Notes under the pieces: generated by a model | The model's database searches: none | What the model saw: only the letters and a program-made list of their open reading frames with translations | Told to the model about the DNA's origin: nothing | Program-made: the position numbers and the translations under genes | In this document: positions 1 through 35,628 of the stretch, piece by piece | Layout of the letters: the number at the start of each line of letters is the position of its first letter | Position numbering within the stretch: position 1 is the first letter of the stretch | Origin: a virus | DNA length: 35,628 bases | IMG/VR virus record: IMGVR_UViG_3300049218_000158 | Coordinates: 1-35,628 of that record | Direction: 5' to 3' (one strand)

Positions 1-72
1 TCTGGTTATGCGATTCCATTGGGATGCAAAAGAATTGATCCGAACAGGATGATTGATGAAGAAAAAGAATAA
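1..72 (+). CDS. 3' end of wrap-around small gene (same gene as 35327-35563)
   Basis: Only the last codons of a 78-aa protein lie here because the contig was cut inside the terminal overlap. The full gene is described at 35327-35563. Its stop codon (TAA, 70-72) overlaps the start of the next gene at 56, the tight spacing typical of this operon. Confidence 0.85.
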   Translation, partial: SGYAIPLGCKRIDPNRMIDEEKE

Positions 73-137
73 AGCTGGTTCGTTCATTGGCCAAAGTAAA
101 TCCGTCAAAAAGCCCTGGGACTGGGATGCATCAAATG
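1..137. repeat. Terminal redundancy of the contig, copy 1
   Basis: These bases are repeated at 35492-35628 with a single difference (G at 123, T at 35614). The overlap shows that the contig closes into a circle of about 35,491 bp. This may be an assembly of a circularly permuted (headful-packaged) genome or a truly circular form. It should not be read as a biological direct terminal repeat without read-level evidence. Confidence 0.93.
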
Positions 138-286
138 CTGATCAGAGAGCAGCCCCAAGCGCAGCTGCCGGTGATTACTACGGGACAGGAGTCAGAAACC
201 CAATCGGTCGTCTAAGAGATGATACAATGGGATATAGGCCTGTCACTCGGAAACAGCTGGGGACTCCTCCGAAGTCGGTTGTTTAA
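56..286 (+). CDS. Small basic hypothetical protein (76 aa)
   Basis: No family recognised. The protein begins with a Lys-rich stretch (MKKKNKAG) and is rich in Gly, Ser and Pro. ATG 56 is preceded by AGGA at about 46-49 and overlaps the end of the upstream gene by 17 nt, so translational coupling is likely; an in-frame TTG lies at 53. It is the last gene of the promoter 34887 operon and converges on the leftward gene ending at 243, overlapping it by 44 nt. In the second copy of this region (35614) a base change turns one Trp of its WDWD motif into Leu. Confidence 0.7.
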   Translation: MKKKNKAGSFIGQSKSVKKPWDWDASNADQRAAPSAAAGDYYGTGVRNPIGRLRDDTMGYRPVTRKQLGTPPKSVV

Positions 287-638
287 TTGTCTCTTGAGTT
301 TGTTTGTCTTTCTTTTCGGCTTTTTGTTTTAACATTTCATGTTTACTAGCATAACTTTTCATCCTCTCTAGCGCCTCTCTGTATACCTCTGGATTTTTTG
401 GCATTGCGATTTCGCAAAAATTCCGACCATCCTTAAATACTGAGGGCAGAGAAGGCAACGGTTTTTCAGCTAATGTAAAGAATGGATTTTCCCCAGGTTT
501 TACAACCGCTTTTTTATATCTATCCGGAAACTGATTTTCATAAATATCAACGATGGACTTTAAGTTTTTAACCTCTTTTTCAAGATTTGTGAATCTTTCT
601 AGTAAAGCAAATAGATCTATTTTCATTTCGTTGGTCAT
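243..638 (-). CDS. Hypothetical protein with N-terminal coiled coil (131 aa)
   Basis: No family recognised. Residues about 5-40 have a heptad-like Leu/Ile pattern and should form a coiled coil. The middle is Pro-rich, and the C-terminus is Lys/Gln/Glu-rich and probably disordered. The start (638) overlaps the stop of the upstream 187-aa gene (TAATG), so the two are cotranscribed and probably coupled. They form a leftward two-gene unit facing the rightward small-gene operon and lying just behind the scaffold and capsid genes, so a virion or assembly role is possible but not shown. Confidence 0.75.
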   Translation of the reverse strand: MTNEMKIDLFALLERFTNLEKEVKNLKSIVDIYENQFPDRYKKAVVKPGENPFFTLAEKPLPSLPSVFKDGRNFCEIAMPKNPEVYREALERMKSYASKHEMLKQKAEKKDKQTQETIKQPTSEESPAVSE

Positions 639-1201
639 TAAATCATCCCAAATTTTGGTTGTTGGGAACTTCTAGCGATTTCTTTATATATCGCATCAAT
701 TGTTTCATCCGAAAGATCGTCATCTTCTCTTTTTTCAAGTTTATTCCTGTCGTTTTGATAATCTTTAATACTATCGGATACGATTTTGTTTTCTGTCATG
801 AGACCTTTTTTATATTGTTCCCATAATTCTTGGGACGGAAGCATCCATATGACATGAATGAGATCATTAGCAGGAAAATATCTGAAAAGCATCGAATTAG
901 TCTCAGCCTTCGGTTTAGATAATCTTGGTTGCCATATCAAACGTGCACTCGGAACTTCGTCGATATGGCGATATTTACGCTGATAAGTTGGATCTAAAAA
1001 CGATTCTTGCAAGTCATTATTGAATATAGATATACGCTCATCAATACCAATTTCACGCTTGTGAGCAAAGATATAAAATGGATGGGTTTCAAATTGAATG
1101 GGTCTGTTGTTAATGCAATCCTGACAACCTTTGGAGATATAATCTGCCTGTTGATTGTAGGAAAGAAGTCGATCATGGGTTTCTAGTCTATTGACTTTCA
1201 T
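638..1201 (-). CDS. Hypothetical protein (187 aa)
   Basis: No family recognised. It is a soluble protein with a Cys pair (about residues 26-29, CQDC), several His residues and a charged helical C-terminal third (KLEKREDDD). It is transcribed divergently from the scaffold gene across the AT-rich gap 1202-1276 and is followed by a coupled 131-aa gene. No catalytic motif is evident. A metal-binding role for the Cys/His-rich N-terminus is only a guess. Confidence 0.75.
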   Translation of the reverse strand: MKVNRLETHDRLLSYNQQADYISKGCQDCINNRPIQFETHPFYIFAHKREIGIDERISIFNNDLQESFLDPTYQRKYRHIDEVPSARLIWQPRLSKPKAETNSMLFRYFPANDLIHVIWMLPSQELWEQYKKGLMTENKIVSDSIKDYQNDRNKLEKREDDDLSDETIDAIYKEIARSSQQPKFGMI

Positions 1202-1276
1202 ATTTCTTTTGTATAATTAAATATTTATGTTTTATATGTTTATAACAATTCGCAAACCAGCGTCAAGGTAAATCAT
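1202..1276. promoter_or_regulatory. Divergent AT-rich control region
   Basis: This 75-bp gap separates a leftward unit from the rightward head genes and is strongly AT-rich. It contains TTGTATAATTAAATATTTA, which resembles TTGTATTAAATATTTAA upstream of the capsid gene (about 2238-2254), suggesting a shared promoter or operator motif. The scaffold start at 1277 has AAGGT eight bases upstream. No clean -35/-10 pair stands out. Confidence 0.4.
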
Positions 1277-1963
1277 ATGACTTTAAATGCCCAAGATAAT
1301 CAAAATTTAGTGACCGAACAGAAGACGAATGACAAAGAATATAACTTTGCCCAGCTCAGAAAACAAGCCGAGGCCGAACGATTGGCGCGTATACAAGCTG
1401 AGGAAAGAGCGGCTCAACTTGAAAGACAAATTAAAACAAAGCCTTCTGCTGAAGACGATGAAGACGATGAAGACTCAGAGCCATATGTTGACAGACGCAA
1501 ATTAAAAAAAGAACTTAGTCGTTTTGGTGAACATACCAAACAACAAACTCAGGTAGAAATTCAGAAAGCAGTCCAACAAGCTTTAGATGAAGAAAGACGT
1601 TCTAATTATCTTAAAAATAATAGCGACTTCAACCAAGTTATGTCTGGAGATGTCATTCAAAAGTTCGCCGACAGACATCCCGATTTAGCTGAAAACATTC
1701 TCAAAATGCCGGATGGATTCGAAAGACAAAAGCTTGTTTATACTACAATCAAGGCCTTAGGAGTAGATAAGCCAGATGCAAAGCCTCAATCTATTCAAGA
1801 AAAGATAGAGGCTAATCGCAAGAACCCATATTACCAACCATCACAAATGGGTACTGCTCCCTACGGAACGCATCAGGTATCGGGTAGAAATGTTAGTCCT
1901 CAAGAGGGGCAAAAGCTCTATGAGCAAATGAAACAACTCAAAGAGAATCTGAGATTAGGATGA
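1277..1963 (+). CDS. Capsid scaffolding-type protein (228 aa)
   Basis: Likely internal scaffold that co-assembles with the portal and coat protein into the procapsid and is lost at maturation. The N-terminal half is a long charged helix (about residues 20-60, many Ala/Glu/Gln/Arg) followed by an acidic run (DDEDDED, about 60-67). The C-terminal half has a compact region about 113-160 and a basic C-terminus, as is usual for coat-binding ends of scaffolds. It sits directly before the capsid gene, the normal place for a scaffold. Family assignment rests on position and composition; no signature motif is present. Confidence 0.72.
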   Translation: MTLNAQDNQNLVTEQKTNDKEYNFAQLRKQAEAERLARIQAEERAAQLERQIKTKPSAEDDEDDEDSEPYVDRRKLKKELSRFGEHTKQQTQVEIQKAVQQALDEERRSNYLKNNSDFNQVMSGDVIQKFADRHPDLAENILKMPDGFERQKLVYTTIKALGVDKPDAKPQSIQEKIEANRKNPYYQPSQMGTAPYGTHQVSGRNVSPQEGQKLYEQMKQLKENLRLG

Positions 1964-2169
1964 AAGATATTTATACCACACAGTATTTAGCTGATAAATT
2001 TAATGAACATGCGTTGCTATATGAAAAAGAAAGACAAAAAAGTATCCATGAGTTCGCTCAGAATAATGAAAATACTCCATTGCCTGATTGGTTTTCAGAT
2101 AATTTCAATCTTTCGTTAGCCTTGGCTAAAATTTGCGAAGAAATAGAATTCTTGAAAAACCACAAATAA
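1960..2169 (+). CDS. Small hypothetical protein (69 aa)
   Basis: No family recognised. The start codon overlaps the scaffold stop (ATGA at 1960-1963), so translation is coupled to the scaffold. The protein is acidic and helical, with an aromatic N-terminus. Its position between scaffold and coat genes suggests a head-assembly accessory role, which is inference from order only. Confidence 0.72.
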   Translation: MKDIYTTQYLADKFNEHALLYEKERQKSIHEFAQNNENTPLPDWFSDNFNLSLALAKICEEIEFLKNHK

Positions 2170-2263
2170 ATAATGCGGCTAGGACAGGCTTAAAATGTCT
2201 GAAAAGGTTTCTCCATTCCCGTTTCCTAGCTTTTCCGTTGTATTAAATATTTAATTTGATAGT

Positions 2264-2347
2264 ATGAAATTACGTAGGCACACGTCACGTGCAATCGCGT
2301 TAGAAGGTTCGCATCTTCGTCAAGGATATATCAGAAAACGGATGTAA
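2264..2347 (+). CDS. Possible 27-aa Arg-rich peptide in the pre-capsid gap
   Basis: The gap 2170-2403 between the 69-aa gene and the capsid gene has no long frame. This one open frame starts at ATG 2264 and encodes an Arg/His-rich peptide, but has no clear ribosome site. The gap also holds the palindrome TTAAATATTTAA (2243-2254) and CACGTCACGTG (about 2281-2291). The region may be mainly untranslated leader or promoter for the capsid gene. Confidence 0.25.
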   Translation: MKLRRHTSRAIALEGSHLRQGYIRKRM

Positions 2348-2403
2348 CACGCTTGTCGTCCACGGATCTATATATCACCTAGAATTGACACACAGGAAAT
2401 CTT

Positions 2404-4446
2404 ATGTCAATTACTACAACTGGCAATTTAGGACCAATGATTTTGCAGAGTTTAGCTCCTGCAATGCTTTATGTTCTTACGCCAACAATGAACTATATCT
2501 TAGTCTGCGACAAGGTCAGTATGCCTGCTAATGGCGGTACTACTTGCAGATTTATGAGACCAAGAGCTCTACAACCACCTACTGTTCAACTTGGTAATAG
2601 TGGTATTGATCCCCCAGCCCAAGTACCGCAACGAGACATCATCGATGCGCAAATGTCCTTCTTCGGAACTGGCTGCATTAGTGATTGTGCAGCAGCTTAA
2701 TAGCCAATTGAATCAATGAGCAAGTCATTTTGCAAGATCAAGAGGGTGTTCTCGCTTGGGTCTCAGAAAGATTAGCCGTGGCTATGAGACAGGCTTAAGA
2801 TAATAGGCCTGTATAAATTTAACCTGATTGACTTGGAAACCCGATGGGGCAACAAGGGCCAAGGGTTTAATTACTAGGAGTAAAATGTTCGAAATCTGCT
2901 TTAAGAAAGCCTTTAGCATTAAGACGACACATCTGGACTCGAATATCTTCACGTATGTTGATGGTTTCGATATCCAAAGGTGTATGGGCTCCAAATCCCC
3001 TTTGAGTGTAGGTGGATCTAAACTCAAGGATGAGTTCACATTGTCGTTTTTTGAGCACAAGATATGGAAGAATTTGGGTGCAAATATCCACGAGCCTATG
3101 GCCCTGGATGAGCCACTCGTAAATCCATCTATCATGTGTAGAGTTTTTCTTGAAGATAGAACGCTTATGTTTTTTAGATTTATGGTTCAAATTGGAAAAA
3201 TGTTCTTCAATCCAATCAAAAAGTTCTTTTTTTGTATTGGAAATATTGAGAACGGATCGGAAGTTAGGAGTTTGATATCTATTATATTTGGCAGGATTGA
3301 CCCTGTAAATACAGAGAGATCCTTCTCCATCGACGATACCAGCAAGGTAAGCCAATTTAAGAGGATCATAAATCACCTTTTCATAGGGGATTTCAGGCAT
3401 AAATATACTTCTTTGTTTTGTGTGTAGATGTAATGACATTGTCACATAAAACAGATTAAATGTCTAGGCTGAACGAGTAAGCGGTTAAACTCTGAAAAGG
3501 GATGCGGTACTCTGAACTCGGACAATAGATGAAATCCGAGAGGTTGGCAGAAATGACCAATCCACTATCAAGACGATAGTCATAATGATAGGGGTAACAG
3601 AATGGAAGATCTGATCCTCCGTGACTACATTGTCTCAGCTGCAACAGAAATTAATGCTGGTGGCGGCTCTAACAATGATAATCCAACTAACTTAGGAGTC
3701 TCTGACTTCTCATTGGTTGCGACTACACTCGATAAACTTTGTGTCGAGTATAAATCTTCGATAATTGACTTGGAGTTCCTCGCTGCGTAAGCAGACGGAT
3801 AACAAGGGGCAAGCAGAGAAATCGTGCAGCCTGAGAGACTAAATTCGAAGACCCGAAAGGGAAGCGATAGTCCAAACTGTATAGAGATATACAGAGGTGG
3901 CAGAAATGACCACCCGCTTAAATAACGTTTTTGTTTATTTGAGTCAATAAGTAATAGATATTGACAAACAATGCTTATAAGTTTGTAAGCGGTATTGAAG
4001 GTATGGATCGATTCGGTACAGGTCCTGTACGCAGTGCATATTTTATGCTCAGCTCTACAGAACTACAAACTGATTTCGATAGTTTAACTGGTCAAGGATT
4101 CTTGAATCAGTGGAACTATCCAAGTAATGAAAATGCTCTTCCTAGCGAATATGGTTCGGTTTATAACATTCGAATCTTAACTAGCTCCGAAGCGCCTGTT
4201 GCTAGAAGTGCTTCTGCAAATAGCAGAGACGTCTACTACAACACTGTAGTTGGAAAACAAGCAGTAACGCATATCAACCAAGACGGTTATTCGATGAATT
4301 TGATTTATCGTGATCCATATTATTCTGGTATGTTAGCTCAAAATGCAACTCTTGCTGTGAAGTTTGCTCAAGCGCAAGCAATCACTCAGGATACTGCTAT
4401 CAGAAACCTGCTCTGTACAAGAGCTGCAAACTTAAGTGGGGTATAA
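2404..4446 (+). CDS. Major capsid protein, N4-gp56-type, split gene
   Basis: Coat protein that builds the icosahedral shell. The inferred coding parts are 2404-2670, 2712-2795, 3605-3733 and 3958-4446, about 322 residues. Reading across the introns restores a continuous coat protein: VAMRQA joins EDLILRDYIVSAA, and VATTLD joins ILTNNAYKF. Conserved-looking pieces include SDFSLVATTLD, FGTGPVRSAYF, EYGSVYNIR and the C-terminal INQDGYS and KFAQAQAI. The ribosome site is AGGAAA before ATG 2404. Both introns sit between complete codons. The frame is also broken between 2671 and 2711 by a short hairpin segment described separately, so without a recoding event the first part would end at 2700 as a 98-aa fragment. 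Family assignment comes from the recalled pattern of N4-gp56-like coat proteins. Confidence 0.85.
2670..2714 (+). other. Frame-breaking hairpin segment inside the capsid gene
   Basis: The coat frame runs to Thr (2668-2670) and resumes in another frame at Ile-Asn-Glu-Gln-Val (2712 on). All three frames are blocked or lead nowhere between: frame 1 stops at 2698, frame 2 at 2717, frame 3 at 2679. The segment folds as a stem: TGGCT (2670-2674) pairs AGCCA (2702-2706), then after a two-base bulge ATTA (2677-2680) pairs TAAT (2698-2701), with a 17-nt loop. An Ile codon ATT at 2677 and an Ile codon ATC at 2712 could serve as take-off and landing sites for a ribosome bypass, giving GTGCI-NEQV. A small insertion scar or sequencing indels are alternatives. 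Confidence 0.55.
2796..3604 (+). ncRNA. Group I self-splicing intron 1 of the capsid gene (809 nt)
   Basis: P1 sets the 5' splice site: exon ACAGGCT (2789-2795) pairs with the guide GGCCTGT (2806-2812), with the hallmark U-G pair at the cleavage base T2795. The intron ends in G3604, after which GAA GAT restores the coat frame. The P7 strands are GAGTA (3475-3479) and TACTC (3508-3512). A P9-type stem is CTCGGA (3517-3522) with TCCGAG (3535-3540), followed by a stem GGTTGG (3542-3547)/CCAATC (3557-3562) with loop CAGAAATGA. Core motif AACAAGGGCCAAG lies near 2850. The loop between core halves carries an endonuclease gene on the other strand. Catalytic folding is inferred, not tested. Confidence 0.87.
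2867..3400 (-). CDS. LAGLIDADG homing endonuclease, antisense within intron 1 (177 aa)
   Basis: Homing endonuclease that would cut intronless capsid alleles and so spread intron 1. One LAGLIDADG motif is visible near the N-terminus (LAYLAGIVDGEGSL, about residues 15-28), where the acidic residue of GEG is the expected metal ligand. No second copy of the motif is evident, so the enzyme probably acts as a dimer, although a diverged second half is possible. The chosen start is ATG 3400, where the protein reads MPEIPYEK; an upstream in-frame ATG at 3445 adds 15 residues. The gene runs opposite to its intron and host gene, so it needs its own promoter, which was not identified. Confidence 0.85.
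   Translation of the reverse strand: MPEIPYEKVIYDPLKLAYLAGIVDGEGSLCIYRVNPAKYNRYQTPNFRSVLNISNTKKELFDWIEEHFSNLNHKSKKHKRSIFKKNSTHDRWIYEWLIQGHRLVDICTQILPYLVLKKRQCELILEFRSTYTQRGFGAHTPLDIETINIREDIRVQMCRLNAKGFLKADFEHFTPSN
3734..3957 (+). ncRNA. Group I self-splicing intron 2 of the capsid gene (224 nt)
   Basis: A minimal group I intron with no open frame of its own. P1: exon ACTCGAT (3727-3733) pairs with guide GTCGAGT (3743-3749), leaving the U-G pair at T3733. P7: GACTA (3837-3841) with TAGTC (3868-3872). P8 is CCC-GAAA-GGG (3852-3861). P9 is CTGTATA-GAGA-TATACAG (3877-3894), a GNRA-capped stem. P9.1 is GGTGG (3896-3900)/CCACC (3910-3914) with loop CAGAAATGA, the same loop as in intron 1. The intron ends at G3957, and ATA TTG ACA AAC continues the coat frame. 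Splicing removes the in-frame stop at 3788. Confidence 0.9.
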
Positions 4447-4447
4447 G

Positions 4448-5575
4448 ATGGCTGAATATTCAAAATTAGCAAGAGGGTCATTTATTACAGCTGCATCTCC
4501 CGTGGCTCAAGTTATCGTATTGCCGTTTCAACCAACGTCAATCGTATTAACTAATCAAACTGCATATAGCTCACCGGCTCAATATGCAGTTACAAGAGCT
4601 TATTGGGATACAGCAATGGGACAGGGTGTTTCGGCTATCGAGTATATCGAATCGGGCTCTGCTCCCTGGATTCTTGCCGCAGATTATGTTTCTACTGCAG
4701 GTATTAGTACTTTTGCTGGGGGTCAACTTTTACAGTTTGGCGCTCAATTGCAAATTGCTAGCATCAGTAAAGCAGCATCTGCTGTAGTAACCACGGCTTC
4801 TGCTCATGGTCTTTCATCTGGACAGGTTGTGATTCTTGAAGGTCTTTATCAGTCATCAATAACTGGTATGCCTCAAATTTCCAACATTCCTTTTGTGATT
4901 ACTGTGACTGGAACGACTACATTTACGATCCCATTTAATACTAACCAGTCTAACTATACCGCACTATCTGGTTCTCCAACTGGTGCATATGTCAGACAGG
5001 TATTATATCCATTCCTTTATGAGCCTGGTGTTAACTTCATCAGTTCTCTCACATTGAGTGGAACAAATGTGGTTGTAAATACTGCAAACAATCACAACTT
5101 TGTTGTGGGACAGCAAATTGCATTCAGAATTCCTAGTGCCTTTGGAAGTACACAATTAAATTCTCTTCCAAATACTTCGATTCCTGGCTCTCCTGTCTAC
5201 TATTATGTAACTTCTCTTGGGAGCAACACGCAATTTACTTGCTCTGCGCTTTCATCAGGTGTTACGGCATTTAACTCTAACCAAACAGTAGCAAGCGTTC
5301 CGGGGCTTACTTGGGCACAAGTTGTTGCGGTGGGAGATGTTAATTCCGGTGGGGTTCAATACTCTGGTGGTGTGCTTTATCCATCTGCTGTATTGCCAAC
5401 ATATACTGGTGGTGTGCCAACTTACAATGGTCCTTCTATCCAAGGTTCATTTGTTAATAACACACAACAAGGATTTGTAATCGGAACCGGTACAGGAACA
5501 GCGCAGACTTCTGCTCTGCTTCTAACGGCTTCGTCAACTTATATTTGGGAAGCTAAGTTCTCAGATATCGGCTAA
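4448..5575 (+). CDS. Virion surface/decoration-type protein with FCCH-like domain (375 aa)
   Basis: Directly follows the coat gene (TAA, one base, ATG), so it is likely a head-associated structural protein. It is Ser/Thr/Val-rich with little charge, typical of beta-sandwich virion proteins. Residues about 110-180 match the FCCH-like pattern often seen in phage proteins (AHGLSSGQVVILEG, then TFTIPFNTN). The C-terminal half (about 200-330) has a second module (NHNFVVGQQIAF, then AVGDVNSGGVQYSG) that is repeated in the next gene. ATG 4448 is chosen; an in-frame GTG at 4436 overlaps the coat gene. The exact head role is inferred from position. Confidence 0.7.
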   Translation: MAEYSKLARGSFITAASPVAQVIVLPFQPTSIVLTNQTAYSSPAQYAVTRAYWDTAMGQGVSAIEYIESGSAPWILAADYVSTAGISTFAGGQLLQFGAQLQIASISKAASAVVTTASAHGLSSGQVVILEGLYQSSITGMPQISNIPFVITVTGTTTFTIPFNTNQSNYTALSGSPTGAYVRQVLYPFLYEPGVNFISSLTLSGTNVVVNTANNHNFVVGQQIAFRIPSAFGSTQLNSLPNTSIPGSPVYYYVTSLGSNTQFTCSALSSGVTAFNSNQTVASVPGLTWAQVVAVGDVNSGGVQYSGGVLYPSAVLPTYTGGVPTYNGPSIQGSFVNNTQQGFVIGTGTGTAQTSALLLTASSTYIWEAKFSDIG

Positions 5576-5636
5576 ATAGTTCTTTAGGTTGCCAGAGATC
5601 CTAGGTCTCTGGTATACCTTTAAAAAAAGGATTATT

Positions 5637-6068
5637 ATGGCATTCCCATATCCCTATGTAGGTCCATATGCTCCCTATAACAACGTTCCAATCGAACCAC
5701 AATATTTTCAACCTAGCCGTTTTGTCATCTCCGCGATCACTCTTGGAAAGACTACAACTGTAACTACATCGGTTAATCACAACTATGTAGTTGGACAAGA
5801 AGTTAGATTGCTGATTCCTTCCTACTATGGGAGCTTCCAATTGAATGAACAAACAGGTCTCGTTACTTCAATTCCAGCGGTGAATCAAGTGGTATTGAAT
5901 ATAAATTCCATAGGATCAAATGCTTTCATCCCTTCGCCTTCTTATGGACCAACTCCTCCTCAAATAATTGCTATAGGGGAAATCAATAGTGGACAAATAA
6001 ACTCATCTGGTAGGGTTAATAACATAACGTACATTCCAGGTTCGTTTATTAATATATCTCCTAATTAA
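5637..6068 (+). CDS. Virion protein paralogous to the preceding C-terminal module (143 aa)
   Basis: Its sequence mirrors the C-terminal half of the 375-aa protein: NHNYVVGQEVRLLIPS against NHNFVVGQQIAFRIPS, and AIGEINSGQINSSG against AVGDVNSGGVQYSG. This shows an internal module duplication. The N-terminus is Tyr/Pro-rich. ATG 5637 is chosen because AAAAAAAGG lies 6-7 bases upstream; an earlier alternative frame start at 5589 lacks a good site. It is probably a minor head or decoration protein. Confidence 0.72.
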   Translation: MAFPYPYVGPYAPYNNVPIEPQYFQPSRFVISAITLGKTTTVTTSVNHNYVVGQEVRLLIPSYYGSFQLNEQTGLVTSIPAVNQVVLNINSIGSNAFIPSPSYGPTPPQIIAIGEINSGQINSSGRVNNITYIPGSFINISPN

Positions 6069-6077
6069 AGGATAAAT

Positions 6078-6695
6078 ATGACTCAAGAAGTAATGAAAAA
6101 ACCTAAAGTATCTAGTTCCTTCGCTCAGAGAGAACTAGACAAAGCAGAAAAACAATTTGATGAATTTGACAGCCAAATTAAATCCATGACATTGGATAGA
6201 ATGAATGAGGTGAAAGTTGAAGAGACAGAACCTCAAACAAAATTGTCGGACCGTGAAATCAAAAAAAACAATGATTTGTATTTGAAACCTAAAAGCACTG
6301 TTTTTGCAGTTAATATTAAGACCGGCGAAGCTCAAAAATTTAATGAAGCCTTCAGGGATGAATACAATTTCCAGAAAGAATATGTGAATTTCATTTACGA
6401 GAATAATGAGCTTAAGGGTGAGACACTCGAGATTTGGACTAGACCATTCGGCGGAATGCCTGCAGAACTCTGGGTTGTACCTGCAAATAAACCGATTTGG
6501 GGCCCGCGTTATTTGGCTGAACAAATTAAACGAAAGTTTTACCATAGGCTTGTAATGCAGGAAAATCGTATTAGCAGTACGGATACAGCAGGTCAATATT
6601 ATGGTACGATGGCAGTTGATACTACGATTCAAAGAATCGACGCTCGCCCTGTCAGCTCTAGAAAATCCATATTTATGGGATCAGGGTCTTTTTAA
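6078..6695 (+). CDS. Conserved-type head protein of unknown function (205 aa)
   Basis: No named domain. Residues 1-70 are charged and helical (coiled-coil-like), and the remainder is a compact domain with aromatic and Pro-rich motifs (IWTRPFGGMPAELWVVP, about 120-136; NKPIWGPRYLAEQI). It lies between decoration-type genes and the tail adaptor, with AAAGGATAA as ribosome site. The position suggests a head-completion or head-tail joining role; the sequence alone does not prove it. Confidence 0.62.
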   Translation: MTQEVMKKPKVSSSFAQRELDKAEKQFDEFDSQIKSMTLDRMNEVKVEETEPQTKLSDREIKKNNDLYLKPKSTVFAVNIKTGEAQKFNEAFRDEYNFQKEYVNFIYENNELKGETLEIWTRPFGGMPAELWVVPANKPIWGPRYLAEQIKRKFYHRLVMQENRISSTDTAGQYYGTMAVDTTIQRIDARPVSSRKSIFMGSGSF

Positions 6696-6709
6696 AAAGG
6701 AATTAAGAA

Positions 6710-7885
6710 TTGAATTTTCTTAGCGATATTATCACATACGTTAGAAGGATCGTCAAGACGCCTACCAATGAAGCCCTATCGGACAATCTGATTATCGATT
6801 ATATCAATCGATTTTGGATGATGGATATACAGGCTAGGATTCAGCTTTTTGATTTCAAAACGACGTATGGGTTCAATACCCAACCTGGTGTAGATACATA
6901 CAATATGCCTTTATATAGTGTGCAAACTGAACCAGGTTCTCAAGAAATTGCGATGTTCCCTGTGTATCAGGGGTTTTTTGGCCCAGCTTATGTTAACGGA
7001 ATTCAAGTGCCCTTCTATACACAATTAGAAGCTTACACTAATCTCTGGCCCGAATATTTTCAATCTTTACAACCTGCAGCAACTGGAAATGGTGGTTCGT
7101 CTTATTCCTTCTACCTTCCGTTCTTTCCAGCTGTTCCAGGTCATATAGATATATCAGGAATCATGGCATCTGGGAACAACCAAGACCCTCCAGTCAATAG
7201 CACATTACTCACATCTGCAAATGAACCATATAATGGCAATTCAATTATTCCGAGTACAAGTGTACAGCCTGGCGTAATCATAACGTCCCAGGATTCAACT
7301 GGGGCAAACGTGGTGGTTTATGACTCGGGTCAATTCTTGGAAGGAAATATCGGTTACGGTCTATTGATGAGCCCAGGAAATGCACCTTTTGGCATTGCTC
7401 CGCTATCTGGAGGCTATTCGACGACTTCAAATACCGTCAACTACGCAACTGGCCTAGTAAATGTCGACTTCCCTGTAAATATCCCCGCTAACACTCCAAT
7501 TAATGTGTCATGCTATTTCTACCAGCCGGGATTACCAAGGGCTATTCTTTATTATAACAATGCTCTTACTCTTCGAAATCCTCCGAATACACAATATTAT
7601 GTTGAAATGTCAGCATATCTTTCTCCTGCGGCGTTCCTAATGACAGATCAAGCGATCCAGTTTGGTTACATGTCTGAATACATTGCTAGAGGAGCTGCGA
7701 GAAAGATCCTTTCAGATACAGGAGATGTCGAACAATTTAACTTTTATGAGCCCCTTTTTAAAGAACAAGAGACTCTTGTATGGAAAAGAAGCCAAAGAAT
7801 TTTCACAAGTAATCGCACGGGAACAATTTTTTCCGAAAATCAAGGGCCTTATAACACTAATGGAATATCTCAGGGAGCAACTTAA
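6710..7885 (+). CDS. Head-tail adaptor / tail tubular A-like protein (391 aa)
   Basis: Likely the ring protein that joins the portal to the tail, of the P22 gp4 / T7 gp11 type. The N-terminus has the typical helical opening (DIITYVRRIVKTPTNEALSD, then LIIDYINRFWM). The end has another helical part (YIARGAARKILSDTGDVEQF, about 325-344) usual for such adaptors. Between them lies a long beta-rich insertion (about 70-270). Translation appears to start at TTG 6710, with AAAAAGG about nine bases upstream; the next ATG is far inside the conserved N-terminus. The gene is longer than the classic P22 and T7 proteins because of the insertion. Confidence 0.68.
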   Translation: MNFLSDIITYVRRIVKTPTNEALSDNLIIDYINRFWMMDIQARIQLFDFKTTYGFNTQPGVDTYNMPLYSVQTEPGSQEIAMFPVYQGFFGPAYVNGIQVPFYTQLEAYTNLWPEYFQSLQPAATGNGGSSYSFYLPFFPAVPGHIDISGIMASGNNQDPPVNSTLLTSANEPYNGNSIIPSTSVQPGVIITSQDSTGANVVVYDSGQFLEGNIGYGLLMSPGNAPFGIAPLSGGYSTTSNTVNYATGLVNVDFPVNIPANTPINVSCYFYQPGLPRAILYYNNALTLRNPPNTQYYVEMSAYLSPAAFLMTDQAIQFGYMSEYIARGAARKILSDTGDVEQFNFYEPLFKEQETLVWKRSQRIFTSNRTGTIFSENQGPYNTNGISQGAT

Positions 7886-8445
7886 TGTCATCATTTACAT
7901 ATATCAATGGTATACCTGCAGCTGCTAACAATCCATCGACAGATCAGCCTAACATGCTCACTAACACAAACTCTATTCCAGAACTGATTGCTGTGGATCA
8001 TGTGAGTTTTAATGCAACAAATGGCGGAACCCATCTTCAGGTGACTCTTGCAACAGAGAATACTCCAGGTGCTCAAACTGATCCTCAATCGGTTATTTTT
8101 AGTGGCGCTGGGAGTGCTAATACAATCGCGGAACTTTTTTACAAGAACGCTAGTGGAACACTCCTTTTAAGTGGTATAAAAGCTTTTGGGGTGTTTACAA
8201 CCAGCGGTAGTGTTGGCAGCGGAACCGTCACTGCTGCCAATTACTATAACATTAATCCAACAATTAGTTACTCAAACGGAACCTACACTGTTACGTTGAC
8301 TAGTGGCGTAACAACTGGAAATAATGCGGTTGTAATAGTAGTCGGACAGAGATTAACTTCTTACTCATTTGCAGGCGGAGTGATAACAGTTGTTGCTTCG
8401 GCAAGTGTTGCTGGCGTTATCTATTTCGTAGTTTTACAAGCTTAA
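7885..8445 (+). CDS. Virion-associated beta-rich protein (186 aa)
   Basis: Start codon overlaps the adaptor stop (TAATG), giving tight coupling. The protein is low in charge and rich in Thr, Ser, Val and Gly, with a C-terminal half that looks like repeated beta strands (GTYTVTLTSGVTTG, VITVVASASVAGVIYFVV). No family was recognised. Its place between adaptor and tail hub suggests a small tail or connector component. Confidence 0.65.
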   Translation: MSSFTYINGIPAAANNPSTDQPNMLTNTNSIPELIAVDHVSFNATNGGTHLQVTLATENTPGAQTDPQSVIFSGAGSANTIAELFYKNASGTLLLSGIKAFGVFTTSGSVGSGTVTAANYYNINPTISYSNGTYTVTLTSGVTTGNNAVVIVVGQRLTSYSFAGGVITVVASASVAGVIYFVVLQA

Positions 8446-8453
8446 GAGGTCAT

Positions 8454-11180
8454 GTGGGAGAAAAACTTGTCATCGGACCCATCGATAAAGGTCTTAGAAC
8501 CGACCGCACAGCTTTCAATATCGACAACGATTCATTCCCCACATTAATTAATGCTTATCAGTGGCGTGGCAGAGTAAAGCGTAAACGCGGAACCGCTCTA
8601 CTAAACAGATTAACAAGAGCTTTCAGTTCCGGTTCCACAACAATCACACTATCCTCCGGTGCAGGTAATATTCTGACTGGATTTTCACTTCAATCAACAG
8701 CAAGTATCATTCCAGGTTCAGTTACGATCGTGGATACCACGGCTAGTGTGACCTACACCGATCCTGGTGCTGCTGGAGTGTTAGTCGGTAGTCCGTCAGG
8801 CTCTGGTACGATCAATTATGCAACTGGTGCAATTACCATTACAGGTGGCGCCTCCGATATTGTGACAGCGGCTTTTAATTATTATCCTGGGCTTCCAGTT
8901 ATGGGATTGGAAGATCTTTACATTTCGACAAGTGCATTTCCCGGTACTTTGGCTTTTGATACGACCTATTCATACAATATCAACACTGCTTCCCCTTACA
9001 ATAGCCACGATGTTAGTTTTTATAAGAATCCTGCATCGGGCACCTATCCCAGTTATGTTCAAAAAAGCACCGATACAGCGACTACTTGGAACGGCCAGAG
9101 TTATCAACAATTTTGGACGTGCAATTATCAGCGAGCATTGTGGGCAACTAATGGAATAAATGTTCCTTTTTCTACCGCCAATATCGGAATGCAATTTAAG
9201 CTCATAACAGGGATTTCCATCACATCTGGTGGTCCTCCTGCAATTGTGGTCTTGACCATCGCAAGTAGTGGACTTGTAGCTGGCGACTTTATCTTTATCA
9301 ACGAAGTAGTTGGTAATACCGGCATTAATTTTCAAACAGGCTATGTAACCAATGTGACTGGATCTTCAGTAACTGTTGAGTTGCCTAATGCAACTATTGG
9401 TGGTTCATATTCATCAGGTGGGATAGCACAATATCTTACTAACAGAGCCAACACTACCATAGACTGTTTAAGGTGGTATGATGGTGACCCAACCACAACT
9501 AATAATGGCTGGGTAAATTTTGCCCCTCCCTTATCTCAACTCGGTTATACTATAGCCGATGCACCCAGCGCTCAATATTATCTCGTCGGAGCAAGGCTTA
9601 TCTTGCCGTTCAAAGATAGGTTGCTATTCTTTGGACCAGTCATCCAGACATCCGCAGCAGGTAGTCAAGTTTACTTACAAGATACAGTCATTTATAGCCA
9701 GAATGGAACTCCATATTATACAGCTTCATTTACAGGTGTAGTTACATCTGCGGCTACGGTTTTTAATCCCATCTTGGTGCCGACTAATCAAACAGCGACT
9801 CCGAATTCATTCTGGGAGGATCAAACTGGCTTTGGTGGATTCATAAGCGCAGGAGTGGATATTCCTATTTTGACGGCTTCTCCCAACGAAGATGTATTAA
9901 TCATTGGATTTGCGACTAAACAAGCACGATTTGTATATACCGGTAATGACTTAGTTCCATTCAATTTCTTCATCATTAATTCTGAACTTGGATCCCAAAG
10001 CACATTTTCATCAGTTACGTTGGATAGAGGTGTCATATCAGTAGGTAATCACGGAATCATCATTACGGCTCAAGTGGGAGCTCAAAGAATAGATCTCAAT
10101 ATTCCCGATCAAATATTTGAATTTAATCTTACGAACAATGGTCCCCAAAGAATTTGTGCACAAAGAGACTTTGTTAATGAATGGATCTATTTTACTTATC
10201 TTAGCAACCAATCCAATTATTTATACCCTAATCAGACTCTTCAATATAACTATCGCGACGAATCTTGGGCTATATTTAACGAGTCTTATACGACTTATGG
10301 AACTTTTAGAAAATCAACTGGGTATACATGGGCTACTATAGGAAATGTCTATCCTACTTGGGCTGCTTGGGATGAACCGTGGTACGCCGGATCTTCGACT
10401 TTGCTTCAACCACAAGTCATCGGTGGAAATCAGCAGGGCTTCGTTTTAACAAGAGATGAGGGTACAGCAGAAGGAAATTCGCTCTACATTCAAGGATTTT
10501 CAGCTAGCGTCGTCACATCTCCAGCTCATGGACTGAATACCAACGATTATATCGTAATATCCGGTTGCTTGGGCACAGTCGGTACACAAGTCAATGGAAA
10601 AATATTTAGAATTACATCTCTTACCGCTAATACTTTTAGTATAGATCCTTCTATTTCAGGAGGCACCTATTTGGGTGGTGGTTTAATTCAAAGAATGTAT
10701 ATCCCATATATCCAGACAAAACAATTTCCGGTCGCATGGGAAATGGCTAGAAAAACGCGTTTAGGCGCTCAACAATACCTTTTTACTACGACATCGAATG
10801 GAAGGATTACCCTACTGATCTTCCTTAGCCAAAATGCCTCTAGTCCATACAACGCCGAAACAGGATTAGATCCAGGACCGATTGTTCCAAGTCCTAATAG
10901 TTTTAATAATTCATTGATCTATAGCACAGTGTTATACACTTGCCCTGAAAGCACCAACTTAGGTCTTACTCCCGCCAATATTAATTTACAGATTCCAACA
11001 TCACAGCAGCAGTCGCAGACATGGCATCGTATGAACACAAGTTTGATTGGTGACACTGTTCAAATTGGTTTCACATTATCTGACGCGCAGATGAGGGATG
11101 TTAATTTCTACAATCAATTTGCCGAAATCGAGTTCCATTCAGCAATCTTGGATTTACAACCAAGCCAACTATTAGTGTGA
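8454..11180 (+). CDS. Large tail hub / DNA-stabilisation-type protein (908 aa)
   Basis: Likely the tail nozzle or hub, in the position and size range of P22 gp10 / T7 gp12 beta-propeller proteins. The N-terminus has the family-like opening PIDKGLRTDRTAFNIDNDSF followed by NAYQWRGRVKRKRGT. The rest is beta-rich, with DEDVLIIGF-type and ARFVYTGNDLVPF-type repeats near 470-510 and a module near 680-750 (SPAHGLNTNDYIVISG, then FSIDPSISGG) resembling the FCCH-like domain of the 4448 gene. It starts at GTG 8454, five bases after AAGAGGT. Together with adaptor and fibres it would form the short tail. Assignment is by order and general pattern. Confidence 0.65.
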   Translation: MGEKLVIGPIDKGLRTDRTAFNIDNDSFPTLINAYQWRGRVKRKRGTALLNRLTRAFSSGSTTITLSSGAGNILTGFSLQSTASIIPGSVTIVDTTASVTYTDPGAAGVLVGSPSGSGTINYATGAITITGGASDIVTAAFNYYPGLPVMGLEDLYISTSAFPGTLAFDTTYSYNINTASPYNSHDVSFYKNPASGTYPSYVQKSTDTATTWNGQSYQQFWTCNYQRALWATNGINVPFSTANIGMQFKLITGISITSGGPPAIVVLTIASSGLVAGDFIFINEVVGNTGINFQTGYVTNVTGSSVTVELPNATIGGSYSSGGIAQYLTNRANTTIDCLRWYDGDPTTTNNGWVNFAPPLSQLGYTIADAPSAQYYLVGARLILPFKDRLLFFGPVIQTSAAGSQVYLQDTVIYSQNGTPYYTASFTGVVTSAATVFNPILVPTNQTATPNSFWEDQTGFGGFISAGVDIPILTASPNEDVLIIGFATKQARFVYTGNDLVPFNFFIINSELGSQSTFSSVTLDRGVISVGNHGIIITAQVGAQRIDLNIPDQIFEFNLTNNGPQRICAQRDFVNEWIYFTYLSNQSNYLYPNQTLQYNYRDESWAIFNESYTTYGTFRKSTGYTWATIGNVYPTWAAWDEPWYAGSSTLLQPQVIGGNQQGFVLTRDEGTAEGNSLYIQGFSASVVTSPAHGLNTNDYIVISGCLGTVGTQVNGKIFRITSLTANTFSIDPSISGGTYLGGGLIQRMYIPYIQTKQFPVAWEMARKTRLGAQQYLFTTTSNGRITLLIFLSQNASSPYNAETGLDPGPIVPSPNSFNNSLIYSTVLYTCPESTNLGLTPANINLQIPTSQQQSQTWHRMNTSLIGDTVQIGFTLSDAQMRDVNFYNQFAEIEFHSAILDLQPSQLLV

Positions 11181-11181
11181 T

Positions 11182-11652
11182 ATGTCCAGTAATGTCGTAA
11201 ATGCCTCACCTTTTTTAAGAACTACAAGAAGCTTTCCGGAAGAATTACAACCGCTGACCGTCGAGATCAACAAAAGCTATCTAGACATTGCCAATGCAGT
11301 AAATGATCGAACCATAGGATTGTTTCCCGTCAATAGACCGGCTATAACTGGGGAAGGGTGGTTTATCGCGTCCAATCAAAAGCAGCAAACGCTGAGACAA
11401 GTTTATACATTCACTTCAACCACTTCGATTAATCATGGAATTACAATATATAATCCTGGACAGTTCACTTCTTGCTATGGCAGTTATACTGATGGAACTA
11501 ATAGTTATGGATTAATTTTTGGAACTTCTACGGCAGTTGCGGGCTTGATTACATTTTACCTCACATCATCGCAAATCGTCTTTGAAACAGGATCTGGAGC
11601 GCCATCATTAAGCTCAGGAACTATCGTTCTTGAATGGCTGAGTGCTCCTTAA
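11182..11652 (+). CDS. Virion protein of unknown function (156 aa)
   Basis: Begins one base after the tail-hub stop. Residues 1-60 are helical and polar (NKSYLDIANAVNDRTIGLF), and 70-156 are beta-rich with low charge (TFTSTTSINHGITIYNP). No family was identified, but proteins of this shape commonly follow the hub gene in podovirus-like genomes with N4-gp56 coats. A tail knob or fibre-attachment role is inference. Confidence 0.6.
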   Translation: MSSNVVNASPFLRTTRSFPEELQPLTVEINKSYLDIANAVNDRTIGLFPVNRPAITGEGWFIASNQKQQTLRQVYTFTSTTSINHGITIYNPGQFTSCYGSYTDGTNSYGLIFGTSTAVAGLITFYLTSSQIVFETGSGAPSLSSGTIVLEWLSAP

Positions 11653-11719
11653 CTTCTTTTTATATCTATATTTAAATAATTCTTTACCAATGTTACTCTA
11701 AAAATAAAACGGTAAATCT

Positions 11720-12316
11720 ATGAACTCACTCGGTGGATCTACAGGCCCAACTGGCGGAAATATGCTTCCTAAAGGTTATAAGTACGGGCAACTTCAGAAT
11801 TTTACGCCTGAACAAATGAATCTATTCCAAAACTTATTTTCTCAAGTGGGGCCTAATAGTCAACTTGCTCAATTAGCAGGTGGTGATCAATCTCAGTTTG
11901 AACAATTGGAAGCTCCAGCGCTAAGACAATTTCAGGGACTACAAGGCCAATTAGCCTCTAGATTTAGTGGTATGGGATCAGGAGCTCGGAGATCCAGCGG
12001 GTTCCAAAATGCAGCAACGAGCGCTTCGCAGGATTTTGCCGAAAGATTACAGAGTCAAAGGATGGGTTTGCAAAGACAGGCTCTTCAAGATCTGATGGGT
12101 CTGAGCGATCAATTACTCTCTCAAAGGCCTTATGAACAGTCTTTGCAAACCCATCCTTTTTTAGTAAAACCAGATAAGAAGAAACAATTATGGGAAAGTC
12201 TGCTTGGTGGCGGATTACCAATTGCAGGAGTTGCTATCGGTGGAGCATTTGGTGGACCAGCAGGAGCGATGATTGGTGGTCAAATTGGCAGTTCAGCAGC
12301 ACAAGCTTTTTTATAA
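11720..12316 (+). CDS. Internal virion / DNA-ejection-type protein (198 aa)
   Basis: Gln/Ser/Leu-rich protein of a composition typical of ejected internal proteins. The central region (about 50-140) has many Gln/Phe/Leu residues (RQFQGLQGQLASRFSGMG). The C-terminus (about 163-198) is a Gly/Ala-rich hydrophobic segment with glycine-zipper spacing (GGLPIAGVAIGGAFGGPAGA), suited to membrane insertion during DNA entry. It heads a block of three such genes ending at 15072. Function is inferred from composition and order. Confidence 0.6.
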   Translation: MNSLGGSTGPTGGNMLPKGYKYGQLQNFTPEQMNLFQNLFSQVGPNSQLAQLAGGDQSQFEQLEAPALRQFQGLQGQLASRFSGMGSGARRSSGFQNAATSASQDFAERLQSQRMGLQRQALQDLMGLSDQLLSQRPYEQSLQTHPFLVKPDKKKQLWESLLGGGLPIAGVAIGGAFGGPAGAMIGGQIGSSAAQAFL

Positions 12317-12328
12317 AGGGAGAAAGCA

Positions 12329-12970
12329 ATGGTACAAATTATAGATGAATATAGAGAACCATCAACTTCCGAAAAGTTTGGTAGAGCTTTTTCTAATGCT
12401 GGACAGACTGCAGCTACGCTCGTGCCGCAACTTCTAATGCAAAAGCAAGGAGCCAAAAATGAAAATGAAGCAATTAGACGATTAATCGGCGAGGACTTAG
12501 CTGGCATACAAGATCCCGCTTTAAAAAAAATTGTTGTTGAAGAGTTCTTGAAAAATCAAGGAGCTCAGCAAAAACAAATGATGCAAGAACAAGAAAAGAT
12601 AGCTCCTTTTCAAGCTGGTCTTGAAACTATCCAAAGAATGAGAAGTATCAGACAGAAAGGAAGACTTGGCAGAGGATCTGGAGCAGTAGGTTTTTTTGGT
12701 GGTCAAACTGGGAAAGATAGAGGCGAATATTCTCAACTTGGAAAATCACTCATTTCTTTATCTAGTAATATCCCAATCAGGAATAAAGCAGAATTTGAAG
12801 CCTTAGCAGAGCATCTTTATGATCCTTCTGTCCCTGATAGTGAAGCTGAAGGAATTTTAGATGCTATGGAATCTATTATTCAAAGATCCTTAGGTGAGAA
12901 AGATTCAATAAGAACATCTTCTCAATCAAATAGAAAAGAAAAACCTCCTTTAACTTCTTTTTTTAGGTAA
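12329..12970 (+). CDS. Internal virion-type protein (213 aa)
   Basis: No domain was recognised. It is helical, Gln/Lys/Glu-rich, with a likely coiled coil near 75-105 (EEFLKNQGAQQKQMMQEQEK). AAAGGGAG precedes ATG 12329. It sits between a Gly-zipper protein and the 699-aa ejection-type protein, so it probably belongs to the same internal set. The gap to the next gene is two bases. Confidence 0.6.
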   Translation: MVQIIDEYREPSTSEKFGRAFSNAGQTAATLVPQLLMQKQGAKNENEAIRRLIGEDLAGIQDPALKKIVVEEFLKNQGAQQKQMMQEQEKIAPFQAGLETIQRMRSIRQKGRLGRGSGAVGFFGGQTGKDRGEYSQLGKSLISLSSNIPIRNKAEFEALAEHLYDPSVPDSEAEGILDAMESIIQRSLGEKDSIRTSSQSNRKEKPPLTSFFR

Positions 12971-12972
12971 AT

Positions 12973-15072
12973 ATGGCAAAGCAATTTGATTATCAAGGTG
13001 CAAAACAAGCAGGTTATTCAGATGAAGAGATAAATCAATTTTTATCTGAAAAGCACTCGAATTTTGATTTTCAAGCTGCCCAAGAAGCTGGATATAGCCC
13101 TGCTGAAATTAATGATTTCTTGTCTAACCATAAACCTAAAAGAAATATGGCTGAGAAAGCAGGAAGAATAGCTACACAATATGGAGTTGGAGCTTTAGAA
13201 AATGCTTTATTACCTTATGAAATTGGAGTTCTTCCTTTAGCAATGGAAGGAGGTCAAGAAGCATTAGGAGATTTATTTACTCGGGATGTTTTATCTGAAG
13301 TTTATCCTACTGAAGAAGAAGGAAAAAATGTTGGTCCTCGCGAATTAAGAGAGCCTGTTGATATTGGTGTGCGTAGTCTATTAGAAAAAGGAACTGGGCT
13401 GGACTTAAAACCAGAAGGGGCATTAGAAAAAGCTGCATCATGGATAGGATTTATAAAGAAACCAGGTACTTTAAAATCTCTTATTAATGCTGGATTAAAA
13501 CCAAAAGAAACTTTTAAAGCACTTATGCCTTTAGGAGAAGAGGTATTTCGAGGACTTGGAGCTGGAACAGCCTTAGAAATAGCAGAAGATGGCAATTTTG
13601 GTCCAATCGGTACTATATCGTCCGCTGTATTAGGAGACGTATTAGGAAGTGGTATTAAGGGATTAGGAAAAGCTGTTTTGTCCCCTAAAAAATCTTTAGC
13701 TAAACTTGCATCAAAATTTACCAAATCTGAAAATTCAGAGCTTCAAAAACAATTAATTAATGATTTTAGACAAGCTGGAATTCAGGCAGATATTGGGACT
13801 ATTACAGATAGCAATATATTAAAATGGATGCAAACACGTCTTTCACAATCCTCATTAGTTGGGAAAGATTTAGAAAATTTCAAAAAGCAGCTAACTGATC
13901 AAGTCAAAGAAGAGTATAAAAAACTTGCCGATGGTCTTGGAGAAGCTAAGTTTTCCACTTTACATGAAGCATCAGAAGTGGGTAAAGAATATCTCACTGA
14001 GATCAGAAACGCTGAAAAATCTCGCATCAGTAAAATATATGATAAAGCAGAAAAATCACTTCCTGAAAATGCCTCAATTAACCCGATTAAGATTGCCTCT
14101 GTTGTTGATAAACTTGAAAGAGCCTTAAAACCTGGCTCTGTAAAATCTACTGAACAAAAAGCTGTTCTAGATGTCCTTGAAAAGTTTAAAGGTGATCTTT
14201 ATGATTCATCAGGCAAATTAAAAGATTTAGCCATGAAAGATCTACTTAATAATAAAAAAGCTTTAGGTGAAATTGTTGATTTTGAAATTCAAGGTGGGCA
14301 AAAACAACTCTTAAAAAATCTTATCTCAGAATTAGATAAAGCTGCTTTATCTTATGGAGTTGGCAAAAGTCAATTTCCAAAATTATATAGTGAAGCTAAT
14401 CAGGACTTTTCTAAATTTGCAAAGACATTTAGAAATAAAAATATCGATAGAATTTTAAGATCAGAAGATCCTTCGGTACTTATGAACAAAATGAATACAG
14501 TTCAAGGGATTAGAGAACTAAAGAAAGCATTAAATATTACTCCAGAAGGTAAAAATACATTTAACAATCTAAAACGTTTGAAATTTGATCAGATGATTGG
14601 CGATAAGATGATTTCTAATACTTCTGAACAATTAAAGTTAGGAACATTTTCCAATTTATTGAAGAATCCAAAAGATAAACAATTAGCTATCGAACTACTT
14701 GGTAAAGAATCATTCGCTAAATTAGAACGATTGCAAAAAGCTACTGGAAAATTAGCTGAATCAGCACAAAAATTTTTCAATGCTTCTCAAAGCGGTGTAA
14801 CTGTAATTGATATGGCATTAATCGGAAATGCATTAAAAGATATTGGAATGCTATTAGCTGGAAATCCATGGCCATTTGTAAAAACATCAAGTGGTTTTTT
14901 AACAGCAAAAGGATTGTCTAAATTGATGGCAGACCCTGAATTCTTAAAACTTGTAGAAGATGCAATGTTAGCGGCTAGCAAAAATGATATTCCTAAAATG
15001 GTCCAAGTCGGAAGAAAATTGCAAGAACCACTAAAAGCCGCTTATATTCAATCTAATCAGCAAACCAATTAG
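12973..15072 (+). CDS. Large internal/ejection-type protein (699 aa)
   Basis: Likely an internal protein ejected with the DNA. It opens with two copies of a short motif: FDYQGAKQAGYSDEEINQFL (about 5-24) and FDFQAAQEAGYSPAEINDFL (about 33-52), a tandem repeat found in many large phage internal proteins. A central hydrophobic part (about 60-110 and 180-230) and a long Lys/Glu-rich helical region (about 235-560) follow, then a hydrophobic segment (VIDMALIGNALKDIGMLLAG, near 616-635). No lytic transglycosylase motif was found. Codon use is more AT-rich than in the upstream tail genes. Its 3' end overlaps the leftward 49-aa gene by 20 nt. Confidence 0.68.
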   Translation: MAKQFDYQGAKQAGYSDEEINQFLSEKHSNFDFQAAQEAGYSPAEINDFLSNHKPKRNMAEKAGRIATQYGVGALENALLPYEIGVLPLAMEGGQEALGDLFTRDVLSEVYPTEEEGKNVGPRELREPVDIGVRSLLEKGTGLDLKPEGALEKAASWIGFIKKPGTLKSLINAGLKPKETFKALMPLGEEVFRGLGAGTALEIAEDGNFGPIGTISSAVLGDVLGSGIKGLGKAVLSPKKSLAKLASKFTKSENSELQKQLINDFRQAGIQADIGTITDSNILKWMQTRLSQSSLVGKDLENFKKQLTDQVKEEYKKLADGLGEAKFSTLHEASEVGKEYLTEIRNAEKSRISKIYDKAEKSLPENASINPIKIASVVDKLERALKPGSVKSTEQKAVLDVLEKFKGDLYDSSGKLKDLAMKDLLNNKKALGEIVDFEIQGGQKQLLKNLISELDKAALSYGVGKSQFPKLYSEANQDFSKFAKTFRNKNIDRILRSEDPSVLMNKMNTVQGIRELKKALNITPEGKNTFNNLKRLKFDQMIGDKMISNTSEQLKLGTFSNLLKNPKDKQLAIELLGKESFAKLERLQKATGKLAESAQKFFNASQSGVTVIDMALIGNALKDIGMLLAGNPWPFVKTSSGFLTAKGLSKLMADPEFLKLVEDAMLAASKNDIPKMVQVGRKLQEPLKAAYIQSNQQTN

Positions 15073-15202
15073 GAATGATCCTGTCAATTACCACTGATCC
15101 AATTGCAATTATACCAGAAGCGATATAACCATATAGGCCACCACACCCCAAGCAACCACACAAAAAAACTAGTCCTATAAATCCTTTGATAATAGCTTTC
15201 AT
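15053..15202 (-). CDS. Small Cys-rich membrane protein (49 aa)
   Basis: The protein is almost entirely hydrophobic, with an N-terminal Lys pair followed by GFIGLVFLCGCLGCGG and then YIASGIIAIGSVVI. This could be one or two membrane segments, or a lipoprotein with LCGC as a loose lipobox. AAAGGAAT lies six bases before ATG 15202. The start overlaps the stop of the upstream 53-aa gene (ATGA), so the gene is third in the rha unit. It is one of several candidates for a holin- or spanin-like role, for which there is no direct evidence. Confidence 0.68.
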   Translation of the reverse strand: MKAIIKGFIGLVFLCGCLGCGGLYGYIASGIIAIGSVVIDRIIPNWFAD

Positions 15203-15360
15203 TTTGATTCCTTTTCATTTTCTATTTCTTCATCAAAAATTGAATGAAGTAATCTCAAAGAAGAAGCACCATAGATAAATTCACCTTGAGTGATTTCTCC
15301 TTTATTGAATTTGTCTATTAATTCTTCAATTGGCATCGTTAAAAATTTATCTAGACTCAT
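15199..15360 (-). CDS. Small acidic protein in rha operon (53 aa)
   Basis: Acidic, helical protein (MSLDKFLTMPIEEL; ends FDEEIENEKESK). It starts inside the end of the rha gene (14-nt overlap) and its stop overlaps the next ATG, so the three leftward genes form a coupled operon. No family recognised. Its size and charge would suit a regulator partner or an anti-repressor, which is speculation. Confidence 0.68.
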   Translation of the reverse strand: MSLDKFLTMPIEELIDKFNKGEITQGEFIYGASSLRLLHSIFDEEIENEKESK

Positions 15361-16090
15361 GTTTATCCATTATTTTTTTTATGGGGGTTTTCCCAATTAG
15401 AAGCTCAAACATCTCTATTCTTTCTTTAGCTAATTTATAACCCTCTTTATAATTCAGGTTCTTTTCTATTACTTCATTTAAAGCCTTACTAATGATTAGA
15501 TCAGCAGTCTTTAGTTTATCAAGATCAGTACTACTGACTAGATCCCGTAAATTTTTTGATTTTAATGATAAGATCTCATCTGAAAGTAATGTTTTATTTT
15601 CCATCTTGGTTAATAGAACATAATATTTTTCAGAATTGCTGCTGCCTTGACCTTTCGCATATTCTATAAATTGTTGAATAATATCAGTCTCCAACCTCCG
15701 AATTGGTTTTCCTAAAGCTCTTTTCTCATTCCATTCAGCATTCTGTCTTTGTATAAGGATTTTTTGGAGCAGTTTTCTTTGTTTAAAAAATTCAGAAGTT
15801 AAAAAAAGCTTGAAAGCTCTTACGGTTTCATTATTGGTTAAAAGAGTTGTCAAATATGTAGCCTGAGGTTCATTCAGAAGATATTCTTCGATTTGTCTTC
15901 CTCTATTTTTCTTGTCTATTTGTTGCAACGGCGTTGTAATAAATCCAAATGTTTCAAACTCACTTTTGTATTTATCAACCAACCTTTTTAAAGAACGATG
16001 CTCTACACCAAAGCCTTTCGATAGTTTCCAAGTCCCTACTAACAACTCTTCACCTTTTATGATGATCAAACCAGAATCCATATTGTACAC
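15347..16090 (-). CDS. rha: Rha-family phage regulatory protein (247 aa)
   Basis: Rha-type proteins are phage-encoded regulators, common in temperate phages, that can affect growth when host factors are limiting. The N-terminal 100 residues show the family pattern: a helix-turn-helix-like start (WKLSKGFGVEHRSLKRLV, about 17-34), then FETFGFITTP, then EYLLNEPQATYLTTLLTN and RAFKLFLTSEFFKQR. The rest is helical and charged, probably for dimerisation. AGGTG lies about six bases upstream of ATG 16090; a second ATG is at 16081. The gene is leftward inside the rightward structural region and leads the genes at 15360 and 15202. Confidence 0.75.
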   Translation of the reverse strand: MYNMDSGLIIIKGEELLVGTWKLSKGFGVEHRSLKRLVDKYKSEFETFGFITTPLQQIDKKNRGRQIEEYLLNEPQATYLTTLLTNNETVRAFKLFLTSEFFKQRKLLQKILIQRQNAEWNEKRALGKPIRRLETDIIQQFIEYAKGQGSSNSEKYYVLLTKMENKTLLSDEILSLKSKNLRDLVSSTDLDKLKTADLIISKALNEVIEKNLNYKEGYKLAKERIEMFELLIGKTPIKKIMDKHESR

Positions 16091-16220
16091 CTATTTAATG
16101 TAAATTCTCCATTAAATTAATAAATTAATGTTATTTTGTCATCAAATATTTTCTTTATAGTTCTTTACGTAATATCTAATGTAAATTAAATTTCTAATTT
16201 ACCAGTTAAGGAGATTTTTT
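16091..16220. promoter_or_regulatory. Divergent control region between rha and tail fibre genes
   Basis: AT-rich 130-bp gap. It holds a perfect 11-bp direct repeat TAATGTAAATT at 16096-16106 and 16177-16187, one next to each gene start. This layout suggests binding sites for a regulator of both directions, possibly Rha. The rightward gene has AAGGAGA before ATG 16221. The leftward strand has a weak TTGATG, 17 nt, TATTAA pair ahead of rha. Confidence 0.45.
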
Positions 16221-16922
16221 ATGTCCAACGTCATCCAGCCAGGTGCAGCAGTCTACACGCAAAGTTTTGGAACGCGCCCTGAAAATTTAGAAGTTCCAAC
16301 ATTACAGAGTAGATCGCCGGCAACCACGGATGTCAATTGGCCCGTAGGTAAACAGTGGGTCGATACTACAAACAACGCTACATGGCAGCTAACCTCTTTA
16401 TCAGCATTCAACGGAACCGTCACAGCTAACTGGGTTCAAAATGGGGGTAATACCGGAGCAGTTTCGTCAGTACTTGGAACGGCGAACCAAGTTACAGTAT
16501 CCACCACTGGTGATGTAGCTACTGTCTCTTTACCTACTGGTGTAGTGGCTCCTGGATCAGTTACGACAACTACCTTTGTCAAATCTGGATCGTATATCGC
16601 ATCTGCTCCATCTAATTCAAGCGTGGTGACAACTGCTTTCGTAACGAGTTTAACAGCGGGTACATCCGTTCAAAATACGAATGCTTATGATCTAATCTGT
16701 AATATATGTGTACAAGTCTCAGCGGCAACAACTGCGACCATCGTCTTAGGAGTGGGTTCTGCAACTGGTCCTACTACAAATACAGTCATTCCATCGTTCA
16801 CAGTAGCAGCAGCAACATTCTTTACCTTCAGCGCATATGTACCAGCTGGTTATTATCTCGTTTATAACACGACTGGAACCATCACCGTTACTTCTGCGAC
16901 TGTTCAGGCAATGGGAGTTTAA
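16221..16922 (+). CDS. Tail fibre-type protein (233 aa)
   Basis: Ser/Thr/Val-rich beta protein. Residues about 35-70 (PATTDVNWPVGKQWVDTTNN) form a short module also present at the start of the protein at 17271. The remainder alternates short beta strands with little charge. It opens the fibre block after a strong AAGGAGA site. It is likely an adsorption or fibre-base protein; specificity cannot be judged. Confidence 0.65.
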   Translation: MSNVIQPGAAVYTQSFGTRPENLEVPTLQSRSPATTDVNWPVGKQWVDTTNNATWQLTSLSAFNGTVTANWVQNGGNTGAVSSVLGTANQVTVSTTGDVATVSLPTGVVAPGSVTTTTFVKSGSYIASAPSNSSVVTTAFVTSLTAGTSVQNTNAYDLICNICVQVSAATTATIVLGVGSATGPTTNTVIPSFTVAAATFFTFSAYVPAGYYLVYNTTGTITVTSATVQAMGV

Positions 16923-16924
16923 GA

Positions 16925-17263
16925 ATGGGTACATTATTAGTATCGAACGCAATCCCTCTTGTCCAGCTGAGCGTAGGGTTTGCATCAGTTGGAGCTTCTT
17001 TTTCGTTGATCGGTACATTTACCGCACCTGTAGAAATGATGTATATTATATCGACATTTAACCAACCGGTACAACTTTCGTTCGATGGCGCGAACAATCA
17101 TATCGTTATTCCATCTGGCAATAGCGAACCAGTTTATTTTCCGATCAATTTCAAAACTAATCGAACCATTTTTCCGACTCCATCCGTATTTGTAGAAGAA
17201 ATTGGAAGTGCCCCAACCTCAGGCAATCTATATGTATGTGCATTCAGTGCAGCAATCCCATAA
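16925..17263 (+). CDS. Tail-associated protein (112 aa)
   Basis: Beta-rich small protein (LVSNAIPLVQLSVGFASVGA; LSFDGANNHIVIPSGNSEP) starting two bases after the previous stop. No family recognised. The pattern resembles small structural or decoration domains on fibres. It lies between two proteins that share a module. Confidence 0.6.
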   Translation: MGTLLVSNAIPLVQLSVGFASVGASFSLIGTFTAPVEMMYIISTFNQPVQLSFDGANNHIVIPSGNSEPVYFPINFKTNRTIFPTPSVFVEEIGSAPTSGNLYVCAFSAAIP

Positions 17264-17270
17264 GGAATAG

Positions 17271-18029
17271 ATGAGTACAAACCCCACTGTTCCAAATATT
17301 GTTAATACAGTCGCAACTGGCGGCGTTTCGACTTCTATTTTTATCGATGTATTTGAATCCAGAAATCCTACGACAACCGATGTCAATTACCCAGTTCAAA
17401 AAAAATGGTTTAATACGACATCGGGAGAGTATTGGATTTTACAAAATTTCAGTTCTCTCGGTGGTGTTGTTACCGCTAATTGGGTCAATCTCACACAAGG
17501 AGATGCAGGTGAAGTTTCTACGTTAACAGGAAATGACGACATTGCAGTTAGTGCTGTATCCGGAAACATCAATGTGCAGGGCACGAGTTCCGGTGCCATC
17601 GAATTTACCAGTGGTGGTGCAGGGCAACTCAACGCAGCTGTTCAAGTAGATGGAGTAACTATAACCGTCAATGCAAGCAATCAACTCGAAGCAATCGATG
17701 GTGGCTTGATCTGGATAGATGTGACCGGCACGACCCAAACCATGGTGGCAAATCATGGATATACCGCTGACAATGCTTCACTAATCACATTCACGCTGCC
17801 CGCTATGGCTGCTTACGGGTCTTTAATGGCAGTACAAGGAAAAGGTGCCGGAGGCTGGACAATTGTAGAAAATACAGGCCAGACAATTCACTGGGGAAAT
17901 ATCAGTACCACGACGTCCACAGGTTCTCTATCTTCGGTTGCTCGCTATGATACGGTCTATCTCCTTTGCATAGTTGCAAACACCGACTTTGCAGTTCAGC
18001 AGCCCACAGACATTTTAACTTATGTATAG
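17271..18029 (+). CDS. Tail fibre-type protein, paralogue of the 16221 protein (252 aa)
   Basis: Residues about 28-65 (NPTTTDVNYPVQKKWFNTTS, followed by YWILQNFSSLGGVVTANW) match the module of the 233-aa protein, so the two arose by duplication. The C-terminal part differs (TQTMVANHGYTADNASLITF, GKGAGGWTIVENTGQTIHWG) and looks like a repeat-type receptor-binding domain. GGAATAG precedes the start. Confidence 0.65.
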   Translation: MSTNPTVPNIVNTVATGGVSTSIFIDVFESRNPTTTDVNYPVQKKWFNTTSGEYWILQNFSSLGGVVTANWVNLTQGDAGEVSTLTGNDDIAVSAVSGNINVQGTSSGAIEFTSGGAGQLNAAVQVDGVTITVNASNQLEAIDGGLIWIDVTGTTQTMVANHGYTADNASLITFTLPAMAAYGSLMAVQGKGAGGWTIVENTGQTIHWGNISTTTSTGSLSSVARYDTVYLLCIVANTDFAVQQPTDILTYV

Positions 18030-18036
18030 GTAACCA

Positions 18037-19311
18037 ATGAGCAAACAATATGGACCACAAGGTTATGCGATAGTCTCAAGATACCTGGTGTCTGCGACTG
18101 CTACAGATGGTTATTATACAAGTCTTTCTGCTGCCATTGCTCAAGCTGTGACAGATGGAGCATCTTCTTCTAACCCCAAAACTATCTATCTTAAAGATGG
18201 AGTCTATTCGACTAATATCACTCTTTCCGATGGAATTAACATAGATTGTTCCGGTGGGGCTATCTTGCAGGGAAGCGTTTCATTGGCGTCTGGGACAGCT
18301 TATATCAATAATGTGACAATCAGTCCAGCATCAGGCGTTGCTGCCTTTAATATCAGTGGCGGGACACTTACCGCTAGCTATTGTAATATCAATTTAACTG
18401 CTGCTGTAGGCGTCGTTTATACCACAATGACAAGTAAGACATTCTACTTGCTCGATTCGACAATGATAGGCGATTCGACATCAACCTTTTATTCTCATGA
18501 CGGATCTAACGCGACGATTCTCCACTCCATTCAATATTCTACCGTAAACTTTCCCACTGGAATTACGACTCTTTCGGGTGCGGCGGGAACAGTAAACTCT
18601 CGCTACATAGAAGCTAATGTGCAGCATGCTATGCTTATTGAATTGCCTACTTTTAGCCATGTTTCTCTTAGGTCTGTATGTTCTCAAGCATCCACAGGAT
18701 CATTTTTTAGCGTCCAAAGTGGAACTAACGGCGGCCAAATTTCTTCTTGGTATACTAGATTTGCAAATAATGCAGGATCAACTTCAGCGTTCATCGCGAT
18801 TGGAGTCTCTGCGTTTGCTTATGAGGAATATGACTGTATATTTCCGGCGACCGGCGGTACATTTAATCCTGTGACATTTGCAAGTGGGCAAACAGTCCAA
18901 TCGCGATCCCTTAACTATTACGGTGGAGAGATGTTCTCGGGAACAAGAACTGGGTTTTCAGGTTCTGAGAATCTTATTGAGCAAGGGTTTTTACAAACCA
19001 CTTCAGCCTCTGCTGCAACAATTTATACTGTTTCTGTACCAGCCGGAACCGCAGTTACCGTAGTAGCGAATGTGATCGGTTCTAATGCGGCCCATTCAGA
19101 TGTGACCGGCGGAAAAATTGTCGTAACTGCCGATGGCACTATCGGAGCTATTATTGGATCCCCGATTGTCAATTTGAATGCCACTTCTACTGGGTCATTT
19201 ACGGCTAGCTTTTCGTCTAATCAACTTCTAATACAGGTAATCGCGCCTTCCACATCGGCTTATAACTGGGTCGCTTTGGTTTCCGTGCAACCTCTCTTAT
19301 CTAACTCATGA
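18037..19311 (+). CDS. Tailspike-like protein with parallel beta-helix (424 aa)
   Basis: Residues about 20-250 have the pectin-lyase-like beta-helix pattern: YTSLSAAIAQAVTDGA, then KTIYLKDGVYSTNITLSDGI, then successive short-strand turns with buried Ile/Val and stacked Asn/Ser. Such domains bind or cleave surface polysaccharide in tailspikes. The C-terminus (about 320-424) is a smaller beta domain that may trimerise. No catalytic residues can be assigned by eye. Confidence 0.65.
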   Translation: MSKQYGPQGYAIVSRYLVSATATDGYYTSLSAAIAQAVTDGASSSNPKTIYLKDGVYSTNITLSDGINIDCSGGAILQGSVSLASGTAYINNVTISPASGVAAFNISGGTLTASYCNINLTAAVGVVYTTMTSKTFYLLDSTMIGDSTSTFYSHDGSNATILHSIQYSTVNFPTGITTLSGAAGTVNSRYIEANVQHAMLIELPTFSHVSLRSVCSQASTGSFFSVQSGTNGGQISSWYTRFANNAGSTSAFIAIGVSAFAYEEYDCIFPATGGTFNPVTFASGQTVQSRSLNYYGGEMFSGTRTGFSGSENLIEQGFLQTTSASAATIYTVSVPAGTAVTVVANVIGSNAAHSDVTGGKIVVTADGTIGAIIGSPIVNLNATSTGSFTASFSSNQLLIQVIAPSTSAYNWVALVSVQPLLSNS

Positions 19312-19318
19312 GGTTTTA

Positions 19319-20500
19319 ATGGCAAATACTGGTTTCATCAATAACACAATTCAGTTGCCTGGAACATCATCCGGTGCAATTACTATTCAACCTCAAGCTG
19401 CTGCGGGAACCTATAATTTCAATCTGCCGACGACCGCGGGAACATCCGGATATTTTCTCACTTCTGCTGGTGGGGGTTCTTCACCTATGACTTGGACTGC
19501 TATTTCTGCAGTGGGCGTGGTTTCGATTACTGCCACGGCTCCCCTTACTGCAAACGGGACTTCTGGGACGGCTCAAGATGGTGCGGTGACAATTGCCATC
19601 CCAACCCCATTGCCATTGACAAACGGAGGAACGAATGCTTCTCTAACTGCTTCTAATGGTGGAATTTTTTACAGCACAGCAACAGCCGGTGCGATCCTTG
19701 CTGGAACCGCCACGGCTAATCAGGTTTTGCTATCCGGAAGTTCAACTACTCCTGCCTGGTCAACTGCGACATATCCCGCTACAACGACAGTAAGTCAGCT
19801 CCTTTATTCGTCTTCGGCAAATGTTATTTCAGGATTAACAACTGCTAATGATGGTGTTTTAGTGACCAATAACACCGGAGTTCCTTCGTGGCTTGCTAAT
19901 TCATCCACTGCCGGTTATGTACTCACAGCAAACAGTGGCGCCGCACCTTCGTGGCAAGCAACTGCAACGACCACAGGTAATCGTACCTTGATTTCATCTC
20001 AAACTGCCAGCTCTTCGGCTTCGATTGTTTTTACTTCCGGTATTACTGGCTATAGTTATTACGAATTAGAGTTTTTACATGTGGTTCCAGCAACTAATAC
20101 TGCTCAGTTGCAAGTCCAATTCTCAACTAATGGGGGGTCCTCATATGTCGCCACAGGATATGCTAATATCAACATTTCAGTAGTACAAGGTAGCAGCGTC
20201 ACCACCACAACCGGCTCGACCAACGTGCTTTGTTCTGTGTCAGGTGGACAAACTAGCAGTGGGAATTTTCCATTGGATGGACTTCTTGCTTTGTATAATT
20301 TGGGTAGTTCTAGTCAATATGCGTTAGCCCAAGGTAAAATTTCTAGCTACGCAGCGACCTCAATAAATTTATTTCAATCTTTGATCACATGTTACTGTTC
20401 TGCCAACCAAAGTGCTGCAGCGCCCATAAACGCGATTAGTGTTTCTTATAGCTCGGGCAATATTGCAAGCGGTGTAATAAGACTATTCGGAATTTCTTAG
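19319..20500 (+). CDS. Tail fibre protein with repeated loops (393 aa)
   Basis: The N-terminal part (NTIQLPGTSSGAITIQPQAA) and the repeats PLTNGGTNASLTASNGG, AGTATANQVLLSGSSTTPAW, TTANDGVLVTNNTGVPSW and YVLTANSGAAPSWQ are typical of fibre shaft repeats found in many phages. The C-terminal third (about 230-393) is a compact beta domain, probably the receptor-binding tip. It is the last gene of the fibre block. Confidence 0.72.
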   Translation: MANTGFINNTIQLPGTSSGAITIQPQAAAGTYNFNLPTTAGTSGYFLTSAGGGSSPMTWTAISAVGVVSITATAPLTANGTSGTAQDGAVTIAIPTPLPLTNGGTNASLTASNGGIFYSTATAGAILAGTATANQVLLSGSSTTPAWSTATYPATTTVSQLLYSSSANVISGLTTANDGVLVTNNTGVPSWLANSSTAGYVLTANSGAAPSWQATATTTGNRTLISSQTASSSASIVFTSGITGYSYYELEFLHVVPATNTAQLQVQFSTNGGSSYVATGYANINISVVQGSSVTTTTGSTNVLCSVSGGQTSSGNFPLDGLLALYNLGSSSQYALAQGKISSYAATSINLFQSLITCYCSANQSAAAPINAISVSYSSGNIASGVIRLFGIS

Positions 20501-20520
20501 AGAATTCTGAAACGCATCAG

Positions 20521-20649
20521 ATGTTCTATCAGCATGATGATATGTTCGATTCTCACCCAAAGATGAAACAATTGATAGATGACGTAAGAATACATCAAGA
20601 CAGTCATAAGATTAATGATGAAAAATATGTTGTCTTTCAAAAATTTTAA
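20521..20649 (+). CDS. Small hypothetical protein (42 aa)
   Basis: Charged protein rich in His and Asp (MFYQHDDMFDSHPKMKQL), 20 bases after the fibre gene. No strong ribosome site is visible. It ends four bases before the stop of the convergent leftward 27-aa gene. No function can be proposed. Confidence 0.42.
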   Translation: MFYQHDDMFDSHPKMKQLIDDVRIHQDSHKINDEKYVVFQKF

Positions 20650-20652
20650 CAT

Positions 20653-20736
20653 TTACGGTCTCATCTGATGCCGAGCGATTAGTATGATAAGTACACCGAC
20701 CAGTATCAAAAAGAACAACGCTTCAGCTGTGCTCAT
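20653..20736 (-). CDS. Single-span membrane peptide (27 aa)
   Basis: One hydrophobic segment (ALFFLILVGVLIILIA) with a short basic tail (RHQMRP), so N-out, C-in topology is likely. GAGGAAG lies six bases before ATG 20736, and the start overlaps the stop of the DUF1064 gene (ATGA). The strong site and overlap support a real gene. Its form is compatible with a small holin- or antiholin-like protein. Confidence 0.6.
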   Translation of the reverse strand: MSTAEALFFLILVGVLIILIARHQMRP

Positions 20737-21083
20737 AAATCTTCCTCAATTACAATTGGATATAAACTTTCCACCTGTTTTTTCTTCAGGATGTAAACGG
20801 GTGTTCGTAGCTTTTTCCCACCTTTTCGACCTTTACAATCGATATACCTAATGGACATGTCAGGATATATCAACATGAAATCCAATATGTATTTGATACC
20901 CCCCGGCAGCCTTATCGGCACTTGGCAGAAAAAATGACTGACGATGCCTATTTGTTTCAGGTTTTTAATCTGACAATACATCATGGCTTCGGATTTGGAT
21001 GCAAACCGTATGTCATCAATGACTGTGGGTTTGGCTTTGTATTTAGACTTCAATCGGGTGAATGGAGAACGTTTGATGGGCAT
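20733..21083 (-). CDS. DUF1064-type PD-(D/E)XK nuclease (116 aa)
   Basis: DUF1064 proteins are small phage nucleases of the PD-(D/E)XK fold, probably resolving branched DNA during recombination or packaging. The conserved order is visible: FASKSEAMMYCQIKNL (Glu32), ILDFM (Asp69), YIDCKG (Asp82 and Lys84) and a late Lys in YILKKKQ. The N-terminus is basic. It follows and overlaps the HTH gene by 34 nt and precedes a membrane peptide, opposite the RecB-like/RecT module across a divergent promoter region. Confidence 0.8.
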   Translation of the reverse strand: MPIKRSPFTRLKSKYKAKPTVIDDIRFASKSEAMMYCQIKNLKQIGIVSHFFCQVPIRLPGGIKYILDFMLIYPDMSIRYIDCKGRKGGKKLRTPVYILKKKQVESLYPIVIEEDL

Positions 21084-21292
21084 AGATCCTCAGCTTTTAA
21101 GAGACCATCTGTTTTTTTCTCAATCAGCCTCCTATGTTTCAAGGATATAACCGATCTGTGATTTATCCACCTAGAAATCGTGACCAAATTAACTCCAATC
21201 AATTTCGAGAATTCTAACTGAGTCATTTTTTTGTTCATTAGAAAGGCCCTGATACACAAGCCGGGAGTCCATTCTTTTATTAATTCAGTCAT
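21050..21292 (-). CDS. Helix-turn-helix DNA-binding protein (80 aa)
   Basis: Residues about 20-50 form a Cro/C1-type helix-turn-helix: MTQLEFSKLIGVNLVTISRW, with the usual Gln, Ala/Phe-Gly and Ile-Ser-Arg-Trp positions. The protein is small, like a Cro or plasmid-type regulator. ATG 21292 is chosen; a TTG at 21304 would add four residues. It is transcribed away from the recombination genes and probably binds the gap 21293-21363 to control both directions. Confidence 0.75.
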   Translation of the reverse strand: MTELIKEWTPGLCIRAFLMNKKMTQLEFSKLIGVNLVTISRWINHRSVISLKHRRLIEKKTDGLLKAEDLCPSNVLHSPD

Positions 21293-21363
21293 GATCTTAA
21301 ACAAAGTTGCTTATTTATCTATGAAAATGTTAAATTATTAGCAATTTAAAATTCAAGGAATTT
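21293..21363. promoter_or_regulatory. Divergent promoter/operator region
   Basis: This AT-rich gap lies between the HTH gene and the recombination operon. The rightward strand has TTGCTT, 17 nt, TTAAAT; the leftward strand has TTGCTA, 17 nt, TAGATA. Both are weak sigma70-like pairs that overlap, so one bound repressor could block both. AAGGAA precedes the nuclease gene. Confidence 0.4.
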
Positions 21364-21927
21364 ATGTTTAGAGTCAGTGAAGTTTTAGAATTTTTCAAAG
21401 ATTTTAGCGGAATCGATCCACAAGTACTTGCTGAGAAGCAACAAATTGGAACGAATGTTCATGCTTGTATCAAGGCCTACTACGAAGGCATTCCTCTTTT
21501 TCCTGAAGGACGAGAAGAAGGATACTTTCAAAGTTTCATCAAATGGCAAGACAGTCACAAACTCACTCCGACCCACCTAGAAACGCGTTACCATGGCTCA
21601 CAGTACTTTGAGTCGCTTAATGGTCAAATAGATGCCGTAATGCCTTTTAAAAGCGGCCCAACCCTCATTGACTTCAAAACAAGCCATAATCCAGATTTTT
21701 TATGCTGGCCTCTACAAGGTTATTTTTATAACCGCTTGCTTTCACAAAACAACATTCATACCGAATCCCATGTGCTCTTTCTTAAACTTCATAAAGAGGG
21801 CAGGCAAGCCCAAGAGTTCTGGTTCGATATTGAAGATTCCGGAATTGCGGATTTAGCAATTGCTGCCTGGGAGACATTCAAGGCTAAGAAAGGGCTCGTG
21901 AAATTTACACCATTAACACGCAAATAA
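21364..21927 (+). CDS. RecB/Cas4-like PD-(D/E)XK exonuclease (187 aa)
   Basis: Probable phage exonuclease that resects DNA ends for the annealing protein encoded next. Motifs in order: GTNVHACIKAYYEG (His33), HLETRY (Glu73), LNGQIDAVM (Asp90), TLIDFKT (Asp103, Lys105) and LQGYFYNRLL (Gln118, Tyr122). This is the RecB-type arrangement, and the length is compact like many phage PDDEXK_1 proteins. AAGGAA precedes ATG 21364. It is followed 11 bases later by recT, forming an exonuclease-annealase pair. Confidence 0.82.
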   Translation: MFRVSEVLEFFKDFSGIDPQVLAEKQQIGTNVHACIKAYYEGIPLFPEGREEGYFQSFIKWQDSHKLTPTHLETRYHGSQYFESLNGQIDAVMPFKSGPTLIDFKTSHNPDFLCWPLQGYFYNRLLSQNNIHTESHVLFLKLHKEGRQAQEFWFDIEDSGIADLAIAAWETFKAKKGLVKFTPLTRK

Positions 21928-21938
21928 GGACACAACGA

Positions 21939-22721
21939 ATGGATTTAATACCCACAGAAGATGAATTCAAGACCCTTACGCAGATTGCCCAACATGCTTC
22001 TAAGTCCAAGTTTTTTGATAAACTTGGTGGTTTCGAAGGCTGCCTGTGTATCACTTTAATGGCAAAGGAGCTTGGGATCTCTCCCATGTCGGCATTGAGT
22101 GGCGGAATACGTTATATTCTAGGGAATGTAGAGATCTCGCCTCGTCTTATGAACTCCATGATCAGAAAAGCGGGCCATAAGATTGAGATCGTAGAATCAA
22201 CTAATTTCAAATGCGTACTTAAAGGAACACGAAATGATACCAAAGAATCCTATTCATGTACTTATACAATTGAAGACGCGAAACAAGCAGGATTAATCAA
22301 GTCAGGATCAGGATGGGAAAAATATCCTACAGACATGCTTTTTGCTAGATGCATTTCCAGGCTCGCTAGACGTTTATTTCCTGATGTGATTGGCACAGCA
22401 TATGTTGAAGGCGAATTAAGCGATCCAAAGCGCTCTAAAGAAGAAATAGAACCACCTATGAAACCGGAAGAACTACCTGAAGCTGAAGTTACCGAAGAAA
22501 AAGAGTCTTTAGGTCAACTAGCGGCTAAATTAGCACCTATATGTGGATTGGAAGGAGATATAGAGTCAAGCTCTATTATGGGGTATTTGGAATATGTCCA
22601 ATCCAAACTCCCTCAAAACAAAACTCTTTCTGAAACAGTAGACAAATGGGTTTTAAATTCTGAGCCCTTTAAAGCAGCCTTTGAGAAATGGTACGTAAAA
22701 ACTAAAGAATCAGATGTGTGA
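21939..22721 (+). CDS. recT: RecT-like single-strand annealing protein (260 aa)
   Basis: RecT-type recombinase that anneals complementary single strands in phage recombination. Supporting patterns: MAKELGISPMSALSGGIRYI (about 46-65), YSCTYTIEDAKQAGLI (about 105-120) and the diagnostic SGWEKYPTDMLFARCISRL with LFPDVIGTAY (about 127-158). The C-terminus (about 165-260) is acidic and Pro-rich, then helical, as in RecT proteins that contact host SSB or the partner nuclease. It pairs with the upstream RecB-like nuclease, and its end overlaps the next small gene by 8 nt. Confidence 0.82.
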   Translation: MDLIPTEDEFKTLTQIAQHASKSKFFDKLGGFEGCLCITLMAKELGISPMSALSGGIRYILGNVEISPRLMNSMIRKAGHKIEIVESTNFKCVLKGTRNDTKESYSCTYTIEDAKQAGLIKSGSGWEKYPTDMLFARCISRLARRLFPDVIGTAYVEGELSDPKRSKEEIEPPMKPEELPEAEVTEEKESLGQLAAKLAPICGLEGDIESSSIMGYLEYVQSKLPQNKTLSETVDKWVLNSEPFKAAFEKWYVKTKESDV

Positions 22722-22887
22722 CGAATCCTATAGTAATTTGCTAGAGATACAAAACTCTCGTTATCAAAACTTGCAAAAATTGATTACATCTTGGCTAGAA
22801 GACCCGAGTGATCATGATACACATTCTTGGCCGGATATAAAGCATACTATACAGGATTCTAAGATACAATTTAGAGAAGACTTCTAA
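22714..22887 (+). CDS. Small acidic protein coupled to recT (57 aa)
   Basis: ATG 22714 lies within the last codons of recT in another frame, so translation is likely coupled. The protein is acidic and polar (MCDESYSNLLEIQNSRYQ; ends IQFREDF). No family recognised. A hairpin at 22909-22932 follows. Confidence 0.58.
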   Translation: MCDESYSNLLEIQNSRYQNLQKLITSWLEDPSDHDTHSWPDIKHTIQDSKIQFREDF

Positions 22888-22908
22888 TTGGGAATCCCTA
22901 AATAAAAA

Positions 22909-22932
22909 ACCCCGGGTATTTCTACCTGGGGT
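22909..22932 (-). terminator. Hairpin with T-run on the minus strand
   Basis: ACCCCGGGTA (22909-22918) pairs with TACCTGGGGT (22923-22932) over 10 bp with a four-base loop and one G-U pair. On the minus strand the stem is followed by TTTTTTATTT, the form of an intrinsic terminator. On the plus strand only a weak tail follows, though it may still act as a stop after recT. Confidence 0.7.
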
Positions 22933-23161
22933 CCCATATTTCCATTTACAGATTTGACGACCATAAAGGGAGCTATTAAAAAACATTCAAAGGATTTTGT
23001 AACAAAGAGATCATATGAAAAAGGTTTTATCTATAGCAACCTATCCTGGATGAGAGAATAAGCACTACTGTTTTCCCGTCATATTGATATATCATTTCTC
23101 AGATTTACATCAAAATAAATTGCCTAAAATATTTACTGCGATTACTTTTGGACGAAAAAAA

Positions 23162-23247
23162 AACCTAGTGCTACATACACTAGGTTCAAGAGTCTCATGC
23201 ATGGAGCATGAGTGAGAAGGTAGTGAATTTGAGACCGAACTACCTTC
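23162..23247. ncRNA. Array of three perfect hairpins
   Basis: Three consecutive perfect stems: AACCTAGTG (23162-23170)/CACTAGGTT (23178-23186); CTCATGC (23194-23200)/GCATGAG (23206-23212); GAAGGTAGT (23216-23224)/ACTACCTTC (23239-23247). The loop of the third contains GAGAC, which could pair with GTCTC at 23192-23196. On the minus strand the first stem is followed by nine Ts, so it may also be a leftward terminator. The array may be a structured RNA, an origin element or an attenuator; the sequence does not decide. Confidence 0.55.
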
Positions 23248-23373
23248 AAAACAATTTATATGGGATAGTATAAAAAGCTTCCTAGTAAAAAGTAAGATAA
23301 AAGAAAATTTTAATCTTACAATATACCTCAAAGGGGTCTCTCAAAAGGGTAAAAACTTTAGGAGGCCCAAAAA

Positions 23374-24030
23374 ATGTCTGAAAAAATCACTAATCTTGAT
23401 GAATTTGAAATCTGGTTCCGTTCTTTACACCCCACTCAAAAAAGAATCTTTTGGTGTTGTCATAGACTCATTGTTCACTTCAAGGGCAATTGCTTCGCTA
23501 GTCAGTCTAAAATAGCCCTTCTTGCCAAAGCCTGCCGTCAGTATGTAAACAAAGTAATCGAAAGGTTCAGCGCTTTTGGTGTTCTTATCAAAACATATAG
23601 ACATCATGAAACATGCATTTATAATCTTCCAGAATGGCTTAAAATTGCTGATCTAAAAAATGTGTTAAAACAACGATTTTCTCTATGGGGAGGCGACACA
23701 GTGACGACACAAGTTCTAGATATTCCTACGGAGTCTTTATCACGTTATTCTGACGATCAAAAACAAGTTATTTTAAACATGTTTCCAGACCATCTTAAGA
23801 AATTAGCAAGTCAAGATATCTATAAAGCGCTGGATTTTGTAGGCTTTGGTCAGCGTGAATATGACTTAGCTTGTGAAAGTTTCTATGGATTCCAACAAAA
23901 TTATGGAATTCCAAGCAATCCTTGGGCGTATATGTATAAGAAATGCAAAGAGAATGCTGATAAATTGAAAACCTTCAATCCTAAGAACTGGGCTATAAAA
24001 TATAAAATTCAAAAGACGATAGGATTATGA
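23374..24030 (+). CDS. Winged-helix replication-initiator-like protein (218 aa)
   Basis: Residues about 15-90 have a HTH_36/winged-helix pattern as in phage O-type and plasmid Rep proteins: HPTQKRIFWCCHRLI, CFASQSKIALLAKACRQYVN (recognition region) and FGVLIKTYRH (wing). The C-terminal part (about 125-218) is helical with LACESFYGFQQNYG and a basic end. A very strong AGGAGG site lies 8 bases upstream of ATG. It follows the recombination genes and a hairpin-rich region, as expected for an initiator near its origin. No polymerase or helicase gene is visible, so host replication proteins would be recruited. Confidence 0.62.
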   Translation: MSEKITNLDEFEIWFRSLHPTQKRIFWCCHRLIVHFKGNCFASQSKIALLAKACRQYVNKVIERFSAFGVLIKTYRHHETCIYNLPEWLKIADLKNVLKQRFSLWGGDTVTTQVLDIPTESLSRYSDDQKQVILNMFPDHLKKLASQDIYKALDFVGFGQREYDLACESFYGFQQNYGIPSNPWAYMYKKCKENADKLKTFNPKNWAIKYKIQKTIGL

Positions 24031-24447
24031 GAATAAAGAGCTTACGCCTAAAGCATCGCATTCCTCAAAGCTATAAAGAATGCGCAGAAACTCAACTATT
24101 TCCGTATTGTCCTTATATTCTTTATTCATCTCGATCATCATTCGCTTATTATATTCCCTTTGAAGAGACAATAAACTTTTTAAGTCACACCCATGATCAC
24201 CCTGACTTTGTTCTTGCTCGTCTTCCTCAAAATCTGTGGCAAGCTCTAGCATCTCATAAAGCGTTTGGTTCATGCCTTCAATTTTGTAGGCCAGTTGGTG
24301 AATGAGATCTTCTTGTTTCTCTTTAGATAGGCTAAAAAATACATCAACTGCATCTTTAACCCCAGACCATGGCAAATCAAAAATAGAGCTTTCTATGGCC
24401 TGTTTAAGAAGAATTGACAGTTGTCCTAATCGGTAGTCGGGAGTCAT
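24025..24447 (-). CDS. Hypothetical helical protein (140 aa)
   Basis: No family recognised. It is acidic and helical (LSKEKQEDLIHQLAYKIEG; TDFEEDEQEQSQGDHG). AAAGGAATAAC precedes ATG 24447 and lies inside the upstream 25-codon frame. The gene is last of a leftward trio and overlaps the end of the initiator-like gene by 6 nt. Confidence 0.7.
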   Translation of the reverse strand: MTPDYRLGQLSILLKQAIESSIFDLPWSGVKDAVDVFFSLSKEKQEDLIHQLAYKIEGMNQTLYEMLELATDFEEDEQEQSQGDHGCDLKSLLSLQREYNKRMMIEMNKEYKDNTEIVEFLRILYSFEECDALGVSSLFS

Positions 24448-24448
24448 G

Positions 24449-24526
24449 TTATTCCTTTGGTTCTGGTGGTAGCGGCATCCAGTGGGTTACTGTACCAAGA
24501 TTTTTAAATTTAGGCCTTCCATGCAT
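24449..24526 (-). CDS. 25-aa DUF551-tail-like peptide
   Basis: The peptide ends THWMPLPPEPKE, the signature C-terminus of DUF551 proteins, which are normally much longer. ATG 24526 directly follows the stop of the 87-aa gene, and its own stop lies one base before the next ATG. It may be the remnant of a DUF551 gene kept as a coupling leader, or a very small real gene. Confidence 0.5.
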   Translation of the reverse strand: MHGRPKFKNLGTVTHWMPLPPEPKE

Positions 24527-24790
24527 CTAAAATACCTCTAATTCTTGTTCTATGGCCTCAATTAGCCCGTTTATTGATGTGATAGACTCTTCGTGCCTTT
24601 TTTCGTCAATCAGGGCTAGAATAGGCGTTATTTCCGTTTCTTCATAAAAATTCATAAGCTGGAAAGATGCTTTTCGAATGTTGTCCAACATAAAGTCATT
24701 AAAGTAACTTAACACATATCGGTACTCTAAATAAGTTCGAATGGTTTCTCGCAGATTACATAAATGTTCAAGTTTGGTAGTTGTTTTCAT
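24527..24790 (-). CDS. Hypothetical helical protein (87 aa)
   Basis: Helical protein with aromatic patches (YLEYRYVLSYFNDFML) and an acidic C-terminus (IEAIEQELEVF). No family recognised. It is the first gene of the leftward trio 24790-24025, divergent from the small-gene run beginning at 24905. Confidence 0.66.
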   Translation of the reverse strand: MKTTTKLEHLCNLRETIRTYLEYRYVLSYFNDFMLDNIRKASFQLMNFYEETEITPILALIDEKRHEESITSINGLIEAIEQELEVF

Positions 24791-24850
24791 TTTAAATTTC
24801 CATTGCTAGTTCCATGAGATGTTGTTTTGTATCAGAATATCACAAACACA

Positions 24851-24880
24851 TTGCGTCTTAAAAGGAAAATGTTACATAAT
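24851..24880 (+). promoter_or_regulatory. Sigma70-like promoter for the small-gene run
   Basis: TTGCGT (24851-24856) and CATAAT (24875-24880) are spaced by 18 nt, upstream of ATG 24905. GTGGAGAT lies before the start codon. The pair is moderate in quality, but it is the best in the divergent gap 24791-24904. Confidence 0.45.
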
Positions 24881-24904
24881 TAGCATTTTTAAGTGGAGAT
24901 AATA

Positions 24905-25072
24905 ATGAAAAATATAGATCCTGATTATTGGGATGAAAAATGCACCTCTGATTTGTTCGACAAAGTTAGAGATTACGAAAGGAAAATACAGTATCTTGAA
25001 GACAAAGTTAATGATTTGCAGGACTACATTGAATCATTACAATCCCAACTGGAAGCTAAACAAGATGATTAG
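24905..25072 (+). CDS. Small coiled-coil protein (55 aa)
   Basis: Residues about 20-52 show a clear heptad pattern (VRDYERKIQYLEDKVNDLQD), predicting a coiled coil. GGAGA precedes ATG 24905. It opens the small-gene run, and the next start follows immediately (TAG then ATG). No family recognised. Confidence 0.62.
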   Translation: MKNIDPDYWDEKCTSDLFDKVRDYERKIQYLEDKVNDLQDYIESLQSQLEAKQDD

Positions 25073-25246
25073 ATGGAATACACACCTACTCAAATAAAAT
25101 ACATTAAGCAAATCCTCAAAGAAAATGGATTCTCTGAGATGTCCACACACGAATTTCAGGGAGTCATTTTAGATGAATATAAATATTATCCACTTACTCA
25201 CCTTATCAATGAATTAAAGCTTTTTAAAAAAAACATTTGTTCTTAG
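25073..25246 (+). CDS. Small hypothetical protein (57 aa)
   Basis: Begins directly after the previous stop, so coupling is likely. The helical N-terminus (EYTPTQIKYIKQILKENG) and overall charge balance suggest a soluble protein. No family recognised. Confidence 0.58.
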   Translation: MEYTPTQIKYIKQILKENGFSEMSTHEFQGVILDEYKYYPLTHLINELKLFKKNICS

Positions 25247-25270
25247 TATGGCAAAAACAATAGGTGGTTT

Positions 25271-25405
25271 ATGGCACACAAGAAAAAAGAACTCATGTCA
25301 AAAGAAAAAGAACGCAAAGAGACAGCTCATCATCTGGTGAAGCACAAAGAGCATGAACACAAAGAGAAGAATAAAGCCGTTAAAAAGCATTCTCGCGGCA
25401 AATAA
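25271..25405 (+). CDS. Lys/His-rich small protein (44 aa)
   Basis: Over a third Lys and His residues (AHKKKELMSKEKERKETAHH), ending KHSRGK. AGGTGG lies four bases before ATG 25271; an alternative frame from 25248 lacks a ribosome site. Extreme basicity suggests nucleic-acid contact. No family recognised. Confidence 0.55.
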   Translation: MAHKKKELMSKEKERKETAHHLVKHKEHEHKEKNKAVKKHSRGK

Positions 25406-25409
25406 GGTA

Positions 25410-25574
25410 ATGATGGATAAAAAAATGCGGGCTGTCTCAAAGACAATTAAAAAGGGCGAAAAACTAATTACTAAAGCAATCAAAAAGAATGACAAACTTG
25501 CAGATTATGATGAGAAAGTCAGAGATCCTCAGATTTCAGCTTACGAAAAAATGAAGAAGAAAGGATGTAAATGA
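25410..25574 (+). CDS. Lys-rich small protein (54 aa)
   Basis: Basic, helical protein (MRAVSKTIKKGEKLITKAIK) ending MKKKGCK. AAGGT precedes ATG 25410, with a second ATG at 25413. Its stop overlaps the start of the next gene (ATGA). No family recognised. Confidence 0.58.
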   Translation: MMDKKMRAVSKTIKKGEKLITKAIKKNDKLADYDEKVRDPQISAYEKMKKKGCK

Positions 25575-25750
25575 TTTACATCACAATCAGAGTAAATAAT
25601 GACCATGCTTCTTATTCTGAACAGTTCGAATCTCTCACCTTATTACTTGACCCCGACGATGAACATCTGAAATCTATGATTGAACAAACGCTCAAGAACT
25701 TTAATCAAGAAGCTCAAGAAGTAATCATCAAAACAAAAATGGAAGTGTAA
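25571..25750 (+). CDS. Small acidic protein (59 aa)
   Basis: Starts within the stop of the previous gene (ATGA). It opens with a beta-like strand (MIYITIRVNND) followed by an acidic helix (LDPDDEHLKSMIEQTLKN), unlike its basic neighbours. No family recognised. Confidence 0.58.
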   Translation: MIYITIRVNNDHASYSEQFESLTLLLDPDDEHLKSMIEQTLKNFNQEAQEVIIKTKMEV

Positions 25751-25751
25751 T

Positions 25752-25907
25752 ATGCCACTCAAAAAGGGAACCAGTAAAAAGGTCATCGGTGAAAATATCA
25801 AAGAAATGGAATTTGCTGGACATGATCCGAAACAAGCAGTCGCAGCAGCTCTTGAAACCGCCCGTAAATCCGGCGCAAAAATTCCCAAAAAGAAAAAAGG
25901 AAAATAA
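25752..25907 (+). CDS. Basic small phage protein, DUF6496-like (51 aa)
   Basis: Pattern KKVIGENIKEMEFAGHDPKQ followed by AVAAALETARKSGAKI and a poly-Lys end resembles short phage proteins described under DUF6496, whose function is unknown. Start is one base after the preceding stop. The match is from memory of the pattern. Confidence 0.62.
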   Translation: MPLKKGTSKKVIGENIKEMEFAGHDPKQAVAAALETARKSGAKIPKKKKGK

Positions 25908-25908
25908 T

Positions 25909-26133
25909 ATGCTCTCATCTCTCATCGCATCTTTTAAAAATGCTGCAATCGGAAAATCATTCCTCACAGCAGTCATCAATTTAGTTCAGCACTTTGAAGC
26001 AGATTACGTTGTAGACGGAAATGCTCGTAACGCATTACTTGATGATCTATCCCAGACACTCTTGGCTATGAAAACACCTGTTACAACACCTGCTTCAGCT
26101 CCTGTGTCTATAACAACTCCAACTTCGAGCTAA
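25909..26133 (+). CDS. Small hypothetical protein (74 aa)
   Basis: N-terminal helix with hydrophobic face (MLSSLIASFKNAAIGKSFLT) followed by an acidic helix and a Pro/Thr-rich tail (TPVTTPASAPVSITTPTSS). The tail resembles linkers of surface proteins. ATG 25909 begins one base after the previous stop. No family recognised. Confidence 0.55.
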   Translation: MLSSLIASFKNAAIGKSFLTAVINLVQHFEADYVVDGNARNALLDDLSQTLLAMKTPVTTPASAPVSITTPTSS

Positions 26134-26169
26134 TCATAACTAAATAGAAATGGCGAATGAGGTTTAAAA

Positions 26170-26232
26170 ATGAAGGAAAAATGGATACAAAAGGCTATTA
26201 ACTTTTTGGCTGTCTACGGGCAGATGCAATGA
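26170..26232 (+). CDS. Possible 20-aa peptide
   Basis: Short frame preceded by GAGG at about eight bases, encoding an amphipathic peptide (MKEKWIQKAINFLAVYGQMQ). It is the only candidate in the gap 26134-26273. It is too short to judge beyond the ribosome site. Confidence 0.3.
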   Translation: MKEKWIQKAINFLAVYGQMQ

Positions 26233-26263
26233 CAATCAAAAAATTGAAAAAGAAATAATTCTT

Positions 26264-26300
26264 GGAAGCTAGCTCAATGGTAGAGCTCTGTTTTGGGATT
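26264..26300 (+). other. tRNA-like 5' half (degenerate)
   Basis: The bases read like positions 1-38 of a tRNA: a 7-nt acceptor strand ending GC, TA, then the D arm GCTC-AATGGTA-GAGC, then CTGTTTTGGGA resembling a tRNA-Pro anticodon arm. No matching acceptor 3' strand, anticodon 3' strand or T arm follows. It is therefore a remnant or mimic, not a working tRNA. Its complement encodes the C-terminus of the leftward RHH gene. Confidence 0.45.
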
Positions 26301-26450
26301 GTAAGTGCAGTGAGACTCTACCTCTTTAGTAATCATCTCCGTAACAACCTTAGTCATACTTTTCCCCTTGGTTGCACAATGAGCTTTAAAGGCTTTATGT
26401 AACTCTGGACTCATTCTGAAAACGATCATTCTTTCTGGCTTTACAGACAT
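26274..26450 (-). CDS. Ribbon-helix-helix DNA-binding protein (58 aa)
   Basis: The core (RMIVFRMSPELHKAFKAHCA, then TKGKSMTKVVTEMITKEVE) matches the ribbon-helix-helix fold: a short basic strand, a helix, a turn with Gly-Lys-Ser and a second helix. Such proteins bind operators as dimers. A strong GAGGGA site lies six bases before ATG 26450. The last ten or so codons are read from the antisense strand of the tRNA-like sequence, so the 3' end may have been replaced by recombination. It is divergent from terS. Confidence 0.72.
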   Translation of the reverse strand: MSVKPERMIVFRMSPELHKAFKAHCATKGKSMTKVVTEMITKEVESHCTYNPKTELYH

Positions 26451-26504
26451 TTATTCCCTCGATATATTTACAGAAAAACTATCATATAGAAAAGAATTTC
26501 GTCT

Positions 26505-26939
26505 ATGAATAGAATGAACCTAAAAAATGTAAAGCAGGTTTACATGAAGTCTGAGATTTCCAAACCGTTAAAAAGAAATGGCAATAGACAATTTACCGAT
26601 GAAGAGATAGCAAAGGCACTCACTAAGCATAAGGGCTTACAATACCTTGCATCTGATGATCTGGGAATATCCTATGGACATATGTCTGCCAGAATTAGCG
26701 CGTCTGAATACCTTCAACAAGTGAGAGCTGATGCACGTGAAAAGCGCATTGACATGGCTGAAAAGTCCCTTACTGACATGGTAGAGATGCAAGAGCTAGG
26801 AGCTGTTATTTATACACTCAAAACATTAGGAAAGTCGCGCGGTTATATAGAATCTATAGAACAGACAGTTGACAAAGAAACTATAAATGCGTTTTTGTCT
26901 ACTATGAAGATGATTAGTGAAGCTCAGAATAAAGATTAA
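26505..26939 (+). CDS. terS: Terminase small subunit (144 aa)
   Basis: DNA-recognition part of the packaging motor. A helix-turn-helix-like region lies at about 30-70 (FTDEEIAKALTKHKGLQYLA, then LGISYGHMSARISAS). The typical oligomerisation part follows, with AEKSLTDMVEMQELGAVIYT and LKTLGKSRGY, a pattern seen in many small terminases. Three possible ATG starts exist (26505, 26514, 26544); the first is shown, and the last has AGG about five bases upstream. The large subunit is 3.5 kb away at 30454, with an oppositely oriented accessory operon between. Confidence 0.75.
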   Translation: MNRMNLKNVKQVYMKSEISKPLKRNGNRQFTDEEIAKALTKHKGLQYLASDDLGISYGHMSARISASEYLQQVRADAREKRIDMAEKSLTDMVEMQELGAVIYTLKTLGKSRGYIESIEQTVDKETINAFLSTMKMISEAQNKD

Positions 26940-27094
26940 CATTTGATCTTTTTTTCCCCTTCAAGATGAAGTCTCATAGAATCCTGATAGAATTCCTCGA
27001 TATCTTCTAGTCTGGCTATTAGCTGTTCCATAGTTTCATCGTATTGGTAGTCTTCTAGAAGAAATCCTAATTCTTGCATTTCAACCCAATTCAT
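26936..27094 (-). CDS. Small acidic protein (52 aa)
   Basis: ATG 27094 is chosen because GAGGTGACT lies directly upstream. The acidic helical protein reads MNWVEMQELGFLLEDYQYDE. No family recognised. It is the last gene of the leftward accessory cluster and overlaps the terS end by four bases. Confidence 0.63.
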   Translation of the reverse strand: MNWVEMQELGFLLEDYQYDETMEQLIARLEDIEEFYQDSMRLHLEGEKKIKC

Positions 27095-27143
27095 AGTCAC
27101 CTCACGGCTTCTAATTCGGTTATAGGACGAAAGCCTCAGGTTG

Positions 27144-27272
27144 TCAATCCCTCTTCTCATCTTCAGTACGTTCGTAAGCTTCATACCTCTCAATCAGATA
27201 TTGATAAGTATCAGTAGATTCAAATTCTGGGATATCTACGTATTGGACTATTTCAACTGGTTCTGGGTTCAT
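27144..27272 (-). CDS. Small acidic protein (42 aa)
   Basis: Begins directly after the stop of the zinc-ribbon-like gene. Sequence MNPEPVEIVQYVDIPEFEST continues with Tyr and Glu residues. The ribosome site is weak. No family recognised. Confidence 0.5.
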   Translation of the reverse strand: MNPEPVEIVQYVDIPEFESTDTYQYLIERYEAYERTEDEKRD

Positions 27273-27677
27273 CTAATTACTCTTTAAGATAGTTTGAATA
27301 AGTATGAGCGCATTTACAAAATCATAGTGACTTATCGGGAGAGTCATCGCGATCTCAGGCAACCTCTCGATGTTTTCTATCATGGCATCTAGTTGTTTTA
27401 GAAGGTCAGACTTTGTGATAGTTTTGAGCGGCTCATCCAAAAGTTTTTTATCGCTCAAACCGTTATCTACGGGCATATTTTCATCCACAACTTTTGGTAC
27501 AATTTCGTTGCCTTCATCATCGACGCGTAAAAAATTAGCCCAGTCATGGGCCGCACATCTGTGGTAATCATTTCCACCATCCACTGCTATCTGCCCACAA
27601 CTACAGGTTACGTAATCATGGCGGTGAAAGGATTCGATGATGTCATTGCATAGCTTACATTTAGCGCGGTTTCTCAT
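27273..27677 (-). CDS. Zinc-ribbon-like hypothetical protein (134 aa)
   Basis: The N-terminus holds a likely zinc site: CKLCNDII (Cys7, Cys10), HRHDY, CSCGQI and YHRC within the first 41 residues. The remainder is acidic and helical. Proteins of this kind are common in phages without known function. It lies in the accessory operon downstream of the DUF551-like gene. Confidence 0.68.
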   Translation of the reverse strand: MRNRAKCKLCNDIIESFHRHDYVTCSCGQIAVDGGNDYHRCAAHDWANFLRVDDEGNEIVPKVVDENMPVDNGLSDKKLLDEPLKTITKSDLLKQLDAMIENIERLPEIAMTLPISHYDFVNALILIQTILKSN

Positions 27678-27731
27678 TTATATAATCTCGCTGAAACGGT
27701 TATGTAGGGGCATTTATTTTATTCAAATCCA

Positions 27732-27938
27732 TTAAACCTCTGTATCCACAATTAAATAATGCGTCACATCTAAAGCTAGTGAATGCCGTATATCGGGATT
27801 GTAATAAACAAATACATCGATATCGGGATGGTAAATTGCTGCTATAAGACTGCCAGCATGCATATAACCTTTTTCATTAGCCACTAAACATATGCACATT
27901 TGAGTTGGCTTTTCAATTCTTCTATCTTTCCATTCCAT
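27732..27938 (-). CDS. DUF551-like small protein (68 aa)
   Basis: Pattern WKDRRIEKPTQM at the start and DVTHYLIVD at the end resembles the layout of DUF551 proteins (Trp-Pro start, THW-type end), though the end is degenerate. The start overlaps the stop of the previous gene (TAATG). Function is unknown for the family. Confidence 0.6.
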   Translation of the reverse strand: MEWKDRRIEKPTQMCICLVANEKGYMHAGSLIAAIYHPDIDVFVYYNPDIRHSLALDVTHYLIVDTEV

Positions 27939-28111
27939 TAGACTTCTTTATTTTTTCCTTCTAATATTTTGTTAAAATTATATAGAAGTTCACGATCTTT
28001 CTTAAATTGACCCAAATTCATTCTATTTTCCCACTCTTCTTGAGTCATATGATGCATGAAATAGTGGATTGAGTTTTTATCAATACAGTCAGGGTTTCCT
28101 TTTTTACACAT
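27938..28111 (-). CDS. Small hypothetical protein (57 aa)
   Basis: AAGGA lies within the end of rtcB, six bases before ATG 28111, so expression follows rtcB. The N-terminus has two Cys residues (MCKKGNPDCIDKN) and His residues (HYFMHHM), which may bind metal. No family recognised. Confidence 0.62.
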   Translation of the reverse strand: MCKKGNPDCIDKNSIHYFMHHMTQEEWENRMNLGQFKKDRELLYNFNKILEGKNKEV

Positions 28112-28113
28112 AA

Positions 28114-29223
28114 TCAATCCTTATATGGGTCATAATCTTTCCCAGAAGCCATGGCTACTCCAATAGGGGTTAAAGTATGTAATATCTTTACTGTTCCTTC
28201 ATGAGCAGCTAATACTTCTTCTATTCTTTTGTATGCAAGAGGGCTTTCGTCAACATCTCCTCCACGCACTTCGGGAGAGAATCGCTGCATGTAAGATTCA
28301 TGCGCTTCTTTTTTGATGAGACCTTCGGTGAGTTGCCTTCCTGTTTTTCTACAGGTCTTTCCTTTGGCTTGAACTCTTCCCATTGCACGGCCTGCTCCAT
28401 GGATTGTTGAATAAAGAGAGGAGGCAGATTCATGGCTGTCCATTCCTTCGAGGATGACACTAATATCTCCCATAGATCCTCCAACAAAGCCTCTTTGACC
28501 CGGAAAGGCTGGAGTTGCACCCTTGCGTATGACCCAGTAATCTTTATCAAAATGTCTTTCTTTCCATGCAAAGTTGTGGTGATTGTGCACTTCCTCAATG
28601 ATCGAGGATCTAAGGATTTGTGCAACTTTTTTGCAAACCCAATCTCGTCCAGCGTAAGCATATCGACCAGCGAGTTCCATGCATTTAATATATTGTTGTC
28701 CGAGGTCTGAATTTTCATCAAAAATGAACGGCTTTGCGTGGATTCCATCTACTCCTCCGGCTGCTCTGACAAAATGCGTAGCAATTGAGTGACCAAGACC
28801 TCTGCTTCCGAAGTGTACCCCGACCCAAATTCTATTTTGCTCATCAACAAAGACATCAACATAATGATTTCCTGAGCCGACAGTTCCGAGCTGATCACGA
28901 GCTCTATCCTTGAGTCCACGAAGCACTTCAATCTCATCCCAGAGTTTCTCTTCAAAAATTGGATTGTCAATTTTTTCATTATTCTTTCTCCCCACTCCAA
29001 AGCTAATATGCTTTTGGATTTCGTTCATGTTACGGTAGATGTTTTCTTTTACTTCTTTTGCATTACAATCCAATAATACAGCCTTATTGCCACATGCAAT
29101 ATCGTAGCCAACGCCATTAACGCAAATAGCACCATCCAAAGCGATAACACCACCCACTGGAATGGAGTACCCCAAGTGATTATCGGCGCACAAAACACCA
29201 TAAGAAGCACTAGAAAGTTCCAT
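28114..29223 (-). CDS. rtcB: RtcB-type RNA ligase (369 aa)
   Basis: RNA-splicing ligase that joins 2',3'-cyclic phosphate or 3'-phosphate ends to 5'-OH ends using GTP and Mn2+. Motifs in order: GVGYDIACG (about 37-45, metal ligands Asp41 and Cys44), GTVGSGNHYVDVF, HFGSRGLGH, HNHHNFAW, RKGATPAFPGQ, GSMGD, and STIHGAGRAMGR with the His that takes GMP. C-terminal DESPLAYKRIEEV is also typical. Size fits a compact phage RtcB. AAAGGAGATCC lies directly before ATG 29223, which overlaps the previous gene by 14 nt. The likely role is repair of tRNAs cut by host anticodon nucleases; this is inference. Confidence 0.93.
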   Translation of the reverse strand: MELSSASYGVLCADNHLGYSIPVGGVIALDGAICVNGVGYDIACGNKAVLLDCNAKEVKENIYRNMNEIQKHISFGVGRKNNEKIDNPIFEEKLWDEIEVLRGLKDRARDQLGTVGSGNHYVDVFVDEQNRIWVGVHFGSRGLGHSIATHFVRAAGGVDGIHAKPFIFDENSDLGQQYIKCMELAGRYAYAGRDWVCKKVAQILRSSIIEEVHNHHNFAWKERHFDKDYWVIRKGATPAFPGQRGFVGGSMGDISVILEGMDSHESASSLYSTIHGAGRAMGRVQAKGKTCRKTGRQLTEGLIKKEAHESYMQRFSPEVRGGDVDESPLAYKRIEEVLAAHEGTVKILHTLTPIGVAMASGKDYDPYKD

Positions 29224-29575
29224 GGATCTCCTTTGAAAAAAAACCAAATTGTGGAGCTTCGTTTAAAACAAATAAATGACGAATGTTAACTACATTGACT
29301 AAACAATCCATAGGAGGGAAGCATTCCATACACCAAGATTGATGAAACCCAAGATTATTTTTAATTTCCTGTAGATCATCCCAAGTAATTTTATCTAACC
29401 ATTTCCCATTTATATGTTGACATCGATTAATAGATAATCTGCTGAAGTTTCCATCTTTATATAATTGAACTAAAAAATGGGGGTTTTTAAATACCTTCAA
29501 AGGAAATGGGTTATATTGCAATTTAGGCAAATTTTCACTAGGGATTTCCTCAAAGTGGTCAGTAATTAGTTTCAT
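29210..29575 (-). CDS. DUF7694-like protein (121 aa)
   Basis: The middle and end (LSINR, then ITWDDLQEIKNNLGFHQSW, CMECFPPMDCLVNVVNIRH) match small conserved proteins listed under DUF7694, of unknown function. GGAG lies five bases before ATG 29575. It is upstream of and overlaps rtcB, so the two are co-expressed. Confidence 0.68.
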   Translation of the reverse strand: MKLITDHFEEIPSENLPKLQYNPFPLKVFKNPHFLVQLYKDGNFSRLSINRCQHINGKWLDKITWDDLQEIKNNLGFHQSWCMECFPPMDCLVNVVNIRHLFVLNEAPQFGFFSKEIHGTF

Positions 29576-29741
29576 TGTATCTCCATGGTTTTGGAATCAA
29601 TGCAAACATACATCCTAGATGTGAACATGCTATCAATCTAATAATTTTATATTGCTCATATGGAATACATTCAGAGAAAAAAATAAATAAACAAACCATC
29701 AACCAGTTTTGCAGTAAAACCCACCTTCTTATTTTATTCAT
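29559..29741 (-). CDS. Small membrane-type protein (60 aa)
   Basis: One hydrophobic stretch (LLQNWLMVCLFIFFSECI) preceded by basic residues, then a mixed tail with a second weaker segment (HLGCMFALI). AGGGGA lies six bases before ATG 29741. It overlaps the next gene by 17 nt. No family recognised. Confidence 0.6.
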   Translation of the reverse strand: MNKIRRWVLLQNWLMVCLFIFFSECIPYEQYKIIRLIACSHLGCMFALIPKPWRYNETNY

Positions 29742-29750
29742 TGATGTCCC

Positions 29751-30116
29751 CTAAGAACCTATTATTTCTTTGATGGATTTTTTTATAGCTAAAGAAAGAT
29801 AATTTTTAAGAGAGGCTGAATGATAACTATCTATTGAATTGAATTTGTTTCTATCATGATAAATCGATTTTAATTCAAAAGTAAGATGATCTAAAAGATT
29901 TGCTTCAATCGCTGCTAAGGCTTTTTCTATATGACCCAAAGCATTATCCATTCTTCCACTGAAAGGAAATGTTCCATCTCCGCATACTAAGATTTCCATT
30001 GATGCTTCATAAAATTTGAAATATAAATCAAACTCATCCTCAAACGTTTCATAAAGATGTAGCATTGTGGCATCATGTAATCTATCAAGTTCTTCTTCCG
30101 ATTTTTTATTTTCCAT
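29751..30116 (-). CDS. Hypothetical acidic helical protein (121 aa)
   Basis: No family recognised. Residues 1-45 are acidic and helical (SEEELDRLHDATMLHLYETF). Later parts include FPFSGRMDNALGHIEKAL, which resembles a helical dimer interface. ATG 30116 is chosen; a TTG at 30122 with AAAGGG nearby is an alternative. Confidence 0.65.
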   Translation of the reverse strand: MENKKSEEELDRLHDATMLHLYETFEDEFDLYFKFYEASMEILVCGDGTFPFSGRMDNALGHIEKALAAIEANLLDHLTFELKSIYHDRNKFNSIDSYHSASLKNYLSLAIKKSIKEIIGS

Positions 30117-30134
30117 AACCAATTTTCCCTTTGT

Positions 30135-30227
30135 TTAGTCATCTCTTTGCATAATAATTGCACAACATAGCATCGAAAATATCCCAATGAAAAAAATGGA
30201 CAAAAAAATACAACTAGGCCAGTCCAT
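30135..30227 (-). CDS. Single-span membrane peptide (30 aa)
   Basis: One hydrophobic segment (CIFLSIFFIGIFSMLCCAII) with a short charged tail. ATG 30227 lies inside the end of the 56-aa gene, so coupling is likely. It is another candidate for a tiny lysis-related or regulatory membrane peptide. Confidence 0.5.
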   Translation of the reverse strand: MDWPSCIFLSIFFIGIFSMLCCAIIMQRDD

Positions 30228-30384
30228 GATTCATCTCCAACTTAAACTGAAAGCAAATAGTGTTAGACTGTTCATCCCAAATCATTTTGTCATATATAAG
30301 ACCAAGCTCTCTTGCTTGTATCGCTACTTTAATGAAATGATCGGTAACTCTTAGGGAAACGTCGTCGGGTTTTTCTATTTCCAT
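30214..30384 (-). CDS. Small acidic protein (56 aa)
   Basis: First gene of the leftward accessory operon. Sequence MEIEKPDDVSLRVTDHFIKV then AIQARELGLIYDKM suggests a small alpha/beta protein. No family recognised. It is divergent from terL across the palindrome at 30417. Confidence 0.58.
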   Translation of the reverse strand: MEIEKPDDVSLRVTDHFIKVAIQARELGLIYDKMIWDEQSNTICFQFKLEMNHGLA

Positions 30385-30416
30385 CTTAAACCATTGATGT
30401 AAAATTTAATTTTCAT

Positions 30417-30430
30417 GCTATAAATATAGC
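30417..30430. promoter_or_regulatory. 14-bp palindrome upstream of terL
   Basis: GCTATA-AA-TATAGC is a 6+2+6 inverted repeat in the 69-bp divergent gap between the accessory operon and terL. It may be an operator controlling both directions or a symmetric -10 region. No regulator can be linked to it from sequence. Confidence 0.4.
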
Positions 30431-30453
30431 AGTATACATGGAAGACATAGAAC

Positions 30454-32190
30454 ATGCAAGCACCTCTAGCTCCGAAACAATTAGAATTTGTATTAAAATC
30501 CACAAGACACTGGAATCTTGCACATGGAAGCGTGCGTTCCGGTAAAACTGTGGGGACGTTATGGCGTTTTATGCAAGCTGCCTATGAATGTCCAGACAGT
30601 CAAATCTTCATGGTGGGACATTCCTCCGATACCATTTATCAGAACGTCATTCGATTAATATTGGAATCTCCACAACTTGCAATTTACCGGCCATTCTGCA
30701 CATGGGAAGCAGGTAAAAGACGCCTGAGATTTAGAGATAAGGTAATCACCACTCTGGGAGCTCGAGATGAAGGTGCTATTGGGCAATTTCAAGGAAAATC
30801 TATGTCACTTGTTTATTGTGATGAGATGACGCTTTATCCCGATTCCATTATTGACATGATTGATACACGCCTTTCATTTAGTCATTCTATGGGGTTTGCA
30901 AGTATGAACCCATCCTATCCTACGCACAAGATCAAACAGTGGATAGACATGGCTGAAGCGGGAGACAAAAACTACTATTCACTCCATTTCAACTTGGACG
31001 ATAACCCTTATGTGGATGAAGATTATAAAAATCGTATACGTCATAGTTTATCTGGCCTTTTTTATAAGCGAAACTATCTGGGTCTTTGGTGCCTCGCAGA
31101 AGGAGCCATTTTCGACTTCTTTGACCGAAAGATGCACATACTTCGTCGTCCTCCTTGCGCTGCTGAGTATTGGATTGCAGGTATTGATTATGGAACGGTA
31201 AATGCTTTTGCCTGTATACTGATTGGAGTTTCAACGGGAAAATACACACAAACTGGTAAGAGAGTATGGGCAGAAAAAGAGTATTTTTGGGATTCAAAGA
31301 AGCAAGGACGACAAAAAACAAATTCTGAATATGCAGATGATGTGGCAGCTTTTCTGGAGCCCTATGCAATCAAGAATGTGTATGTGGACCCGAGTGCTGC
31401 AGCATTCAAGTTGGAATTGCGTAGGAGAGGAATCCATGTAGTAGACGCCAATAATAATGTGGAAGACGGCATACAAATCATGACATCCGAAATGAAGAAA
31501 GGGAACTTTTATGTATGCGAGGATTGTCCCAATCTAATCAGAGAGATTGAGGGTTACGTTTGGGATTCCAAACAGGCAGAACGTGGTATAGACGCTCCGC
31601 TCAAGAAAGACGATCATATTTGCGTAACTGGAGATACTTTAGTTGCTACTAATACCGGATATATACCGATTCGTGAACTTGCTGAAGAAGGTTTTTTTTG
31701 TTGGAATCAAGGAAGTCTTATAAATTACAATTTATCATCAAAACAAATTGAATTAGATGACATGAAAGATGCCTTCCTAACTAAAAAAGACCAAGAAATT
31801 TGGGAGCTTGAGTTAGAAGATGGATCGATATTGAAAGCCACTAAAGATCATTTGGTTTTAACTGAATTAGGCTATATCGAACTGCAATATTTGACACTCT
31901 CTGATATTGTTTCGACATGGACCATCAATACCATTTCTGTTCAAAATCTTTCGCCCAAAGGGGTAAAAATAAAAAGCATTCGTAAAATTGAAGAAAAACA
32001 AGATGTTTATTGTTTATCTACAACAAACGGTAATTTCATAGCAAATGGCATCATTGTAAAGAATTGCGACGCCACTAGATATTGTCTCGCAACTCACAAA
32101 GTCACATCGTTCAATGCAGATGACTATTACCGCAAACAAGAAGAACAACTCAGACAAAAATATCACCCACAAGGATATGGATTTAGATGA
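30454..32190 (+). CDS. terL: Terminase large subunit with intein (578 aa, about 430 after splicing)
   Basis: ATPase-nuclease motor that packages DNA into the head. Walker A is GSVRSGKT (25-32), Walker B LVYCDE (119-124) and a coupling-type motif lies in GFASMNPSY. The RNase H-like nuclease part begins at about 245 (WIAGIDYGTVNAF) with a second acidic site in NVYVDPSAAAFK. The third active-site motif would read KKDDHI-CDATRY, but it is interrupted after Ile389 by a 148-residue intein (390-537). The protein must be spliced to rebuild the nuclease site. A GroES-like gene overlaps its stop, and the portal follows. Confidence 0.92.
   Translation: MQAPLAPKQLEFVLKSTRHWNLAHGSVRSGKTVGTLWRFMQAAYECPDSQIFMVGHSSDTIYQNVIRLILESPQLAIYRPFCTWEAGKRRLRFRDKVITTLGARDEGAIGQFQGKSMSLVYCDEMTLYPDSIIDMIDTRLSFSHSMGFASMNPSYPTHKIKQWIDMAEAGDKNYYSLHFNLDDNPYVDEDYKNRIRHSLSGLFYKRNYLGLWCLAEGAIFDFFDRKMHILRRPPCAAEYWIAGIDYGTVNAFACILIGVSTGKYTQTGKRVWAEKEYFWDSKKQGRQKTNSEYADDVAAFLEPYAIKNVYVDPSAAAFKLELRRRGIHVVDANNNVEDGIQIMTSEMKKGNFYVCEDCPNLIREIEGYVWDSKQAERGIDAPLKKDDHICVTGDTLVATNTGYIPIRELAEEGFFCWNQGSLINYNLSSKQIELDDMKDAFLTKKDQEIWELELEDGSILKATKDHLVLTELGYIELQYLTLSDIVSTWTINTISVQNLSPKGVKIKSIRKIEEKQDVYCLSTTNGNFIANGIIVKNCDATRYCLATHKVTSFNADDYYRKQEEQLRQKYHPQGYGFR
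31621..32064 (+). other. Mini-intein in TerL (148 aa)
   Basis: Starts with Cys (block A, CVTGDTLVATNTGYIPI), has block B with the Thr-x-x-His pattern (ILKATKDHLVLT), block F (VYCLSTTNGNFIANG) and ends IIVKN before extein Cys. The usual penultimate His is Lys here. No endonuclease domain is present, so it cannot home by itself. It is inserted between DDHI and CDATRY of the nuclease motif, where inteins commonly hide from selection. Confidence 0.9.
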
Positions 32191-32441
32191 AAAGCAAATT
32201 AGAAGCAGTCCATGGTTACACAGTTTTAAAGGTTCTTAAAGAAGAAGAGCAAGCGCCGACTCCCGGAAAGTTAATCGTACCGACTCGAAAAACTTCAACA
32301 AAATTCTATGAGGTCTTAGATGGAGGTCCTTATCCCAATGGCACTATTGTTTGTATTACGGGCTATTCGAATGTAGTCGAGCTAGATGATGAAGTGTTCA
32401 ACATCGTAAAGAATGATGAGATTCTTGCAGTAAGAAGGTGA
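32187..32441 (+). CDS. GroES-like small protein (84 aa)
   Basis: The pattern resembles a co-chaperonin-10 fold: GYTVLKVLKEEEQAPTPGKL, IVPTRKTSTKFYEVLDGG, GTIVCITGYSN and VKNDEILAV at the end, with the usual Gly and Val positions and a length just under GroES. A phage GroES homologue could aid capsid folding. The start overlaps the terL stop by 4 nt. Similarity is by pattern only, and the mobile-loop motif is not clear. Confidence 0.55.
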   Translation: MKSKLEAVHGYTVLKVLKEEEQAPTPGKLIVPTRKTSTKFYEVLDGGPYPNGTIVCITGYSNVVELDDEVFNIVKNDEILAVRR

Positions 32442-32766
32442 AACTTGAAGTCTTGCATAAATCCTGATCATTTATTCTTGGGAGCTCGACAGGACAACAT
32501 AAATGACATGATAATAAAAAAAGGTCACGACATTTTAAAAAAAATAATTATTATGGAGTAAGATGGACAGAAAGAACTAGTGAAGGCTCTAACGCAAGGG
32601 AAGATGGAGATCATTTATTGTGATTAATGGAAAAGAAAAACATCTTGGTTATCACAATAGTGTCATCGAAGCAGCTAGAAATTATGATAGAATAGCTTAT
32701 ATTGTTTTTGGAGAAAGAATAAAATTAAATTTTCCGGAACAATATGATATAAGTCATTGGAAATGA
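32442..32766 (+). pseudogene. Decayed HNH-AP2 homing endonuclease
   Basis: The gap between the GroES-like and portal genes carries three frame-shifted pieces of one gene. Frame 3 (32442-32561) reads SCINPDHLFLGARQDN, then NDMIIKKG, the tail of an HNH endonuclease. Frame 2 (about 32545-32595) reads YYGVRWTERTSEG, the start of an AP2 domain. Frame 1 (32593-32766) reads KGRWRSFIVINGKEKHLGYH, then EAARNYDRIAYIVFGE and KLNFP, the rest of AP2. The N-terminal half with the catalytic His-Asn-His residues is absent. The first frameshift lies near an A-run at about 32537-32544. Confidence 0.82.
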
Positions 32767-32776
32767 GGTAATTAAT

Positions 32777-34879
32777 ATGGCATTTTACATGCCGCCGTGG
32801 AACAACGCCTTAGAACCCAATCAGGGCAACGTTAGGCAATGGTTAGATAACTTATATTCCAAGTTTCAGCCAATCGAACAAGCACGTTGGAACCAAAGTA
32901 ACATTGATACTTTGTTTTATGCTGGTAGCCAGACATTCATAAACCGCTACTTTAATTTCACGCCTGCAGCCTCATATCAGAACTTTTATTTCAATTTACT
33001 GCAACAACCTGTGAATATGGTGACTGGCTATCAACGCCAACATCGCAAATCAATAAATTACATCCCTTCTGAAGGCGCCGATCCAAACACGACTGATCAA
33101 TACACAAGGCTAATTACTCATGTTTGCAATACCAACAGCATTCACGAACAGTTTTCCAGAGCCTGTGAACAAGCCGCTATAACTGGGATGGTGCTTCTGC
33201 AACCTTATCTTGATTATAATGGTGATGACCAAGCTCAAGGGGAATTGAAAGTAAAATTATGGGAATACAACAGCTTCCTGATTGACCCATATATGAGAGA
33301 ATTAGATGGATCAGATTGCCAATTCGTATGGTGTCAGGAGTATATTTCTAAGAAAGAAGCAGAATTCCGATTTCCGGATAAGTATCAGAATATTGCCCCA
33401 ATGGCAGGGACACCACAACGCTATGGTTCCTTCTACTTCCTCCCTGAGAATTACAACATGGCCCGTAATGACCTCATGGTTATTAGTTACGTTTGGTATA
33501 AGTGGAAACGCAAGAAGAAACGCCTTTATTCTCGCTCTAAAAATCAATTCTTTGACTTCGCGGGTGGGAACGGTCAACTAGAACTCATTCTATATTCAAT
33601 CCCCGACATGGAAGAAGTAACTGTTGAAGTGCCATGTTGGAAACTCGCAGTCGTACTTAACGATCAGTTGATGTTCCAAGGGGATAATCCACTAGGTTTT
33701 GACGACTGTCCCTTTATTCCTGTTGTGTGGAACTATGAACCTCATATCAATTACTACGACTTAAGAGCGAGGGGATTAGTCCGCACGATGCGCGACTCGA
33801 ATTACCTCTTAAATCGTCGCATAATAATTAATCATGATATATCTGAGGCGACCATAAATGCAGGATGGATGAGGAAAGTCGGAGCCGTTGCCAATGAAGA
33901 TAATCTCAAGAAATCTGGTCAAGGATGGGATATCATCGTTAATGAGGGTTATGAATTAACGGATGTTCAGAAAATCATCCCATCGTCTGTTCCTGAATCA
34001 GATATGGCCCTAGCTGATCAATTACGTTCCCTTATCTTTGGGACTTCTGGTGTAGATTTAGAAAATTGGAGCGCACAGGATTCTCCTCAAGCATCCAGTT
34101 TAACAACGATGCTTAAGCAAGCGGCTAATTTGATGGTTCTTCAAAAATACTTTGATCAATGGGATTTGTCTTTAAAATTTCTTGGAGAAAGACTACTACA
34201 GATTGTTCTTAATAATTGGAATGCCGAAAAAGTTGCCTTAATTATCGGAGAAGAACCTACGCCACATTTTTACTCGAAGATTTTTGCTAAATATCACACC
34301 GTTGTGGAAGAGGGATTACTCACGCCAACGCAGAAATCCTTCCAAGCGCAGCAAATGCTTGATATCAACCAGACGTTCGGCAGAGAAGTGTTTCCTCCAT
34401 CCATGATTATTAAAGATATGGTTATCCAAGGTAAAGCCGAGATTATGGAATACCTACAGCAACAAGAGCAGCAAGCATCCGCCATTCAAGAACAAGCTAC
34501 GAATATTCAACACGCATTTGAAGAGGCTAAACTTAAAGAGCTCATGTCTAAGGCAGCTCTTAATGTGGCAAGTGCGAAGGAACGTTATGGTAGATTTGAA
34601 TCGAATGTTGGTCTTCTTGAGGAAAGAATTTCTGAAATTAGTAAGAACCGCGCTCTTTCGACTAAAGCTAAGATGGAAGCTCTGGAAAAGCTCATTGAAG
34701 TGATTGGTAAATATGGCGAGATCGAGACGATGCTTAAGATGTCAGATATTCAATCATTAGAATATCAAGACAAGAATATGGAAGATTCTGAAAAGAACCA
34801 AGCCCATAATGAAGCATTATCCAACGAGTTTGTTTCTAAGATGATGAACGGACTGGGTGTACAAACTCAAGGCCAATAA
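32777..34879 (+). CDS. Portal protein, P22-type (700 aa)
   Basis: Dodecameric ring at the unique vertex through which DNA enters and leaves. The N-terminus has NRYFNFTPAASYQNF and NLLQQPVNMVTGYQRQHRKS (about 53-92), the P22-like portal opening. The wing and stem regions contain WEYNSFLIDPYMRELDGSDC, FVWCQEYISKKEAEFRFPDK and GLVRTMRDSNYLLNRRIIIN. A long helical C-terminus (about 560-700) with many Gln/Glu fits a barrel or coiled coil. Length is close to P22 gp1. Ribosome site TGAGGTAAT precedes ATG 32777. Confidence 0.88.
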   Translation: MAFYMPPWNNALEPNQGNVRQWLDNLYSKFQPIEQARWNQSNIDTLFYAGSQTFINRYFNFTPAASYQNFYFNLLQQPVNMVTGYQRQHRKSINYIPSEGADPNTTDQYTRLITHVCNTNSIHEQFSRACEQAAITGMVLLQPYLDYNGDDQAQGELKVKLWEYNSFLIDPYMRELDGSDCQFVWCQEYISKKEAEFRFPDKYQNIAPMAGTPQRYGSFYFLPENYNMARNDLMVISYVWYKWKRKKKRLYSRSKNQFFDFAGGNGQLELILYSIPDMEEVTVEVPCWKLAVVLNDQLMFQGDNPLGFDDCPFIPVVWNYEPHINYYDLRARGLVRTMRDSNYLLNRRIIINHDISEATINAGWMRKVGAVANEDNLKKSGQGWDIIVNEGYELTDVQKIIPSSVPESDMALADQLRSLIFGTSGVDLENWSAQDSPQASSLTTMLKQAANLMVLQKYFDQWDLSLKFLGERLLQIVLNNWNAEKVALIIGEEPTPHFYSKIFAKYHTVVEEGLLTPTQKSFQAQQMLDINQTFGREVFPPSMIIKDMVIQGKAEIMEYLQQQEQQASAIQEQATNIQHAFEEAKLKELMSKAALNVASAKERYGRFESNVGLLEERISEISKNRALSTKAKMEALEKLIEVIGKYGEIETMLKMSDIQSLEYQDKNMEDSEKNQAHNEALSNEFVSKMMNGLGVQTQGQ

Positions 34880-34886
34880 AAGGTTC

Positions 34887-34914
34887 TTGCAAATGATTTT
34901 TTTAAAGTTATAAT
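34887..34914 (+). promoter_or_regulatory. Sigma70-like promoter
   Basis: TTGCAA (34887-34892), a 16-nt spacer and a perfect TATAAT (34909-34914) lie in the 63-bp gap between the portal gene and ATG 34943. This is the best promoter-like sequence in the window and would drive the small-gene operon that runs across the contig junction to 286. Confidence 0.65.
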
Positions 34915-34942
34915 GAAGTCAAAAGAAGCTATGTGAGGTAAT

Positions 34943-35167
34943 ATGGCTGGCCGCAAAATTGATGACCACTCTGCGTGGATGGGTAAAGGTTCTGAGGGTT
35001 CAGTCCTCCCATTGGGTTCTAAAATGAAACAGTTCAGATCAGCTGATGGTAACGAGAAATCTGGCTCGTTAGATTATCACGACACAACTGAAGACATTCA
35101 TCGTGATCAAGAACATGGGATTGCTAAAGCCAAGTCTCATAAATTAAAACCTGGTTACAGAAACTAG
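34943..35167 (+). CDS. Small polar protein (74 aa)
   Basis: Gly/Ser/Lys/His-rich and probably disordered (MAGRKIDDHSAWMGKGSEGS; GIAKAKSHKLKPGYRN). GAGGTAAT precedes ATG 34943 directly behind a good promoter. Its composition resembles the 78-aa and 76-aa proteins of the same operon. No family recognised; possibly a minor virion protein because it follows the portal. Confidence 0.62.
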   Translation: MAGRKIDDHSAWMGKGSEGSVLPLGSKMKQFRSADGNEKSGSLDYHDTTEDIHRDQEHGIAKAKSHKLKPGYRN

Positions 35168-35234
35168 ATATTTTTGAGATAGGCCGTGCAGCTATGGTGA
35201 CGGTGCATACTGGGGTGTACTTCCAGTGTAATAG

Positions 35235-35330
35235 ATGAATCGCTATATTGTTATTCGCAATTTACCGTTGTTTAATTGGAGTAACGAAGATGCTATGCAC
35301 CTTCTCAATTTTTATAATGAGGAATTATGA
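35235..35330 (+). CDS. Small hypothetical protein (31 aa)
   Basis: Short frame MNRYIVIRNLPLFNWSNEDA whose stop overlaps the next ATG (ATGA at 35327). The overlap is the main support; the ribosome site is poor. It lies in the 159-bp gap 35168-35326, where a weak hairpin ACTGG/CCAGT (about 35209-35228) is the only other structure. Confidence 0.45.
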   Translation: MNRYIVIRNLPLFNWSNEDAMHLLNFYNEEL

Positions 35331-35563
35331 TTGACCCATTTAAAGATAAACATGCTCCAAAAGAACGTAAGCAACAAGGCCTTCCATGGTCTTTTAAAGC
35401 TCCTTCCAAGGATCAAGCTGTTTCAGGCTCACTGTCGGCAGGAACTAATCACGGCGTAGGTTTTAGACAACCTGTAGGTAAAGAAAAAGCCTCTGGTTAT
35501 GCGATTCCATTGGGATGCAAAAGAATTGATCCGAACAGGATGATTGATGAAGAAAAAGAATAA
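35327..35563 (+). CDS. Small basic protein (78 aa)
   Basis: Lys/Gly/Pro-rich protein (MIDPFKDKHAPKERKQQGLP; HGVGFRQPVGKEKASGYAIP). AGGAA lies five bases before ATG 35327. The coding end is repeated at bases 1-72 because of the terminal overlap. No family recognised. It lies in the operon 34943-286 and is coupled to the following 76-aa gene. Confidence 0.68.
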   Translation: MIDPFKDKHAPKERKQQGLPWSFKAPSKDQAVSGSLSAGTNHGVGFRQPVGKEKASGYAIPLGCKRIDPNRMIDEEKE

Positions 35564-35628
35564 AGCTGGTTCGTTCATTGGCCAAAGTAAATCCGTCAAA
35601 AAGCCCTGGGACTTGGATGCATCAAATG
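35492..35628. repeat. Terminal redundancy of the contig, copy 2
   Basis: Same sequence as bases 1-137, differing at 35614 (T against G at 123). The start of the 76-aa gene (56-286) is therefore also present here at 35547, truncated by the window end. It marks circular closure. Confidence 0.93.

Follow-up and report, generated by a model that had tools for sequence, protein, structure and literature searches.

A phage coat gene holding two complete group I introns and a 32-nt coreless intron that is probably excised by the core of its downstream neighbor

The coat gene at positions 2404 to 4446 of the window (the whole stretch of viral DNA analyzed, 35,628 nt, IMG/VR record IMGVR_UViG_3300049218_000158) is interrupted by three introns, at 2679-2710, 2796-3604, and 3734-3963, as determined by translation and alignment to relatives. 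Our reading is that it holds two complete group I introns (introns 1 and 2) and, ahead of them, one coreless intron that is probably excised by the core of its downstream neighbor. The observations behind this reading are the exact intron positions, compensatory changes in the pairings P1 and P10 of such coreless elements, the absence of a core from them, and the strict occurrence of a complete intron downstream. The gene was translated in all frames and then aligned to its relatives by a purpose-written spliced protein-to-DNA procedure, which gave the following features.

2404-2678, + strand: coat exon 1a, from gapless alignment to uninterrupted relatives
2679-2710, + strand: 32-nt coreless (guide-only) group I-like intron, with P1, P10, and a terminal G; the pairings covary in relatives
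2698-2700, + strand: in-frame TAA reached by ribosomes on the unspliced RNA; the codons ahead of it specify ...DCAAA (ssrA-like C terminus)
2711-2795, + strand: coat exon 1b, 85 nt, from the coreless intron to its presumed helper, by alignment of relatives and spliced translation
2796-3604, + strand: intron 1, 809 nt, a complete group I intron and the presumed helper, both halves found by the covariance model
2867-3445, - strand: antisense LAGLIDADG homing-endonuclease ORF in intron 1, I-MsoI/I-CreI type (PDB I-MsoI, E=9.5e-13; PHROG 5046)
3605-3733, + strand: coat exon 2, by six-frame and spliced translation
3734-3963, + strand: intron 2, complete ORF-less group I intron, 230 nt, from the covariance model, with its 3' end from relatives
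3779-3790, + strand: CTC GCT GCG TAA, the in-frame read-through end of intron 2 (...EFLAA-stop, ssrA-like)
3964-4446, + strand: coat exon 3 and stop, by alignment of relatives (PHROG 1357, major head protein)

Removal of all three introns yields a 323-amino-acid coat protein identical at 307 of 323 residues, with no gaps, to the uninterrupted coat of a relative (L003), and the window holds this single coat copy, with no second intact one within it. A sequence-only reading had described a coat gene in pieces, split by two group I introns. Both introns are real, and intron 1, with its U.G pair at the 5' site and terminal G, had been placed correctly; the third, 32-nt insert had been missed. The exon 1 of that reading is not open, since it meets a TAA at 2698 and the frame then resumes two frames on, and its two-intron splice gives a frameshifted, truncated protein. 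The proposal that the coat is made only from doubly spliced RNA thus gives way to three excisions, translation otherwise ending at the TAA at 2698. For intron 2 the start at 3734 stands and the end moves from 3957 to 3963, as the relatives read TTLD followed directly by TNNAYK, and an end at 3957 would add Ile-Leu.

Introns 1 and 2 each have a P1 with U.G at the 5' splice site and a terminal G at the 3' splice site (3604 and 3963, respectively). The pairings are P1 2790-2795/2806-2811, P3 2818-2824/3483-3489, and P7 3475-3479/3508-3512 in intron 1 and P1 3728-3733/3743-3748, P3 3755-3761/3845-3851, and P7 3837-3841/3868-3872 in intron 2, where the bases at the corrected 3' site pair with the guide to form a P10 of 5 bp. 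A covariance model was built from an alignment of 30 small introns of the family. It matched intron 2, a training-set member, at 3726-3970 with 154.9 bits, and intron 1, which lay outside the training set, in two halves (2790-2910 and 3423-3612, with 44 and 83 bits); these were the only significant matches in the window. In the 30-intron alignment P1, P3, P4, P7, and P8 were paired in 94.2% of cells, changes on both sides of these helices occurred in 178 cells versus 52 in shuffles, and the covariation score was 0.659 versus 0.198 for shuffled data, the signal being abolished by a one-column slide. Counting P7 across all introns by regular expression (51/99) was too crude, and this alignment test took its place. 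A search with Rfam RF00028, suggested in the sequence-only reading, gave no match at either intron, at the gathering score or even at E<=10; the introns are divergent, and an Rfam match is not a defining feature of group I introns. Intron 1 closely matches the capsid intron of mycobacteriophage LittleE (about 820 nt, spliced according to RT-PCR) in size, antisense LAGLIDADG ORF, and U/G splice sites (PMC3706429). LittleE has a single intron with no coreless partner described, and splicing in the window is predicted from sequence comparison. Given the covariation, the model matches, and this shared layout, introns 1 and 2 are group I introns of an already known kind, for which GTP-initiated self-splicing is predicted.

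The 32-nt stub and its flanks read CTGCAT-TAGTGATTGTGCAGCAGCTTAATAGCCAATTG-AATCA. Its P1 (CUGCAU:GUGCAG, 2673-2678/2687-2692) places U.G at the cut, its P10 (UGAUU:AAUCA, 5 bp) joins 2682-2686 to the 3' exon at 2711-2715, and its last base is G, as in group I introns. A catalytic core (P3 to P8) is absent; 32 nt leaves no room for one, and the covariance model gave no match there. Intron 1 begins 85 nt downstream, after exon 1b.

We then surveyed relatives of the coat gene. From three IMG/VR scans and one bacterial-genome scan we obtained 117 unique coat loci, the window among them; the metagenome-assembled genome (MAG) contigs with the coat gene from the latter scan were labeled Chlamydiia, Simkania, and others. 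The coat gene was uninterrupted in 59 of the 116 other loci; the insertion in the window is not due to chance, since these intact relatives show exactly which bases are extra, and insertion points elsewhere were fixed by the same comparison. Coat introns occupy more than 20 positions in this lineage, with up to five or six in one gene, so that their description as uncommon holds for the phages described so far and fails here. Four sites in the coat, after residues 87, 91, 103, and 113, hold 37 distinct stubs of 30 to 79 nt between them. A 42-nt insert in L018 was an alignment artifact and was excluded from the set. A strict stub DNA pattern, applied to IMG/VR, recovered a single contig, and loose patterns gave mostly chance matches.

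P1 and P10 together averaged 12.5 bp in the stubs versus 2.3 in shuffles, with p<0.01 in 36 of 37; kinship among the loci makes p-values here and below overstate independence, the pattern nevertheless repeating at four coat and two portal sites. When stubs were placed on another site's exons none reached 11 bp, whereas 95% did so on their own. At site 87 the third pair of P10 occurs as AU, UA, GC, and CG, and the guides GCCGAA and GCCAAA track the exons TTCGGT and TTTGGT; AU/GC exchange is seen in P1 at site 91 and UA/CG/GC exchange in P10 at site 103. Since the pairs change together with the exons, these comparisons indicate that the stub really aligns both exons, a pairing for which DNA repair scars or ribosome hopping offer no role.

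Seven further coreless elements, all at site 103, are 946 to 976 nt long, and each contains a LAGLIDADG nuclease gene (two-motif, PF00961, E=8e-10) placed after the read-through stop. The TAA stop codon of the nuclease is part of the P10 strand TAACAC, after which come the guide GCCCTC and about 20 nt. In the one such element tested, that of L014, the covariance model found no core, yet it found cores elsewhere in L014. Because these elements hold a homing gene and no core, coreless introns can, judging from their sequences, be mobile in their own right.

Downstream of each of the 44 coreless coat elements (37 stubs and the 7 with LAGLIDADG genes), the next element is a complete group I intron, 24 to 171 nt away (3e-11 for the coreless-to-complete order by within-gene permutation). 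By gene, 40 contained both coreless and complete introns, 17 complete introns only, 59 neither, and 0 coreless elements only (Fisher 6e-18). The four genes with two stubs (L022, L042, L416, and L445) show the order stub, complete, stub, complete. The portal gene repeats the arrangement: three distinct stubs, of 30, 39, and 33 nt (L456, L457, and L523), show both P1 and P10 on inspection by eye and in every case immediately precede a complete intron. The portal genes of relatives L456, L457, and L458 carry complete group I introns; that of the window is intact.

Since every stub stands directly before a complete intron and none occurs alone, the simplest account is that the neighbor's core is used. 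It is most likely that splicing occurs at all and that this core performs the excision of the stub. The stub would retain only the parts that align exons, namely, P1 with U.G at the cut, P10 next to the guide, and the terminal G. The core of intron 1, the next complete intron, would dock the P1 of the stub, and exogenous GTP and two transesterifications would join exon 1a to exon 1b. Intron 1 would then excise itself, removal of the stub before or after the helper's own excision being conceivable in either order. No base pairing between stub tail and helper intron was found beyond chance (mean z 0.1), so recognition and docking would depend on tertiary contacts and proximity. Such chemistry is possible, since engineered group I ribozymes (trans-excision ribozymes and spliceozymes) likewise use a group I core to remove a separate short intron in trans via P1 and 3'-site pairing (PMC4094466). 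Spliceozymes are laboratory constructs that carry the guide in the ribozyme, whereas the phage pair is proposed to be natural, to act in cis, and to keep the guide in the excised stub.

Four other explanations were weighed. It is unlikely that some other factor (a protein of host or phage origin, or an intron excised elsewhere and working in trans) removes the stub and that the neighbor is linked to it by homing co-conversion only. Some relatives do have portal-gene introns, and the phage encodes an RtcB RNA ligase, but the strict immediate-downstream order in both coat and portal genes is not expected if a diffusible factor were sufficient, and complete introns occur without stubs while the reverse never does. 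We find it similarly improbable that the stubs are minimal autonomous self-splicing group I introns, as claimed for 67-nt introns of Phialophora: they share the P1 and P10 logic with an intron for which splicing in vitro was reported (PMC3160393), but at lengths down to 30 nt, with about 15 to 28 nt after the guide, they are too short for P7 or any G-binding site, and 0 of 44 coreless elements occur without a complete intron directly downstream. Ribosome hopping past the stub, of the kind seen with T4 gene 60 or with byp elements of yeast mitochondria, would suit the comparable length range and the stops soon after entry. It is nonetheless very improbable and was rejected: matched take-off and landing codons are missing at site 87 (GGT ... 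ACN, read by eye) while P10 covaries there, covariation of P10 would have no role, co-occurrence with group I introns would be left unexplained, and one site has 970-nt versions with a nuclease gene. A reading of the stubs as scars left by deletion, in genes that are dead or were misassembled, is hardly credible. Their stops and frameshifts do look like those of pseudogenes, and loss of the core from an intron may well be how they arose. Dozens of contigs drawn from many metagenomes have them, however, as do MAG contigs; the remainder of the coat is about 84 to 95% conserved, compensatory change keeps P1 and P10, and the window has one coat copy.

Against these, excision by the neighbor's core is the reading that we retain, and a second regularity concerns what is translated when excision has not occurred. 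In 41 of 44 coreless elements the first in-frame stop follows [AV]A, compared with 2 of 562 other stops; for introns of all kinds with a non-immediate stop the count is 76/111, versus 44/3817 in the control. In the window the stub read-through ends in AAA (...DCAAA) and that of intron 2 in LAA (...EFLAA). Tails ending in LAA or LVA are the classic ssrA type that ClpXP recognizes. The codons of the ssrA-like ends vary (CTTGCAGCATAA, TTAGCTGCTTAA, and ATAGCCGCATAA), which points to the peptide as the target of selection. Twelve stubs at site 87 lack an internal stop, and in all of them reading continues to an out-of-frame stop within the 3' exon (mostly after RLAA or similar); that exon stop is present with 0 of the 8 stubs that have an internal one and in 6 of 56 uninterrupted genes. 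The ending is a tendency and not a rule, as in 31 complete introns the stop is immediate and a tail is absent, and in complete introns the LAA-stop often lies within a GNRA-like hairpin and may be partly structural. Complete introns after residue 123 (L337 and L387) and after residue 89 (L048, L395, and L438) have a 5' end that encodes ..LLAA-stop or similar; guide pairing of normal length was not found within their first 60 nt, and their guide may lie beyond a long 5' insert.

These patterns suggest that translation into coreless introns ends in a built-in degron, with degradation by ClpXP predicted. On this secondary reading, stops after -LAA- or -LVA-like codons would send unspliced coat fragments to ClpXP-type proteolysis. 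The idea that splicing times or limits capsid synthesis found no direct support, and the ssrA-like ends of the unspliced reading would be more in keeping with disposal of unspliced products than with timing. One published explanation of in-frame stops in group I introns is that they shield intron folding from ribosomes (PMC3984707); an ssrA-like tail would add disposal of the coat fragment to that protection and would give a phage a simple means of clearing fragments translated from unspliced RNA. An intron-encoded ssrA-like tag was not found in the literature (open-licence papers).

The nearest precedent for the stubs is a group of small degenerate group I introns of 56 to 81 nt in fungal rDNA (Phialophora, Arthonia, and Porpidia) with P1, P7, and P10 (PMC3160393), and because of these the stubs are not filed as a wholly new category. 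Both kinds are very short, form P1 and P10 with the flanking exons, and lack most of the core. The fungal introns lie in eukaryotic rRNA, have a putative P7, and are not reported with an adjacent helper, whereas the phage stubs lie in protein genes, are 30 to 79 nt long, and are always paired with a complete intron; some phage coreless elements, unlike the fungal introns, also hold a homing endonuclease. Catalytically impaired group I introns in lichen rDNA, which have lost only about 100 nt, resemble the stubs in the loss of sequence essential for catalysis; their removal is reported and attributed to host proteins, whereas that of the stubs is proposed (PMC8527467). A natural coreless intron helped by its neighbor was not found among open-licence papers.

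By definition, a group I intron carries its own ribozyme. Taken together, the sequence comparisons lean toward a natural two-part group I system in which mobile guide-only introns, having lost their catalytic core, are excised by the core of a neighbor and bear in-frame degrons against unspliced coat protein. Among group I introns it would parallel the change by which self-splicing introns gave way to a shared splicing machine, and, if true, natural guide-only introns would show how splicing can pass to a shared catalyst. To our knowledge, group II introns and the spliceosome are the only other case for which such a transfer from each intron to a shared catalyst has been argued. A prediction is that short frame-breaking inserts in phage genes, dismissed as errors, may be spliced, in which case gene callers lose essential genes.

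Another kind of insert, of 47 to 51 nt and usually with a stop inside, occurs after residue 36 of the portal gene in five relatives (L462, L503, L511, L520, and L538). That of L462 folds as a 17-bp perfect hairpin (z -6.7), and the others look alike. Their last base is C and not G, and a complete intron nearby is absent; they are a class apart from the stubs and could be a bypassing element or a palindromic repeat. The window has no tRNAs. Its RtcB-type RNA ligase gene (28114-29247, - strand; PF01139, E=3e-69) is unusual company for an intron-rich phage, and its terminase large subunit (30454-32190) contains an intein splicing domain at residues 404-537 (PF14890, E=3e-12).
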